A stretch of 56,516 nucleotides of DNA from the NCBI GenBank assembly GCA_017454265.1, contig JAFTDJ010000064.1, positions 1 through 56,516 of the forward strand. Reading direction: 5' to 3'. This document shows, piece after piece, positions 1 to 56,516 of the stretch. The notes below the pieces were generated by a model, which saw nothing but the letters and a program-made list of their open reading frames with translations, had not been told where the DNA came from and did not search any database. Position 1 is the stretch's first letter; each line of letters begins with the position of its first letter. The stretch comes from Bacteroidales bacterium (GTDB lineage Bacteria; Bacteroidota; Bacteroidia; Bacteroidales; UBA932). The position numbers and the translations under genes were made by a program.

Positions 1-660
1 CGCAAAATTCTCTTCGTAGCCACCAAGAAGCAGGCCAAGGACATCGTCAGCGAGAAAGCCACCGCTGTCGGTATGCCTTCGGTCACCGAGCGTTGGGCGG
101 GCGGAATGCTTACCAATTTCCCCACCATCCGCAAGGCCATCAAGAAGATGAGCACCATCGACAAGATGAAGGAAGACGGAACCTTCGAGAAACTCGCAAA
201 GCGTGAGCGCCTCCAGGTTGACCGTCAGAGAGCGAAACTCGAGAAGAACCTCGGCTCCATCCGTGATATGAGCCGCCTCCCTTCCGCAATCTTCGTGATT
301 GACGTACAGAAGGAGGCCAATGCCGTCAAAGAAGCGAATCGTCTTAATATTCCGGTATTCGCAATGGTTGATACTTGCTGCGATCCTACCCCTATTGATT
401 ATGTGATTCCGGCAAATGACGATGCGGCAAAGTCCATCGAGTGCATTATGAACGTTCTCTGTGCAGCAATCGCTGAAGGTCTTGAAGAGCGCAAGCTCGA
501 GAAGGACAAGGAAGCTCCCGCTGAGGAGGCCCCCGAGGCTGCCGCAAAGGGCGCTGCCCGCAAGCTCCGTTCCCGCAAAGGTGCAGAGGCTCCTGCAGAA
601 GCTCCCGCAGAAGAGGCGCCCAAGGCTGAGCCTGTAGAGATTGGTTCCAATAACGCTTAA
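1..660 (+). CDS. rpsB: 30S ribosomal protein S2 (5' end outside window)
   Basis: Structural protein of the small ribosomal subunit. The reading frame is open from base 1 and enters at a point equivalent to roughly residue 60 of the usual protein, so the start codon lies outside the window; 219 residues are visible. The core motif ERWAGGMLTNF and the segment PSAIFVIDVQKEANAVKEA are typical S2. The C-terminus carries a low-complexity Ala/Glu/Pro tail (about the last 45 residues), longer than in E. coli S2 but common in Bacteroidota. It is followed after 13 bases by tsf, the usual rpsB-tsf operon. Identity is secure. Confidence 0.97.
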   Translation, partial: RKILFVATKKQAKDIVSEKATAVGMPSVTERWAGGMLTNFPTIRKAIKKMSTIDKMKEDGTFEKLAKRERLQVDRQRAKLEKNLGSIRDMSRLPSAIFVIDVQKEANAVKEANRLNIPVFAMVDTCCDPTPIDYVIPANDDAAKSIECIMNVLCAAIAEGLEERKLEKDKEAPAEEAPEAAAKGAARKLRSRKGAEAPAEAPAEEAPKAEPVEIGSNNA

Positions 661-673
661 AGAGATAAAATCT

Positions 674-1669
674 ATGGCAATTACAGCAGCAGACGTAATG
701 AAATTACGCAAGATGACTTCTGCCGGTATGATGGACTGCAAGAAGGCTCTCGAAGAAGCGGACGGCGACTTCGAGAAAGCAGTTGGCATCATCCGTGAGA
801 AGGGAAAGATGGTTGCCGCCAAGCGTGCCGACCGTGAGACCTCCGAGGGTGCCGTGAAGGCACGCGTCGCAGGTGGAAAGGGAATCCTGGTGTGCCTGGG
901 CTGCGAGACCGACTTCGTGTCCCGCAACTCCGACTTCCAGAACCTCGCCGAGGCTATCGCAGACGTGGCCATCGCTAACTGCCCCGCCGATATTGAGGGC
1001 CTTAAGGCCTGCAAGATGGCAGACGGTTACACCGTTGAGGAGGCAGTCGAGGCCCAGACCGGCAAGACCGGAGAGAAGCATGTCCTCGTGGGCTATGCCC
1101 TCGTGGAGGCTCCTTTCGTGGCTGAGTACATCCATAAGATCAACGGCAAGCTCGGCGCGCTCGTAGGTTTCAATAAACCCGTTTCCGAAGCACTTGCAAA
1201 GGGAGTCGTGATGCAGGTTGCATCCATGAACCCCGTATCCATCGGCATCGCCGACTGCCCCCAGACAGTCCTCGACAACGAGAAGGCAGTAGCCATCCAG
1301 AAGACCAAGGACGAAATGGTGCAGAAAGCTGTTGACGCCGCCCTCAAGAAGGCAGGTATCAACCCCGCCCACGTGGATAGCGAGGATCATATCGAGTCCA
1401 ACACCGCCAAGGGTTGGCTCACTCCCGAGCAGGCTGCACAGGCTCGCGAAATCATCAAGACCGTGGGAGAGGAGAAGGCACAGAGCCTGAATCCCGCCAT
1501 GATCGAGAACATTGCAAACGGTCGCGTGCAGAAGTTCCTCAAGGAGCAGACGCTCGAAGAGCAGGACTACCAGATGAGCGACGAGAAGATTTCCGTAAAG
1601 GCAGCAATAGCAGCCGAAGACAAGGACGCAAAGGTTGTTGCCTTCAAGCGCTTCTCGCTTAACGACTAA
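674..1669 (+). CDS. tsf: Translation elongation factor Ts
   Basis: Nucleotide exchange factor for EF-Tu in the cytoplasm. The protein has 331 residues: an N-terminal UBA-like domain (ITAADVMKLRKMTSAGMMDC, with the TSAGMMDCKKAL signature) and the central motif CLGCETDFVSRN, which is diagnostic for EF-Ts. An upstream in-frame ATG at 641 lies inside rpsB. The ATG at 674 is chosen because MAITAADVMK begins the family's normal N-terminus. It is longer than E. coli EF-Ts (283 residues), as usual for Bacteroidota. It ends just before a strong hairpin terminator shared with the convergent gene on the minus strand. Confidence 0.97.
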   Translation: MAITAADVMKLRKMTSAGMMDCKKALEEADGDFEKAVGIIREKGKMVAAKRADRETSEGAVKARVAGGKGILVCLGCETDFVSRNSDFQNLAEAIADVAIANCPADIEGLKACKMADGYTVEEAVEAQTGKTGEKHVLVGYALVEAPFVAEYIHKINGKLGALVGFNKPVSEALAKGVVMQVASMNPVSIGIADCPQTVLDNEKAVAIQKTKDEMVQKAVDAALKKAGINPAHVDSEDHIESNTAKGWLTPEQAAQAREIIKTVGEEKAQSLNPAMIENIANGRVQKFLKEQTLEEQDYQMSDEKISVKAAIAAEDKDAKVVAFKRFSLND

Positions 1670-1690
1670 GGAGTCATTCTACTTATAAAA

Positions 1691-1725
1691 ACCGGGGTGT
1701 CCGAACGGACATCCCGGTTTTTTTT
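1691..1725 (+). terminator. Rho-independent terminator after tsf
   Basis: A 13-bp stem (1691-1703 with 1706-1718, one G-T wobble) with a very short loop is followed by a run of T on the plus strand. A shorter A-run on the left side (1687-1690) gives a weak T-run on the minus strand, so it may also act on the convergent gene at 1724-2629, whose stop codon overlaps the T-run. Confidence 0.85.
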
Positions 1726-2629
1726 ATTTCCTGTACTTCAGCTCAAAGAGCCCGTCCTGCCCCTGGACCAGAAAACGCCTGCACCTGAAGTGTGCCAGGT
1801 CTTCAAGTTCTCCGGTAGTGCCAATACTCATATCGAGCACCTCCACAGGACGCTTTTTCTTAAGATCCCAGACAAAAAGGTAGCTGGGGTATTTCTCGGT
1901 ACCAAGACCCGTAGGCATCATAAGCTTGTTGTTCCAGATGCACAGGCCCTGTCCTATGGTTGCATAGCTCAATCCGTGCGCTTCCACAGTGTAGGTCTCC
2001 AGGATGTCGGCCTTCGTAAAAGTAATGTCACCCTCGCTGAGCTTGGGAAGGCGGAACTTGATAACGCGATGCTTGTTATGATCCACGTCCTTGTCTCCGG
2101 TGGTGTTGCCAAAGCCGTAGAGCAACCTGTGCTGACGATCCACCACCCACTGCAGCGCATACCCGAAAAGCCCGTCCACATCGTCGAAGTGAATGGTCTG
2201 GACCAGGCTGGAAGACTGGAAATCGGGGGAAATGCGTTCCACGAACAGTACGTCCTTGCGGCCCTGATATGGCTTTTTGTGGCACTGGCTGACGTATATC
2301 ACAGGCATAGGATCGCCGGGTACAGCCTTCTCCACTCCGAAGGAACACACGTTGGAGTGGTTCACGGGATCGTGGGTTGCCAGATTGAAGCCGCCGAGCC
2401 TCTCCAGGCCGTCCTTGCCGTCGTATTTCCATACTGTGGCTATGCCCGTATGCTGCAGGCTTACGATGTAGTGCCTCCAGCAGTCCATTCCCTGATAATT
2501 GGCTTTTTCGAACCGGGTAATGTGGCGGTTCTCAAAGGTGTCGGTGCTAAGAGGCACTGATACATAGCTCTGTGCGAGAGAGCACACTCCCGAAACCAGG
2601 AGTGCGAATGTAAGCAGGATGCGTTTCAT
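1724..2629 (-). CDS. Secreted protein of unknown function
   Basis: A 301-residue protein with a clear Sec signal peptide (MKRILLTFALLVSGVCSLAQ). The mature part is rich in beta-strand-like segments with repeated aromatic/Gly patterns (for example IATVWKYDGKDGLERLGGF and LLYGFGNTTGDKD), which would suit a beta-propeller-like fold. I do not recognise a named family. It starts 4 bases after the efp stop on the same strand, so it is probably co-transcribed with efp, but nothing in the protein links it to translation. Probable location is periplasm or outer membrane. The large open frame on the opposite strand is a shadow of this gene. Confidence 0.75.
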   Translation of the reverse strand: MKRILLTFALLVSGVCSLAQSYVSVPLSTDTFENRHITRFEKANYQGMDCWRHYIVSLQHTGIATVWKYDGKDGLERLGGFNLATHDPVNHSNVCSFGVEKAVPGDPMPVIYVSQCHKKPYQGRKDVLFVERISPDFQSSSLVQTIHFDDVDGLFGYALQWVVDRQHRLLYGFGNTTGDKDVDHNKHRVIKFRLPKLSEGDITFTKADILETYTVEAHGLSYATIGQGLCIWNNKLMMPTGLGTEKYPSYLFVWDLKKKRPVEVLDMSIGTTGELEDLAHFRCRRFLVQGQDGLFELKYRK

Positions 2630-2633
2630 GGCC

Positions 2634-3200
2634 TTAGACTCTCTGGCCGTAGGAGCGGTCTGCGGTATTGACGGTGATTTTCTCGCCGGCTTCGATGAAC
2701 AGGGGCACCATGATACGCGCGCCTGTTTCCAGGGTAACTTCTTTCTGTGCGTTGGAAGAAGCGGTGTTACCCTTGACTGCAGGCTCGCTGTATGTAACCT
2801 CCAGGGTGACGTAGGTAGGAAGTTCGCAGGTGAGGCAACGCTCTTCCTCGCCGGTCACGAACATCATTTCCACGTGCTGTCCTTCCTTCATCAAGTCTGC
2901 GTTCTCCACAACGTCGTGGGGGAGGGTTATCTGCTCGTAAGTCTCTTCGTGCATGAAGTTGAAGGACTCGCCGTCGTCGTAAAGGAACTGATAGGGACGG
3001 CGCTCCACCTCGATTGTTTCGATCTTTGCACCTGCGGTGAAGGTGTTCTCAAGGATGCGGCCGTTCTCCAGGTTGCGCAGCTTGGTCTTTACGAAAGCGG
3101 GGCCTTTGCCGGGCTTGACGTGCTGGAACCAAACAATCATACAGGGCTTGTCGTTGAACTTAAGGTAAAGTCCGTTCTTGAAATCTGCGGTAGTTGCCAT
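2634..3200 (-). CDS. efp: Translation elongation factor P
   Basis: Relieves ribosome stalling at polyproline stretches. The 188 residues match the family length. The KOW-like N-terminal domain holds the loop KPGKGPAFVKTK, with Lys32 at the tip, the position that is post-translationally modified in many bacteria. No EpmA, EarP or similar modification gene is visible in the window. The two OB domains follow, with the C-terminal motif TASSNAQKEVTLETGARIMV close to the classic EF-P signature. A -7 promoter box (TATCTTTG on the minus strand) lies about 35 bases upstream. Confidence 0.96.
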   Translation of the reverse strand: MATTADFKNGLYLKFNDKPCMIVWFQHVKPGKGPAFVKTKLRNLENGRILENTFTAGAKIETIEVERRPYQFLYDDGESFNFMHEETYEQITLPHDVVENADLMKEGQHVEMMFVTGEEERCLTCELPTYVTLEVTYSEPAVKGNTASSNAQKEVTLETGARIMVPLFIEAGEKITVNTADRSYGQRV

Positions 3201-3235
3201 ATAAAATAAGTGTATTAATTAGTTTCTACAATTCA

Positions 3236-3243
3236 CAAAGATA
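3236..3243 (-). promoter_or_regulatory. Bacteroidota -7 box for efp
   Basis: TATCTTTG on the minus strand fits the Bacteroidota consensus TAnnTTTG and stands about 35 bases before the efp start, giving a short leader. The -33 element is not obvious. Confidence 0.6.
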
Positions 3244-3257
3244 TAAAAATACTGAAT

Positions 3258-4124
3258 CTATTGCAAATCACGTATTGCCGAAGCCACTTCCTCGAGGAGC
3301 CACTTTGGGGTTGACGTAGCTCCGCAGACTCCGGCGGAAGCCGCGGATTCAAACCATTCAGCCTGCAGTTCCGAGGGTGAAACGATATGGTGGCTGCGCC
3401 CGTTGATGCCGCGGCACAGCTCAAAAAGGACTTTCCCATTGGAACTGGAAGTTCCCGATACAAAGATAATTACATCGTGCGCCCGTGCAAAGGTCTCAAG
3501 TTCGCGGTGGCGAGACGCAACCTGGGCGCAAATCGTGTCGTGGACTTTCATTGGAGCCGTCATCATCTCCTGCAGTTCGGCAGCCAGCGCTTTGTAGCCC
3601 TCCGGACTCATCGTGGTTTGGGAGAAAAGCTCCACCGCCTCGTCCAGGTGTATCCTGCCTTCCCGGCATGCGGCCTTGAGCTGTTCCGGATCTTCCACGA
3701 CCAGCGCCCGTCCGTCCGTCTGGCCCACCAGGCCAAGCACCTCCGGGTGCCCCTTCTTTCCGAAAATCAGCACTTGGGAATGGCTGGAGGCATCTTTGAC
3801 CTTCTTTTGAAGGCGCAGCACCACAGGACAGGTGCAGTCCATAACTTCCAGCCCTTCGGAATGCAGGACATCATACGTATGGGGAGGTTCTCCGTGGGCG
3901 CGTATGAGAACGGTGTCTCCGGCACCCAGCGTATGCAGTCCGTCGTGGTCTATGGTGCCCAGGCCCTTGTGGCCCAGTCTCGTGAGCTCTTCTTCGTTGT
4001 GAACTATTTCTCCGAGCGACCATAGACGTCCCTCGCCCCGTGTAAGAAAGCTTTCCGCGGTAGATATGGCGCGTATCACGCCTCCGCAAAAGCCGGAGTG
4101 AGGGTCGATACTGACTTTGATCAT
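3258..4124 (-). CDS. ispH: 4-hydroxy-3-methylbut-2-enyl diphosphate reductase (IspH)
   Basis: Last step of the MEP isoprenoid pathway: reduces HMBPP to IPP and DMAPP with a [4Fe-4S] cluster. The three cluster cysteines are seen in GFCGGV near the N-terminus, DCTCPVV in the middle and GVCGATSTP near the C-terminus; IRAHGEPP and TTMSPEGY are further family signatures. The open frame extends upstream, but the ATG at 4124 is chosen because MIKVSIDPHSGFCGGV is the standard N-terminus and this ATG overlaps the cmk stop codon (ATGA, 4 bases), implying translational coupling. Length 288 residues, as usual. Confidence 0.95.
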   Translation of the reverse strand: MIKVSIDPHSGFCGGVIRAISTAESFLTRGEGRLWSLGEIVHNEEELTRLGHKGLGTIDHDGLHTLGAGDTVLIRAHGEPPHTYDVLHSEGLEVMDCTCPVVLRLQKKVKDASSHSQVLIFGKKGHPEVLGLVGQTDGRALVVEDPEQLKAACREGRIHLDEAVELFSQTTMSPEGYKALAAELQEMMTAPMKVHDTICAQVASRHRELETFARAHDVIIFVSGTSSSNGKVLFELCRGINGRSHHIVSPSELQAEWFESAASAGVCGATSTPKWLLEEVASAIRDLQ

Positions 4125-4804
4125 AAAATGCCGAACTTGCCTTGGATAAGGCCCTGCACCCACGCGAGCTCTTCTTCGAAACTCATATCGGAATTGTCCA
4201 GCTCGAAGGCGTCGTCCGCCCGGCGCAGCGGGGAGGTTTCGCGGTGCGAGTCTATGTAGTCGCGCTCGCGCAGGTTCTGCACCACTTCCTCCAGCAGAGG
4301 CTCCTCGCCCTTGGCCTTAAGCTCGTCGTAACGGCGCTGGGCGCGCACCTGTTCGCTGGCAGTCATGAATATTTTGAGCTCGGCCTGCGGAAAAACCGAT
4401 GTGCCGATATCCCGCCCGTCCATCACAATGCGTCCTTGACGGCCGAAGTCGTGCAGCCTCTCATCGACCCAGGCGCGCACGTAAGGAACGGCCGCGATGG
4501 GGCTTACCTGTGCGCTCACCTCCATGGTGCGTATCTGCAGCTCGATGCAGCGGGGGCCCATATACAGGCGTCCGTCCTCGCCGAAGGAAAGCGACAGTCC
4601 GGCCAGGGCATGCTTAAGCTCCGGGTTTACCGTACCAAGGCGGCTGATCAGTCTTTCCTCCTGCGCAAACAGGGTGACACCCCTGTACAAAGCTCCGGAG
4701 TCCAGATACAAAAATCCGAACTTGCGGGCAATTTTTTTGGCGAAAGTACTCTTGCCCGTGGACGAGTACCCGTCTATAGCGATTATTATATCAGGTATCT
4801 TCAT
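4121..4804 (-). CDS. cmk: Cytidylate kinase
   Basis: Phosphorylates CMP and dCMP using ATP. The 227-residue protein starts MKIPDIIIAIDGYSSTGKST, with the P-loop GYSSTGKST, followed by LDSGALYRG and DGRDIGTSVFP, all hallmarks of bacterial CMP kinase. A longer upstream frame exists, but family alignment and a perfect -7 box at 4812-4819 support the ATG at 4804. It overlaps ispH by 4 bases; a cmk-ispH association recurs in several bacterial groups. Confidence 0.95.
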   Translation of the reverse strand: MKIPDIIIAIDGYSSTGKSTFAKKIARKFGFLYLDSGALYRGVTLFAQEERLISRLGTVNPELKHALAGLSLSFGEDGRLYMGPRCIELQIRTMEVSAQVSPIAAVPYVRAWVDERLHDFGRQGRIVMDGRDIGTSVFPQAELKIFMTASEQVRAQRRYDELKAKGEEPLLEEVVQNLRERDYIDSHRETSPLRRADDAFELDNSDMSFEEELAWVQGLIQGKFGIL

Positions 4805-4811
4805 ATCAGTA

Positions 4812-4819
4812 CAAATGTA
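4812..4819 (-). promoter_or_regulatory. -7 box of the cmk-ispH promoter
   Basis: TACATTTG on the minus strand matches TAnnTTTG exactly and ends 7 bases before the cmk ATG, so the transcript would have almost no leader. A weaker box (GATATTTG, 4832-4839) points the other way towards the response regulator gene at 4844. Confidence 0.55.
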
Positions 4820-4843
4820 GAAAAAAATCACGATATTTGCCGT

Positions 4844-5995
4844 ATGAAGGTTTTGATTATTGACGACGAGCGGAGTATCCGCAACTCGATGAAGGAGATA
4901 CTCTCCGACGAAGGCTATATCGTTGACACCGCTGAAGACGGAACCACAGGTTACGAACTGGCATCCAAAGGCCACTACGAGGTAGTATTCTGCGATATTA
5001 AAATGCCCGGAATGGACGGCATAGAGGTACTTGACAAGCTGAGCGGAGACGGGTGCGACAGCGCAATCGTGATGATATCCGGCCACGGCGATATCGACAC
5101 TGCCGTGGAGTGCATCAAGAAAGGAGCGTTCGACTTCATACAGAAACCGCTCGACCTCAACCGTCTGCTGATTACCATAAAGAACGCCACTGACAAGACC
5201 AGGCTGGTGGCACAGACCAGGATACTGAAAAAGAAGGCGTACGGCGGAGAGCGTATGGTGGGAGAATCAGAGGCCATACGCCATATACGCGAGATGGTGG
5301 AAAAGGTGGCTGCGACACCTGCGCGCGTACTGATTACCGGCGGAAACGGTTCCGGCAAGGAGCTGGTGGCGAGAAGCCTTCACTCTCTCAGCGACCGCGC
5401 CGCACAGCCGTACATAGAGGTCAACTGTGCCGCAATTCCGTCGGAACTCATAGAAAGCGAACTGTTCGGCCACGAGAAAGGCTCCTTCACCTCGGCCATC
5501 AGGCAGCATAAAGGAAAATTTGAACAGGCGGACGGGGGTACCCTCTTCCTGGACGAAATAGGCGACATGTCCCTTGCCGCACAGGCCAAAGTGCTGCGTG
5601 TACTGCAGGAAAACAAGCTCTCACGCGTAGGCAGCGACACCGACATCAAAGTGGACGTGCGCGTGGTTGCCGCAACCAACAAGAATCTGCAGGAAGAAAT
5701 CGCCAAGGGCAACTTCCGTGAAGACCTTTACCACCGTCTGAGCGTAATTGTAATCAGGGTCCCGGGGCTGGACGAGCGCAAGGAAGATATCCCCCTGCTG
5801 GTAGATTACTTCGTGGAGCGCATCTGCACGGAAACGGCGATGCCCCGGAAGAATTTCAGTCCGGAAGCGGTCAAACTTCTTCAGGATCGAAGCTGGAAGG
5901 GAAATATCCGCGAGCTCCGCAACGTCGTGGAGCGGCTGCTGATTCTGGGAGACGATACCATCTCTCCGCAGAATGTAAAGGATTACGTTCTGTAA
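4844..5995 (+). CDS. NtrC-family response regulator lacking the Fis-type DNA-binding domain
   Basis: A 383-residue regulator. Residues 1-120 form a receiver domain with the acidic pair IIDDE, phospho-acceptor Asp51 in CDIKMPGMDG and the conserved Lys in IQKPLD. A sigma-54 AAA+ domain follows with Walker A-like GGNGSGKE, Walker B FLDEIGDMS and the R-finger region EDLYHRLSV. The sigma-54 contact loop, normally GAFTGA, reads GSFTSA (residues 213-218). The protein ends just after NIRELRNVVERLLIL, so the usual C-terminal Fis helix-turn-helix is absent and there is no room for it before the convergent gene 6 bases away. The likely partner is the NtrY-like kinase at 7364. An upstream extension in frame lies antisense to cmk and is not part of the protein. 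Confidence 0.88.
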   Translation: MKVLIIDDERSIRNSMKEILSDEGYIVDTAEDGTTGYELASKGHYEVVFCDIKMPGMDGIEVLDKLSGDGCDSAIVMISGHGDIDTAVECIKKGAFDFIQKPLDLNRLLITIKNATDKTRLVAQTRILKKKAYGGERMVGESEAIRHIREMVEKVAATPARVLITGGNGSGKELVARSLHSLSDRAAQPYIEVNCAAIPSELIESELFGHEKGSFTSAIRQHKGKFEQADGGTLFLDEIGDMSLAAQAKVLRVLQENKLSRVGSDTDIKVDVRVVAATNKNLQEEIAKGNFREDLYHRLSVIVIRVPGLDERKEDIPLLVDYFVERICTETAMPRKNFSPEAVKLLQDRSWKGNIRELRNVVERLLILGDDTISPQNVKDYVL

Positions 5996-6001
5996 GAGCC
6001 G

Positions 6002-6412
6002 CTAACGGGTCTTGATGATTATCGCCCCGTAGTATGCCGACGAGCCCAGAACGGGGGCGGTAGATGAATCCAATACGGAAATGAACCTTATCTCACTGAG
6101 CGACACTTCGTTCAGCGATTCCGACTTCACATCGTCTATCACTATCATCGCCCCTTTGTATTTGTTGAAGTTCGGTACGCTGCCCTCCAGGAAAGAACGG
6201 ACATCGTTGTTGTAGCGTATGACGTCGTCTTCCGTGGGCTGGTAGCCCTTCAGGGACGTAATGTTCTTGGCCTTGGTCGTATTACCGTAGGGCCGGGCGA
6301 TTTCAGAATCCGGTTTCTGGCTTGTGGAACCGCTCTGTTTCCGGGCCTGATAGCCGGCGGAGCAGCCGCAAAGCATGGCGGCGGAAGCTAACAGAATGAT
6401 TACGGCTTTCAT
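6002..6412 (-). CDS. Small lipoprotein with a TonB-receptor plug-like domain
   Basis: A 136-residue protein with a lipoprotein signal peptide (MKAVIILLASAAMLCGCSAG, probable lipidated Cys17). After a polar linker, residues 60-136 resemble the plug domain of SusC/TonB-dependent receptors: VSLSEIRFISVLDSSTAP then SSAYYGAIIIKTR mirrors the plug ending of the SusC in this window (SIDVLKDAFSTAIYGSRGANG... VTTK). There is no barrel. It lies 2 bases downstream of the DUF4783 gene in the same direction. Function unknown; a role in envelope assembly or protein interaction is only a guess. Confidence 0.7.
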   Translation of the reverse strand: MKAVIILLASAAMLCGCSAGYQARKQSGSTSQKPDSEIARPYGNTTKAKNITSLKGYQPTEDDVIRYNNDVRSFLEGSVPNFNKYKGAMIVIDDVKSESLNEVSLSEIRFISVLDSSTAPVLGSSAYYGAIIIKTR

Positions 6413-6414
6413 GC

Positions 6415-6849
6415 TTAATATCTCTCTATCTTAAGCTGTTTGATCTTGTAAGAATTGTCTTTGCAGCTCAGGAATATGGTAACGTTGAAACTTTCGCCGC
6501 CGGCTTTGAGCGTACCGAGCGCATACTTCATATTGGCACGGCCGGCGGTATGGTTGATGTCGAAACTGCGGGGTGTGTAACTGTCGAAGAAAGTCTTCAC
6601 TATCTGGCGGGCCTGGGCACGGCTGGCGTCGCTCTCTTTGGCAAGAACGGCTATCTCAAGATTGTCTGCAAACCACGCAGAAAGGGCTTCCGAGTTCCCC
6701 GCCGCTATATATTTGCTTATAGGCACAAAGACGTCGTCTCCCTTATCGGTGGTGGTGCTCTGCATTGCCTTCTTTACTATGACATTTTGAGCCGGGGCAA
6801 GCGGCCCGGCAAGCAGAACTGCAAATGCTGCTAATAATCTCAGCTTCAT
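6415..6849 (-). CDS. DUF4783 family secreted protein
   Basis: A 144-residue exported protein with signal peptide MKLRLLAAFAVLLAGPLAPAQ. The mature domain (ISKYIAAGNSEALSAWFADNLEI, then ARQIVKTFFDSYTPRSF) matches my memory of DUF4783, a small NTF2-like alpha+beta family conserved in Bacteroidota, usually one copy per genome. Function is not established. It is divergent from rlmH with about 50 bases between starts and is followed closely by the plug-domain lipoprotein, with which it probably forms an operon. Confidence 0.8.
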   Translation of the reverse strand: MKLRLLAAFAVLLAGPLAPAQNVIVKKAMQSTTTDKGDDVFVPISKYIAAGNSEALSAWFADNLEIAVLAKESDASRAQARQIVKTFFDSYTPRSFDINHTAGRANMKYALGTLKAGGESFNVTIFLSCKDNSYKIKQLKIERY

Positions 6850-6886
6850 ACGTAGCGAAATCTTTGCAAATATTAAGCCAGATTAG

Positions 6887-6894
6887 TATTTTTG
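6887..6894 (+). promoter_or_regulatory. -7 box of the rlmH promoter
   Basis: TATTTTTG fits TAnnTTTG and ends 6 bases before the rlmH ATG at 6901. Transcription would start at or next to the start codon, predicting a leaderless message for the rlmH-kinase operon. Confidence 0.55.
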
Positions 6895-6900
6895 CAGATA

Positions 6901-7371
6901 ATGCACATCACTCTTCTCACAATGGGCAAAACGGATATCCGTTGGGTGGCAGACGGTCTGGCCATGTATGCGTCTCGTCTGCAGCATTACGTCAAGTTCG
7001 GCGTGAGGGAGCTTCCGGAATTAAAAAACGCCGGTTCATTGAGCCCCGGACAGGTCAAGCAGAAAGAAGCAGAGCTCCTTTTAAAGGCTGTGAGGCCCCA
7101 TGATACGGTAATCCTGCTCGACGAAAGGGGGGAGGAGTACGGCTCACTGCAGTTCGCCGCCCGTCTGGACCGCTGGATGCAGGCGGGGAAAGACATCGTT
7201 TTTGTGGTAGGGGGCGCCTACGGGTTCAGCCCGCAGCTTTATGAAAGGGCGGATTCAAAACTCTCACTTTCAAAAATGACCTGTTCGCACCAGCTCGTGA
7301 GAACGGTTTTTGCAGAGCAGCTATACCGTGCGTTTACTATCCTCAAGGGAGAACCGTATCACAATGAATAG
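6901..7371 (+). CDS. rlmH: 23S rRNA (pseudouridine-1915-N3)-methyltransferase
   Basis: SPOUT methyltransferase that modifies position 1915 in helix 69 of 23S rRNA. The 156 residues match the family length. VVGGAYGFSPQLYERADSKL and SLSKMTCSHQLVRTVFAEQ followed by YRAFTILKGEPYHNE are the family's SAM-binding trefoil knot and C-terminal signatures. An in-frame TTG at 6892 exists, but the ATG at 6901 (MHITLLTMGKT) matches homologues. The last codons overlap the start of the histidine kinase by 8 bases. Confidence 0.95.
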   Translation: MHITLLTMGKTDIRWVADGLAMYASRLQHYVKFGVRELPELKNAGSLSPGQVKQKEAELLLKAVRPHDTVILLDERGEEYGSLQFAARLDRWMQAGKDIVFVVGGAYGFSPQLYERADSKLSLSKMTCSHQLVRTVFAEQLYRAFTILKGEPYHNE

Positions 7372-10300
7372 GAAACTGAGAATACGAAACTATATCTGGG
7401 TAGTCCTGGCGCTGGTAAGCGTCGTACTGCTCATTTTTGCGGTTTCCACTCCGCGTTCGGTGGGCGACACCGCCTCGGAAGCCAGGAAGGTCCAGCGTCA
7501 TCTGGTGCGCAGGATGGACCGCCTGGACTGGTATATGTCTCATACACAGGCCAGGCTGCCGGACGATATGGTCATCTACACTTATGCCGCTGATACGCTG
7601 CAGTCGTGGCGCGGGCAGTTCCCTCTCTTCAACGATGACATCTCTACAAGGGTGGTAATGCAGCGCATCACTAATCCCCGCGTGAATATACTTTCCCCCC
7701 TGAGTTATGTCACCGAGGAACCCTCTTATATGAACATCGGGCCCAACTGGTACATAGTCCGCTCCACAAAAACGGAATCCGGAACGGTCATTTCCGCTTT
7801 GCTGATAATCGACAACCTGTACGCCCGCTCCTATAACGGCGTGAATCCCCGCCTGCACCTTGGAATGCGTTTTTCCGTACGCCCCCTTACCTTCAGCGAG
7901 GGAACTCCCGTCCGGATTGACGGATTGCCGGTATTCAAGATTCTTTACGATTCGCTGTCCGGCGAAGTGGTGGCCGATCCCGTCCTTATGTGGATGGCAC
8001 TGCTGCTTTTCCTGCTCGCGGGGCTGATGTACGTATTCGACAAGAGGACTTTTAAACGTGCTGCGATTGCGTGTGCAGCGATACTTATGGCTACCGGAGC
8101 CATGTATTTCTGGGGCCGGAGCGTCCAGAACGAGTATGCCCTTTTCTCCCCCGTGACATATGCAGGCGGTAACATCCTGTTCTCCCTTGGCGCCGTACTG
8201 CTGTTCAACCTTGCCATCCTTATGTGCGTGACGGTGCTGTATCTGGCGCGCCGCGACACCTGGGCCAAGGTCCGGAATACCAGGCTTCCCATCCTGGTGT
8301 CGGCCTTGGAGGTGCTTGCGGTTGCCGGCGTTTTGGTATATACTCATCTCTCCCTGCGCAGCATAGTCGCCAACTCCAACATTTCACTGGAAATATACAA
8401 ACTGGGCACCATCTCAGTCTATACTTTCCTTGTGTATGCGTCTTTCCTTTCCCTGCTCACTACGATACCAATGCTGCTGCAGATGCTTCTGAGGCGTTAC
8501 AATATGTTTTCCAGCGCGTCATGTGCAGTGTCGGCCGTGCTTGCTGCCGGATACCTGGTGACGACCACGGCGGTCCTCGGCTTTGAAAAGGAAGAAGACA
8601 GGATGGAGGTATGGGCCGGCAAGCTGGCAGTGGACAGGGACGTGAACCTGGAACTTCAGCTGCTCAACATCGAACCCCTGATTGCCGGAGATGCGGTAAT
8701 ATCGGCCCTTGCCGGCCTGGACGGAAGCGAGGTGATAATACGCAACCGTATCGTAGACAATTACTTTCAAAGCGAATCGCTGGATTACTCGGTCTATGTC
8801 CAGATATTTCATCCGGAGGCGTCCCCTGCGGCCATAAGGGAGCATTTTGAATTCCTGCAGCGGGAAGGAACGCCCATAGCCGACGCCTCATCGTTCATTG
8901 CCACCCCGACTTCCGAAGGGCCCTCAAATTATGTCGGAGTATTCCCCTTCGTGGGCGGCGGCCGTCTTTCCTACGTGCTTGTCGAGGTATCTCCCAAGAC
9001 TGCCTTGGGCGGAAAAGCGTATGCACGCCTGCTCAGCCTGAGTGCTCCCGGGCGTACGACGCTCCCTGCGGCATATTCCTACTCCCGCTACCAGGGACGG
9101 GAACTGAGGCTTTTCAAGGGCAGCTATCCTTATTCCACCCGAATGGATGACTGGATGTACGAAAAGGTGTATGCAGATCAGGTGTGCCATTACAACCGCG
9201 ACGGATATGCCCACTTTGTAAATGTAATAACCGACAATGAAGCGGTAATAATCTCCCGTGCTCAGGTGAGCGTGATTTCGTATATCGTGGCTGCGCTGTT
9301 CATAGGCTTGCTGATGTCCGGCTTCCTGACCTGCCTGAAACCGCGCAGGCAGGGCCGCAGGGACCGTTCCCGCACCTACTTCCGTTCCCGCATATCAATG
9401 ACGCTGATGGTGTCCCTGCTGCTTGCGATGGTGATAATGGCTGCCGTGAGCGTTATCTTCGTTTACCAGCGCAACGAGGCCAACCAGCAGGCCATTATGT
9501 CGGACCGCATCAACTCCATTCAGCTGCTGACAGATGCGGGCTTGCATGCCATAGAGTCGCGCGATGTGCTCTCAAGTCCGGAATTTGCGTCTCTCATCCA
9601 GTCTGTAAGCGACAATACAAACTCAGACATCAGCGTTTACTCTACCGGCGGCCGCATTGTCCTGTGCACCAACCCGGAGGCCCTCGACCGCGGACTGGTG
9701 GGCTATCGTATAGAGGAAGAGGCCCTTGACCGCATACTGAAGCTGAACAAGCGCTACTGCATACTCAAAGAGCATATCGGGCGGCGACACTACCACAATA
9801 TGTATATGCCGCTCATGGACGCCAACGGCAAAGTGATAGCTGTGCTGTGCTCCCCTTACGTAGAGGAAAGCTACGACTTCGAACGCGACGCCGTTATGCA
9901 CTCGATGTTCGTTCTGTCGGTATTCCTGCTGCTCTTCATCCTTGCACGACTATTCGAATCTGCAGTGCTCGACAGGGTTTTCCGCCCATTGAGTATGATG
10001 CAGTTCACCATGAGCAAGGCGGGACAGGGCGATCTCGAGCATATAGATTATGGGCGTACAGATGAAATTTCCGCCCTCGTGGATGCGTATAACCGGATGG
10101 TGGATGAGCTGGCGGAGAACAGCAAGCAGCTGGCCCAGGCAGAACGCGACAAGGCATGGAGCGGCATGGCCCGCCAGGTGGCCCACGAAATCAAGAACCC
10201 GCTTACGCCTATGAAGCTTCAGATACAACGGCTGATACGTCTCAAGCAAAAGGGGGATCCTTCCTGGCAGGATAAGTTCGACGATGTGAGCAGGGTGCTT

Positions 10301-10819
10301 CTGGACCATATAGACATACTCACGGAGACTTCCAACGAATTCTCCACTTTCGCAAAACTTTATTCCGAAGAGCATACCCGTATCGATCTGGACCGGATGC
10401 TGCAGGAAGAAATATCTATGTTCGACAACAGGGAAGACGTTGAATTTACCTATATGGGCCTTGCAGACGCCTTCGTGCTCGGTCCCAGGCCCCAGCTTAC
10501 CCGCGTGTTCGTGAATCTCCTCGGTAATGCCGTTCAAGCGGTCGAGGGACGGGGAGGGGCCAGGATAAACGTGTCGCTGCGCAAGTCTGTCCGTGATGGC
10601 TATTACGACATAGTTGTGGAGGACAATGGCTCCGGAGTGGCGGAAGAAAACATTTCCAAACTCTTTACACCAAACTTCACCACCAAGAACGGCGGCTCCG
10701 GATTAGGGCTGGCCATTTCCCGCAGTATTCTTGAAAAATGCGGGGCGACTATAGCCTATTCCCGTTCCTTTACGCTGGCGGGCGCGTGTTTTACCATTCA
10801 ATATCCGGCGGAGCAGTGA
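7364..10819 (+). CDS. Giant NtrY-like sensor histidine kinase
   Basis: A 1,151-residue membrane kinase. An N-terminal membrane helix (about 10-30) precedes an extracytoplasmic region to about 205. A cluster of six hydrophobic helices spans about 208-408, a second non-membrane region reaches about 635, then come two helices, a third sensor region (about 705-860), another helix, a HAMP domain and the kinase core. The H-box RQVAHEIKNPLTPMKLQIQR has phospho-acceptor His941; the N-box is VFVNLLGNAVQA (Asn1055), with VEDNGSGV and GGSGLGLAIS as G-boxes. The H-box type is that of NtrY/NtrB kinases, which pair with NtrC regulators, so the regulator at 4844 is the likely partner. The ATG at 7364 overlaps rlmH by 8 bases. 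Confidence 0.88.
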   Translation: MNRKLRIRNYIWVVLALVSVVLLIFAVSTPRSVGDTASEARKVQRHLVRRMDRLDWYMSHTQARLPDDMVIYTYAADTLQSWRGQFPLFNDDISTRVVMQRITNPRVNILSPLSYVTEEPSYMNIGPNWYIVRSTKTESGTVISALLIIDNLYARSYNGVNPRLHLGMRFSVRPLTFSEGTPVRIDGLPVFKILYDSLSGEVVADPVLMWMALLLFLLAGLMYVFDKRTFKRAAIACAAILMATGAMYFWGRSVQNEYALFSPVTYAGGNILFSLGAVLLFNLAILMCVTVLYLARRDTWAKVRNTRLPILVSALEVLAVAGVLVYTHLSLRSIVANSNISLEIYKLGTISVYTFLVYASFLSLLTTIPMLLQMLLRRYNMFSSASCAVSAVLAAGYLVTTTAVLGFEKEEDRMEVWAGKLAVDRDVNLELQLLNIEPLIAGDAVISALAGLDGSEVIIRNRIVDNYFQSESLDYSVYVQIFHPEASPAAIREHFEFLQREGTPIADASSFIATPTSEGPSNYVGVFPFVGGGRLSYVLVEVSPKTALGGKAYARLLSLSAPGRTTLPAAYSYSRYQGRELRLFKGSYPYSTRMDDWMYEKVYADQVCHYNRDGYAHFVNVITDNEAVIISRAQVSVISYIVAALFIGLLMSGFLTCLKPRRQGRRDRSRTYFRSRISMTLMVSLLLAMVIMAAVSVIFVYQRNEANQQAIMSDRINSIQLLTDAGLHAIESRDVLSSPEFASLIQSVSDNTNSDISVYSTGGRIVLCTNPEALDRGLVGYRIEEEALDRILKLNKRYCILKEHIGRRHYHNMYMPLMDANGKVIAVLCSPYVEESYDFERDAVMHSMFVLSVFLLLFILARLFESAVLDRVFRPLSMMQFTMSKAGQGDLEHIDYGRTDEISALVDAYNRMVDELAENSKQLAQAERDKAWSGMARQVAHEIKNPLTPMKLQIQRLIRLKQKGDPSWQDKFDDVSRVLLDHIDILTETSNEFSTFAKLYSEEHTRIDLDRMLQEEISMFDNREDVEFTYMGLADAFVLGPRPQLTRVFVNLLGNAVQAVEGRGGARINVSLRKSVRDGYYDIVVEDNGSGVAEENISKLFTPNFTTKNGGSGLGLAISRSILEKCGATIAYSRSFTLAGACFTIQYPAEQ

Positions 10820-11766
10820 ACAAGGCCGAAAGATTGATTCAGGACTGGATGCTTCCCGGCGCCATCGTGCTGGGAGTGAGCCTGTATTTTCTGTATAAGG
10901 CTTTGCCGTTTCTGCATCCCGCGGCAGAGGCGCTCAACGCCATAGTCTCCGAAGGCCAGAGAGTGGTAATCGCACTGCTCCTGTTCTTCCAGTTCGTAAA
11001 GATTTCCCCGCACGACTTTCGTTTTCACCGCTGGCATATTGCGGCTCTTGCATTCCAGATACTTCTTTTCCTTGGATTCGCTGCCGTTACCCGTTTCACC
11101 GAGGAGGGGGAAATACGTATATTGCTTGAGTGTGCGATGCTCTGTATCATCTGTCCTACGGCTTCCGCAGCAGGTGTTATTACAGAGAAACTGGGCGGCT
11201 CCCTGGCCGGTGCCGTTTCGTACGTGACACTGTCCAACCTCGCAGCTACTTTCTTCATTCCGCTGGTTATCCCGATGGTGCGTCCCGCCGATAATCTGGG
11301 ATTCTGGGCTTATGTCGGCCACATTGCGATGCGCGTATTCCCGCTTCTGCTTATGCCTGGCCTCGTGGCGTGGTTTATACGATATACCATGCCACGCCTT
11401 CAGCGCAAGCTTATGCGTCTGAGCCGCTACGCCTTCTATATATGGGGCGTGGGCCTCACGCTCGCAATGATACTTGCAACTCACGCCCTGGTACTCAGCC
11501 GCCTCTCGCTCGGAGCGCTTGTTTGCGTTCTGTTCGTGTCTATGGGATGCTGCGCGCTGCAGTTCTTCTTCGGCCGCCATTTCTCCAGGGACGGGGTGGT
11601 GCAGATCACCGCAGGGCAGGCGCTTGGCCAGAAGAATACAGGTTTTCTTATCTGGCTGGGCTATAATTATATGACTCCGGTCACATCGGTGGCCGGAGGG
11701 CTTTACGCAATATGGCAGAACCTGTTCAACAGCTGGCAGCTGTACAGAAAAAATCACAGTCATTGA
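10816..11766 (+). CDS. BASS-like integral membrane transporter
   Basis: A 316-residue protein with about ten predicted membrane helices. The GTG at 10816 overlaps the kinase TGA as GTGA, which fixes the start by translational coupling; upstream in-frame ATGs lie inside the kinase gene. The segment CIICPTASAAGVITEKLGG followed by VTLSNLAATFFIPLVIPMV resembles the re-entrant core of the bile acid:Na+ symporter (BASS) superfamily. The substrate is unknown. Tight coupling to a sensor kinase suggests a transport or sensing partnership, but that is inference. Confidence 0.65.
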   Translation: MNKAERLIQDWMLPGAIVLGVSLYFLYKALPFLHPAAEALNAIVSEGQRVVIALLLFFQFVKISPHDFRFHRWHIAALAFQILLFLGFAAVTRFTEEGEIRILLECAMLCIICPTASAAGVITEKLGGSLAGAVSYVTLSNLAATFFIPLVIPMVRPADNLGFWAYVGHIAMRVFPLLLMPGLVAWFIRYTMPRLQRKLMRLSRYAFYIWGVGLTLAMILATHALVLSRLSLGALVCVLFVSMGCCALQFFFGRHFSRDGVVQITAGQALGQKNTGFLIWLGYNYMTPVTSVAGGLYAIWQNLFNSWQLYRKNHSH

Positions 11767-11768
11767 AT

Positions 11769-12902
11769 ATGAGAAAGACACTTGTAATATTTGCCGTTTT
11801 GCTGGCAGGCCTCCAGGCCCTGGCACAGGACATCAAGGCGGGCCCCTGGGTCTGCAACGTGCGCGAGAACACTGTCACCGTACTGTGGACCTCAGAGGAA
11901 CCCGGTATGGCCTGGGTGGAACTTGAAGACGGTTCCAGGCACTATGAGACCTTCGCGGGAAGGCGTGTGTTCGGCAGGCTTCACAGCATACGGCTGGATG
12001 GTTTCAACCCCGGTCAGCTGGTGCGCTATCGCGTTGGCGGACAGGTGCTTGTGAACGATGCAAAACCCCGCAAACCGGTTTTCGGAAAAGATTATTCCGG
12101 AGGGTGGAACAGCATACGCACCTTTGATTCTTCCCGTGCGGAGTGCAGCTTTTCGGTGTTCAACGACATACACATGCGCCGGAAAGACTACATGGCTCTG
12201 GCTGCACAGGTGAATCCTTCGGAAACGGACTTCATCTTCCTGAACGGAGATATAGTTTCTGCCGGAAACTACGAACTCGACACGCTTGTGCGCTATTCCA
12301 TAGAGCCTCTCGGGGGGCTTGCGGCGGGACTTCCCCTGCTCTTTGCACGCGGAAACCACGAAGGGCGCGGAAACAACGTCAAGCTTGTAGCTGATGTGTA
12401 CCCCAATACCGATCCTGCCCCGTTCTACTATACTTTCCGTGAGGGGCCCGTGGCTTTCGTAGTATTTGACGGAGGAGAGACGGGGACGAGCCGTTCGGTC
12501 CTTTTCAGCGGTTCCGAGGTGTACGAAGACTATCTGCGCGAACAGATTCTATGGGCGCGCAAGGCTCTCTTCGAAGCTCCGTTCAGCGAGGCTCCGGTTA
12601 AAGTCTGTATGGTGCACGTGCCGATGATAGACCATCCGCAGAAGGGAGACTATCATCTCCAGCGATGGATGAACAGGGAGATGGTGCCTCTCCTCAACGA
12701 AGCCGGGATAGACCTGATGATAGGGGCCGACCTGCATGTACTTATGTATTGCGAACCCGGCAGCATGGGCAACGATTTCCCCATCATCGTAAACGACGAC
12801 GCACGGAGACTGGACTGCCGCTACAGCGGCGGAACCTTCTCCGTGCGTATGTATGCTCCGTCCGGCAGGCTGGAATTCAGCAAGGACGTCAAGGTGCGGT
12901 AA
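11769..12902 (+). CDS. Secreted calcineurin-like metallophosphoesterase
   Basis: A 377-residue exported enzyme, signal peptide MRKTLVIFAVLLAGLQALAQ. Residues 22-120 form an FN3-like domain as in purple acid phosphatases. The metallophosphoesterase domain follows with the ordered metal-binding motifs FNDIHMR, LNGDIVS, ARGNHEG, MVHVP and GADLHVL. The last motif departs from the usual GHxH pattern. Probably a periplasmic phosphomonoesterase or phosphodiesterase; substrate unknown. It begins 2 bases after the transporter and closes the rlmH-kinase-transporter operon. Its stop codon directly abuts the stop of convergent eda, leaving no terminator. Confidence 0.85.
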   Translation: MRKTLVIFAVLLAGLQALAQDIKAGPWVCNVRENTVTVLWTSEEPGMAWVELEDGSRHYETFAGRRVFGRLHSIRLDGFNPGQLVRYRVGGQVLVNDAKPRKPVFGKDYSGGWNSIRTFDSSRAECSFSVFNDIHMRRKDYMALAAQVNPSETDFIFLNGDIVSAGNYELDTLVRYSIEPLGGLAAGLPLLFARGNHEGRGNNVKLVADVYPNTDPAPFYYTFREGPVAFVVFDGGETGTSRSVLFSGSEVYEDYLREQILWARKALFEAPFSEAPVKVCMVHVPMIDHPQKGDYHLQRWMNREMVPLLNEAGIDLMIGADLHVLMYCEPGSMGNDFPIIVNDDARRLDCRYSGGTFSVRMYAPSGRLEFSKDVKVR

Positions 12903-13568
12903 TTATCTGGCGCCGAACCACTCCAGGCTCTTTGCGCAGAGTTCTGAAATTGCTTTCCAGTTACCGGCTGCAATAACGTCTTTAGGGAAGAGCTTGGAGC
13001 CCATTCCTACGGCCGTTACGCCGCTCTTCGCCCATGCGCTGAGGTTCTCCTCCGTGGGCTCGACGGCTCCTGTGCACATCACCATCGCCCAGGGCAGGGG
13101 ACCCAGGACGTTCTTTACGAACGAAGGGCCGCCGACGTTGCCCGCGGGGAACACTTTCACCAGGTCGCAGCCCAGTTCCATTCCGCGAACCATTTCGCTG
13201 ACGCTGCCGCATCCGGGGGAGTAGGGGATGCCGCGGCGGTTTGCCAGCGGCGCTATTTCCTCCACCAGGCAGGGAGATACGAGGAAGTCGGCTCCCATCT
13301 GGATATACTGTGCTGCAGTGGGGGCGTCGAGCATCGTGCCTGCGCCAAGCACCATTTCGGGGCACTCCTTGCGCACGAAGCCGATGAGCTCTTCGAACAC
13401 CTTGTAGGCGCCGTCGCCGCGGTTCGTAAACTCGAAGGCGCGGATGCCTCCGTCGTAACAGGCTTTAACTACCTTCTTGGTAATTTCGATATCCTTGTTG
13501 TAGAACACCGGGACTATGCCGGTGCGGCGGATGATGTTGATTGTGTCTATTTTGTTGAACTTTGCCAT
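12903..13568 (-). CDS. eda: 2-dehydro-3-deoxyphosphogluconate aldolase (KDPG aldolase)
   Basis: Cleaves KDPG to pyruvate and glyceraldehyde-3-phosphate, the last step of uronate catabolism here. The 221-residue class I aldolase shows the catalytic Glu region AFEFTNRGDGA, GAGTMLDAPTA, and the Schiff-base Lys in LVKVFPAGNVGGP. It follows kdgK by 12 bases on the same strand and is almost certainly co-transcribed from the promoter and operator between kdgK and kduD. 4-Hydroxy-2-oxoglutarate aldolase activity is a common side reaction of the family. Confidence 0.93.
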   Translation of the reverse strand: MAKFNKIDTINIIRRTGIVPVFYNKDIEITKKVVKACYDGGIRAFEFTNRGDGAYKVFEELIGFVRKECPEMVLGAGTMLDAPTAAQYIQMGADFLVSPCLVEEIAPLANRRGIPYSPGCGSVSEMVRGMELGCDLVKVFPAGNVGGPSFVKNVLGPLPWAMVMCTGAVEPTEENLSAWAKSGVTAVGMGSKLFPKDVIAAGNWKAISELCAKSLEWFGAR

Positions 13569-13580
13569 AATGCTTGCCTT

Positions 13581-14618
13581 TTACCTTGACACTCTGCCGC
13601 TGCCGCCGCCCTTGATTAAACCTTCGACTTCTTCCACGCTGACGCGGTTGTAGTCGCCTATGATGGTGTGCTTGAGGCATGAAGCCGCTGCAGCAAACTC
13701 TATTGCCTCCTGGTCTGTGTCGTATGCGAGCAGGCCGTACAGCAGGCCTCCCATAAAGGAGTCGCCTCCGCCGACGCGGTCCACGATATGGGTGATGTCG
13801 TACCGGCGGCTCTGCCACAGGGTCTTGCCGTCGTACAGCACGCCGCCCCAGGTGTTGTGGTTGGCGTTGATCGAACCGCGCAGGGTCACAGCCACCTTCT
13901 TGCAGCGCGGGAAGCGCTCCATAAGCTGGCGGCATACGCTCACGAAGGAGCTCTGGTCTATTTCGCCTCCGGTTTTTTCCGCATCGAATCCTTCGGGCTT
14001 GATGCCGAATTCCTTTTCGGCGTCTTCTTCATTGCCGAGTATGAGGTCGCAGCCTTCCACGAGCGCGGGCATCACTTCGGATGCGCTCTTTCCGTATTTC
14101 CAGAGTTTCTTGCGGTAATTCAGGTCGCAACTTACTTTCACGCCCATTTCATTCGCCACCTTGATGGCCTCCAGGCAGGCGTCTGCGGCACCCTGGCTGA
14201 GAGCGGGAGTAATTCCGGTCCAGTGGAACCAGTCTGCTCCTTCGAGCACCTTGTGCCAGTCCACCATGCCGGGCTGAATCTCAGCGATTGCAGAATTTGC
14301 GCGGTCGTACACCACCTTGCTGCCGCGGGCTACGGCACCTGTCTCCAGGTAATAAATGCCCACACGGTCTCCTCCGCGCACGATGGAGTCGGTATTGACT
14401 CCGAATCCGCGCAGCTCTGAGATACACATCTCGGCAATGTCATTCTTGGGCAGACGGCTCACGAAGTGGGCGTCAATACCGTAATTTGCCAGAGAGACGG
14501 CCACGTTGGCCTCTCCTCCGCCAAAAGTGGCGTCAAACTGGTGCGCCTGGGAAAAACGCAGGTATCCAGGAGTTGAAAGGCGAAGCATGACTTCGCCGAA
14601 AGTTACTACTTTTGCCAT
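13581..14618 (-). CDS. kdgK: 2-dehydro-3-deoxygluconokinase (KDG kinase), PfkB family
   Basis: Phosphorylates KDG to KDPG with ATP. The 345-residue protein has the PfkB N-terminal signature FGGGEANVAVSLANYGID and the C-terminal ATP/catalytic motif VDRVGGGDSFMGGLLYGL, where Asp of GGD is the expected base. The N-terminus VVTFGEVMLRLSTPGYLRFSQ matches KDG kinases. First gene of the kdgK-eda unit, divergent from kduD, with a LacI-type operator in between. Confidence 0.93.
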   Translation of the reverse strand: MAKVVTFGEVMLRLSTPGYLRFSQAHQFDATFGGGEANVAVSLANYGIDAHFVSRLPKNDIAEMCISELRGFGVNTDSIVRGGDRVGIYYLETGAVARGSKVVYDRANSAIAEIQPGMVDWHKVLEGADWFHWTGITPALSQGAADACLEAIKVANEMGVKVSCDLNYRKKLWKYGKSASEVMPALVEGCDLILGNEEDAEKEFGIKPEGFDAEKTGGEIDQSSFVSVCRQLMERFPRCKKVAVTLRGSINANHNTWGGVLYDGKTLWQSRRYDITHIVDRVGGGDSFMGGLLYGLLAYDTDQEAIEFAAAASCLKHTIIGDYNRVSVEEVEGLIKGGGSGRVSR

Positions 14619-14652
14619 ATTTAATACACTAGAAATAACGGGTTAAGCGGTG

Positions 14653-14660
14653 CAAATATA
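14653..14660 (-). promoter_or_regulatory. -7 box of the kdgK-eda promoter
   Basis: TATATTTG on the minus strand fits TAnnTTTG and lies 34 bases before the kdgK ATG. The operator at 14674-14697 begins 13 bases upstream of it, so a bound repressor would cover the -33 region. Confidence 0.65.
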
Positions 14661-14673
14661 CGATTAATTTCGG

Positions 14674-14697
14674 ATTTCCGTGCACGTTCACGGAAAT
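14674..14697. promoter_or_regulatory. LacI-type palindromic operator between kdgK and kduD
   Basis: A 24-bp palindrome with half-sites ATTTCCGTGCAC and GTTCACGGAAAT (11 of 12 positions symmetrical) centred on the CG step typical of LacI-family operators. The same half-site recurs twice beside the LacI-family regulator gene at 44904. It lies between two divergent -7 boxes (14653-14660 and 14703-14710), so one dimer could repress both directions. Confidence 0.75.
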
Positions 14698-14702
14698 TTG
14701 AT

Positions 14703-14710
14703 TATCTTTG
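14703..14710 (+). promoter_or_regulatory. -7 box of the kduD-gatC-kduI promoter
   Basis: TATCTTTG fits TAnnTTTG and ends 4 bases before the kduD ATG, so the message should be leaderless or nearly so. The operator ends 5 bases upstream, inside the -33 to -7 spacer. Confidence 0.65.
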
Positions 14711-14714
14711 TGAC

Positions 14715-15521
14715 ATGAACAACAATATCTTTTCCCTGAAGGGCCGTAACGCCTGGGTGACGGGAGCGGCATACGGCATAGGATTCGCCATTGCCAAGGC
14801 CTTTGCAGAGGCAGGCGCCCGTACCATAATCTTCAACACTTCCAATGAGGCTTCCATGCAGAAAGGCCTTGAGGCCTACAAAGAGGCCGGTATTACCAAC
14901 GTTCGCGGCTATGTGTGCGACGTTACAGATGAAAACGCGGTTGCCGCACTTGTGAAACGTATTCACGAGGAAGTGGGGCAGATAGATATCCTGGTCAACA
15001 ATGCAGGCATCATCAAGCGTATCCCCATGCACGAAATGAAACGCGAGGAGTTTCAGCGTGTGATAGATGTCGATCTGGTGGGGCCGTATATCTGCAGCGC
15101 CGCAGTCGTTCCCGAGATGATGGAGCGTCGCGAGGGCAAGATTATCAATATCTGCTCCATGATGAGCGAGCTCGGACGTGAGACCGTCAGCGCATATGCG
15201 GCGGCAAAAGGCGGCTTGAAGATGCTTACGCGTAACATTTGTTCCGAGTATGGCGAGTACAACATACAGTGCAACGCCATTGGTCCCGGTTACATAGCAA
15301 CTCCGCAGACGGCTCCGCTCCGTGAACGTCAGGCAGATGGTTCAAGGCACCCGTTCGACTCTTTCATCTGCGCAAAGACTCCCGCCGGCCGCTGGCTGGA
15401 TCCGGACGAACTCGCGGGCCCGGCGGTGTTCCTGGCTTCACACGCTTCCGATGCGGTGAACGGCCATATCCTTTACGTGGACGGCGGTATCCTGGCTTAC
15501 ATCGGTAAACAGCCGAAGTAA
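14715..15521 (+). CDS. kduD: Short-chain dehydrogenase, probable 2-dehydro-3-deoxygluconate 5-dehydrogenase (KduD)
   Basis: A 268-residue classical SDR: cofactor loop TGAAYGIGFAIAKAF, NNAG motif, catalytic Ser in NICSMMSE, and the Tyr/Lys pair YAAAKGG. The same family includes gluconate 5-dehydrogenase. The neighbours (kduI, kdgK, eda) make KduD, which reduces 2,5-diketo-3-deoxygluconate to KDG, the better reading. The stop codon shares its last base with the ATG of the IIC permease gene (TAATG), so the two are translationally coupled. Controlled by the shared operator at 14674-14697. Confidence 0.85.
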   Translation: MNNNIFSLKGRNAWVTGAAYGIGFAIAKAFAEAGARTIIFNTSNEASMQKGLEAYKEAGITNVRGYVCDVTDENAVAALVKRIHEEVGQIDILVNNAGIIKRIPMHEMKREEFQRVIDVDLVGPYICSAAVVPEMMERREGKIINICSMMSELGRETVSAYAAAKGGLKMLTRNICSEYGEYNIQCNAIGPGYIATPQTAPLRERQADGSRHPFDSFICAKTPAGRWLDPDELAGPAVFLASHASDAVNGHILYVDGGILAYIGKQPK

Positions 15522-16909
15522 TGGAACAAGTATTCAGTTATATCATCGGCCTCGGCGCCGCGGTGATGATGCCGATCCTCTTCACGATTCTCGGCGTCTG
15601 CATCGGAATAAAATTCGGCAAGGCCCTCAAGAGCGGCCTTCTGGTGGGCGTGGGTTTCGTGGGCCTGAGCGTAGTGACGGCCCTTCTGACCTCCAGCCTG
15701 GGCGGTCCTCTCAAGCAGGTCACGGAAATTTATGGCCTGCAACTTGGTATTTTCGACATGGGCTGGCCGGCAGCCGCGAGCGTGGCCTACAATACCACAG
15801 TGGGGGCGTTCATCATCCCGGTGTGTCTGGGAATCAACATCCTGCTGCTGCTTGTAAAGGCTACCAATACCATCAACATAGACCTCTGGAACTACTGGCA
15901 TTACGCCTTTATCGGCGCTGTGGTTTATTTTGCCACGGAGAACATTTGGTGGGGCTTTTTTGCCGCCGTTATCTGCTTTGTCATTACCCTGGTGATGGCA
16001 GACCTCACGACGAAAAAGTTCCAGTCGTATTACAAAGACCTGGACGGCATTTCAATACCCCAGCCTTTCTGCCAGGGTTTCGTGCCTTTTGCCGAGGGTC
16101 TCAACTGGTGTATGGACAGAATCCCCGGATTCAATAAGCTCGACATCGACGCAGAGGGTATGAAGAAGAAGTTCGGCTTGCTGGGCGAGCCTCTGTTCCT
16201 GGGGGTGATTGTAGGCATTGTGATAGGATGTCTGAGCTATCCGTCCTGGAGCGAGATCGTATCCCATATCCCGGCAATTCTCGGCCTGGGTATCAAGATG
16301 GGAGCTGTGATGGAACTCATTCCTCGCATCACTTCATTGTTCATAGAAGGGCTCAAACCTATTGCAGAAGCCACCAAAGAGCTGGTCTCCAAGAAGTTCA
16401 AGAATTCCGCCGGCATCAATATAGGAATGAGTCCCGCGCTCGTAATCGGTCATCCAACCACCCTGGTGGTCAGCCTTCTGCTTATCCCGGTAACGCTTCT
16501 GCTGGCGGTAATCCTTCCGGGAAACCAATTCCTGCCCCTTGCCTCGCTGGCGGGTATGTTCTACGTGTTTCCGGCAGTATTGCCCGTGACAAAGGGGAAT
16601 GTGGTAAAGACCTTTGTCATCGGTCTGGTGGCTCTTACGGTAGGCTTGTACTTCGTTACAGACCTGGCGCCCTTTTTTACCAGGGCGGCACAGGACGTGT
16701 ATGCCCGTACCGGAGATGCAGCCGTAGCTATTCCCGAGGGCTTCCAGGGAGGTGCGCTGGATTTCGCCTCCAGCATCTTCTCATGGGTTATTTTCCGTTG
16801 CATATACAATTGGAAGATTGTGGGCGCGGTGCTGCTGGTTGCCGGCACAACCGTGATGGCAATTATCAACCGTAGAAGAATTATTAAGGCATCGTACGTT
16901 AAACAATGA
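15521..16909 (+). CDS. Orphan galactitol-type PTS IIC permease (GatC family)
   Basis: A 462-residue membrane protein with about ten hydrophobic helices. The N-terminus (IIGLGAAVMMPILFTILGVC, then IKFGKALKSGLLVGVGFVGL), the AAASVAYNTTVGAFIIPVC segment and the late GHPTTLVVSLLLIPVTLLLA region match PTS galactitol IIC. No IIA, IIB, EI or HPr gene is in the window, so a phosphotransferase role looks unlikely. Its place between kduD and kduI suggests it carries an unsaturated-uronate derivative or KDG as a facilitator or secondary carrier; that is inference. Start overlaps the kduD stop by one base. Confidence 0.8.
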   Translation: MEQVFSYIIGLGAAVMMPILFTILGVCIGIKFGKALKSGLLVGVGFVGLSVVTALLTSSLGGPLKQVTEIYGLQLGIFDMGWPAAASVAYNTTVGAFIIPVCLGINILLLLVKATNTINIDLWNYWHYAFIGAVVYFATENIWWGFFAAVICFVITLVMADLTTKKFQSYYKDLDGISIPQPFCQGFVPFAEGLNWCMDRIPGFNKLDIDAEGMKKKFGLLGEPLFLGVIVGIVIGCLSYPSWSEIVSHIPAILGLGIKMGAVMELIPRITSLFIEGLKPIAEATKELVSKKFKNSAGINIGMSPALVIGHPTTLVVSLLLIPVTLLLAVILPGNQFLPLASLAGMFYVFPAVLPVTKGNVVKTFVIGLVALTVGLYFVTDLAPFFTRAAQDVYARTGDAAVAIPEGFQGGALDFASSIFSWVIFRCIYNWKIVGAVLLVAGTTVMAIINRRRIIKASYVKQ

Positions 16910-17014
16910 GATTTCTCCACTCGCTTCGCTCGGTCGAAATGACAGAGACTTACTGTCATTTCGAGCGAAGTCGAGAAATCTCCATATAAGCGAAGCCGGG
17001 AAATCTCCATATAA
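16908..17014. repeat. Inverted repeat (family B) between gatC-like gene and kduI
   Basis: Starts at the stop codon of the permease. Two inverted copies of a repeat (16953-16982 is the right arm; the imperfect left arm begins at 16908) can form a long hairpin. A short direct repeat of AAATCTCCATATAAG follows at about 16976-16990 and 17000-17014. The same 28-bp core lies inside exuT (23027-23054), and relatives sit at 55564 and 55748. It could act as an attenuator or RNA-stability element inside the kduD-gatC-kduI operon. Confidence 0.8.
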
Positions 17015-17019
17015 GTTAT

Positions 17020-17940
17020 ATGAAAAAAATAATTATTTTTGCAGCAGTCCTTTTCTGCTCCATCGCCATGAGCGCACAGACCAAGTACACCATTCAGACC
17101 GCCTGCCATCCGGAGGATGTCAAACACTACGACACCGAGACCCTTCGCGCACGTTTTATGATGCCGGAGGTGATGGTTGCCGACGAAATCAACCTCACAT
17201 ACTCGCTGTACGACCGCTTTATCTTCGGAGGCGCCGTGCCTGCGACCAAACCCCTGGTCCTCGAGACCATCGATCCGCTCAAGGCGAACTACTTCCTTGA
17301 GCGCAGGGAACTTGGAGTGATCAACGTCGGAGGCGAGGGAATAGTGAGCGTTGACGGCAAGGATTACGTCCTCAAGTTTAAGGATGCTCTGTATGTGGGC
17401 CGTGGTTGCAAAGATGTGGTGTTCAAGAGCAAGGACGCCTCCAATCCGGCCAAGTTCTATATCAACTCCGCTACCGCCCACAAGGTTTATAAGACTCAGC
17501 TTATAACCATCGACGGCCGCAAGGGTTCGCTCAAGGCCAACTCATTCGCCGCCGGCAAGATGGAAGACAGCAACGACAGGGTCATCAACCAGCTTATTGT
17601 GAACAATGTGCTGCAGGAGGGCCCCTGCCAGCTGCAGATGGGCCTTACCGAGCTGAAGCCTGGAAGTGTATGGAACACAATGCCGGCTCATACCCATTCC
17701 CGCCGCATTGAGGCATATTTCTATTTCAACGTAACTCCAGGCAATATGATTTGCCACCTTATGGGCGAGCCTCAGCAGGAGCGCATGGTCTGGCTTTCCA
17801 ACGAGCAGGCCATCATGAGCCCGGAGTGGAGCATACACGCTGCCGCCGGCACCTCCAACTATATGTTTATCTGGGGAATGGCAGGCGAAAACCTGGACTA
17901 CGGCGACATGGACAAGCTGCCGTATACCGAAATGCGATAG
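17020..17940 (+). CDS. kduI: 5-dehydro-4-deoxy-D-glucuronate isomerase (KduI) with a signal peptide
   Basis: Isomerises 5-keto-4-deoxyuronate, from unsaturated uronates, to 2,5-diketo-3-deoxygluconate. Cupin metal-binding residues are visible: His224 and His226 with Glu231 in [15 protein letters not shown], and a His in [20 protein letters not shown]. The rest matches KduI along its length. It has 306 residues against about 278 in E. coli, and the extra N-terminus is a textbook Sec signal peptide ([20 protein letters not shown]), so the enzyme is probably periplasmic, unlike the classical cytoplasmic one. The ATG at 17020 is the only plausible start upstream of the family domain. It lies 110 bases after the permease, behind a repeat hairpin. 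Confidence 0.92.
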
Positions 17941-17955
17941 CGAAGCGTCACGAAG

Positions 17956-17969
17956 TACACGTACGTGTA
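17956..17969. terminator. Possible weak terminator after kduI
   Basis: A perfect 14-bp palindrome is followed on the plus strand by four T residues, 16 bases after the kduI stop. The palindrome has no separate loop, so the real stem would be short and termination weak. Confidence 0.3.
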
Positions 17970-17987
17970 TTTTGTGGCAGAATCACT

Positions 17988-19121
17988 TTATAAAGCAGAG
18001 GGGGGCAGCTGTAACCGGAACAGCAGCGCGTTTTCCTTGTTCTCTGACAGGGAAATCCAGAGAATATCGTTATCTACAAAAGCTTTGGGATAGCTGTATC
18101 CCAAAGTTTTGTATTTTCCGTCGTAGCGCCGGGGTTTCAGGTCAGCCGGTCCGGCAATCAGATACGCCCGGTCAAATACAACACCATCGTCGCTGAACGC
18201 TATTGCAAGTGCTTTGCGGGATTTGCTTTCCGCCGGGTTCCACACCATGAAGCATGTTCCGTCCGGCAAGTTTCCGGCACACTGCTTTGAGCGTGAATCC
18301 GGAATGCAGGTGATTGCAGGCGGCGTCCAGCTTTTTCCACCGTCGTTAGAAACCGAGGCCAGTTTCAGAAACGACGAAGCCTGATCCCGCATCAGCATTA
18401 CCAGACTGCCGTCCAGTCTGCGGAACTGACTGGGTTCCAGCGGCTTGCCCTCGCCGGCAGGAAGCGCCCCCTTCGTCCATCCGCGCAGGCCGGAAGGGTC
18501 ATCTGTCCATACCGGACACAACTGAAGCCCGGGGCGGAAGTGCACCGCACCTACCGTGCGCCCGCCCTGCAGGAGCATCGGGTCCTGCTCGAAGATGCCG
18601 TCCACCGGCGTGCCGTCGGCCATCAGCATGCTGCGCGCTTCGCTCCAGCTTACGCCGTCGTGCGTGACGATGTAGCGGGCGACTCCGCCGCGGGAGCGCT
18701 CCTCCGAATCAACGTAATTCAGCACCGCCGACAGCGAATCGCCGCGCTGGATCCATCCGCCGGGAGAGACGAAGCATGAATCGGTCGCAGTCGCAAGAAT
18801 GTGCGGTTCCTGCCAGGAGCGGCCGTCGGCGCTGATGGAGTACATCACGTGAGTGTCGGGCGTGTCTTCGTCGCGCCTGGAACTCTGCCACATGCAGTAG
18901 TAACTGCCTTTGAAGCGGCAGAGCAGGACGTTGTTGACGTAGCGGTCGTCGCCAGGAGAGTACACTTCTATCCTGCTTGCTCCCGGATACCGCTCCAGAC
19001 CGAGGGATACTGTGTCGCCGAGGTTGAGCAGGCCTTCCTGCAGGGCTGGCAGGGCCGCATTTTTGCTGCAGCAGATAGCCGACGCCGCAGCCATGACGTA
19101 GATTAACTTGTTGAGAGACAT
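17988..19121 (-). CDS. Sialidase-fold (BNR repeat) exported protein, probable glycoside hydrolase
   Basis: A 377-residue protein with an N-terminal hydrophobic signal (MSLNKLIYVMAAASAICC), possibly a lipoprotein though the lipobox is imperfect. Asp-box-like repeats are visible: SNDGGKSW is exact, with degenerate SADGRSW, THDGVSW and SDDGVVF, pointing to a six-bladed beta-propeller of the sialidase/BNR type. Conserved sialidase arginines could not be assigned, so sialidase activity itself is not supported. Such propellers in Bacteroidota polysaccharide loci also serve as other glycosidases. Convergent with kduI and beside the uronate genes; a role in side-chain removal from pectin is a guess. 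Confidence 0.6.
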   Translation of the reverse strand: MSLNKLIYVMAAASAICCSKNAALPALQEGLLNLGDTVSLGLERYPGASRIEVYSPGDDRYVNNVLLCRFKGSYYCMWQSSRRDEDTPDTHVMYSISADGRSWQEPHILATATDSCFVSPGGWIQRGDSLSAVLNYVDSEERSRGGVARYIVTHDGVSWSEARSMLMADGTPVDGIFEQDPMLLQGGRTVGAVHFRPGLQLCPVWTDDPSGLRGWTKGALPAGEGKPLEPSQFRRLDGSLVMLMRDQASSFLKLASVSNDGGKSWTPPAITCIPDSRSKQCAGNLPDGTCFMVWNPAESKSRKALAIAFSDDGVVFDRAYLIAGPADLKPRRYDGKYKTLGYSYPKAFVDNDILWISLSENKENALLFRLQLPPSAL

Positions 19122-19184
19122 TATAGCTTGGTAATGTCCTGCTAAGATAACACTTTTTCTATTGCCGGGTTACGTCCTTACTTC

Positions 19185-19315
19185 CCTTCTGCGCGCGAGG
19201 ACGCAATTTGATGCCGTTTTGTCGCTTCGCAAGCGGTTTCTCCACTGCTGCAGTCTTTCTCTGCGCGCGAGGACGCAATTTGATGCCGTTTTTAGTCTTC
19301 GTAAATAGAATGCCT
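19185..19315. repeat. REP-like array beside the RAYT-like gene
   Basis: Two copies of a unit beginning GCGCGCGAGGACGCAATTTG start at 19191 and 19263, a 72-base spacing, directly downstream of the transposase stop codon at 19318. The reverse complement begins TTGCGTCCTCGCGCGCAG and is followed about 50 bases later by a GCGAAG-containing half resembling the other side of a hairpin. The same unit and spacing appear at 22101-22269 and 55791-55905. Confidence 0.75.
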
Positions 19316-19317
19316 GG

Positions 19318-20286
19318 CTACAATGCCAGACATCGCCGGATTTGAGCTACGCTGACGGTCTTGTTTTCCAACAAATCATTATTCTTAGCTTTTCCGAATC
19401 TCTTTGACTCCATATAAAGAAGGTTGCCAATCTCATTGCGCCGTGAAACAGGAAGGCTGTAGACAGATTGATAGTCGGATTCTTTTAAGAATCTGGGTAG
19501 AAGAACATTATCGATAAGGGAACATAATTCTATGTCTGTCATAGCGGAATGATTTACTCTTCCCTGTTCGTTTATCAAGGCTTTCTGAACATCAAACTCC
19601 TGGACTCCCTTCTCAACCAGGGCTAAGGAAACCGGCTCCATTTTGTTTTCCGTTTTTTGCTCCTCCAGCACCTTTTCGTCAGTAATCCTATTCATCTGAT
19701 ATAGAAAGTTTCTTGGCGTAATATAGATTTCTTCAACATAAGAGGTATCTATTACGTCTTCCCTGACAATTAGTCCGCTTTTTAACATCTTATAGGAAGA
19801 AGGTAGTTTTTTGTGTTCAGGTAAATACGAGTACTCGCCAATACTCTTTAAGGCTACAATGTTTACATCCTTCCCTAACGCCTTTCTAAAAAAACAGTTG
19901 GCGGAGCAGTGTTCATATTCGAAAGGGGTAGCCGCCAAACCGTGATGAACAGCCTGCCTGATTACATAATTCAAAAGCACTTGGGTATGATGTATTCCTT
20001 CAACTGGCAAAACAAAAACATCTCGTGCTCCTAGTTTTCCTTGCCTGTGATATTTTGCGTTGAAATACCGGGTGTAGGTATATCTGTCCCGTTTAATCAA
20101 TTCCTTGTAGTTATCGGTCTGTACAGCCTTGTGGTTATGGGTGGTAATAAAACCCTCAGCCAAAAGTCTGGAATCAGTATCCCAAACGGCCAGTGCAAGG
20201 CTGTTGAATCCCATTATAAAATCCTCTTCATCCCTGTACAAGACTTCACCGTGGGAAGAAAGACATAAATGCATTGTTTTTCTCAT
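19318..20286 (-). CDS. REP-associated tyrosine transposase-like protein (RAYT, Y1/HUH type)
   Basis: A 322-residue protein. Residues 40-125 resemble the Y1 transposase core: a histidine pair at THNHK (His50 and His52) in the HUH position, YTRYFNAKYHRQGKLGARDVF as the palindrome-binding segment, and LLNYVIRQAVHHGL with candidate nucleophile Tyr107. The 200-residue C-terminal extension is not recognised and ends in a helix-turn-helix-like stretch. The gene is clearly AT-richer than its neighbours, a sign of separate origin. A repeat array touches its 3' end, as for known RAYT genes. Domestication versus mobility cannot be judged here; no terminal inverted repeats of a conventional IS were found. 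Confidence 0.7.
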   Translation of the reverse strand: MRKTMHLCLSSHGEVLYRDEEDFIMGFNSLALAVWDTDSRLLAEGFITTHNHKAVQTDNYKELIKRDRYTYTRYFNAKYHRQGKLGARDVFVLPVEGIHHTQVLLNYVIRQAVHHGLAATPFEYEHCSANCFFRKALGKDVNIVALKSIGEYSYLPEHKKLPSSYKMLKSGLIVREDVIDTSYVEEIYITPRNFLYQMNRITDEKVLEEQKTENKMEPVSLALVEKGVQEFDVQKALINEQGRVNHSAMTDIELCSLIDNVLLPRFLKESDYQSVYSLPVSRRNEIGNLLYMESKRFGKAKNNDLLENKTVSVAQIRRCLAL

Positions 20287-20325
20287 ATAGTACTAAGTTT
20301 AGAGTCAAGTGCGTCCCTGACAAGC

Positions 20326-20333
20326 CAAATATA
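20326..20333 (-). promoter_or_regulatory. -7 box of the RAYT-like gene
   Basis: TATATTTG on the minus strand fits TAnnTTTG, about 40 bases before the ATG at 20286. The plus-strand neighbour at 20368 has only a weaker TATATTTA box at about 20347. Confidence 0.5.
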
Positions 20334-20367
20334 CAATAAAAAGCTGTATATTTACAAACAAATGATT

Positions 20368-22104
20368 ATGAAAAGGTTTATTCATATCGTGATGACCATC
20401 ATGGCAGTCATGGCCATGAATGCTTGCGGGAAGATAGACGGCGGAAACGATGAGCCAGGAAAGGATCTGTCCGCACCAAAGAATCTCACTGTCACTGAAG
20501 CAGCACAAGATGCGTTGTCTTTCAGCTGGTCAGAAGTTGAGGGCGCCCAAAGCTACAAATGGAAGCTTACAAAAAACAGCAGCCCGGTTTCTTCCGGCGA
20601 ATGCTCCCAAGCCGGCATTACGATTAATGGCCTGGAAGCGGGGATCAGGTATGCTTTTTCCGTGCGCGCCGTTTCCGGCGACCTGTCTTCCAGCTGGACG
20701 AACCTGGAAGTCTCAACTCCGGCAGCAGGCCCCGAACCCCTTCCCGGGGCTCTCTGCGTTGATGCCCCGCTGGTATTGACCCCCGAAAAAACTCCGGTTC
20801 TCGGCAGCTCCGGCCTAATCTGCGTATACAAAGCAGACGGCACCCTTGTAGACAGAATTGATATGGCAGACATCGCCACCGTCGATATACTTGATGACGG
20901 GACGATGATCCCCAAGCTCCAGATGAACGCGCATACTGTACTCAACACTTTTATGGACGAGCTGCACAGCAACCGCTACCGCCCTGTGCACTATACTCCC
21001 ATACGCATCAACGGCCAGTCGGTCGAGATAAAACTTCACAACGAGGCCCTTGACTTCAGCAGCTCCTACTATCTCACGGCAGACGAGTCCGCGTTCGGCT
21101 CAGCGGTAGGGAAAGGAGAATTCAGCTTCAGCACCAAAACCAAGCCGTCCGGCAGTACGCTCAAGGTAGCTGCCGACGGAAGCGGTGACTTCTGCACGGT
21201 TCAGGGCGCGCTCAGCTTTGCAAGCACCCTCGGCAAGGATACGGAAGTTTCTATAGAAATATCAAGCGGCACCTACAAGGAACTGTTGTACCTCAGGGAC
21301 AAGAACAACCTGACTATCCGAGGCGCATCCCGCGATGGTGTTGTTATCATATATCCCAACAGTGAGAGCTACTCCGCAGGCTCCGGAGCATCATCTCCCG
21401 GGAAACCGACTGCTGGCTCTGCCGTGGGGGCTATGGGCGGAAGGGGCCTGGCGCTGATAGAGAGCTGCAACAATCTTGTAATAGAGAACTTGACGATAGA
21501 AAACAGCTTCTGGTCAGGCGACCACAAAGGGCAGGCGGAAACCATCTATTTCAACTCTGACGGCATGCGGCTCACGATAGGCAATTGCTCTCTGGTCTCG
21601 TGGCAGGACACGTTTCTCTGCAAAGGGGAAGTATGGGTGCACGATTCCCTGATTGCCGGGCACTGCGACTTCATTTGGGGCTATCCCAAAGCGTGCCTGT
21701 TCGAGAATTGCGAGATACGCTCCCGCGCCGGCGGATATATCGTACAGGCCCGCGTCAATAAGGCTTCCGATAAAGGCTTCATATTTCTGAACTGCAGGCT
21801 GACCGCGGAAAGCGGCGTGAAAGACGGAAGCATGTACCTTGCCAGAAGCGGAGGAGACAACAGTAAGTATGACAACGTGGTGTACGTGAACTGCCAGATG
21901 TCACCCGTAATAGCTACCTCCGGCTGGTATTCATCGCCCGCCCCCAACCCGTCAAAGCCGATTGCAGCCGCGGGGTGGCGCGAATTTGGCAGCGTGACGC
22001 CGGCCGGCGTCTCCGCTTCAGGCGCACGCAATGCTTTCGGGTTGGTGCTTAGCGCCTCCGAAGCTGCCCCCTACTCCTCATTCGAAGCGGTACTTGGCTG
22101 GTAG
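20368..22104 (+). CDS. CE8 pectin methylesterase-like lipoprotein with FN3 domain
   Basis: A 578-residue surface or periplasmic lipoprotein, signal MKRFIHIVMTIMAVMAMNAC with lipidated Cys. An FN3 domain (about 30-115) and an Ig-like stretch (to about 265) precede a right-handed beta-helix pectinesterase domain (about 275-575). Catalytic features kept are GQAETIYF (Gln), SWQDTFLCKG (Asp) and HCDFIWGYP (Asp). The usual YLGRPW motif reads YLARSG, keeping Arg but losing Trp, so specificity may differ. The ATG at 20368 is preferred over 20362 because it gives the best signal peptide. The stop codon forms the first bases of a 73-bp tandem repeat. Confidence 0.85.
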   Translation: MKRFIHIVMTIMAVMAMNACGKIDGGNDEPGKDLSAPKNLTVTEAAQDALSFSWSEVEGAQSYKWKLTKNSSPVSSGECSQAGITINGLEAGIRYAFSVRAVSGDLSSSWTNLEVSTPAAGPEPLPGALCVDAPLVLTPEKTPVLGSSGLICVYKADGTLVDRIDMADIATVDILDDGTMIPKLQMNAHTVLNTFMDELHSNRYRPVHYTPIRINGQSVEIKLHNEALDFSSSYYLTADESAFGSAVGKGEFSFSTKTKPSGSTLKVAADGSGDFCTVQGALSFASTLGKDTEVSIEISSGTYKELLYLRDKNNLTIRGASRDGVVIIYPNSESYSAGSGASSPGKPTAGSAVGAMGGRGLALIESCNNLVIENLTIENSFWSGDHKGQAETIYFNSDGMRLTIGNCSLVSWQDTFLCKGEVWVHDSLIAGHCDFIWGYPKACLFENCEIRSRAGGYIVQARVNKASDKGFIFLNCRLTAESGVKDGSMYLARSGGDNSKYDNVVYVNCQMSPVIATSGWYSSPAPNPSKPIAAAGWREFGSVTPAGVSASGARNAFGLVLSASEAAPYSSFEAVLGW

Positions 22105-22269
22105 ATTGCGTCTTCGCGCACAGAATACAGTCAAAACAGCAGCAATACAGATACGCGAAGACAGAAAGCGGTGGTAGATTGCGTCTTCGCGCACAGAATA
22201 CAGTCAAAACAGCAGCAATACAGATACGCGAAGACAGAAAGCGGTGGTAGATTGCGTCTTCGCGCACAA
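22101..22269. repeat. 73-bp tandem repeat with internal inverted halves
   Basis: Two full identical copies (22101-22173 and 22174-22246) and 22-23 bases of a third. Each unit contains GTCTTCGCG and, about 40 bases later, its exact reverse complement CGCGAAGAC, so each can fold into a hairpin. It relates in sequence and spacing to the arrays at 19185-19315 and 55791-55905. It lies between the convergent ends of the pectinesterase gene and exuT. Confidence 0.85.
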
Positions 22270-22306
22270 AGAAAGCAGGCCGCGAGCTAACGAGCAGGCG
22301 GCCTGC
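22265..22306 (-). terminator. Terminator at the end of the pectin operon
   Basis: A perfect 9-bp GC-rich stem (22275-22283 with 22298-22306, 14-base loop) is followed on the minus strand by TTTCTTTG. It lies 20 bases beyond the exuT stop codon and is the only clear minus-strand terminator found below the GH28 promoter 22 kb upstream. Confidence 0.65.
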
Positions 22307-22326
22307 AGAATAATCAAGAAGAAAAG

Positions 22327-23790
22327 CTATTCTTCTACCGGCTTATACTTGGGAACCAGCGACTTCATGATGCTCCAGGCGATCAGGTATGCCAGGCCGC
22401 AGAAGCAGAACATGATGAAGTAGCCGGCAGGCTTACCTTCAAAACCTAGGAAACGGAAAGCTGCCCCCTGCGCCTCGGCATAGGTGAAGAGCTGTCCGGC
22501 AACCCATTGTATAATCATTGAGCCTATACCTCCGGCCATGGCGCCTATACCGGTGATGGTGGCGATGGTGCTCTTGGGGAACATATCTCCAACCGTGCTG
22601 AAGAGGTTGGCACTCCAGGCCTGGTGTCCGGCACCCGCGAGGCCGATCAGAATCGCCGGCCACCATGGAGAGTCGAAATGAACTCCCAGCGGCTGGGCGA
22701 ACAATGCGGCAAGCGGGAAGAAGGCGAATATGAGCATGGCAAGCATACGTCCCGAGTAAGGATGCATGCCCTTCTGCTCCACGAACAGCTTGGGCAGGTA
22801 GCCTCCGCCGATGGAAATTACCGTCACGATGAGGTACAGGGTGAAGATGAGCCACTGGCCCAGAGGCGAAGTTGCCGGAGCCTGAAACTGGTTGCTGAAG
22901 TACGAAGGGGCCCAGAACAGGAAGAACCACCATACTCCGTCGGTAAAGAATTTGCCGGCGATGAAACTCCAGGTCTGCTTGAACTTGAAGCACTTAAGGA
23001 ACGGGATTGATTTCTCCTCGCCAGGGGATTTCTCGACTTCGCTCGAAATGACAGAAACCTCCTCTTCATCTTGCCTTATATACTCCAGCTCGGCCTCGTT
23101 CACCCGCTTGCTCTTTTCAGGCTTGTCGTACATGAATGTCCAGAAGAACATCCAGATGAAGCCCAGTCCGCCTATGATGATGAAAGCCATCTCCCAGCCA
23201 AATTTGACCGCGAGAGGCGGAATGAGCAGAGGTGCTGCAAGGGCGCCCACGGATGCACCGGCATTGAAGATTGAGGTCGCGAAGGCCCTGTCCTTCTTTG
23301 GGAAGTACTCGGCTGTGACCTTGATTGCCGCCGGGAAGTTGCCCGCTTCGCCCAGGGCCAGGATGCCGCGGCACAGCAGGAAGAGGTACACCGACGTTGT
23401 AGATACGGCCAGGGCGACATTGGAGCCGGCTTCCACCGCACGCATTGCGGATACGCTGTCGAGCCCTACGATGTGGGTTGTAGCCCAGCCACACAAGGCA
23501 TGCAGGCAGGCGCCTGTGGACCATACTCCTATAGCCACCAGATAGCCTTTCTTGGTGCCCATCCAGTCTACGAACTTACCGGCGAAGAGGCAGCAGACGG
23601 CGTAGAAGATGGAAAAGAAGCTGGTAATGGTGCCGTAATTGGCGTCTGTCCAGTGGAATTCCGGCTTGATGAACTCCTCATAAGTGAGGGAGAGCACCTG
23701 GCGGTCAAGGTAGTTGACCGTGGTTGCAACAAAAAGCAGGCTGCATATCCACCAGCGCCAGTTGGTCATTAATTTTTGATTCGTACTCAT
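22327..23790 (-). CDS. exuT: MFS hexuronate transporter (ExuT family)
   Basis: Proton-coupled uptake of galacturonate and glucuronate across the inner membrane. The 487-residue protein has the MFS two-bundle layout with about 12 helices, NYLDRQVLSLTYEEF near the N-terminus and GEAGNFPAAIKVTAEYFPKKDRA, typical of the anion:cation symporter branch that includes ExuT. The central cytoplasmic loop (about residues 235-255) contains VISSEVEKSPGE, the translation of a genomic repeat that also occurs between genes at 16953. The ATG shares a base with the uxaB stop codon. Last gene of the pectin gene run. Confidence 0.9.
   Translation of the reverse strand: MSTNQKLMTNWRWWICSLLFVATTVNYLDRQVLSLTYEEFIKPEFHWTDANYGTITSFFSIFYAVCCLFAGKFVDWMGTKKGYLVAIGVWSTGACLHALCGWATTHIVGLDSVSAMRAVEAGSNVALAVSTTSVYLFLLCRGILALGEAGNFPAAIKVTAEYFPKKDRAFATSIFNAGASVGALAAPLLIPPLAVKFGWEMAFIIIGGLGFIWMFFWTFMYDKPEKSKRVNEAELEYIRQDEEEVSVISSEVEKSPGEEKSIPFLKCFKFKQTWSFIAGKFFTDGVWWFFLFWAPSYFSNQFQAPATSPLGQWLIFTLYLIVTVISIGGGYLPKLFVEQKGMHPYSGRMLAMLIFAFFPLAALFAQPLGVHFDSPWWPAILIGLAGAGHQAWSANLFSTVGDMFPKSTIATITGIGAMAGGIGSMIIQWVAGQLFTYAEAQGAAFRFLGFEGKPAGYFIMFCFCGLAYLIAWSIMKSLVPKYKPVEE
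23027..23054. repeat. Family B repeat embedded in the exuT coding sequence
   Basis: 28 bases identical to the right arm of the intergenic repeat at 16953-16982. Here it is read in frame as part of the central loop of the transporter. Confidence 0.85.
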
Positions 23791-25229
23791 CAGATAATGG
23801 ATTTAACGGCTGCACGCATGCCCTCTGCCTGAATCAATGCCAGGTCTGCGGCCAGCATGTCGGTGAGTCCGGGAATGGCATTGAGGTCCTCACCCCAGAT
23901 AAACTCATCTGCGAGCACTCCTGAGGCAACTTTGCGCACGTCGCCGTCAGCCCAGAGGCGCTGAAGCAGTTCGATAATCTTGGGATCGTCGTTAGGAACT
24001 ATCTCGTCTTCGCCGCGCTTGCCGCCCTTATAGTAGGTGCAGATGCCGGCGAGGCCCAGTACAAGGCCCTTCGGGAGTTCACCCTTACGCTCCAGATACG
24101 TCTTGAGACCGGGGAGGTCGCGGGTCTTGAACTTGGGGAAGGAGTTGAGCATGATGGAGGTGACGAAGTGCTTCACGAACGGGTTGCGGAAGCGCTCAAG
24201 CACGTCTCCGGCGAACTTCAGCAGCTCTTCTTCCGGCAGGTTCAGCGTGGGCAGCAGCTCGTCGTACATCACTTTCTTCACGAACGCCCCGATTTCCGGG
24301 TCCTCGCAGCACTCCTTTACGGTGTTGAGGCCGCTCAGGTATCCAACGGGCGAGAGAACGGTGTGAGGGCCGTTAAGAAGTGTAACCTTGCGCTCATGAT
24401 AAGGGGCCTCCGAAGGGACGAAGAGCACATTGAGTCCGGCCTTGTCGGCAGGGAACTCTGCTGCTACCTCCTTGGGCGCTTCGATAACCCACAGATGGAA
24501 AATTTCCGCCTTGTCCAGCAGATGGTCGTCGTAGCCGGCACGCTCACAGAGCTGGGCGGCAGTGTCGCGGGGGTATCCGGGTACTATGCGGTCAACCAGG
24601 GTGCTGTACACGCCGCAGGAGTTCTCGAACCACTCGCGGAAGGCCTCCGGAAGCTGCCATAGCTCGATGTACTGACGGATGCACTCTTTAAGATGCTTGC
24701 CGTTCTCGAAAATGAGCTCGCAGGGGAAGATGATGAGCCCCTTGTCCTTTGCCCCTTTGAAATACTCCCAGCGGTGATACAGAAGCTGGGTGAGTTTGCC
24801 GGGGTAGGAGGATGCGGGAGTGTCGTCGAACTTACAGGCGGGGTCGAATGCAATGCCGGCTTCTGTGGTGTTGGAAATTACGAAGCGGATTTCCGGCTGC
24901 TCTGCAAGGGCAAGATAGGCGCTGAAGTCCTCGTAAGGGTTCAGGCCGCGGGAGATTACATCTATCAGATCCACGCTGTCTACGGGCTCGCCGTTCAGCA
25001 GACCCTGAAGGTTGAGGTGATACAGGCCGTCCTGCTCGTTGAGCCAGCTGACCATGCCCTTCTCGATGGGCTGTACCACCACAACGGAGCCGCCAAAATC
25101 GGTCTTTTGGTTGGTCTTCCAAATAATCCATTCGATGAATGCACGGAGGAAGTTGCCCTCGCCGAACTGAATCACCTTCTCGGTGTACTGTTTTGCCTGC
25201 GGTGCAGACTTGCGGTTTAATCTTTCCAT
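23790..25229 (-). CDS. uxaB: Tagaturonate reductase (altronate oxidoreductase)
   Basis: Reduces D-tagaturonate to D-altronate with NADH, second step of galacturonate breakdown. The 479 residues match UxaB length. The N-terminus QFGEGNFLRAFIEWII is the nucleotide-binding signature of the mannitol dehydrogenase family, and TLLNGPHTVLSPVGYLSG and NPFVKHFVTSIMLNSFPKF are UxaB-type catalytic-domain segments. It follows uxaA by 37 bases and overlaps exuT by one base (TGATG), so it sits inside the operon. Confidence 0.94.
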   Translation of the reverse strand: MERLNRKSAPQAKQYTEKVIQFGEGNFLRAFIEWIIWKTNQKTDFGGSVVVVQPIEKGMVSWLNEQDGLYHLNLQGLLNGEPVDSVDLIDVISRGLNPYEDFSAYLALAEQPEIRFVISNTTEAGIAFDPACKFDDTPASSYPGKLTQLLYHRWEYFKGAKDKGLIIFPCELIFENGKHLKECIRQYIELWQLPEAFREWFENSCGVYSTLVDRIVPGYPRDTAAQLCERAGYDDHLLDKAEIFHLWVIEAPKEVAAEFPADKAGLNVLFVPSEAPYHERKVTLLNGPHTVLSPVGYLSGLNTVKECCEDPEIGAFVKKVMYDELLPTLNLPEEELLKFAGDVLERFRNPFVKHFVTSIMLNSFPKFKTRDLPGLKTYLERKGELPKGLVLGLAGICTYYKGGKRGEDEIVPNDDPKIIELLQRLWADGDVRKVASGVLADEFIWGEDLNAIPGLTDMLAADLALIQAEGMRAAVKSII

Positions 25230-25266
25230 TGTCTTTTTATTTTGTTGTATTATAGATTCAATGACA

Positions 25267-26838
25267 TTATAGCGTGACGCCGGTCTTGAAGATGGCGATT
25301 TCGCGGTAATTGTGAACTTCGTTGTTTACGGGCTCTCCAGAAGCTGCAGCCAGTACCGCCTCTATGAAGTGCGGAGCCACCTCGTCCATAGTTTTGTCCT
25401 GGGCAAGTACTCCTGCGTTGAAGTCTATCCAGCCGCCCTTGTGTTCGTATAACGGGGTGTTTGTAGATATTTTCATGGTTGGTACGAAACTCCCGAAGGG
25501 GGTGCCGCGACCGGTGGTGAAGAGCACTATCTGGCAGCCTGCCGCGGCGAGCGCCGTGCTTGCCACGAGGTCGTTGCCAGGGGCGCTGAGGAGGTTGAGG
25601 CCTTTGACCTTGAGCCTCTCGCCGTACTTGAGCACGCCGCGAACAGTGCTGCTGCCGCATTTCTGGGTACAGCCGAGCGATTTTTCCTCCAAGGTTGAGA
25701 TGCCTCCGGCTTTGTTGCCGGGCGATGGATTCTCGTACACGGGCATACCCTGGGAGATGAAATACTCCTTGAAATCGTTGATGAGTGATACAGTATCGTC
25801 GAAGGTGGCCTTGTCCTGGCAGCGGTTCATAAGAATTGTTTCTGCGCCGAACATTTCAGGCACTTCGGTAAGCACCGTGGTGCCGCCCTGGGCTACGATC
25901 CAGTCTGAGAAAACTCCCAGGAGGGGATTGGCGGTGATTCCGGAGAGTCCGTCGGAGCCTCCGCACTTCAGTCCCACGCGCAGCTCGCTCACGGGAACGT
26001 CCACCCTGCGGTCCAGCGAACATACCGCGAATATCTCGCGCAGCTTCTGAAGGCCGAACTCAACTTCGTTTTCTACCTGCTGGCAGGTGAACATTTTAAC
26101 GCGGGCTTCATTCACAGGGCCGACCAGCTCGATGAATGAATCCAACTGGTTGTTTTCGCACCCCAGGCTCACCACCAGCACACCTCCTGCGTTGGGATGG
26201 TGTACCATATCAGCGAGAATCGTGCGTGTGTTCTGATGGTCCGGCCCCAGCTGCGAGCAGCCGTAATTGTGGGGGAAGGCCACAACGGCATCCACGCTGC
26301 CGTTTCGACCCTGAATTTCCTCGCGGAAACGGCGTGCAATCTCTTCGCAGATACCGTTTACACAACCGACGGTAGGTATGATCCAGATCTGGTTGCGTAT
26401 GCCTACCTGGCCGTCGGCCCTGCGGAAGCCGCAGAAGCTTCTGCGGCTTCTACTATCCCCCTGAACCCCCAGGGGACGGGGGGCATTCCCCCCGAGACCC
26501 TCTGAGTCGCTACGCTCCGTAAAGCTGCCGGCGTCATTGCCGGATTGACCGGCAATCTCAGCCTTCCAGGGTTCGTACTTGTACTCCAGCAGGCCTTCCA
26601 GGTTGGTCTTGATGCAGCTGTGGTCTACCAAGGTGCCGGCTGCGGCATCCCTGGTCAGGTGCCCTATGGGGTAGCCGTATTTGATCACATTGTTACCAGC
26701 CTTGAGTTCTCCGAGCACCACCTTGTGCCCTCGCGGAATATCCATCTGCAATTTCACGCCCTCGACTACCTCACCTTTAGGAAGGTCCTGGAGCGCTACC
26801 GCTACATTGTCGGCCGGATTAATCTTGATGTATCTCAT
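25267..26838 (-). CDS. uxaA: Altronate dehydratase with an inserted repeat-derived linker
   Basis: Dehydrates D-altronate to KDG. Residues 1-100 form the SAF-like N-terminal domain; the C-terminal catalytic domain starts FCGFRRADGQVGIRNQIWII and contains PHNYGCSQLG and LKCGGSDGLSGITANP. At 523 residues it is about 25-30 longer than usual. The excess is a Gly/Ser/Arg-rich linker between the domains (about residues 110-145), encoded by a hairpin-rich DNA element (about 26425-26555). Position within the protein suggests function is kept. The ATG shares a base with the uxaC stop codon. Confidence 0.93.
   Translation of the reverse strand: MRYIKINPADNVAVALQDLPKGEVVEGVKLQMDIPRGHKVVLGELKAGNNVIKYGYPIGHLTRDAAAGTLVDHSCIKTNLEGLLEYKYEPWKAEIAGQSGNDAGSFTERSDSEGLGGNAPRPLGVQGDSRSRRSFCGFRRADGQVGIRNQIWIIPTVGCVNGICEEIARRFREEIQGRNGSVDAVVAFPHNYGCSQLGPDHQNTRTILADMVHHPNAGGVLVVSLGCENNQLDSFIELVGPVNEARVKMFTCQQVENEVEFGLQKLREIFAVCSLDRRVDVPVSELRVGLKCGGSDGLSGITANPLLGVFSDWIVAQGGTTVLTEVPEMFGAETILMNRCQDKATFDDTVSLINDFKEYFISQGMPVYENPSPGNKAGGISTLEEKSLGCTQKCGSSTVRGVLKYGERLKVKGLNLLSAPGNDLVASTALAAAGCQIVLFTTGRGTPFGSFVPTMKISTNTPLYEHKGGWIDFNAGVLAQDKTMDEVAPHFIEAVLAAASGEPVNNEVHNYREIAIFKTGVTL
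26425..26555. repeat. Hairpin-rich element inside uxaA
   Basis: Contains a perfect 26-base palindrome (26425-26450), a GGGGGG/CCCCCC hairpin, a CCCCTG/CAGGGG-like hairpin and TGCCGG/CCGGCA arms near 26540. It is translated in frame as a low-complexity linker between the two domains of altronate dehydratase. Limits are estimated from where the protein leaves and rejoins the family pattern. Confidence 0.7.
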
Positions 26839-28253
26839 CAGAAGTTAAAGTAATTCTTTGCGTTGTTATAACAGATGTCTTCTACCATCTTGCCGATGAA
26901 TTCTGTCTCGGAAGCCGGCAGCTTGCCTTCCTCAATGTCGCGGCCTAGCACGTCGCACAGGATGCGGCGGAAGTACTCGTGGCGGGGGTAGGAAATGAAG
27001 CTGCGGGAGTCGGTGAGCATACCCACGAAGCGGCTCAGGAGCCCCAGCACGCTAAGCGCGTCCAACTGGCGGCGCATGCCGGTTTCCTGGTCCAGGAACC
27101 ACCATCCGGAGCCGAACTGCATCTTGCCGGGTACCGTACCGTCGTTGAAGGTATAGAGCATGGTCATCATCACCTCGTTATCCTTCGGGTTAAGGCAGTA
27201 CAGGATGGTCTTGGCGAGTTTGCCGTCACGGGTGAGCCGGTCGAAGAAGCGGTGTCCGGCGGCGGCGATCTCCTGGTCGTGGATGGCGTCAAAGCCGGTA
27301 TCGGCTCCAACCTTTGCAAACATGGAGCTGTTGTTGTTGCGTATGGCTCCGATGTGGAACTGCTGGGCCCATCCTGCTTCTGCGTCCATTACCGCCTGGT
27401 CGTAGAGGAAGGCGCTGCGGAACTTCTCCAGCTCCTTGGCGTTGGGAGCGATTCCCATAAGCACTTTCTTGAAGATGAGCTCAATTTCGATTTCCTTGTA
27501 GTCGCAGGAGTAGAAATTCTCCAGACCGTGGTCGCTGAGTTTGCATCCGTTGGCTGCAAAGAAGTCGTGACGCTTCTTGAGGGCCTCCTGCAGGTCTGCA
27601 TAAGAGTCGATTTCCATATCGGCGGCCTCTCCCAGCTGCTTCAGGTAGGCCTTGTAGCTCGCGGGGTCTTCGATGGCCATGGCCTTGTCCGGCCTCCATG
27701 CGGGGATGACCTTGGTGCCGAAAGGTTCGGCGGCGATTTTCTTGTGCCAGCGCAGGTCGTCGGCCGGGTCGTCGGTGGTGCAGACGGTCTCTACGTTGAA
27801 GCGGCGTATGAGGGCCTGGCCGCGGAATTCGGGCGTGGCGAGTTTTGCGTTGCATTCCTCAAAAATCTCGCGCGCGGTGGCGGGGCTCAGGAGCTTGTCT
27901 ATGCCGAATACGCGGCTGAGCTCCAGGTGAGTCCAGTGGTAGAGGGGATTGCGCATGGTGTAGGGCACCGTCTCCGCCCATTTGCTGAAGGTCTCCCATG
28001 CGTCGTACTTGCCGCCGGTGAGATAATCCTCGCTCACACCGTTGGCACGCATCGCACGCCATTTGTAATGGTCTCCGTAGTGGCCGTCCACAAGCCAGAG
28101 CTGGGTAATGTCGCGGAACTGTATGTTTTCCGCAATCTGCCGGGGCACCAGGTGGCAATGGTAGTCTATGATTGGCATCTTTTCCGCGTGCTCGTGATAA
28201 AGCCTGCGGGCCGTCTCCGTCTGGAGCATGAAATCTTGGTTGATGAAGCTCAT
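26838..28253 (-). CDS. uxaC: Glucuronate/galacturonate isomerase
   Basis: Isomerises D-galacturonate to D-tagaturonate (and glucuronate to fructuronate), first step of the pathway. The 471 residues match UxaC. The amidohydrolase-like metal site is seen in MPIIDYHCHLVPRQIAENIQF; DPADDLRWHK and GSGWWFLDQETGMRRQLDALS are family signatures. It lies 68 bases after the long beta-helix gene, with a strong hairpin in the gap and no recognisable promoter, so it is probably read from the upstream operon. Confidence 0.95.
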   Translation of the reverse strand: MSFINQDFMLQTETARRLYHEHAEKMPIIDYHCHLVPRQIAENIQFRDITQLWLVDGHYGDHYKWRAMRANGVSEDYLTGGKYDAWETFSKWAETVPYTMRNPLYHWTHLELSRVFGIDKLLSPATAREIFEECNAKLATPEFRGQALIRRFNVETVCTTDDPADDLRWHKKIAAEPFGTKVIPAWRPDKAMAIEDPASYKAYLKQLGEAADMEIDSYADLQEALKKRHDFFAANGCKLSDHGLENFYSCDYKEIEIELIFKKVLMGIAPNAKELEKFRSAFLYDQAVMDAEAGWAQQFHIGAIRNNNSSMFAKVGADTGFDAIHDQEIAAAGHRFFDRLTRDGKLAKTILYCLNPKDNEVMMTMLYTFNDGTVPGKMQFGSGWWFLDQETGMRRQLDALSVLGLLSRFVGMLTDSRSFISYPRHEYFRRILCDVLGRDIEEGKLPASETEFIGKMVEDICYNNAKNYFNF

Positions 28254-28276
28254 AACAATGTTCGTTTGTATTGGGA

Positions 28277-28304
28277 GGGAGTCGGGCGGTCAGGCCCGGC
28301 TCCC
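28277..28304 (-). repeat. Intercistronic hairpin before uxaC
   Basis: An 11-bp GC-rich stem (28277-28287 with 28294-28304, one G-T pair) and 6-base loop without a following T-run on either strand. It separates the surface-binding genes from the catabolic genes of the operon and could be an RNA processing or stability signal. Confidence 0.6.
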
Positions 28305-28321
28305 CAAAAAATGCTTAGGAA

Positions 28322-31300
28322 TTATTTCCTTTTGCTGTAACGGGGCGATGCGCTGTTCCAGCGGGGATCGCCGACGTCGGCCTTCTTGAGCTCCGCATTC
28401 GTGAGCTTGAGGTCGAAGGTGGCGGAACCTGCGCAAGGATCCTCAGTGAGGACGCCGCCGCCGTTGCCTGCAGCCACTTCCTGGCTGATGGCTCCGGTGA
28501 AGAACTTCTCACCTACATTGAAGAACCAGTTGTTGCTCATTGCGGGAACGGTAGCTCCGGTCTTGGCAAGCAGGGAGTTGTTCCCGATGTTGAGGAAGAG
28601 GTTGTTCTTCACGACGTACTTGTCGGGTTGGGCTGCGAGGGAACGGATCCACAGGAGGCCGTTGCCGGCATCCACCGAGCAGGCTGCGAAGGTGTTGTTC
28701 ACGATTGCAATGCTTCCGGCGATATCCTTGTCGATGCGGGCGAAGTCGCGGCCGCCGTCGTAGAAGGAGTTCCTTGAGATGCTCACGGTGCCGTAAGCTC
28801 CCTTGCGGATGTCCAGCATACCCTGGCCGGTTCCGAAACCATGTACCAGGTTGTCCTCGAAGCTGAATACGCCCACTTTTGAGTCGGTACCGTTTCCGTA
28901 GAACAGGCTCTTGTTGAAGCCGGCGAACTCGCAGTTGGTCAGCTTGATAAGGTCAAGTTCGGTTGCTTCGGCAATTTCCAGGGCGTTGCCCAAGGCCTTC
29001 TCGGCACCGCTGAAAAGGATGCCGTCTGCAGTAAAGGAGAAGGTGCCGACGCCAAGCTTGAAACCGCCGATGATCTCGACCTTTCCGCGTCCGGTAAGGC
29101 TGAGCGAGCTGATGAGGTTGATGACACCGCTTTCGTTGGCTTCGCGAAGGTCGTATGTACCTGCTTTGAGTTCGATTCCTGTCTTTCCGGCATCAATGGC
29201 GTTGGTAAGCTCCGCTACATTGCTGACGGTGACGTCCGTGAGCACGAAACCGGCATTCGGATTCCACCTGGGCGCACCCACATTGGAGGCGAGGCAGAGG
29301 CCGTCTACCAGCGTGTAGTCGCCGTTGGCCGCATCAGCTACCGGATTGTTTGCCAGGATAACGCCGCCGCCCGAGGTGGCAAGTTCCTGGGTGATGAGGC
29401 CTGTCCAGAATTTCTCCGCTACGCAATTGTAGAAGAAATTGCCGGCAATCTGGTCGGGGACAGTTACTCCGGAAGCCTTGGAGAGCAGGTTGTTGGCACC
29501 GTTCTCGTTCAGGAACAGGTTGTTCTTGAAGATATAGGTCTCCGGTGTAGAGCGTACGTAGAGAATACCGTTGCCGTTATTCAGGGTAACTCCGTCAAAT
29601 GTGTTGTTCACAACCTTTACGGCACCGGTTACCTTGCCCGCGTCGGCGCGTATGAAGTCGCGGCCGCCCACGATGGTGCAGCCTTCCACGGAGACTACGC
29701 CATAGGAACCCTTGCGGATGTCTATGGTGCCCTGTCCGCCGCCGAGCTCGCTGGCTTCTACATTCTGGAATACCACGGCATCGAAGGAAGAGCCGTCTGC
29801 GTTACCGTAGAAGAGGCTCTTTCCAATCTTGGAAATGGAGCAGTTGCGTACGGTGAAATTGCGCACTACGGAGGCGCCGGCTACGTTGATGAAGTTGTTG
29901 GCTCCGTCGCCGATTATATTCAGGCGCTCGATAACAATATTGCCAAGTTCGCCCTCGGCAAGGCCTATCTGGCCGATCTTTATAGTGGAACTATGGCCCT
30001 CGGCCTTCAGCTGCATACCTGCAGTGAGGGTAATGGCAGTGGCGGACAGGTCGTATTCGCCGTCGGCGAAGGCGATGTCGGTCTTGCCCGCCTCTACGGC
30101 TGCGGTGAATTCCTCAACACTGGCAACTGTAATGGAGTTGCCCTCGCTCACGCTTGCAATTGCGGGATTCCACTTGGAAGCGCCTGCGCCGAGGCTCATC
30201 ACCACTGCATTGGTGAGGGTGTAGTCTCCGTTTGCGGCATCCTTGAAAGGATCTGCGCTAAGGAGCACACCGCCTCCGTCGAGCGCATTGTCTGCGGTGA
30301 TGCATCCGGTGTAGTACTTGTCTGCGATGTTGAAGTAAACGTTCTTCTTCATCTTGGGCACCATTGCAGCGGTGCGTCCGCTTATGGAATTCTGGATGTT
30401 GGCTATGATGTTGTAGCTGACCTCGTACAACGAAGGAGTCGCACGCACGCAGAACACTCCGCCGGCATTGCCGGTCGCATTCAGGTTGTTGAGCGTGTTG
30501 TTCTTCACGAGCACTGAGTAGATGCTGCAAGGAGCATCGATGCGGAGGAAGTCGCGGCCTCCGGTGACGGTGCTCTCCTGGAGCGTGAAGCTCTTGTAGG
30601 CGCCGTTGCGAAGGTCGAACACTCCCTGTCCGGTACCGTGGTTCTTCACCTCTACGCCGTAGAATGTAATGTCGTCTATGGCGAACTTGTCGGCGGTGTT
30701 GGAGGCGTAGATGACGCTCTTGGCGAAGCCGTCGATAACGGTGTTGCGTATAGTCACTTCGCTTGCGGTTACACCCTCGGTGTTATCAAGATCCAGGAAG
30801 ATGTCGGCCTTGTTGTCGGCATCGGAACCGATTACGGTGAGGTTCTCGGCGGAGAAGCTGCCCACGGCCGCGCCGCTCAGGCGGAAGCCGCCGTAAACCA
30901 CTGCGCCGTCCTGTCCCTTGAGGGCGAGGGGAGCGGTGATGACGAGCGGACCGCCCAGTTTGTATTCGCCTGCTGCGAGGGTGACAGCATCCTTGCCCGC
31001 CGCAATGGCGGCAAGCAGGGCTTCGGTGTCTTTGACCACCAGCACGTCGCCTTCGTCGCTTCCGCCCTTAGGCAGCACTGCAAATGCTGCGGTACCAGCT
31101 TCGGACTGAGTATTGTAGATGTCGCTGGAGCCAGGGTTGGCGTACACGTTCAGGGTGTAGCTGCCGGCGTCAAGCATGGAAGTGGTTTTGCCTTCCACTA
31201 CATACTGGAGGCCGTCGGCTGCGTAGGTCTTGCCGTTGAACACCACGGAGTAGCTGGCTGCGTTGGGAACAGCTTCCCAGCTCACCACCACGTCCACAGC

Positions 31301-33481
31301 CTCTCCGGCGGTGAAGGATGAAGGCTCGGCCTTGGGTGCGGGTGCGGGAAGGGCGGTGTTGACCGCGCTCACGTCGGTGCTCCAGGCAAGCTCAGCAAGT
31401 GCCACCTCGCCGGTAGGGCAGACGAACACCCAGCTGGGCTCGGTGACGTCGAGGACAAGTATCTTCTGTGTCGCAGGAGCGTCGGCAGTAGCGGAGACTC
31501 CTCCCTTTACGGTAACTGCACCGCCTGCGACAGGCTGAGTTGCTACGTAGAAGTGTGCGGTGCCCTCACCGGCTGCGCGAGCAACCACGGAACCGGGCTC
31601 TGCCACCTTGAATGCCAGATAGTTGTCGGCGGGAACCTGGTTGCGGTCGGTCACTGCCGCTGCTGCGAACTGCAGGGTTCCGTCGGCTGCAACCACGGGG
31701 TTGGCCTCGGAGGCTGCGAGCAGCAGTTCTTCGCGCACCATCTGCTTCTTGATGGTACCGGACCAGTTGCGGGCGTTACCCAGATTCCAGGTCTTGGAGC
31801 CGGTAATGACGTTCTGCGTAAGGTCTTCAGGCTCTTCTACATAAGGGGTCCACCACTTGGGCGCGCCTACGTTCTTGCCTGCAATGGCGGAGTCGGGGAG
31901 GATATTGAAGTATCCGCCGGCTGCGTTGTAGCATGGAGCGTCGCTCAGTGCCGTAAAGCCGGCTTTGGCGGCGGGCCAGGAGTCGGTGAAGTAGGTCTCC
32001 ACCACGTCGTAGTACCAGTTGTTGGCAGCCGCGACGGAGATGTCGTCGGCAGTCTTGTACTTGGCGTTGGCGCTTCCGAGCGTTGCCTTCTCCACCATTC
32101 CGAGGAAGAGGTTGTTCTTGAATGAAGTGGTGCCGGGGATGATCTGCAGGCCGAAGAAACCGCCGTTGTTGGTATTGTCAACAAAGTTGAGGTTCCACAC
32201 GGTGTTGTTCTCCACCACGAGGGCTCCCATCGTGCCGGCATCAATACGGATGAAGGTACGCATACCCTGGGTGATGGTGTTGTTCACGAAGCTCAGGCTG
32301 CCGATGGCGGTTGCCTGACGTATGTCGAACACGTCACCTCCCACGGTGCCGTCGGGGTTGATCTTGGAAATTTCGCAGCCGTCGTAGGTGATGGCATCGA
32401 ACACCATATCGTTGCCCCACTCGTACATGAGACCCTTGGTGTAATTGGTGATGACGCAGTTCTTGTAGGTGAGGTTGCCTATGTTCTTGCCTTTCACGGT
32501 GCCGCCGTTCTTGTTCTGGATGGCAAAGCCGTATCCGGAAGGAGCAAGGGCGGTGGGGGAACCGTCGAACTGGACACCTTCGAAGTACAGATCCTTGCCT
32601 GTCCAGGCGTCGGCGATATGGAATTCGCCGCTGAGCACGGGCTTGGAGCCGTCGGCGGTCTCTTCACCTATGATGGAGAAGCCGGCCTGAATGTCCATGG
32701 AGCCGATTTCGTAAGGTGAACCGGCCTGCATCAGGCGAATCTTTGCACCGTTGGTAAGAACGGCGTTCTTGAGTGCCTCGAGAGTGGCGACCTCGGTATA
32801 TCCGCTCACGTCGGGAGTGGTCCAGACGTCAACCTGTCCGCGGCTGGCGCTGAGGAAGTAGAGGGTGAATACATACTCGGTGGAAGGGGTGAGGCCGGTG
32901 ACGGTTGCCGCTGCAGCACCGATTTCATCTGCGCTGAGCGTGCGGGTAGCGGCCTCGGAGGCTCCGACGGGGGCGTACTCGATGCGGTCAACCTCCTGGA
33001 AGTCGGCGACTTCCTTGGACCAGGCCAGGGATACGCTCGTGCTCTCACGGGCGCTCACCTTGAGGTAGAGATTGTCCTTGACCGCATAGGTCTTTACGGA
33101 TTTCTCCGCTACGGCGATGCGGGAAGGTTCTTTCTTCTCGTTGAAAGCCTGTACCGTAAACCAGTAGGTCTTGTCTGCAGTGAGCTTCTTTACCAGAGGC
33201 ACGCTGGCGGGATCTACCGTTTCGGAGAAATCTTTCTGGGTGCGGGCTTCGTCGGTATAGACGGACAGCTCGTAGTAATCTGCGTCCTTTGCAACGTCCC
33301 AGGAGAAGGTCACCACGTCGCCCAGGGCGCTGTTCACCTTGGCTTCAAGGTTCATGGGCTCCAGGCAGCGCTTGAGGTTCATCTCCTCGATGACTTCTAT
33401 CTCGCGCTCCACGCAGGAGACGAGGGCTCCGAGCGCGAGCAGTGCGCAGACTGCGTATTTGATAAGATTGTTGAGTTTCAT
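28322..33481 (-). CDS. Very large beta-helix surface lipoprotein (DUF4957/DUF5123-like), probable pectin-binding protein
   Basis: A 1,719-residue lipoprotein (MKLNNLIKYAVCALLALGAL, lipidated Cys23). Two FN3-like domains (about 40-225) are followed by a pectate-lyase-like beta-helix unit (about 230-560), a module beginning WNLGNARNWSG (about 560-715), a third FN3 (about 717-800), and three further beta-helix units starting near residues 815, 1113 and 1413. These share an LLAAIAAGKD.../VEEFTAAVEAGKTD... start and a GVxLxxDPxxxAANGDYTL...G(A/D)(S/P)(K/R)WNP end. No lyase catalytic Arg/Lys set was identified. Placed right after susD, it probably takes the role of the third, surface glycan-binding protein. 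The start ATG at 33481 is chosen for the lipoprotein signal. Confidence 0.8.
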   Translation of the reverse strand: MKLNNLIKYAVCALLALGALVSCVEREIEVIEEMNLKRCLEPMNLEAKVNSALGDVVTFSWDVAKDADYYELSVYTDEARTQKDFSETVDPASVPLVKKLTADKTYWFTVQAFNEKKEPSRIAVAEKSVKTYAVKDNLYLKVSARESTSVSLAWSKEVADFQEVDRIEYAPVGASEAATRTLSADEIGAAAATVTGLTPSTEYVFTLYFLSASRGQVDVWTTPDVSGYTEVATLEALKNAVLTNGAKIRLMQAGSPYEIGSMDIQAGFSIIGEETADGSKPVLSGEFHIADAWTGKDLYFEGVQFDGSPTALAPSGYGFAIQNKNGGTVKGKNIGNLTYKNCVITNYTKGLMYEWGNDMVFDAITYDGCEISKINPDGTVGGDVFDIRQATAIGSLSFVNNTITQGMRTFIRIDAGTMGALVVENNTVWNLNFVDNTNNGGFFGLQIIPGTTSFKNNLFLGMVEKATLGSANAKYKTADDISVAAANNWYYDVVETYFTDSWPAAKAGFTALSDAPCYNAAGGYFNILPDSAIAGKNVGAPKWWTPYVEEPEDLTQNVITGSKTWNLGNARNWSGTIKKQMVREELLLAASEANPVVAADGTLQFAAAAVTDRNQVPADNYLAFKVAEPGSVVARAAGEGTAHFYVATQPVAGGAVTVKGGVSATADAPATQKILVLDVTEPSWVFVCPTGEVALAELAWSTDVSAVNTALPAPAPKAEPSSFTAGEAVDVVVSWEAVPNAASYSVVFNGKTYAADGLQYVVEGKTTSMLDAGSYTLNVYANPGSSDIYNTQSEAGTAAFAVLPKGGSDEGDVLVVKDTEALLAAIAAGKDAVTLAAGEYKLGGPLVITAPLALKGQDGAVVYGGFRLSGAAVGSFSAENLTVIGSDADNKADIFLDLDNTEGVTASEVTIRNTVIDGFAKSVIYASNTADKFAIDDITFYGVEVKNHGTGQGVFDLRNGAYKSFTLQESTVTGGRDFLRIDAPCSIYSVLVKNNTLNNLNATGNAGGVFCVRATPSLYEVSYNIIANIQNSISGRTAAMVPKMKKNVYFNIADKYYTGCITADNALDGGGVLLSADPFKDAANGDYTLTNAVVMSLGAGASKWNPAIASVSEGNSITVASVEEFTAAVEAGKTDIAFADGEYDLSATAITLTAGMQLKAEGHSSTIKIGQIGLAEGELGNIVIERLNIIGDGANNFINVAGASVVRNFTVRNCSISKIGKSLFYGNADGSSFDAVVFQNVEASELGGGQGTIDIRKGSYGVVSVEGCTIVGGRDFIRADAGKVTGAVKVVNNTFDGVTLNNGNGILYVRSTPETYIFKNNLFLNENGANNLLSKASGVTVPDQIAGNFFYNCVAEKFWTGLITQELATSGGGVILANNPVADAANGDYTLVDGLCLASNVGAPRWNPNAGFVLTDVTVSNVAELTNAIDAGKTGIELKAGTYDLREANESGVINLISSLSLTGRGKVEIIGGFKLGVGTFSFTADGILFSGAEKALGNALEIAEATELDLIKLTNCEFAGFNKSLFYGNGTDSKVGVFSFEDNLVHGFGTGQGMLDIRKGAYGTVSISRNSFYDGGRDFARIDKDIAGSIAIVNNTFAACSVDAGNGLLWIRSLAAQPDKYVVKNNLFLNIGNNSLLAKTGATVPAMSNNWFFNVGEKFFTGAISQEVAAGNGGGVLTEDPCAGSATFDLKLTNAELKKADVGDPRWNSASPRYSKRK

Positions 33482-33494
33482 AAGTCGTGACGGA

Positions 33495-35309
33495 TTAGAG
33501 GTTGTCATAGCCGTAGTCGTTCTTGATATTGCCCTGGCTGTTGGTCATCGTGTCGTTGAAGATGGGCCAGAACATATGCTGTACGGGATCGGCTGTGTAG
33601 ATGCCGTCTATGCGGGAAGTGTAGAAGCCGGTGCTCTTGGAATCGTCGTACTTGGTGACGTATGCTTCGGAGAACTCGGTTCCGGAGGGGATTTCCTCGC
33701 CGTTCTTGAGGAAGGTGATGTTTATGGACTTGCCGTCTTCTGCGTAGTCGTAGCAGATATTGCCGGTCAGGTTGGCGTATTCGCCCTGAAGGTCGCGGAG
33801 CTGCTTCATATCGGCCTTGGCCGCATCAAGCTTTTCCTTGAGCATATTCCAGCGGATGAGGTCGGCTTTGCGGAGGAACTCGCCGCAGAATTCAAGCGCG
33901 CGCTCGTCCACGATAGCGTTGAAGAAAGCGTCCTTGCTGCCAAGCGTGGCTATGTATGCATCTGCTGCGTCTTCGCCGCAGGCGCGGGCACGCACGGCGC
34001 GCAGGTACTGCTTCGCTCCGTCGGGGCCGTTGAGCTCGTTCTCAATTTCCGCTGCCATAAGCAGGATGTCTGCATAGCGCATCACCACGGGCTTGATGCC
34101 GTCGTCGTTACCGCCGGTGTAGGGCTGTGCGTCCATCCATTCGTAGCGGTATTTGCCGAAGAACCACTTGGAGATTCCGGCAGGCTCCGGTTCAGTGTTT
34201 TTGTTCCACTTGTAGTTGACGCATGTTACGTCGCGCCTCTGGTCTCCCTCGGGATATTTGAAGTAAAGGGTAGGTACGGGGCCCGCGTCACCGCCGCGGC
34301 TCACGCCGGCGGACCAGTTGGAGCCTTCGGAAGAAATGGCGAAAGTGAAGTTCCAGCGGCCGCGTCCCGCGCCGAACGGAATAACGTACAGGGTCTCGTA
34401 TGAAGGGCCTGCGGTGAGGTTGTTCATGTTGTTGAGATTGTACCACATCTGCTCGTAGTCGCTCTCCAGGGCGGCTTTGCCCACGGCGTCTTTGAGGTAA
34501 TCGAGTGCCTTGGGGTAGAGGACGTCCTTCTGGAGCTCGGGATCGCTTGAGAGGCGTACAGTGCCAAGGTCGCCGGTGCCGACGGCTCCGTCATCGGGAC
34601 GGATTGCGTAGCCGGATGCGGTGAGGGCGATACGGGCGTAAAGGCCCTCCGCGAACACCTTGTTCACGCGGTCGGTGCGGGAAGTGGCGGCCGTGGCGCC
34701 GGGATAAGGCAGGTTGGGTATTGCCTCGTCCAGGTCGGCAAGTATCTGCTTGAAGATTACGTCGCGGCTCTCTTTCTTGGCATAAATGGTAGCCGAGGTG
34801 AGGGACTCAAAGCGTGCGGGAACGTCTCCCCAGGCCTTGATAAGGTCGTAGTAAATCATAGCCCTGAGGGTAAGGGCTTCTGCCAGCAGGTACGCCATCT
34901 CGCTCTTGTTCTCAGTGTCGCCATACTGCCTCAGGCCCTCGATGACGAGGTTGGCGCGCTCGATACCCATATACATGAGAGGGAAGGGGCCGTTGCTGAG
35001 GTTCAGCTGGGAGTTGTTCGTGAGGCAATCGTAAGTCGCGATGTCGGTCTTGCCGTCACCGGGCTTGTAGGTGTTGTACCACTCGATGTCGGTGTTGAAG
35101 CCGTACCAGGGCAGGAAGCGTCCGCGGTAGGAGTTCACTTCGCAGAAAGACTCCGTAATACCGAATATTGTACCTTCTGCCAGGTCGTAGTTGCTGTACA
35201 CGGTCTGGGAGTCGAAAGCCGACGGGGAACTGGATTCGAGGAACTTGTTGCAGGAAGAAGCGCATACAGCCAGCACGGCGGCGGAAAGGATATATATAAT
35301 CTTTTTCAT
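33495..35309 (-). CDS. SusD/RagB-family outer-membrane glycan-binding lipoprotein
   Basis: A 604-residue lipoprotein, signal MKKIIYILSAAVLAVCASSC with lipidated Cys20, then NKFLESSSPSAF, the standard SusD opening. Mid-protein AEALTLRAMIYYDLIKAWGDVP and the C-terminal MRYADILLMAAEIENEL and FWPIF segments are SusD family hallmarks. It forms the lid over the SusC barrel, binding pectin-derived oligosaccharides at the cell surface. The gene starts 12 bases after susC; the ATG at 35309 is preferred over 35315 for the signal peptide. Confidence 0.95.
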   Translation of the reverse strand: MKKIIYILSAAVLAVCASSCNKFLESSSPSAFDSQTVYSNYDLAEGTIFGITESFCEVNSYRGRFLPWYGFNTDIEWYNTYKPGDGKTDIATYDCLTNNSQLNLSNGPFPLMYMGIERANLVIEGLRQYGDTENKSEMAYLLAEALTLRAMIYYDLIKAWGDVPARFESLTSATIYAKKESRDVIFKQILADLDEAIPNLPYPGATAATSRTDRVNKVFAEGLYARIALTASGYAIRPDDGAVGTGDLGTVRLSSDPELQKDVLYPKALDYLKDAVGKAALESDYEQMWYNLNNMNNLTAGPSYETLYVIPFGAGRGRWNFTFAISSEGSNWSAGVSRGGDAGPVPTLYFKYPEGDQRRDVTCVNYKWNKNTEPEPAGISKWFFGKYRYEWMDAQPYTGGNDDGIKPVVMRYADILLMAAEIENELNGPDGAKQYLRAVRARACGEDAADAYIATLGSKDAFFNAIVDERALEFCGEFLRKADLIRWNMLKEKLDAAKADMKQLRDLQGEYANLTGNICYDYAEDGKSINITFLKNGEEIPSGTEFSEAYVTKYDDSKSTGFYTSRIDGIYTADPVQHMFWPIFNDTMTNSQGNIKNDYGYDNL

Positions 35310-35321
35310 ATGCACATCATT

Positions 35322-38300
35322 TTAGAAAGTAAGGTTGAGACCGGCCACGAAACCGATGCTCTTGGGGTATGCAGAATAGTCCACGCCCGGGGTAAGCGGG
35401 GTGGCGCGGCGGGTGTCAACCTCGGGGTCGTAGCCGCTGTATTTGGTGAGGCAGAAGAGGTTGGTGCCGGTCACATAGATGCGTGCCCTGCGGATATGTA
35501 TCTTCTGGGTGAGGTTCTCGGGCAGGGTGTAGCCGATGGTAGCACTCTGCAGGCGCAGGAAGGAAGCGTCCTCCACCGCCCAGTCGCTGAAGATGGCGTT
35601 GCCTACGAAAGGTGCCCACATGGTCTTGCCGGCATTCACGCTCCTGAGGGTCTCGGCGTCAGTAATCATCTCGCCGGTCTCCCAGTCGATGCTGGTCCAG
35701 CGCTTGCTGACGTCCATGGTGTTCATCAGGTTGCGGTTGTAGAACTTGCGGGAAGAAGTGAACTCCACGCGGTTGGCGTTGTACACCTGGTTGCCTATCA
35801 TGAAGTTGAAGTTGGCGCTGAAGTCGAAGCCCTTGAAGTAACCGCTGAGGCCGAAACCGCCGGTGAAATCGGGGCTGGCGTTGCCGATGACGGTGCGGTC
35901 TGCGACCGTCACTTTGCCGTCTGTCGTCCAGACCTCGTTGCCGTTCTCGTCAACGGTCTTCACGTTCTTGGCGATATCCTTGAATTTGGGAGCGCCGGGA
36001 CGCATATACTGGGCGCCGACAATACTGGTACAGTCAACAACGCCCTCGTTGAGGACCCAGCTGCTGCCGTTCCAGGTGAAGTCGTCCACTGTGTAGAATC
36101 CGTCGGAGAGGAAGCCGTACATATTGCCCAGAGGCTGGCCAACCTGCACGATGTAGTCGTCGCCGATTTCGGTGGATGCCCAGTATGACTGTGCGGTGAT
36201 GCTGCTAAGTCCGCCAAGGTCGGTTACGCGGTTCTGGTTGTAGGCGATGTTGCCGTTGATGCTCAGGGAGAAGTCTTTCTTCTGCACGATGGGGGCGTTG
36301 AGGGTGAGCTCGACGCCGCGGTTGCGGGTGGAACCCAGGTTGCGGTACTGGCTGTCGTAGCCGGAGCCGGTGATGGGGAAGTTGATCAGAAGGTCCCTGG
36401 TGTCGTTCTGGTAAACCTCGATGCTACCGCTCAGGCGGCTCTGCCAGAAGCTGAAGTCCAAACCTATGTTGTGGGTGTAGGAGGTCTCCCAGGTGAGCTC
36501 GGGGTTGTTCATGATCTTGCCCGCCATCCAGTAGTTGCTGCTCTGGCTGATCCAGGTGGTAGTTGTAGCGGCATACTGCTTGAGTATCTGTCCGGAGGGG
36601 ATGTTGTTGTTACCTGCGGTACCGAAGCTGTAGCGGAGCTTGAGCTGGTCCAGCCAGTTGTGGGAGTTGTCCATCCAGGGCTCGTTGGAGATGGTCCAGG
36701 ACGCTGCGGCGGAAGGGAAGAATCCCCACTGCCTGCCGGGTGCGAACTTGGAGCTGCCGTCGGCACGGAGCGTGGCTCCGATGCTGTAGCGGTGCTTGTA
36801 ATCGTAGTTCACGCGGCCGAAGAAAGACAGCAGCTTGTCGTCCGGATTCACATAGTTGTTGGTGGATGCAGGAGTACCTGAGGACATGAAGTTCCAGGCC
36901 ATCGGAGCATCGTAGAAAGTTGCGAGGCCGTCAACCATCATGGTGAGCAGGTTGCTCTTGGTGATGGTCATTTCCTCGCCGAGCAGTGCCGTGAGGCTGT
37001 GGTCGTCGTTGTTGAGCACTTCCGCAAAGTCGTAATTGATGGTGTTGGTATTGCGGAAACGGGTGCGGTATGCATCTTTGCGCTGGTTGGACGGAGTGTT
37101 CTTTACGGTGGAGTTGTTGGCCACGTAGTAGGTGGTGAGTCCGTAGAAGCGGTCGTCCTGCTGGTTGTAGTCTTCCAGGCCGCCCTCGATCTTGAGCCGC
37201 AGGTTCTTTATGATTTCCCAGTTGAACGCTGCATTCATGTTGAGGGTGGTACGGATGCGGCGGCTGTCGTTGTCTGCCACGCTCTGCAGAGGAGGGGCGT
37301 TGTCGCCGTAGTCCTGTTCCTCGTCAACGCCGGTAAGTGCGGTGCTGAGGGGGATGGGGCTATAGGAGACGGCGTGCTTGAGACGGCCGTTGCCGGAAGT
37401 GGTGCCGGTATCGTTGATGCCGTTGGCGCCGCTGCCTCGCACGTTCACGCGGGACCAGCGCACGTTGGCGTCGATGCTGGTGGTCTTGCCGGTCTTGAAG
37501 TTACCCTTGAAGTTGAGGTTGTCTCGGCTGTAGTTGGAACCGGTCATGATGGCCTGGTCGCCCATATGTGCATATCCAACGGTCCAGTTGCCCATTTCGC
37601 CGCTGCCGGAGACGGAAAGGTCGGCGGAGAAGGAGGAACCGGTGTTGCCGAACACGGCGTCGATCCAGTCGTTGCCTGCCACACCTTTGTAAAGGTCGAT
37701 ATCGGCGAAGGTTCCGAAGTAAGGATAATAGTAAGACTTGAGATTGTCGCGGATGGAACCGAGCTCGTATTGGAATTTTACGAAGTTCTCCACGTCCATG
37801 GCCTTGATGGCGTTCTTGTTCGCCATAGTCTTGCGGCCGTAGTAAGTGTTGAACTTGACGGAGATCTTCTGTCCCTTCTCTGCGTTCTTGGTGGTTACGA
37901 TAACAACGCCGTTGGCGCCGCGGGAACCGTAGATTGCGGTGGAGAAAGCGTCCTTGAGCACGTCGATGGATGCAATCTCGGAGGAAGGAATGTCGTTGAT
38001 ACTCTCGACGGGGAAGCCGTCCACGATGTAAAGAGGGCTGCTGTCCTGAGTGATGGAGCCGCCGCCGCGGACACGGATCTTGATGTCGGCGTCGGGATCA
38101 CCTTCCGTGGTGACAACCGAAACGCCCGCCATCTTTCCGGAGAGCGCCTGGCTGACGGTGGTTACGGGCTGTTCGGTGAGCTTGTCGCTGTTTACCGATG
38201 AGACCGAGCCCAACAGGTCGCGGCGCTTTACCGTAGCGTAACCGACTACGACCACTTCGTCAAGGATGGTGTTGTCGGCTTTGAGAATCACGTCGATGGT

Positions 38301-38570
38301 GCTGCGTCCTGCAATGGGCACAACCTGGTCGGCGAGACCGATGAACGAAAACACCAGATTCTCGGCATCTGCCGGGACTGTGAGGGTGTAATCACCGTCA
38401 AGTCCGGTTACGGCTCCGATAGTCGTACCCTGAACCACGACGCCCGCTCCGATGAGGGGTTCGCCGCTCTCGTCCGTCACGACACCGGAGATGGTGTTCT
38501 GTGCGGAAAGGGAGACTGCCGCAGCCATTCCAAGCAGCGCAAGAATAAGTTTCTTTGCTGGATTTTTCAT
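35322..38570 (-). CDS. SusC/RagA-family TonB-dependent outer-membrane transporter
   Basis: A 1,082-residue receptor. After the signal peptide come a carboxypeptidase-regulatory-like domain (about 24-100, NTISGVVTDESGEPLIGAGV), the plug with DEVVVVGYATVKRRDLLGSVSSV and IDVLKDAFSTAIYGSRGANG, and a 22-strand barrel ending in an aromatic residue (LNLTF). It imports oligogalacturonides with the SusD partner, energised by TonB. It lies 39 bases after the pectate lyase gene with no visible promoter, so it is likely read through from GH28. Confidence 0.96.
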   Translation of the reverse strand: MKNPAKKLILALLGMAAAVSLSAQNTISGVVTDESGEPLIGAGVVVQGTTIGAVTGLDGDYTLTVPADAENLVFSFIGLADQVVPIAGRSTIDVILKADNTILDEVVVVGYATVKRRDLLGSVSSVNSDKLTEQPVTTVSQALSGKMAGVSVVTTEGDPDADIKIRVRGGGSITQDSSPLYIVDGFPVESINDIPSSEIASIDVLKDAFSTAIYGSRGANGVVIVTTKNAEKGQKISVKFNTYYGRKTMANKNAIKAMDVENFVKFQYELGSIRDNLKSYYYPYFGTFADIDLYKGVAGNDWIDAVFGNTGSSFSADLSVSGSGEMGNWTVGYAHMGDQAIMTGSNYSRDNLNFKGNFKTGKTTSIDANVRWSRVNVRGSGANGINDTGTTSGNGRLKHAVSYSPIPLSTALTGVDEEQDYGDNAPPLQSVADNDSRRIRTTLNMNAAFNWEIIKNLRLKIEGGLEDYNQQDDRFYGLTTYYVANNSTVKNTPSNQRKDAYRTRFRNTNTINYDFAEVLNNDDHSLTALLGEEMTITKSNLLTMMVDGLATFYDAPMAWNFMSSGTPASTNNYVNPDDKLLSFFGRVNYDYKHRYSIGATLRADGSSKFAPGRQWGFFPSAAASWTISNEPWMDNSHNWLDQLKLRYSFGTAGNNNIPSGQILKQYAATTTTWISQSSNYWMAGKIMNNPELTWETSYTHNIGLDFSFWQSRLSGSIEVYQNDTRDLLINFPITGSGYDSQYRNLGSTRNRGVELTLNAPIVQKKDFSLSINGNIAYNQNRVTDLGGLSSITAQSYWASTEIGDDYIVQVGQPLGNMYGFLSDGFYTVDDFTWNGSSWVLNEGVVDCTSIVGAQYMRPGAPKFKDIAKNVKTVDENGNEVWTTDGKVTVADRTVIGNASPDFTGGFGLSGYFKGFDFSANFNFMIGNQVYNANRVEFTSSRKFYNRNLMNTMDVSKRWTSIDWETGEMITDAETLRSVNAGKTMWAPFVGNAIFSDWAVEDASFLRLQSATIGYTLPENLTQKIHIRRARIYVTGTNLFCLTKYSGYDPEVDTRRATPLTPGVDYSAYPKSIGFVAGLNLTF

Positions 38571-38609
38571 GGATTTTTGGTTGAAATTAATAATTGAGGT
38601 TAATGAATT

Positions 38610-40463
38610 TTATAGTGTTTTATATTCGCTTCCGCTGTTCTGGGCGGCTATAATTTCGCGCACCAGATAGTGAAGGTACATTTCCAGGTTGGTGTAACGG
38701 CCGTTCTTGTCGAATCCCTTTGCGTTGCCGTCGGAACTGTCGTTTTTGTCTAGTCCAAACTGGTCTTCGAACCAGTCGGGCATACCGTCGCCGTCGCTGT
38801 CTGTATTCTTGCCAAGCTGCTCTGCAGTGGCGCTGTATTCCGGCCAGCCTCCGACGTCGGACTGAGTGTCTATAAGGCCGGCGATGCCGCTCTTGCTGCC
38901 CTTGTACGTAGCCGTACCCTGCTTTACTTCATCTGCAACCCGCTTGTCTATGGAGTCCCTGTTCAGGCTTGCTCCGGCATGATTGAGGACGGCATTGAAT
39001 GCGGATGTTGCGGGGTGCAGGCTCACTGCGCCTGAGGCGAAAGGCTTGCTTTCCCTGATGGTGGAAACAAGGCTGGCGGAGGCGGTGGTGCCGCTCCAGT
39101 TGTCGGAGGTAAGGCCGCTGTTGCCGTACATATAATTGCCGTCCATATAGAAATGGCCGGGAACGACGGTGGATGTGCCCATTGCTCCGGTGCAGTTGCT
39201 GCAGGACGTCATGGGATCCAGGAACCATATATGGTTGGATGGCGTTGCCGGCCCGGGCTTGTAATAGCAGTTGATAAGGTTGTAAGTCCTGTAAGTGCCT
39301 GAATTGTTGGCGCTTTCGCCACCATAGCAGGTGTTGCCCCTCCAGTTGTAAATAACATTGTTCACCATGCTCAGGGGCCCTTTCTGCGTGCTCACGTAAT
39401 CGTGGTCTATGCGAGGGTTGCGGCTGTCGTGGTGGGCCAGGAGATTGTGGTGGTAAGTGGCGTTGTTGCCGCCCCAGATGCCGCCGTAACCATGGGTCCC
39501 CTTTTCGTGTATGGAAACGCGGAGGCTCTCGGAGACGATGTTCCACGAGAAGGTGAAGTCCTTCATGCCGTAGAACGAGGCGCATTCATCGGTGCTCCAG
39601 CTTACCGAGCAGTGGTCGATAACGATGTTGCTGTACTTGTCGTCCGTATGGTCCATTATCTGGATGGCGTCGTCTTCGGTCTTGGCCTCGTCGCCCATAC
39701 GGCAACGGATGAAGCGCACCACCACGTTGCTTGCGGAGATGCGGAAAGTGTAGTTCTTCAGGCAGATGCCGTCGCCCGGGGCGGTCTGTCCGGCAATGGT
39801 GATATCGCCCTTCTTGATGTTGAGCTGCTTGGTGAGCGGTATTATGCCCGCTACGTCGAACACCACCGTGAGGGGCCTGTCGCCCTTCTCGACGGCATTG
39901 CGCAGGGTGCCGCTGACGGAGGCATTGTCTTCCAGGCTGGTGACATGATACACCTTGCCTTCGCGCCCTCCTGTAGTAAACATACCTCCGCCCTCAGCTC
40001 CCGGGAAGGCTCTTGCACTGCCGTCTTCCTCTGCGGAGGGGATGAGAAAATCTGCATAGTATCGGGTGAGGTCTTTCCCGGGCTCAGGAGTCGGGGTCGG
40101 CTCTTCGCCGCCGGTGGTGCTCACGTCCAGAAAATCGGAGAAGGCGGAAGAGAGACCGTCGGCAGTGCTGCGTACTGCAAAGCGGTAGGCGGTGCCTTCT
40201 TCCAGCCCGGAGATGATGACGCTGCGGGTGGTGACGGAACCGCTTTTGGCCTCATTGCTTCCCTTGAGGAGTTTCCAATCGTAACCGGTGGCGTCAGCCA
40301 CGGCGTTCCACTGGATGGCAAGGCTGCTTTCCGTCGCATTTTTCAACGTAAGGCCTGCCGGAACGTCCGGGGCTGCCGGATCTGCAGGTTTTTCTCCGTC
40401 ACAGGCGCAGGCGCAGGCGCACAGCGTCATGGCCGCCGCAATCATATAGAGTCTCTTTATCAT
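38610..40463 (-). CDS. Pectate lyase (PL1) lipoprotein with FN3 domain
   Basis: A 617-residue enzyme with a cysteine-rich lipoprotein-type signal (MIKRLYMIAAAMTLCACACAC). An FN3 domain (about 35-120) precedes the PL1 beta-helix. Signatures are FPGAEGGGMFTTGGREGKVYHV, the asparagine/histidine ladder VIDHCSVSWSTDECASFYG, and HHDSRNPRID with the likely catalytic Arg. The C-terminus carries a calcium-binding DSDGDGMPDWFEDQFGLD repeat often seen in Bacteroidota PL1 enzymes. It cuts de-esterified homogalacturonan by beta-elimination, making the unsaturated ends removed by GH105. Its ATG overlaps the GH105 stop by 4 bases. Confidence 0.92.
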   Translation of the reverse strand: MIKRLYMIAAAMTLCACACACDGEKPADPAAPDVPAGLTLKNATESSLAIQWNAVADATGYDWKLLKGSNEAKSGSVTTRSVIISGLEEGTAYRFAVRSTADGLSSAFSDFLDVSTTGGEEPTPTPEPGKDLTRYYADFLIPSAEEDGSARAFPGAEGGGMFTTGGREGKVYHVTSLEDNASVSGTLRNAVEKGDRPLTVVFDVAGIIPLTKQLNIKKGDITIAGQTAPGDGICLKNYTFRISASNVVVRFIRCRMGDEAKTEDDAIQIMDHTDDKYSNIVIDHCSVSWSTDECASFYGMKDFTFSWNIVSESLRVSIHEKGTHGYGGIWGGNNATYHHNLLAHHDSRNPRIDHDYVSTQKGPLSMVNNVIYNWRGNTCYGGESANNSGTYRTYNLINCYYKPGPATPSNHIWFLDPMTSCSNCTGAMGTSTVVPGHFYMDGNYMYGNSGLTSDNWSGTTASASLVSTIRESKPFASGAVSLHPATSAFNAVLNHAGASLNRDSIDKRVADEVKQGTATYKGSKSGIAGLIDTQSDVGGWPEYSATAEQLGKNTDSDGDGMPDWFEDQFGLDKNDSSDGNAKGFDKNGRYTNLEMYLHYLVREIIAAQNSGSEYKTL

Positions 40464-41650
40464 AATCTTTCGTATTCAAGTGCCGCCCAGATAAGAGGAC
40501 CGATGCCTTTGGGGTCGTTTGCCCGCACTGGTTCGTGTATGTAGTATTCATAGTCGCCGCTGCGCATCTGCTTGCCGCCCAGACCCGCCACCTCGCAGCA
40601 GTCGTTCAGGTCCAGCAGTCCGTTTTCGTCGTATGTAACGAAGGTGTCCAGCAGCTTAAGATAGCACTCCTTTGCGTATGGCAGGCAGTCCAGATAGCCG
40701 TAGCGGCAACCTTTGAGCATAGCGTAAACGAACATGGCGCTCGCCGTGGCCTCCACGTAGTTTCCCTCCCTTCCGGGCTGGTCAAGAACCTGGTACCACA
40801 TTCCGGTCCCGGGGTCGGCATACTTTGGCAGATTGTCAGCGATGTCGCGGAGAATGGAGACCATGCCCTCGCGTCCCTTTATGTTGGCCGGGATGAATGG
40901 AAGCACGTCCACCAGGGCCATGGCATACCAGCCCATGGCGCGTCCCCATGCATGTGCAGACCGTCCGGTGGCCTTTTCCGCCCAGAACATTTCGTGGGAA
41001 GAATCCCAGGCGTGACGGTATAGCCCCGTGTAGGGATCGTGAGTGTGTTCGGCCACAAGGAGGAACTGATGTACGATATCCTCGAAGTTCGCACTCTCCT
41101 CCTTGTCCGGAACGAATCCGGCGGTATATTCGGCGTAGAAAGGCTGCATCATATAAAGGCCGTCAAGCCACATCTGTTCGGGGTATATCTGCTTGTGCCA
41201 GAAGCCTCCCTCGGGAGTACGGGGCTGCTCCTTTACCTGCTCATAGAGTTTGTCCATGGCAAGACGGTACTTTTCTTTGCCCGTGAGCCGATAAAGCTGG
41301 AAAAGGGTCCGCCCCGGGCATATATGGTCTACCGAGTAATTGCTCTTTTTATAATTCACTCCTATGGTTCCGTCTTCCGCTATTATGGCATCGTACCAGG
41401 CGTCCACGTATTGCAGGATAACTTCCGGCTCTATGGCAGCGGAAGCCGCGTATGCTTCTGCAACGTCCAGAAAAGCTTTCAGCTCCAGGCCTGTAGTGTA
41501 GTTCCACTTGAGCTTCCCCCCGAGGCCGTCTATATAAGCGGCTTCGGGGTTCCGCTCGATTTCGGAAACAACAACTATTGAAGACAACGGCGCCTTGGCC
41601 GTGCAAGCGGCCAAGGCAAGCGCCGTGATTATGGATATGCTGAGTCTCAT
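40460..41650 (-). CDS. GH105 unsaturated rhamnogalacturonyl/galacturonyl hydrolase
   Basis: A 396-residue lipoprotein (MRLSISIITALALAACTAK). An (alpha/alpha)6-barrel of the YteR type: YSVDHICPGRTLFQLY, MWLDGLYMMQPFYAEY and HAWGRAMGWYAMALVDVLPF are family signatures, with acidic catalytic residues expected around the first two. It releases the unsaturated uronate from the non-reducing end of lyase products, generating 5-keto-4-deoxyuronate for KduI. Periplasmic location fits the exported KduI. Overlaps both neighbours by 4 bases (ATGA). Confidence 0.92.
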   Translation of the reverse strand: MRLSISIITALALAACTAKAPLSSIVVVSEIERNPEAAYIDGLGGKLKWNYTTGLELKAFLDVAEAYAASAAIEPEVILQYVDAWYDAIIAEDGTIGVNYKKSNYSVDHICPGRTLFQLYRLTGKEKYRLAMDKLYEQVKEQPRTPEGGFWHKQIYPEQMWLDGLYMMQPFYAEYTAGFVPDKEESANFEDIVHQFLLVAEHTHDPYTGLYRHAWDSSHEMFWAEKATGRSAHAWGRAMGWYAMALVDVLPFIPANIKGREGMVSILRDIADNLPKYADPGTGMWYQVLDQPGREGNYVEATASAMFVYAMLKGCRYGYLDCLPYAKECYLKLLDTFVTYDENGLLDLNDCCEVAGLGGKQMRSGDYEYYIHEPVRANDPKGIGPLIWAALEYERL

Positions 41651-43302
41651 CTGTTATCGTATGGGTTCCAGATTATACCGTCTTCTTTCTGATACATAAC
41701 CTTCTCAAAGCTGTATTCCTGTAATTGTTTCGCCTTGAGGGTGCGGGCCCATTTCACCCGCGGTCCGCGGGCTCCCGGCCCGGTGCTGCCGTATTCGGCA
41801 TAGTAGGAGTTCTTCTTCGTGTCCGGCTTGCCCGGCTTTTCCCAGTCGTGCCAGCCTTCCGCCAGGATGTGAGGACCAAGTTCGCAGTCGATAAAGACAG
41901 TTTTTGCATAAGCTCCCCAGGGCCTTCCCAGATAGCACTTGTCTATACCGGGGTCGGCGGTGAGCGTGCAGTTCTTGAATACGTAGCCGTATTTCTGTCC
42001 CTTCAAGGTGGAGGCGGCCGTCACGTAACTGTTCTTCTTGCTGTGAATCAGGCAGTTCTCGAAATAGGCTATGCTGGTGCCGAAAATGAAGTCCGTGGTG
42101 CCTTCAATGTAGCAGTCGAGGAAATAGTTGCGCTTGATGCCGCCGAACTTGCCGAAGCGTCCGTAGGTATAGAGCGTATCCTGGTTGCCGAGAAACCTGC
42201 ATCCCTTGAAGAAGAGGAAGTCGCCGTCGGTAAACACCGCCACGGCCTGGGCGATATCCTTGCCTTCTCCGGCGCTGTTCTCGAAGGTGATGTCCTCGAA
42301 TGTTATATAGCTCGCGTGTATATAAATGGTAGCGCTGCCTGAAGTTCCCACGGCGAAGTCCCGTCCCGGCCACAGGGCCTTGGCGTAGTGGTCGCAGGTA
42401 ATTATGGTATTCTCGGCGTCCTCACCCTTGAAGTGAACGCGGAACTTGGTGTGGGGGATGCTTACGCACTCTTTGTAAACGCCTTTGCGTATGAGTACGT
42501 TGCTTATCACCTGATGGCTGTAGTTAGGCAATGCATTTACGCCCTCCTGTACCGTCATGTAGTCGCCGTGGCCGTCGGCGGAGATAACCACGTCGTAATG
42601 TACCAGGTGCTGTGCAATCTGAGGCAGTTGCTCCTTGATGCACCCGCAGACAATCTCCGTCACCTTGCGGGCGCCGCAGGCTACTGTATGGGTGTTGTCG
42701 TTCTTGCCGGTGGAAATCATGAAGAAGGGACGGGACCCTTCGTCGCCCAGGCCGTCGAGCCAGTCCAGAGTGGCCGTGGTGACGTCCAGCAGCGTCACTC
42801 CCTTTTCCTCGGCAACTGCCTTCATGGCAGCGGGATAATCGCCGTGGCAGTTGCGGTCCAGGCCCGCCTCCTTGAACCAGCGGCGTGCTACGGGTGTCAG
42901 GAGTACGGGGGTGCCGCCTTTTTCCCGTACGCCGTCTATGAAGGTGCGGAGGTTGTCCTGATAGGCTCCGAACGCTGCTGCGTAGCGGGTGCTGTCGCTC
43001 TGCTTGGAGTCGTTGTGCCCGTATTCGATGAATACCCAGTCTCCCGGCTGAACTGCATCGTACACACGCTCCCAGTCACCGCTGTCTATGACGCTCTTGG
43101 TGCTGCGGCCGTTCCTGGCGTAGTTGATTACCTGCACGGCTGACGGATCCAGGAAATTCTGGAACATCATTCCCCAACCGCGTTCCGGCCCGGTTTTCAG
43201 AAGATCCTTCTCCGCCATCGTGCTGTCTCCCATCAGATGGATGGTGAAAGAGCAGAAGAACAGCCATGCGGCTGCTATTGCAAGGGGCAGTGCTTTTCTC
43301 AT
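41647..43302 (-). CDS. CE12-CE8 fusion: rhamnogalacturonan acetylesterase and pectin methylesterase
   Basis: A 551-residue two-domain esterase with N-terminal signal (MRKALPLAIAAAWLFFCSFT). Residues 20-235 are an SGNH hydrolase with all blocks: GDSTMA (catalytic Ser), YARNGRSTKS, EYGHNDSKQ, and NDNTHTVACGA (Asp-His). Residues 238-550 are a canonical CE8 beta-helix with QAVAVFTDGD, GNQDTLY, GTTDFIFG and CYLGRPWGAYAKTV. It removes acetyl and methyl groups so that PL1 and GH28 can cut. Coupled by 4-base overlaps to GH28 upstream and GH105 downstream. Confidence 0.93.
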   Translation of the reverse strand: MRKALPLAIAAAWLFFCSFTIHLMGDSTMAEKDLLKTGPERGWGMMFQNFLDPSAVQVINYARNGRSTKSVIDSGDWERVYDAVQPGDWVFIEYGHNDSKQSDSTRYAAAFGAYQDNLRTFIDGVREKGGTPVLLTPVARRWFKEAGLDRNCHGDYPAAMKAVAEEKGVTLLDVTTATLDWLDGLGDEGSRPFFMISTGKNDNTHTVACGARKVTEIVCGCIKEQLPQIAQHLVHYDVVISADGHGDYMTVQEGVNALPNYSHQVISNVLIRKGVYKECVSIPHTKFRVHFKGEDAENTIITCDHYAKALWPGRDFAVGTSGSATIYIHASYITFEDITFENSAGEGKDIAQAVAVFTDGDFLFFKGCRFLGNQDTLYTYGRFGKFGGIKRNYFLDCYIEGTTDFIFGTSIAYFENCLIHSKKNSYVTAASTLKGQKYGYVFKNCTLTADPGIDKCYLGRPWGAYAKTVFIDCELGPHILAEGWHDWEKPGKPDTKKNSYYAEYGSTGPGARGPRVKWARTLKAKQLQEYSFEKVMYQKEDGIIWNPYDNR

Positions 43303-44759
43303 ATTTTCTCTCCGTTGATGGTTACGTCGGTGAAGCTCACGCCCTCGGCATTGTGCACCTCAGGGCCCTTGCGGGCGCTGAAGCTGCTGGAACAAAACTC
43401 GATATCCTTGAGCGGGAGCTCGGGCAGGCCGTTGATGAAGACGGCCTGGTCTGCGCCGGCGCATACTATATTGCTGAAATGGAATCCGTGGAAGCTGGGA
43501 GTGGTCTCGTCCACTGCGACAGCGGGCGCGGCGCTCTTGCCGTCCTTGTCGAGCTCGGTAGCCGCCACACCTGCGTAGTAGAGGTTGAAGATGACGCCGT
43601 AGGTGACGATGTCCTTCATATAAATGTTCCGGCACCAGATGTTCTTGACTTCCCCGCCCCGTCCGCGGGTGCTCTTGAACCGCAGGCCCACGTCCGTGCC
43701 GAGGAACCGGCACCCTTGTACCAGTATGTTCTCCACTCCTCCCGACATTTCGCTGCCCACTACGAAGCCCCCGTGTCCGTGGTAAACGGTGCAGTCCTCG
43801 ATGAGCAAGTTGCGGCAGGCCCTGCCGTGGCGGCGTCCGTCTGCGTCTTTTCCGGACTTGATGCAGATGGCGTCGTCTCCGACGTCGAAGGAAGATCCGC
43901 TGAGGACCACGTTTTCGCAGGCGTCGATGTCTATGCCGTCGCCGTTGGCGGAGTAGTGGGGGTTACGGACGGTGATGTCCTTGACCGTGAGGTTGGTGCA
44001 GTATAGCGGATGAATGTTCCAGCAGGGGGAATTCTGGAAGGTGCATCCCTCCAGCAGCACCCTTTCGCATTCGCGCAGGCTCACCAGCACCGGGCGCAGG
44101 AAGGTCTTGATCTCCTGCTCGTCGAGACCTGGGTCCGGGAAGTTGAGGCTGCCGGCGGTGAGGCGGGCCTTGTAATACCCCTCGTCTGGATACCAGCCCT
44201 TGCCGTCCTCCGGGATGAAGCCTCCGCGAGCTTTGATGCGTTTCCACTGGTCGTCGGAGACCTTGCGGCGCTTGACCTCCCTCCAGGCGTCCCCGTTCCC
44301 GTCGATTACGCCTTCGCCGGTGATGGCTATGTCGTGAGCGCCGAGCGCGTTGATGGGGGAGAGGCAGCGGCGTACGTCAAGCCCTTCGAAGTTGGTGTCG
44401 ATTATGGGATAGAGGTCCTGGTCTGCAGAGAACACCAGGATGGCGTTCTGCTCCAGATGCAGGTCCGTGTTGCTTTCCAGTGTGATGGGGCCGGTGAACC
44501 ATATGCCGGCGGGAACGGTCAGGCGTCCGCCGCCCTTGCCGGACAGCTCCCTCATGGCCGCCGCGAAGGCCCCTGTATTGAGGGTCACTCCGTCTCCCAC
44601 TCCGCCGAAGTCGGTGATGCATACGCTGCGTGCGGGAATTGAGGGCAGTGATACCTGAGGCATCTTGAAAGGCGCTTCGCCCTCCTTCTCCGCTGTGCTT
44701 GTGCAGGCGCACGCAAAAGAGGCGAGAATAAGCAGTTGCAGTATGAATGGCTGTTTCAT
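43299..44759 (-). CDS. GH28 polygalacturonase-family hydrolase
   Basis: A 486-residue exported enzyme with a lipoprotein-like signal (MKQPFILQLLILASFACAC). The beta-helix carries the GH28 catalytic set: DGIDIDACENV, GDDAICIKSGKDADG (Asp pair), GHGGFVVGSEMSGG (His) and LRFKSTRGRGG (Arg-x-Lys). The general layout is that of Bacteroidota exo- or endo-polygalacturonases and rhamnogalacturonases; exact specificity is not readable. First gene of the 22-kb pectin run, with its own -7 box and two LacI-type operators upstream. Confidence 0.92.
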   Translation of the reverse strand: MKQPFILQLLILASFACACTSTAEKEGEAPFKMPQVSLPSIPARSVCITDFGGVGDGVTLNTGAFAAAMRELSGKGGGRLTVPAGIWFTGPITLESNTDLHLEQNAILVFSADQDLYPIIDTNFEGLDVRRCLSPINALGAHDIAITGEGVIDGNGDAWREVKRRKVSDDQWKRIKARGGFIPEDGKGWYPDEGYYKARLTAGSLNFPDPGLDEQEIKTFLRPVLVSLRECERVLLEGCTFQNSPCWNIHPLYCTNLTVKDITVRNPHYSANGDGIDIDACENVVLSGSSFDVGDDAICIKSGKDADGRRHGRACRNLLIEDCTVYHGHGGFVVGSEMSGGVENILVQGCRFLGTDVGLRFKSTRGRGGEVKNIWCRNIYMKDIVTYGVIFNLYYAGVAATELDKDGKSAAPAVAVDETTPSFHGFHFSNIVCAGADQAVFINGLPELPLKDIEFCSSSFSARKGPEVHNAEGVSFTDVTINGEKI

Positions 44760-44786
44760 CGGTGTATCAGTTTAGTGTCGTGGGTG

Positions 44787-44794
44787 CAAATATA
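44787..44794 (-). promoter_or_regulatory. -7 box of the pectin operon (GH28)
   Basis: TATATTTG on the minus strand, fitting TAnnTTTG, 27 bases before the GH28 ATG. Operator 44808-44831 begins 13 bases upstream, the same arrangement as at kdgK. Confidence 0.65.
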
Positions 44795-44807
44795 CAACTA
44801 TTTTTTA

Positions 44808-44831
44808 ATTTCCGTGCACGGTAACGGAAAA
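44808..44831. promoter_or_regulatory. LacI-type operator O1, GH28 side
   Basis: Left half ATTTCCGTGCAC is identical to the left half of the kdgK/kduD operator; the right half (GGTAACGGAAAA) is less symmetrical. Centred 24 bases from operator O2. Confidence 0.7.
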
Positions 44832-44855
44832 TATTTCGTGTACGCGCACGGAAAC
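44832..44855. promoter_or_regulatory. LacI-type operator O2, regulator side
   Basis: Half-sites TTTCGTGTAC and GCGCACGGAA around a central CG step. Directly abuts O1, so two dimers could bind on nearly the same helical face. Lies upstream of the regulator's own -7 box, suggesting autoregulation. Confidence 0.65.
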
Positions 44856-44878
44856 GCTCGGGTGTTCGATTTTTTTGC

Positions 44879-44886
44879 TATATTTG
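44879..44886 (+). promoter_or_regulatory. -7 box of the LacI-family regulator
   Basis: TATATTTG, fitting TAnnTTTG, 17 bases before the ATG at 44904. Confidence 0.6.
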
Positions 44887-44903
44887 CGGAAAGGATTGCT
44901 GTT

Positions 44904-45956
44904 ATGCCACAGAACGAGAAACCCACGATAATGGATATAGCACGGCTGACCGGACTCTCCAAAGGCACGGTGGACCGCGTGCTTCACAACCGCGGAGAGG
45001 TGTCCAAGAAGAGCAAGGAGGCGGTGCTGAAAGCCATCGAGGACCTTGGCTATGAGCGCAACGTGTATGCGTCGCTGCTGGCCAAGGGAGGTTCGCACCT
45101 CATTGCCTTGCTCATGCCTGAAGATGAGCCGGGTAGTTTCTGGGACCTCGCCGCGAGCGGTATGGGCAAGGACCGCGATCCCGTCCTCGCAACGGGAGTG
45201 CAGCTGGAGCACTTCGGCTACAATCCCACAAATGTGGAGTCGCTGCGGGCAGCGGCGGAGCGGATGCTGGACAGGAATCCTTCCGGAGTAGTTCTGGCGC
45301 CTATGTTCCGTGCCGGTACTGCCCAGCTTACCGCTATGCTCAGGGACCGGAACATTCCGTACGTATTCATCGATTCAAAGATTGACGATTCGGGCTATCT
45401 TGCATACTTCGGAATGCCTATGTACCGCAGCGGCTATCTTTGTGCAGACCAGCTTACCGGCGGCCGCCCGGTGGACAAGGTCCTGATGGTGCGCGTACAA
45501 CGCGACCTCGAGGGGCGTTCCGATCCCACCGTGAACCGTCGTGCAGGCTTCATGGATTACATCCACGAGCATTGCCCGGACTGCGTTATCCACAACATCA
45601 TGGTCAATCCATCGGATATGCAGGCCGGAGAAAGGGCTCTGGACGTTTTTTTTGAGGCGCATCCGGATGTGCACCATATTGCAATGTTCAATTCCAGGAT
45701 ACACCTTCTGGTACCATGGTTGGAGCGGCACCCGCAAAGGGGACGCCGCGTGGTCGGCTTCGACAATCTGGAAGCAAATATGCAGGCCCTGAGCCGCGGC
45801 ACCGTGTCCGTACTTATATGCCAGCACCCCGACGAGCAGGTCTCAATGGCCGTAAACGCCCTGTCTGAGCGTATTGTCCTTGGCAAGTATCCTGCCCGCC
45901 GGGACAATTTCATGCATATGGATATCCTGACCCGCTACAACGTGGATTACTACTAG
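44904..45956 (+). CDS. LacI-family transcriptional regulator of the pectin/uronate genes
   Basis: A 350-residue DNA-binding protein. Residues 8-60 form the LacI helix-turn-helix (TIMDIARLTGLSKGTVDRVL, hinge KAIEDLGYERN), followed by a periplasmic-binding-protein-like effector domain (about 65-345). The GTVDRVLHNRG variant belongs to a subgroup with sugar-type effector domains common in Bacteroidota. The ATG at 44904 starts the domain normally; the longer upstream frame covers the promoter. Neighbouring operators and their copy at kdgK/kduD suggest it represses both until a uronate intermediate such as KDG or galacturonate binds. Effector identity is inference. Confidence 0.88.
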   Translation: MPQNEKPTIMDIARLTGLSKGTVDRVLHNRGEVSKKSKEAVLKAIEDLGYERNVYASLLAKGGSHLIALLMPEDEPGSFWDLAASGMGKDRDPVLATGVQLEHFGYNPTNVESLRAAAERMLDRNPSGVVLAPMFRAGTAQLTAMLRDRNIPYVFIDSKIDDSGYLAYFGMPMYRSGYLCADQLTGGRPVDKVLMVRVQRDLEGRSDPTVNRRAGFMDYIHEHCPDCVIHNIMVNPSDMQAGERALDVFFEAHPDVHHIAMFNSRIHLLVPWLERHPQRGRRVVGFDNLEANMQALSRGTVSVLICQHPDEQVSMAVNALSERIVLGKYPARRDNFMHMDILTRYNVDYY

Positions 45957-45967
45957 CGGTCGTCGGT

Positions 45968-47116
45968 TCATAAGGCTTCTGCCTGGCGGAACATCTGCTG
46001 AAGTGCAGCTATGGACAGCTGTATATCGTAGTTCTTTGTAGATTCAGCGTACATCCAGGCCATCCGGTGCCGTTCTTCATCGTTGTCGAGCCACAGGTCG
46101 ATACGCGCGGCAAGGTCTTTGGGATTCCTTGCTTCGAAAAGGCTCCTTTCGTCCAGCGCAAACTGCGGCGTCGCCGACAGCCTGCCTTTGGCAATAACCG
46201 GAACTACAGCCTGCTGGAGGGCTTCCAGCGCGGAAAGGCCTTCCACTTCTACGATGGCGCAATGGATATACAGGTCTGCCCGGGAAGCCAGGTTCCGGAG
46301 TCCGTCCCGGTCCATAAATTCGAACGAGGGCTCATTCTTCAGAATCCCCTTGTTTACCATCTGCCGTACTTTCCTTTGCAGGGCTTTACGCTTAGGTCCC
46401 CGGCCGGCGAAGATGAGTTTGATTCTGTCTGCGTTGTGGCAGTAATTCATAGACCTCAGCAGCGTAAACTGGTCTTTCTCTCCGGAGAGCCTGCCTATAC
46501 AGGCAACTATGTATGGCTTGTTTTCTGTTTCAGGCGCTTCTCTTGGGCGTAACGGCGCATCCGGAATGATGCCGTTGGAAATGAGGTGCAGATGGGAACG
46601 GAAACCGTAGCGCTTGAGCCTTTCCAGGACGTTCTGTGAAGGACATTGAAGGTCTGAGCAGTAGTTGAATACGAAGTCGCGCCAGATGAGCAGCAAACTT
46701 GCATTGATGCCGCGCCACCAACCCATTCCCAAAGTGTAGAAGATGTTCTCGGGGTGCAGGTGATAGGTGCCGGTGCAAGGCTTCCGCAGTTTCTTGGCAA
46801 TGCGAGACGCCACCATCTGGATTACAAACGGCTCTTCCAAGTGGACCACATCGCACCAGCGTATGGCCTCGGTAATGATTCTTCTGTCTGTTTTTGCGAA
46901 GTTATAGCCCTGGGACTTCAGGATGGGCTCAAGGATTCCGAAACTCAGATGTTTGAGTTCGTAGTCGGGATGAGATCCGTGCGGATCCGGGTTGGGGCCG
47001 GAAAGGACGCGCACCTCTTCTCCGGCTTCACGAAGATACTGAACGGTGCGTCTTGCCGAGGCCGAGAGTCCGTTGCCGAGTGCGAAGTAGTTGTTGACTA
47101 CGAATAGTATTTTCAT
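45968..47116 (-). CDS. GT4-type glycosyltransferase
   Basis: A 382-residue cytoplasmic glycosyltransferase of the GT-B fold. N-terminal FVVNNYFALGNGLSASARRT resembles the acceptor domain of GT4 enzymes; the C-terminal domain has ACIGRLSGEKDQFTLLRSM, FAGRGPKRKAL and EVEGLSALEALQQAVVPVI, the latter holding the conserved E-x7-E. Donor and acceptor are unknown. It starts 4 bases after the PCMD gene, on the same strand, and is convergent with the LacI-family gene 11 bases away. Confidence 0.88.
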   Translation of the reverse strand: MKILFVVNNYFALGNGLSASARRTVQYLREAGEEVRVLSGPNPDPHGSHPDYELKHLSFGILEPILKSQGYNFAKTDRRIITEAIRWCDVVHLEEPFVIQMVASRIAKKLRKPCTGTYHLHPENIFYTLGMGWWRGINASLLLIWRDFVFNYCSDLQCPSQNVLERLKRYGFRSHLHLISNGIIPDAPLRPREAPETENKPYIVACIGRLSGEKDQFTLLRSMNYCHNADRIKLIFAGRGPKRKALQRKVRQMVNKGILKNEPSFEFMDRDGLRNLASRADLYIHCAIVEVEGLSALEALQQAVVPVIAKGRLSATPQFALDERSLFEARNPKDLAARIDLWLDNDEERHRMAWMYAESTKNYDIQLSIAALQQMFRQAEAL

Positions 47117-47120
47117 GGAA

Positions 47121-47882
47121 TCAATAATTGAACTTGAAGTCGTCCACCCAAAGGACGCTATTGCTGCTTCCGGTGAAGTATTCGCCGTAAATACTTGATA
47201 TTGCTGTGATTACGACATAAGTTGGAGTTGCGTCGCTGGTGTAGTTGATGGGGATGTCGAAATGCAGGTACCCCCCTGTGTCGCGGTCCGGGACCAGTTC
47301 TGCGCGTCCGATGACGTGAGGGTCGCCGTCTGCAACCATGAACCTTTCCTCCGTCGTAATTATATGATAGGGCTCTTTCCAGTCCGTAAGGATCACTTCT
47401 ATGCGGCCCTTGTCCTTCTTGCCCATCATTTTCTTGTACGGATCTTTCGCGTAGTCTATAATGCCCGGTACGTAGTGGTACCATCCGGAGAGGCTTTTAG
47501 GACGGGCGCTGAAAGGCACGCCGAAGTACATTTCCGCCCCTGAAAGCTTTACTACACGGGCAAAGCGGCCGGTCATCAGGTTGCCGGTCACGAATGCCCA
47601 GAGTATCTTGCGGCTGCGTATCTTCGCCGCCGCTTTTCCTTTGCCCGGTACGGCCAGGTGTTCGAAATCGGGTTCGGTGCTGTTTACCCCAAGGGGGCTC
47701 ATACCTTTGTTGGAGCTGTCCCAGACGCGGCGTCCTTCGGGAGTCCGTTCAGAATAAGGATACCATGTGCTGCCGTTGCGTGTCCACTGGTCGAAGCCCA
47801 TTCCAGGCAATTGCGGACCGTCTTGCGCCCTGAGGAGCAAGGAACAAAGCAGCAGCATAATGGCCGGTGTGGTTTTATACAT
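47121..47882 (-). CDS. PCMD-domain secreted protein
   Basis: A 253-residue exported protein, signal MYKTTPAIMLLLCSLLLRAQ. It has the pattern of the putative carbohydrate metabolism (PCMD) domain of Bacteroidota: GFDQWTRNGSTWYPY near the N-terminus, RSRKILWAFVTGNLMTGRF, the loop PKSLSGWYHYVPG, and the terminal SSNSVLWVDDFKFNY. The fold is thought to be a beta-sandwich related to carbohydrate-binding modules. Function unknown. Co-directional and nearly contiguous with the GT4 gene. A -7 box ends about 5 bases before its start. Confidence 0.75.
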   Translation of the reverse strand: MYKTTPAIMLLLCSLLLRAQDGPQLPGMGFDQWTRNGSTWYPYSERTPEGRRVWDSSNKGMSPLGVNSTEPDFEHLAVPGKGKAAAKIRSRKILWAFVTGNLMTGRFARVVKLSGAEMYFGVPFSARPKSLSGWYHYVPGIIDYAKDPYKKMMGKKDKGRIEVILTDWKEPYHIITTEERFMVADGDPHVIGRAELVPDRDTGGYLHFDIPINYTSDATPTYVVITAISSIYGEYFTGSSNSVLWVDDFKFNY

Positions 47883-47887
47883 CGGTG

Positions 47888-47895
47888 CAAAGATA
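47888..47895 (-). promoter_or_regulatory. -7 box of the PCMD-glycosyltransferase operon
   Basis: TATCTTTG on the minus strand fits TAnnTTTG and ends 5 bases before the ATG at 47882, predicting a leaderless message. Confidence 0.55.
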
Positions 47896-47912
47896 CGAAT
47901 AAAAAAATAAAG

Positions 47913-48620
47913 CTATTTGTTGCGGATAAGACGTACGCCTCCGACTGCAAGAAGGGTCTGCGCTGCGAGGTAGGTGCTCATTACTCCGAAGCCGCTCATG
48001 AATGGACTGAGGTTTCCGAAATTGCGGACGGCGATAAGGGCGTCGGAAAAGGTGAAAAGCAGGGCTCCGCAGAGAATGATCCACCAGGTGCAGCGGCTCC
48101 CTCCCTTTACTGCTCCAGGTCTGAGGACTCCTGCCAGTCCGCTGAAAATCAGCATCATAAGTACAAATCCGTAAACCCCCATAGGACCTAGCATCACTCC
48201 GTTTACGCCTATGCCGAGGGCCAGGGCCGCGGTGCCCCCCAGCATTACTGCAATGGCTGCTGCCCATTGCCATGGCTTGAGCCCTTTCCATGACTGCCCG
48301 CCGAAGAGGCAGATATAGAAGATGTGCCCTGTCAGGAACAATCCTATTCCGCCTGCAAAGAACGGAAAGCCTTTTCCCATGAGCATAGTGTCTCCGGCAA
48401 AGCCGAACAGCTGGCCGCATACCAGAAGCGCTGTCCCGGGAAGCAGGGCGCCCTTCTGCAGGAGGAAGGCGAGGGTGGTGATGCACAGGAGCGGCATAAG
48501 GGCCGGCTTTACTGCGCGTTCAAGGGCGTTGGAACTGTAGTCCAGGCAGCCTGTGAGATTGAGAATGCAGCATACTGCAAAGAAGGCGGCAGGGATATAC
48601 CAGATTCGGTTTTTGTTCAT
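47913..48620 (-). CDS. YhhN/TMEM86-family membrane protein (lysoplasmalogenase-like)
   Basis: A 235-residue integral membrane protein with about eight helices. KPALMPLL early, CGQLFGFAGDTMLM and GHIFYICLF in the middle, and LLFTFSDALIAVRNF late are the conserved positions of the YhhN family, whose eukaryotic member TMEM86B is a lysoplasmalogenase. Bacterial function is less certain. It lies 30 bases before the PCMD gene on the same strand, which however has its own promoter box. Confidence 0.8.
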   Translation of the reverse strand: MNKNRIWYIPAAFFAVCCILNLTGCLDYSSNALERAVKPALMPLLCITTLAFLLQKGALLPGTALLVCGQLFGFAGDTMLMGKGFPFFAGGIGLFLTGHIFYICLFGGQSWKGLKPWQWAAAIAVMLGGTAALALGIGVNGVMLGPMGVYGFVLMMLIFSGLAGVLRPGAVKGGSRCTWWIILCGALLFTFSDALIAVRNFGNLSPFMSGFGVMSTYLAAQTLLAVGGVRLIRNK

Positions 48621-48650
48621 TGTTACTTATGTGTTTAGCATTCAAAGTTA

Positions 48651-48687
48651 CAAAAAAAAAGAATAGCCGGAAAACCGGCTATTCTTT
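48651..48687 (-). terminator. Rho-independent terminator of the fimbrillin-like operon
   Basis: A perfect 13-bp stem (48658-48670 with 48675-48687, AAAA loop on the plus strand) followed on the minus strand by a T-run of about 10. It lies about 60 bases beyond the stop codon of the 864-residue lipoprotein gene. Confidence 0.88.
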
Positions 48688-48749
48688 ACCCACACAATTT
48701 ATTAACCAGGAGTACCATCCACAAGTCTGCTTGTACTCTTTTTCCCGCC

Positions 48750-51344
48750 TCAGTCAAGGTGATTGAAGCTTATTTTGTATATCCGCGATGAGCTTCCGCG
48801 GTCGTCTCCGACCCAGACGCAGCCGTGGGTGTGGTCCACGAGCACGGATTCGGGATTGCCTATGAAACTAATGTCATAAACGGCCTTCAGGGTAGTTACG
48901 GCTCCGTCGAATACGAAGAGCTTGAAGGCCTCGGAGTCGCTCACCCACAGCAGGTCGGTGGCGGCGTCATAGAACAGGTCGCCGACTTCCTTTATGCCTG
49001 CTGCGTAAGCGCCCAGCTGTTTTTTCCACAGTTTGGTACCGTCCAGTTTGTAGGCCCAGAGAGTGGCCCCGGTCTGGGCTCCTGTATATATGACGCCGTC
49101 TTTGTAGTAGCTGATGCCTTCCAGTCCGGAGTTGCCGAAATTGGCGGCTTCTTCTACCACGAACAGGGTGCTTATGCTGTTGTATCCCGGCGCGGCTATC
49201 TTCTTGATTTTCTGCGGCTCCGTGCATACGTACAGGTCTCCTGTCGAAGGGTCGATGGTAACGCCCTCAAGGTCTGTCTCGTATGTTGCTGCCTTGTCCA
49301 TCTGTACGGATACGCTCATGTCGAAGCCTATCTTGTACAGGACACCGCCGTCTCCTACGCCCCAGATGAAGTCGGCGTCTTTGCTCAGGCACAGTCCCGA
49401 GAGTTCCTCCATTTGGGAAGAAGTGAAGTCGGTCTTGGTATAAGAGCCCATCACCGGCATTCCCTGTTCGTTCACGAACGGTGCGGCGCTCTCCGATATG
49501 CAGCGTACGCTGCCTCCGCGAGACTTGGCGTTGCCCCGAATGCTCGATACCCCCTGCCGTACATCCTGGGCGTAGGCTTTTGCAGAGCTGCCGTCTGCGC
49601 TCCATACCATCATACGCTTGCCGGGGTAATGGTAACCGGTGGCGGAAGCGGTGCAATCGTCTACGTAGCCGCTGTAGGGGAAGACCGTCTGCGGGTCGCC
49701 CACCTTGAACCAGCCTTCGGCATTGTTGTCGGCCCATCCAGGCATCCCCGACAGATCGGTAAAGAGGCCGGAGGCGTCGGAGCGGCGCGGAACCTTGTAT
49801 CCCGGAGGGCAAGGGTCGTAGATGCTCTTGCTGCCGGTGGTGCCGCCCCATAGTGTCTCGTCGACGGCGCTGAGCCAGTTGCCGTTGTCTATCGCAACCA
49901 TTTCCGTAGGGTGGGCGATGCTGTAAGCAAGGCTTACTGCGTTCTTGGAGAGGGTAGTGGCGGTGCCGGCGACTTTTGCCACCGAACTGCTTCCCGCAGA
50001 GCCCATTCCAGGGAACGGGTCCTTTCTGCCCCACTGGTAGAAGAGTCCGAAGCTGGCCGCATCGACGGTGCCGGAACCGGAGGCGGGGATGAGCGCACCC
50101 AGGTTGCGGTCCATCACTTCCGACGCCGACAGCTTATACGTTGCCGCCGACGGTTCGGTGGCGGTAACCCATATGTGCCAGCTCCAAAGGATGTTGCCGC
50201 TTCCGTCCTTTGCCGCTACGAGCGCGTTGCCGGGGTGGAAATCGTCTGCCACCTGAAGGTAAATCCAGCCGTCCTGGAAGTCTGCGGCCTTAACGACGCT
50301 GCCGGCCGTTACCGCCGTGCTGCCGCACCAGGTCTCCCAGAGGCATTCCACTGCCTCCATCGAGCCCACGGAAGTGCTTCCGTTGCCGCGTACCGCCTTG
50401 AATTTGTAAATACCGGGATCGGTGATTATGTAGCAGTTGGCCGTACCGTCGGAGCACAGGTCCGCGGCTCCGGAGGTGGGAATCTGTGACTGGTGCGTGT
50501 CGCTCTCGCCGGGGTCGCTCAAGTGCCCGTTGAGGCTTCCGAGCCTCAGCATCTTGTTGCGCCCGAGCGTAACGGCTTTGTTCGATGCGGCTTTCTTCGC
50601 CAGCTGCCCCCCCTTCAGGAGCTTGAGCGTGAAGCCGGAGGCAAGCTCCGCTCCTGCCGGGATGAAAATGTAGTTCAAGCTGCTGCCGTCTGCCGTCACG
50701 GGGCCGCTGATGCTGGTCAGGGGCCCGCTGGTGTCGTGGCTGTAGTTGGCCGACTCGGTGCCGTTCTTATCTACGATTTTGGCCTCGTATGTCTCCCAAC
50801 CCACGGTTTCTCCGCTGTTGCCGCTGAAGGTGTATGAGTCGTAATCGCCGGATACCGTGAAAGTTATCACTCCGCAGCAGTTGCGGAACCGCAGGGTGCC
50901 GCCCACGTTGTAGCCGGCCATAAGCATGCGGTTGCTGTCTTTGAAGGTGGAGTACCAGTACAGGTTGCCGCTCTTTACCGCATCTGCGGGGTAGGCCGCG
51001 TAGATGGTGCTGGTCACACCGTCGGCGCTTCGGTCGTAGGGCGTGATGCCGGTTACGCTTATGGTGGCGGTTTTGCCGTCTGCGCTGATGTCGGCGGCGC
51101 TGAGTGTTACGGTGGCCCTGTTGCCGGAGCCTTCGCCGTGTACCAGTATCTGGTCTCCGGGCTCCCAGGAAGTCTTGCCCTGGTCAGACACGCCCACCTT
51201 GCCTTCCGGCCTGGAGTCCAAAGTGCAGGTGAAGACTTGTATGTCCTTGGCATCCTCCGCCTTGCCGTCTTTCACGCACGATGAAGCCTGGCCCGCCGCA
51301 AACGCGGCGAGCACAAGCATCAAAGCTGTTTTTCCGGGGGTCAT
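48750..51344 (-). CDS. Fimbrillin-like/FISUMP lipoprotein with C-terminal propeller
   Basis: An 864-residue surface lipoprotein (lipidated Cys in AAGQASSC). Three parts are seen. Residues 35-280 form a fimbrillin/Mfa-like module (GKTSWEPGDQILVHGEG ... NKMLRLGSLNGHL) shared with the two neighbouring lipoproteins. Residues 300-620 form the Fibrobacter succinogenes major paralogous (FISUMP) domain with DRNLGALIP, YQWGRKDPFPGMG and YDPCPPGYKVP. Residues 635-864 look like an SdiA-regulated/phytase-like beta-propeller (LSGLCLSKDADFIWGVGDGG, TDLEGVTIDPSTGDLYV). Probably an extracellular adhesin or binding protein. It starts 7 bases after the stop of the upstream paralogue. Confidence 0.8.
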   Translation of the reverse strand: MTPGKTALMLVLAAFAAGQASSCVKDGKAEDAKDIQVFTCTLDSRPEGKVGVSDQGKTSWEPGDQILVHGEGSGNRATVTLSAADISADGKTATISVTGITPYDRSADGVTSTIYAAYPADAVKSGNLYWYSTFKDSNRMLMAGYNVGGTLRFRNCCGVITFTVSGDYDSYTFSGNSGETVGWETYEAKIVDKNGTESANYSHDTSGPLTSISGPVTADGSSLNYIFIPAGAELASGFTLKLLKGGQLAKKAASNKAVTLGRNKMLRLGSLNGHLSDPGESDTHQSQIPTSGAADLCSDGTANCYIITDPGIYKFKAVRGNGSTSVGSMEAVECLWETWCGSTAVTAGSVVKAADFQDGWIYLQVADDFHPGNALVAAKDGSGNILWSWHIWVTATEPSAATYKLSASEVMDRNLGALIPASGSGTVDAASFGLFYQWGRKDPFPGMGSAGSSSVAKVAGTATTLSKNAVSLAYSIAHPTEMVAIDNGNWLSAVDETLWGGTTGSKSIYDPCPPGYKVPRRSDASGLFTDLSGMPGWADNNAEGWFKVGDPQTVFPYSGYVDDCTASATGYHYPGKRMMVWSADGSSAKAYAQDVRQGVSSIRGNAKSRGGSVRCISESAAPFVNEQGMPVMGSYTKTDFTSSQMEELSGLCLSKDADFIWGVGDGGVLYKIGFDMSVSVQMDKAATYETDLEGVTIDPSTGDLYVCTEPQKIKKIAAPGYNSISTLFVVEEAANFGNSGLEGISYYKDGVIYTGAQTGATLWAYKLDGTKLWKKQLGAYAAGIKEVGDLFYDAATDLLWVSDSEAFKLFVFDGAVTTLKAVYDISFIGNPESVLVDHTHGCVWVGDDRGSSSRIYKISFNHLD

Positions 51345-51351
51345 AGAAACA

Positions 51352-53244
51352 TTATTCTACTATACAACGAACGGAGTTTCCTCGTGCTTTATACTGAGAT
51401 TTAGGAACGGAAACAGATGCTCTGACATCAATACTGGTTCCCTTCGTGCCGCTTCCAGTTGCGCTCCATATTGCAGAACGGTCGCCGCCGTGGTTTAAGG
51501 AACCGCCGCAGTCATCGAGGTAGCCGGCGTAAGGGCAGACGATGCTTCCTGCACTATAGAAGAATTTCTCCAGATTAAGGGTCCAGGCGTCTTTCGTCCA
51601 GAAGGAAACGTTTTCGTCGAGAACAGGTACCTTGTATCCAGGAGGGCAAGGGTCGTAAAGGCCTTTGGCTCCGTTGTTGTTCCATGCTGTATCGTTGTCA
51701 TCTGAACTCCAGTTCTGACCAGCATAATCAGGGTCACCAGACGTTGCAGCGTTGTAGGCGTATACCGTAGGATGTGCAATAGAGTATGCGATAGTAATGG
51801 GCTCTCCGGACTTTTCTGCAAACGAATTGCTTACTTTTGCCTTGGTTGAGCTGTTGGCTTTCATTTCTCCAACGCCCATGAACGGGTCTTTACGGCCCCA
51901 CTGGTACAGGAGACCACAAGACTCGGCAGTCGCGGGATTAGTTCCGTCGGCATCTACCAATGCACCAAGATTGCGGCTCATTATTTTTACGCTCTCCGTA
52001 TAATCAACAAGACTGATGTCTGTGCCGGGAACCCAGATGTGCCAGCTCCAGATGATGTTGTCTTGATTATCTTTAGCGGCAATCAATGCATTGCCAGGCT
52101 TAAGCGTTTCAGGAGTGGAGAAATAGATATAATTCTCAGGGCCGTCAAAGTCCACTGCGGCAATCACGGAATTCGCGGTGACTTCTTCAGTATTGTTCCA
52201 GGTTTCCCATATAATTTCTGCTCCGAATACATTGCCGGCAGATTCATTCTTATCGTTGCCTTTGACTACAGGGATTTTGTAATTACCTGCGGCTGAGACT
52301 ATGTAGCAATTGGCCGCACCTTCTGCGCTGAGGTCAGTAGCATTGGTGATTGCAGACTTGTGGTCGCTGGTGCTGGGGGCCTCGTAATCTTCCAACTTGG
52401 ACGTTATGTTGCCAAGTACCAGCATCTTGTTGCGCGGCACCTCTACGGCTGTCTTGCTTACCGCAACCTTCTTGATGTCGGAACCGTCCTTGAAGGTGAA
52501 GGTAAAGCCGCCGGAGAAACTTACGCCGTTGGGAATACAGACATAATGTACGGTGGTTCCGTCGGCATTGAGCGGCCCGCTGATTTTCTTCATAGGTGAT
52601 CCGCCCTTGACGTAGTTGCTGCTCTCTTCTCCAGCCGTGGTCCAGTACAATTCGGCCTGGTAGCCGTCGTAACCTACGGTTTCATCGTTGTTTCCCGCAA
52701 ATTCGTAGGTATCGAACTCACCTGAAACGGAGAAGCTTATGATACCGCAAAGGTTGCGGAATACGAATTCGGTGCCGTCTGTTTCTTTGTTGTAGCCCAC
52801 CATCAGAGGCAGGTTGGAATTGTTGAATTTATGTACGCTCCTCCAGTTGTTCGCTCCGTTATCGACGGCTGCGGCACTTGCCGGATAGATGGCATAAATG
52901 TTTGAAGCCTGGTCGCCGGAAGCAGATCCTTTTGTGAATTCATCAACGGTAACGGTAGCCTTCTTGCCGTCCGGGCTGATGTTCGCAGCCTCAAGTGTTA
53001 CAGTGCTGGAGTAAGCGCCACCTGCCCATTTTCCGTGGAAGAGAATCTCATCTCCCGCTTCCCAGGTCACTTTACCGGCGTCGGAAATGCCAAGCTTGGT
53101 ACCCTCGTCGGCAATGACGCAGGTGAAGGTCATGGTCTTGCCGGCAGGGGTGATGCCGGCTTCTATGAGTTCGTTCTTGTTGCAGGAAACTGCTGCGGCA
53201 GCGGCGCAGAGCGCCAGGGCTGCGAATTTGAATGTCTTCTTCAT
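51352..53244 (-). CDS. Fimbrillin-like/FISUMP lipoprotein
   Basis: A 630-residue lipoprotein (MKKTFKFAALALCAAAAAVSC). Residues 28-285 are the same fimbrillin/Mfa-like module as in the neighbours (KVTWEAGDEILFHGKWAG, LPLMVGYNKETDGTEF). The rest is a FISUMP domain with SRNLGALVD, YQWGRKDPFMGVG and YDPCPPGYKVP, ending GNSVRCIVE. The start at 53244 is fixed by a strong Shine-Dalgarno GAGGAGG, which is unusual in this phylum. Middle gene of a three-gene unit: 40-residue peptide, this gene, then the 864-residue paralogue. Confidence 0.82.
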   Translation of the reverse strand: MKKTFKFAALALCAAAAAVSCNKNELIEAGITPAGKTMTFTCVIADEGTKLGISDAGKVTWEAGDEILFHGKWAGGAYSSTVTLEAANISPDGKKATVTVDEFTKGSASGDQASNIYAIYPASAAAVDNGANNWRSVHKFNNSNLPLMVGYNKETDGTEFVFRNLCGIISFSVSGEFDTYEFAGNNDETVGYDGYQAELYWTTAGEESSNYVKGGSPMKKISGPLNADGTTVHYVCIPNGVSFSGGFTFTFKDGSDIKKVAVSKTAVEVPRNKMLVLGNITSKLEDYEAPSTSDHKSAITNATDLSAEGAANCYIVSAAGNYKIPVVKGNDKNESAGNVFGAEIIWETWNNTEEVTANSVIAAVDFDGPENYIYFSTPETLKPGNALIAAKDNQDNIIWSWHIWVPGTDISLVDYTESVKIMSRNLGALVDADGTNPATAESCGLLYQWGRKDPFMGVGEMKANSSTKAKVSNSFAEKSGEPITIAYSIAHPTVYAYNAATSGDPDYAGQNWSSDDNDTAWNNNGAKGLYDPCPPGYKVPVLDENVSFWTKDAWTLNLEKFFYSAGSIVCPYAGYLDDCGGSLNHGGDRSAIWSATGSGTKGTSIDVRASVSVPKSQYKARGNSVRCIVE

Positions 53245-53260
53245 AATTGCGTCCTCCTCT

Positions 53261-53383
53261 TTACCATTCAAATCCTTCTACAAGTTCGTAGTCTTCCGTG
53301 CTTCCGCTTTCGCAGAGCATCTCCATGTAAGATACCGGCAGTGTTTCGATGTCGGGTGCTGAATAGCGATAGGTTTTTTTCAT
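53261..53383 (-). CDS. 40-residue peptide gene heading the fimbrillin-like operon
   Basis: An open frame of 41 codons, starting MKKTYRYSAPDIETLPVSYM and ending in the acidic tail EDYELVEGFEW. The layout (basic start, Pro-x-(I/V)-E core, a Met-Leu-Cys-x-Ser segment, acidic tail ending in Trp) recalls a class of 40-60 residue Bacteroidales peptides often found near fimbrillin-like lipoproteins, recalled from memory. There is no signal peptide. A -7 box about 60 bases upstream and the tight gap to the next gene support expression. Function unknown; a modified-peptide precursor or regulatory leader are possibilities. Confidence 0.65.
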   Translation of the reverse strand: MKKTYRYSAPDIETLPVSYMEMLCESGSTEDYELVEGFEW

Positions 53384-53444
53384 ATTGCAGAAAGAAATTG
53401 GTTAATAATTACGTGTAAGGGGTTGGAATACAATGACTCCTATG

Positions 53445-53452
53445 CAAAAATA
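53445..53452 (-). promoter_or_regulatory. -7 box of the fimbrillin-like operon
   Basis: TATTTTTG on the minus strand fits TAnnTTTG, 61 bases upstream of the 40-residue peptide start, giving a leader of about 55 bases. Confidence 0.55.
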
Positions 53453-53602
53453 TTTGTTTTGGAACAAGCTTCGAGCGCAAAATGCGAAAATGTGTACGCA
53501 CTTTACGCAAAAAGACCGGGGGGGAGTCTGCTTTTCCTCCGGGGCTTCTTGAATTGTGTGCTCTTATTCGCAAATTGAGCCATCAGAAGTGCCTGATTGT
53601 GA

Positions 53603-53610
53603 TATATTTG
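53603..53610 (+). promoter_or_regulatory. -7 box of the GH18 lipoprotein gene
   Basis: TATATTTG fits TAnnTTTG and ends 6 bases before the ATG at 53617, again predicting a leaderless message. Confidence 0.55.
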
Positions 53611-53616
53611 CAATAT

Positions 53617-55515
53617 ATGAAAACCACTTCTGTAACACTGTTCTGCGCCATAGCCTGCATAGGGCTGGCCCTTTCTTGCAATTCCACGATAGATATAGTC
53701 CAGGCTCCGGCGGAGAAGGAGATGACTTTCACCTGCGAATTAAAGCCGGACAGCCGTCTGGGCATAGACGCCCAGGGCAAGACTTCCTGGGAGGCGGGAG
53801 ACCAGATATTGTTTCATGGGAAGTGGACAGGGAAAGACGGTAGTACGTATTATTCACGCACGGTAACGCTTACTGCAGAGAACATCAGCGCGGACAAGAA
53901 GACGGCTAGTGTCACCTTGGAAACTTTCAATAAGGGTACAACCTCTGGTGATGAAGGCTCTGATGTTTATGCTCTCTACCCTGCATCTGCCGTTGCTGTC
54001 GATAATGGCCATTCAAACTGGAGAAGACTGCATACATTTAACGAATCCAACCTGCCCCTGATGGTGGGATATAACAAGGAAACGGATGGTACGACATTCG
54101 AATTTATGAATGTCTGCGCCCTTGTGTCGTTCTCAGTGTCAGGCGATTACGACACCTACGAGTTCTCCGGCAACAGCGGCGAGACCGTCGGGTATTCGGG
54201 TTATCAGGCCGAGGTGTACTGGACCACCGGAGGCTCCCGAAGTGCCAACCTCAATAAGGGCGGCACGCCCCTCACTACGGTTTCCGGCACCGTAAACGCC
54301 AACGGCACCGCCGTGAATTACGTGTGCATCCCGGCCGGGGCCGACTTCAGTGCCGGATTTACGATTAAGTTGCTCAAGGGCGGCGTGGTGCAGAAGAGGG
54401 CGCGGACTTCTTCCGCTGTCAACCTCTCTGCCGGCGACCTGCTTGGCCTGGGCAACATTACATCGCATCTGCAGGATCCTCCGGCGCCGAGCCTTTGCCG
54501 GTCGGAATACTTGGGCCAGACGCCTGCCGTGATTGCGTACCTTACAGAGTACACCGACAAGAACGACCTGGCCGCCACCAGTTACGTCACGCATATCAAT
54601 TTCTGCCACGGCCGCTTTGGCAACCCCACCACCGGCGACGGGGGTATTGTGATTAACGGTGGCAGCTACACCGACCTTCGGGACGCCGTGCTTGCGCTTA
54701 AGAGCTCGCGCCCCGAGCTGAAGGTGCTGCTGATGATAGGAGGCTATGGCGAGAGGGCCGACGGTTTCTCACAGATGGCCCGCAGCGCTGCCAAACGAAC
54801 CGCCTTCTGCCAGGCCTGCAAGAGCCATATAGACACCTACGGCTTCGACGGGATAGACATAGACTGGGAGTACCCTACCGTAGCAGCCCGCGGTAACGGT
54901 GCCAGCGCTGCCGACGCGCTCAATTTCAACGCCGTGCTGCGCGAGCTTCGCGAGACTATCGGCAACACCAAGATTATCTCCGTGGCTTCTTATGCGGAAG
55001 CAACTTATATCGACTGGTCGGAGGCCATCAATTACGTTGATTACGTGAACGATATGACTTACGACATGGGCAGTGTGCCCAAGCATAATTCTCCGTTGTA
55101 CAGGTCTTCTACTTTCAACCATCTCAGCTGCCACGAGTCGGTGGAGGCCCATAAGGCCAAGGGCATTCCTGCGAGCCGCATCGTACTGGGCGTGCCGTTC
55201 TACGGGCACGGCAAGACTCCGTATGCTTCGGACGTGAAGTTCAACGAGATGGCGTCTATCCTGGGCAGCGGTTTGTATGGCTCGGTTGACGTTACCGGCA
55301 AGAATATCCGCCGCTGGGACGACACCGCCAAGGTGCCGTACCTGGTAGATTCGTCAGATAACATCCTGCTTTGCTACGACGATGCCGAGTCCGTGGCGGC
55401 CAAGGGTGAGTATGCCCGGAACAACGGTTTGTTTGGCGCGATGATCTGGGAGTACCGCCACGACGACGCCGGCCACACCCTCCTCCAGGCCCTTTCCGCC
55501 GCCGTCCGCCCGTAG
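53617..55515 (+). CDS. GH18-family lipoprotein with fimbrillin-like N-terminal module
   Basis: A 632-residue lipoprotein (MKTTSVTLFCAIACIGLALSC). Residues 30-290 are the fimbrillin/Mfa-like module shared with the two divergent lipoproteins (GKTSWEAGDQILFHGKWTG, LPLMVGYNKETDGTTFEF). Residues 300-630 are a GH18 TIM barrel with MIGGYGE and the complete catalytic motif DGIDIDWEYP; the motif MTYDMG and terminal MIWEYRHDDAG fit the substrate cleft. Likely a chitinase or endo-beta-N-acetylglucosaminidase acting on glycoproteins or chitin. An upstream in-frame ATG at 53482 is rejected because the signal peptide and promoter place the start at 53617. Confidence 0.88.
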   Translation: MKTTSVTLFCAIACIGLALSCNSTIDIVQAPAEKEMTFTCELKPDSRLGIDAQGKTSWEAGDQILFHGKWTGKDGSTYYSRTVTLTAENISADKKTASVTLETFNKGTTSGDEGSDVYALYPASAVAVDNGHSNWRRLHTFNESNLPLMVGYNKETDGTTFEFMNVCALVSFSVSGDYDTYEFSGNSGETVGYSGYQAEVYWTTGGSRSANLNKGGTPLTTVSGTVNANGTAVNYVCIPAGADFSAGFTIKLLKGGVVQKRARTSSAVNLSAGDLLGLGNITSHLQDPPAPSLCRSEYLGQTPAVIAYLTEYTDKNDLAATSYVTHINFCHGRFGNPTTGDGGIVINGGSYTDLRDAVLALKSSRPELKVLLMIGGYGERADGFSQMARSAAKRTAFCQACKSHIDTYGFDGIDIDWEYPTVAARGNGASAADALNFNAVLRELRETIGNTKIISVASYAEATYIDWSEAINYVDYVNDMTYDMGSVPKHNSPLYRSSTFNHLSCHESVEAHKAKGIPASRIVLGVPFYGHGKTPYASDVKFNEMASILGSGLYGSVDVTGKNIRRWDDTAKVPYLVDSSDNILLCYDDAESVAAKGEYARNNGLFGAMIWEYRHDDAGHTLLQALSAAVRP

Positions 55516-55563
55516 CCGCCAGTCATTCCGAGCTGAAAGGATTGTCATTTCTAGCGCCTCCTC

Positions 55564-55606
55564 CTGTCATTTCGAGCGCAGGCGAAGCCGGAGCCGAGAA
55601 ATCTTT
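55564..55606. repeat. Family B direct repeat, copy 1 (43 bp)
   Basis: Identical over 43 bases to 55748-55790. The TGTCATTTCGAGCG start and GAGAAATCT end match the repeats at 16953-16982 and inside exuT, with a longer middle. Confidence 0.85.
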
Positions 55607-55747
55607 TTCCGGTCGCCGCCACTCCGCTAGCAGGGAACTCCATCCGGCTACGTCCGTCCTCGCTGTTTCCGCTGAAATGACACATTTCCGCGGGCTGCGG
55701 CCGAGTAACGCCGGACAGAGTTCCCTGTCTCGCTCCGCCGGATGCTG

Positions 55748-55790
55748 CTGTCATTTCGAGCGCAGGCGAAGCCGGAGCCGAGAAATCTTT
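55748..55790. repeat. Family B direct repeat, copy 2 (43 bp)
   Basis: Second copy of the 43-bp repeat; joins directly to the REP-like array that begins at 55791. Confidence 0.85.
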
Positions 55791-55905
55791 TCGCGAAGCG
55801 GCAAAACAGTGCTGAAATGCGTCTTCGCGCGCAGGATAAATGCTGAATGCCGAAAATACTGTTCGCGAAGACTGAAACCAGTGGCTAAATGCGTCTTCGC
55901 GAAAG
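55791..55905. repeat. REP-like array, third site
   Basis: GTCTTCGCG at 55821 and 55893 and its reverse complement core CGCGAAG at 55792 and 55864: both halves recur at exactly 72-base spacing. Same family as 19185-19315 and 22101-22269. Confidence 0.8.
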
Positions 55906-56013
55906 TTGTCAGCAATGCAAAGAATGGTAAAACAGAGATTTACAATTTTTTGATTCCATTGTTGTTTGGATTATATAGCCGACATTTGGGCCATAGACCA
56001 AATAACTAAAACG

Positions 56014-56289
56014 ATGAAAAACAACACAGACATTACAATTTCCGACGGCAATGTCTTCATTGACTTGCGGCTGGATTATGCATTCAAGATTACATTTGGG
56101 AAACCGGGCAACGAGGATCTTCTGCTGAAGCTGGTTCGAGCTATACTCCCGCAGTTGAACATCACTTCCGTATCGCTGGCAAACCAGGAAGAGGTCGGAC
56201 CAAGGCCGGCTACGCGAAAAGCTGTTCTTGATGAACATTGCACAACCGCGTCGGGAGAGGATATATTCATCGAAATCCAGCAGCTGTAG
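56014..56289 (+). pseudogene. Truncated PD-(D/E)XK nuclease-family transposase (Rpn-like)
   Basis: 91 residues matching only the N-terminal part of the Rpn/PDDEXK transposase family, normally about 280-320 residues: IDLRLDYAFKITFGKPGNEDLLLKL, then GEDIFIEIQQ, which carries the E-x-Q of the nuclease core. The frame stops right after this motif and the rest is missing or scrambled. Catalysis is therefore doubtful. The frame can be read upstream without an ATG; 56014 matches the family start. It meets a second mobile-element remnant on the opposite strand. Confidence 0.7.
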
Positions 56290-56318
56290 TGCCTTTTCTG
56301 TTACGGCTCACCTGTATT

Positions 56319-56516
56319 CTAAGACTTTTCAAAATTTATTTTAACAAAGTTGATGGAATGTTTTCCCTTCGACTCAACGGGGTGGTTCGTGGATATATAT
56401 TGCGCTTCTCGCAGCCATAGATAACTCTGCCTTTTGCTGGGTACGGCAGATCTTGGACACTTGCGTTTTGCCTTTGACGCTGGTTCCAGAAGTGTAACCA
56501 AACGGTGCGACCCCTA
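56319..56516 (-). pseudogene. Degraded IS110-family transposase remnant (C-terminal part)
   Basis: Reading the minus strand from 56514 gives 46 residues starting GVAPFGYTSGTSVKGKTQVS and ending at a stop at 56374-56376. The stretch (V)APF-x-Y-x-SG-x-S-x-(K/R)GKT followed by a helix with MAARSAI is the conserved C-terminal domain of IS110/IS116/IS902 transposases. The next part (ESKGKHSIN) continues in another frame, resembling the family's EGKH motif, so at least one frameshift is present. The gene runs off the window edge. Confidence 0.6.

What the first reader, a model, noticed from the sequence alone, without database searches (positions are those of the whole stretch)
19185..20286. RAYT-like transposase with its own REP-type array in Bacteroidales
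Seen: the gene at 19318-20286 has a Y1/HUH-like core (His50-x-His52, Tyr107) and touches an array of two units spaced 72 bases. The same unit, with inverted halves GTCTTCGCG/CGCGAAGAC, occurs at two other sites in this window. Known: RAYT proteins are domesticated IS200-like transposases that flank and disperse REP hairpins, best described in gamma-proteobacteria. Inference: this is a cognate RAYT-REPIN pair in a phylum where such systems are little described. The long C-terminal extension is also unusual.
Basis: partly seen in the sequence, partly recalled or inferred. Interest (0 to 1): 0.75.

Follow-up and report, generated by a model that had tools for sequence, protein, structure and literature searches.

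The report
Divergent RAYT transposase with matching hairpin arrays
A gut bacterium carries a distant cousin of the E. coli enzyme thought to copy small DNA hairpins around a genome, together with the hairpin repeats it probably copies; related species often carry different hairpins, which makes this group a good place to learn how such enzymes recognise their DNA.

Summary
The gene at 19318-20286 encodes a Y1/HUH protein: H50, H52 and Y107 are invariant in 86 of 86 non-redundant relatives, the model has pLDDT 92.8, and its best PDB match is E. coli RAYT bound to a REP hairpin. The 72-73 nt unit holds one ~38-nt hairpin; 11 copies lie at five places in the 76%-complete genome.

Relatives make the link. 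Hairpins are enriched beside the gene (58 of 83 3' flanks against 5 of 83 shuffles). Stems change with the protein, while the pitch clusters near 72 or 83 nt. The cognate hairpin reaches 65 and 58 copies in two genomes; across four stems tested it is near background or absent in genomes without the matching gene, with one exception.

Corrections: RAYT-like genes with atypical hairpins were already reported in Bacteroidetes. And this is not a standard RAYT: conserved ~200-residue C-terminal region, Y---[QN]--HH rather than Y---NP in 80 of 86, no GT[AG]G tag, head-to-tail arrays, found only in one genus among those sampled. In the window itself copy number is low and the gene-adjacent hairpins look decayed. 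Movement was not shown. New variant of a known kind.

The parts
19318..20286 (-). RAYT-like Y1/HUH gene, 322 aa: catalytic H50, H52 and Y107; conserved C-terminal region from about residue 126
   Evidence: ORF; invariant residues in 86 of 86; fold; relatives match NF047646 REP_Tyr_transpos, 12 of 23 at E <= 1
19190..19307 (-). gene-adjacent array: two hairpin units 72 nt apart, arms partly decayed
   Evidence: profile hits E 3.0e-15 and 1.3e-15 (both are training copies); weak folding of the one tested
22077..22268 (+). second array, opposite strand: one degenerate and two intact hairpins, 73 nt apart, after the pectinesterase gene
   Evidence: TRF, profile, folding of 22150-22195
55788..55905 (+). 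third array: two hairpins 72 nt apart

Best explanation
This is a REPtron-like pair: a RAYT-type Y1/HUH single-strand DNA endonuclease and the hairpin family it recognises. Proposed mechanism: the protein binds the hairpin as single-stranded DNA (for example on the lagging-strand template) through its N-terminal domain; Y107 nicks near the hairpin foot, with H50/H52 holding the metal; a segment bounded by hairpins (hairpin, ~34-nt spacer, hairpin) is cut out or copied and joined elsewhere; tandem growth then makes arrays at fixed pitch. Gene and hairpin co-evolve, so lineages differ in their stems. Shown here: fold prediction, invariant catalytic residues, gene-hairpin linkage, co-variation of stem and protein, dispersed arrays in carrier genomes. 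Inferred: binding, nicking, mobilisation, the single-strand route, the cause of tandem growth, and any role of the C-terminal region.
For: Fold: pLDDT 92.8; best PDB match 4er8, E 3.0e-5, probability 1.00, TM 0.66 by target length. Catalytic residues invariant in 86 of 86. Hairpins beside the gene: 58 of 83 3' flanks and 36 of 84 5' flanks score 9 or more, against 5 of 83 and 2 of 84 shuffles, 6 of 78 and 7 of 76 windows 1.1-1.3 kb away. Fixed pitch: 36 of 83 3' flanks with strong self-match, 18 at 71-74 and 9 at 82-84 nt, against 3 of 65 and 2 of 70 far windows. Stem similarity rises with protein identity, r 0.26, 0 of 2000 permutations. Copy number follows the gene.
Against: No cleavage, binding or movement was shown, and no empty site was found. 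Own genome: only 11 copies, 10 of them used to train the profile; could not separate it from control (12 against 13). L126's hairpins sit only around its own gene. G011 has 5 hairpins of a type whose gene was not found. No GT[AG]G tag and mostly no Y---NP motif. P0001 itself has no Pfam or NCBIfam hit. The stem-protein correlation partly reflects shared ancestry.
Confidence: 0.82

Rival explanations
1. The gene with its flanking hairpins is a classical IS200/IS605-like insertion sequence: hairpins are its ends, and dispersed arrays are dead or miniature derivatives.
For: Y1 fold close to IS200 and IS608 transposases; in several loci the same stem lies on both sides of the gene; most loci have different neighbours.
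Against: G000 has one family gene; its other four Y1-like genes are 19-25% identical. Arrays without the gene outnumber it. Flanking arrays are direct in L035 and L126 but inverted in L102. G000, G004 and G011 keep the gene in one syntenic neighbourhood.
Confidence: 0.08
2. The arrays are host regulatory or structural hairpins (terminators or nucleoid sites) and the gene is a bystander.
For: Hairpins often lie just after stop codons, for example 22077-22268 between convergent genes.
Against: Stems differ between lineages in step with the protein and are absent from most non-carriers; tandem units of fixed pitch; both sides of the gene; no Rfam match at gathering score in four sources.
Confidence: 0.05
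3. The inverted arrays form an invertible cassette: the protein or host recombination flips the enclosed genes, changing expression of secreted proteins.
For: At one syntenic locus the RAYT module points opposite ways in G011 and G004, and the pectinesterase gene is reversed in G000 relative to G004, G011 and G054, with arrays at the joints.
Against: Host homologous recombination between inverted repeats suffices. Only four species were compared, and no flip within a species was seen or tested. The serpin-like label of the second gene is my own reading, from no call.
Confidence: 0.04

Closest known systems
E. coli TnpAREP/RAYT and REP/BIME (PDB 4er8; Quentin subclass 2.2)
   Same: Y1/HUH fold (best structural match), gene flanked by hairpins that recur elsewhere in carrier genomes.
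   Different: No GT[AG]G tag; mostly not Y---NP; ~320 aa against a median of 165; hairpins head-to-tail at fixed pitch rather than inverted pairs.
Quentin subclass 2.6 (mostly Bacteroidetes)
   Same: Phylum, low similarity between copies, 'atypical' hairpins without GT[AG]G, copies elsewhere in the genome (PMC6006769).
   Different: Median 179 aa; motifs NH[LIV]H and YIH[QN]NP, against mostly THxH and Y---[QN]--HH here.
Quentin subclass 1.2 (Cyanobacteria, Bacteroidetes)
   Same: Signature Y---Q--HH, met by 59 of 86 members including P0001 (signature).
   Different: 148 aa, DH[IV]H, reported without REPs.
TIRYT / Quentin subclass 2.1
   Same: Long C-terminal extension; flanking repeats of which some recur in the genome (passages).
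   Different: Y---NP type; terminal inverted repeats often with GGGGWSAS, not looked for here; REP-like hairpins reported absent.
IS200/IS605 TnpA (IS608, ISDra2)
   Same: Y1/HUH fold.
   Different: No evidence that the gene moves as a unit here.

Membership tests
Y1/HUH endonucleases | HUH pair, one catalytic Tyr and the Y1 fold | tested here: met
   H50, H52, Y107 in 86 of 86; Foldseek to 4er8 and IS608/ISDra2. The residue between the two His is often not hydrophobic (H 19, N 12 of 86).
RAYT/TnpAREP | gene flanked by a hairpin family that recurs in the host genome | tested here: met
   not met for L126, whose hairpins lie only around its gene
RAYT/TnpAREP | class 2 motif Y---NP (PMC6006769) | tested here: not met
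   Y---NP in 6 of 86; P0001 is Y-VIR-Q
RAYT/TnpAREP | GT[AG]G at the hairpin foot | tested here: not met
   4 of 118 feet, 3.4% against 5.6% expected
RAYT/TnpAREP | two flanking REPs in inverted orientation (PMC2817692) | tested here: inconclusive
   inverted in L102 and around the window and G004 modules, direct in L035 and L126
RAYT/TnpAREP | cuts cognate single-stranded hairpin | not testable with these tools
   needs purified protein
Quentin subclass 2.6 | NH[LIV]H, YIH[QN]NP, about 179 aa | tested here: not met
Quentin subclass 1.2 | Y---Q--HH | tested here: met
   59 of 86; the rest have N
Quentin subclass 1.2 | DH[IV]H, about 148 aa, no REPs | tested here: not met
   D at position 49 in 4 of 86, median 319 aa, hairpins present
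IS200/IS605 insertion sequence | several near-identical gene copies in a genome | tested here: not met
   one copy in G000; not tabulated for other genomes

The most novel reading that the evidence does not exclude
A separate branch of the Y1 family, found so far only in one gut genus (probably Candidatus Cryptobacteroides), that makes a different kind of REPtron: tagless hairpins repeated head-to-tail at a fixed pitch (71-74 or 82-84 nt; 49-52 nt in a second, distant clade of the same genome), with the conserved C-terminal region acting as the ruler or second DNA contact that sets the pitch, and with recognition diverging so fast that related species often have unlike stems.
Probability: 0.35. 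Interest if true: 0.75.

Novelty: new variant of a known kind. Interest (0 to 1): 0.6.

Why it matters
RAYT-REP pairs are studied mainly in gamma-proteobacteria, and how a RAYT comes to recognise one hairpin and not another is open. Here 86 non-redundant enzymes (below 90% identity), 73 of them with a clear hairpin beside the gene, vary together over a wide range of identity. That is a ready-made data set for mapping specificity residues, for swap experiments, and for asking what sets the spacing. It also shows a Y1 subgroup that Pfam mostly misses (4 of 23 at E <= 1) and that carries the signature of a subclass described as not REP-associated.

Tried and rejected
Rejected: (a) chance repeats; (b) known RNA families: none at gathering score in window, L126, L184, L082; (c) carriage on phages or plasmids: no match to P0001 at E <= 1e-5 in 50,697 phage and 72,556 plasmid records, and no relative in a pattern-based scan of viral contigs; (d) a GT[AG]G tag; (e) a general strand bias: G.T pairs on the gene strand 73, on the complement 83 in 3' flanks, 54 and 46 in 5' flanks, although G004 hairpins are asymmetric; (f) a universal spacer motif: GCAAAA in 24 of 84 3' flanks against 35 of 437 far windows, AAAAAC in 23 against 30, enriched but far from universal.

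Led nowhere: single-sequence structure prediction (pLDDT 34.7); PDB sequence searches with profiles (nothing relevant); PHROGs; BFVD (nothing at E <= 0.001); the covariance model kept only 4 pairs, so one search is in effect a sequence-profile search whose 11 hits include its 10 training copies. The pattern does not separate G000 (12) from its control (13). One search counted palindromic hits on both strands; its conservation figures are not used and were redone, where hairpins were picked by an arm pattern with up to 4 substitutions, which favours conserved arms.

Rows dropped: 24 of 110 genes with 90% identity or more to a kept one. Flanks too short for a test window were left out: 83 (3'), 84 (5'), 78 and 76 (far) of 86 used; 83, 83, 65 and 70. 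13 of 86 loci without a hairpin of score 9 were left out. One search kept 80 of 123 relatives. Foldseek, genome-search and paper tables were capped lists.

Full report
CHECK. The window is contig C45 of a genome of 1.94 Mb, 75.65% complete. The ORF at 19318-20286 (-) is intact, 322 aa. The gene-adjacent pair of units and the arrays at 22077-22268 and 55788-55905 are real, and the exact half occurs 8 times against 0.74 expected. A profile of the unit finds 11 copies at E <= 7.8e-10 at five places: three in the window, C20:446-635 (3 copies) and C23:188-233 (1), plus a weaker hit at C52 (E 7e-5). Ten of these 11 were training copies.

PROTEIN. P0001 has no Pfam or NCBIfam hit at E <= 10. Of 23 aligned relatives scanned at E <= 1, 12 match NF047646 'REP-associated tyrosine transposase' (best 1.8e-10) and 4 match Pfam Y1_Tnp (best 5.2e-4). 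With a 61-sequence alignment AlphaFold2 gives pLDDT 92.8, pTM 0.92; the best PDB match is 4er8, the E. coli RAYT with a REP hairpin (E 3.0e-5, probability 1.00, TM 0.66 by target and 0.35 by query length), then IS200-type transposases. H50, H52, Y107, H114, H115 and E225 are invariant in 86 of 86 non-redundant relatives; D251, C255, Y276, R318 and C319 are the only residue in the 85 members with a residue there. The long C-terminal region is thus a family trait. The Y motif is Y---Qx-HH in 59, Y---Nx-HH in 21 and Y---NP-HH in 6 of 86.

DISTRIBUTION. Among 101 genomes of the genus 72 match at E <= 1e-5, which includes distant paralogs; 31 match at E <= 1e-30 (my count from the table, checked). 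Among 295 genomes drawn from 183 genera of the order only the own genome matches at E <= 1e-25; the rows shown there hold one other genome of the genus, without a match, and two of other genera of the family, so close kin are thinly sampled. A scan of named genomes found 123 relatives and kept 80; the 80 titles are Bacteroidales or Bacteroidia, most of them named after rumen or other herbivore-gut samples, and one is Candidatus Cryptobacteroides caccocaballi. That the genus is Cryptobacteroides is an inference from that title.

HAIRPINS BESIDE THE GENE. In 86 non-redundant loci the best stem within 200 nt 3' of the gene scores 9 or more in 58 of 83, against 5 of 83 dinucleotide shuffles and 6 of 78 windows 1.1 kb away; 5' of the gene 36 of 84, against 2 of 84 and 7 of 76. 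36 of 83 3' flanks show a strong tandem self-match, 18 of them at shifts of 71-74 and 9 at 82-84 nt; 5' flanks 16 of 83; far windows 3 of 65 and 2 of 70, of which three are again at 72 or 83. Hairpin length has a median of 44 nt over 59 hairpins. L126 has 10 units before and 6 after its gene at 72 nt (read by eye). So pitch is kept far better than sequence.

CO-EVOLUTION. Over the 73 of 86 loci with a hairpin of score 9 or more, the longest shared stem word grows from 3.6 nt at 30-40% protein identity to 6.6 nt at 70-80% (r 0.26, 0 of 2000 permutations). Shared ancestry contributes and was not removed. One isolate, RGIG5938, has three family genes (L089, L102, L119) with three different stems.

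COPIES FOLLOW THE GENE. Stem CGAAGAC-N20-GTCTTCG with up to 2 mismatches: G004 71 (reversed-pattern control 9), G011 42 (11), G067 31 (24), own 12 (13), the other 97 genomes 0-17. G004 and G011 hold the two closest orthologs, 62% identical. A stricter pattern gives 66 hits, 65 distinct positions, with 0 control hits in G004, at 18 places on 15 contigs by my count; several are at contig ends and may belong together. Stem CGACAGGA: 58, 8, 8, 7, 3 and 6 in the genomes of L119, L090, L091, L096, L097 and L124; of 20 other genomes 19 have 0 and G011 has 5, unexplained; controls 0. Stem GCCGCGATTGCA: G038 25 forward and 18 reverse, G005 8 and 10, G037 1 and 1, 0 in 23 others, eight of which carry a family gene with another stem. 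L126's stem: 14 hits, all around its own gene, 0 in 13 other genomes. The other genomes were chosen by me, not drawn at random.

ARRAY ANATOMY. In ten stretches of G004 the arrays have 2-6 hairpins separated by ~34-nt spacers. By eye most begin and end at a hairpin foot; exceptions: L185 keeps spacer-like sequence before its first hairpin, L179 part of one, and L186 and L187 share about 24 nt of 5' flank, which I cannot explain. The arrays mostly lie between the larger ORFs, but some ORFs overlap them (for example 452 aa in L182) and no annotation was available. Over 31 full units 15 base pairs are kept, three of them mostly G.T on the gene strand, and in the two hairpins tested the gene strand folds better than its complement (-9.1 against -5.1, -7.8 against -4.5 kcal/mol). 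This asymmetry is not general in the family.

REARRANGEMENT. At a syntenic locus the RAYT module points one way in G011 and the other in G004 relative to neighbouring genes, and the pectinesterase gene (Pfam) is reversed in G000 relative to G004, G011 and G054; arrays lie at the joints, in G011 one of them reduced to one hairpin and a part. Recombination between inverted arrays explains this without a special enzyme.

KNOWN OR NEW. PMC2817692 (passages) defined RAYTs as flanked by two inverted REPs and saw none outside gamma-proteobacteria. PMC6006769 (abstract, passages, sections 11 and 12, first part of 15) reports subclass 2.6 in Bacteroidetes with atypical hairpins, subclass 2.4 partly in Bacteroidetes, and subclass 1.2 with Y---Q--HH and no REPs. 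PMC8266576 (passages) describes the GTAG and bulge determinants. PMC3733652 (passages) describes TIRYTs, and CGTC repeats in five phyla including Bacteroidetes without a dedicated transposase. PMC11194056 (passages) mentions RayT genes in Chryseobacterium; the passages shown speak of no repeats. Five searches of the held library (capped lists) showed me no paper on RAYT arrays in Cryptobacteroides; subscription papers are mostly not held, and the Bertels grouping is known to me only by recall and through PMC6006769. The family therefore works like a RAYT, fails two defining class-2 features (Y---NP in 80 of 86, GT[AG]G), and is best called a new variant of a known kind.

Noticed in passing
L021, L022, L024 and L023 (own-genome contigs C22, C23, C63, C3): Four distant RAYT-like paralogs (19-25% identity). 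Three have their own flanking repeats: 52-nt spacing in L022 (both sides) and L024, 49 nt in L021; L023 shows none that recurs.
   Followed up: partly
L051, L055, L059, L090, L091, L096, L119, L124, upstream of the gene; also L184:2398-2787: A Myb/sigma-region-4-like HTH gene lies upstream on the same strand in 8 of 86 loci, within 55 nt of the RAYT in 7 and one ORF away in L059; a possible partner.
   Followed up: partly
window 19185-22264; L203; L204: Genes between inverted arrays are in opposite orientation in related species.
   Followed up: partly
window 16931-16967, 23040-23052, 55544-55762: A second dispersed repeat around GTCATTTCGAGCG: 6 matches at up to 1 mismatch against 0.12 expected. 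One copy lies inside the ORF 22327-23790, and 27-39-base matches to that stretch occur in many genus genomes.
   Followed up: no
G011: Five exact CGACAGGA-type hairpins although no matching gene was seen in that 85%-complete genome.
   Followed up: no
L186 and L187 (G004 contigs C30 and C87): Two two-hairpin arrays share about 24 nt of 5' flank.
   Followed up: no
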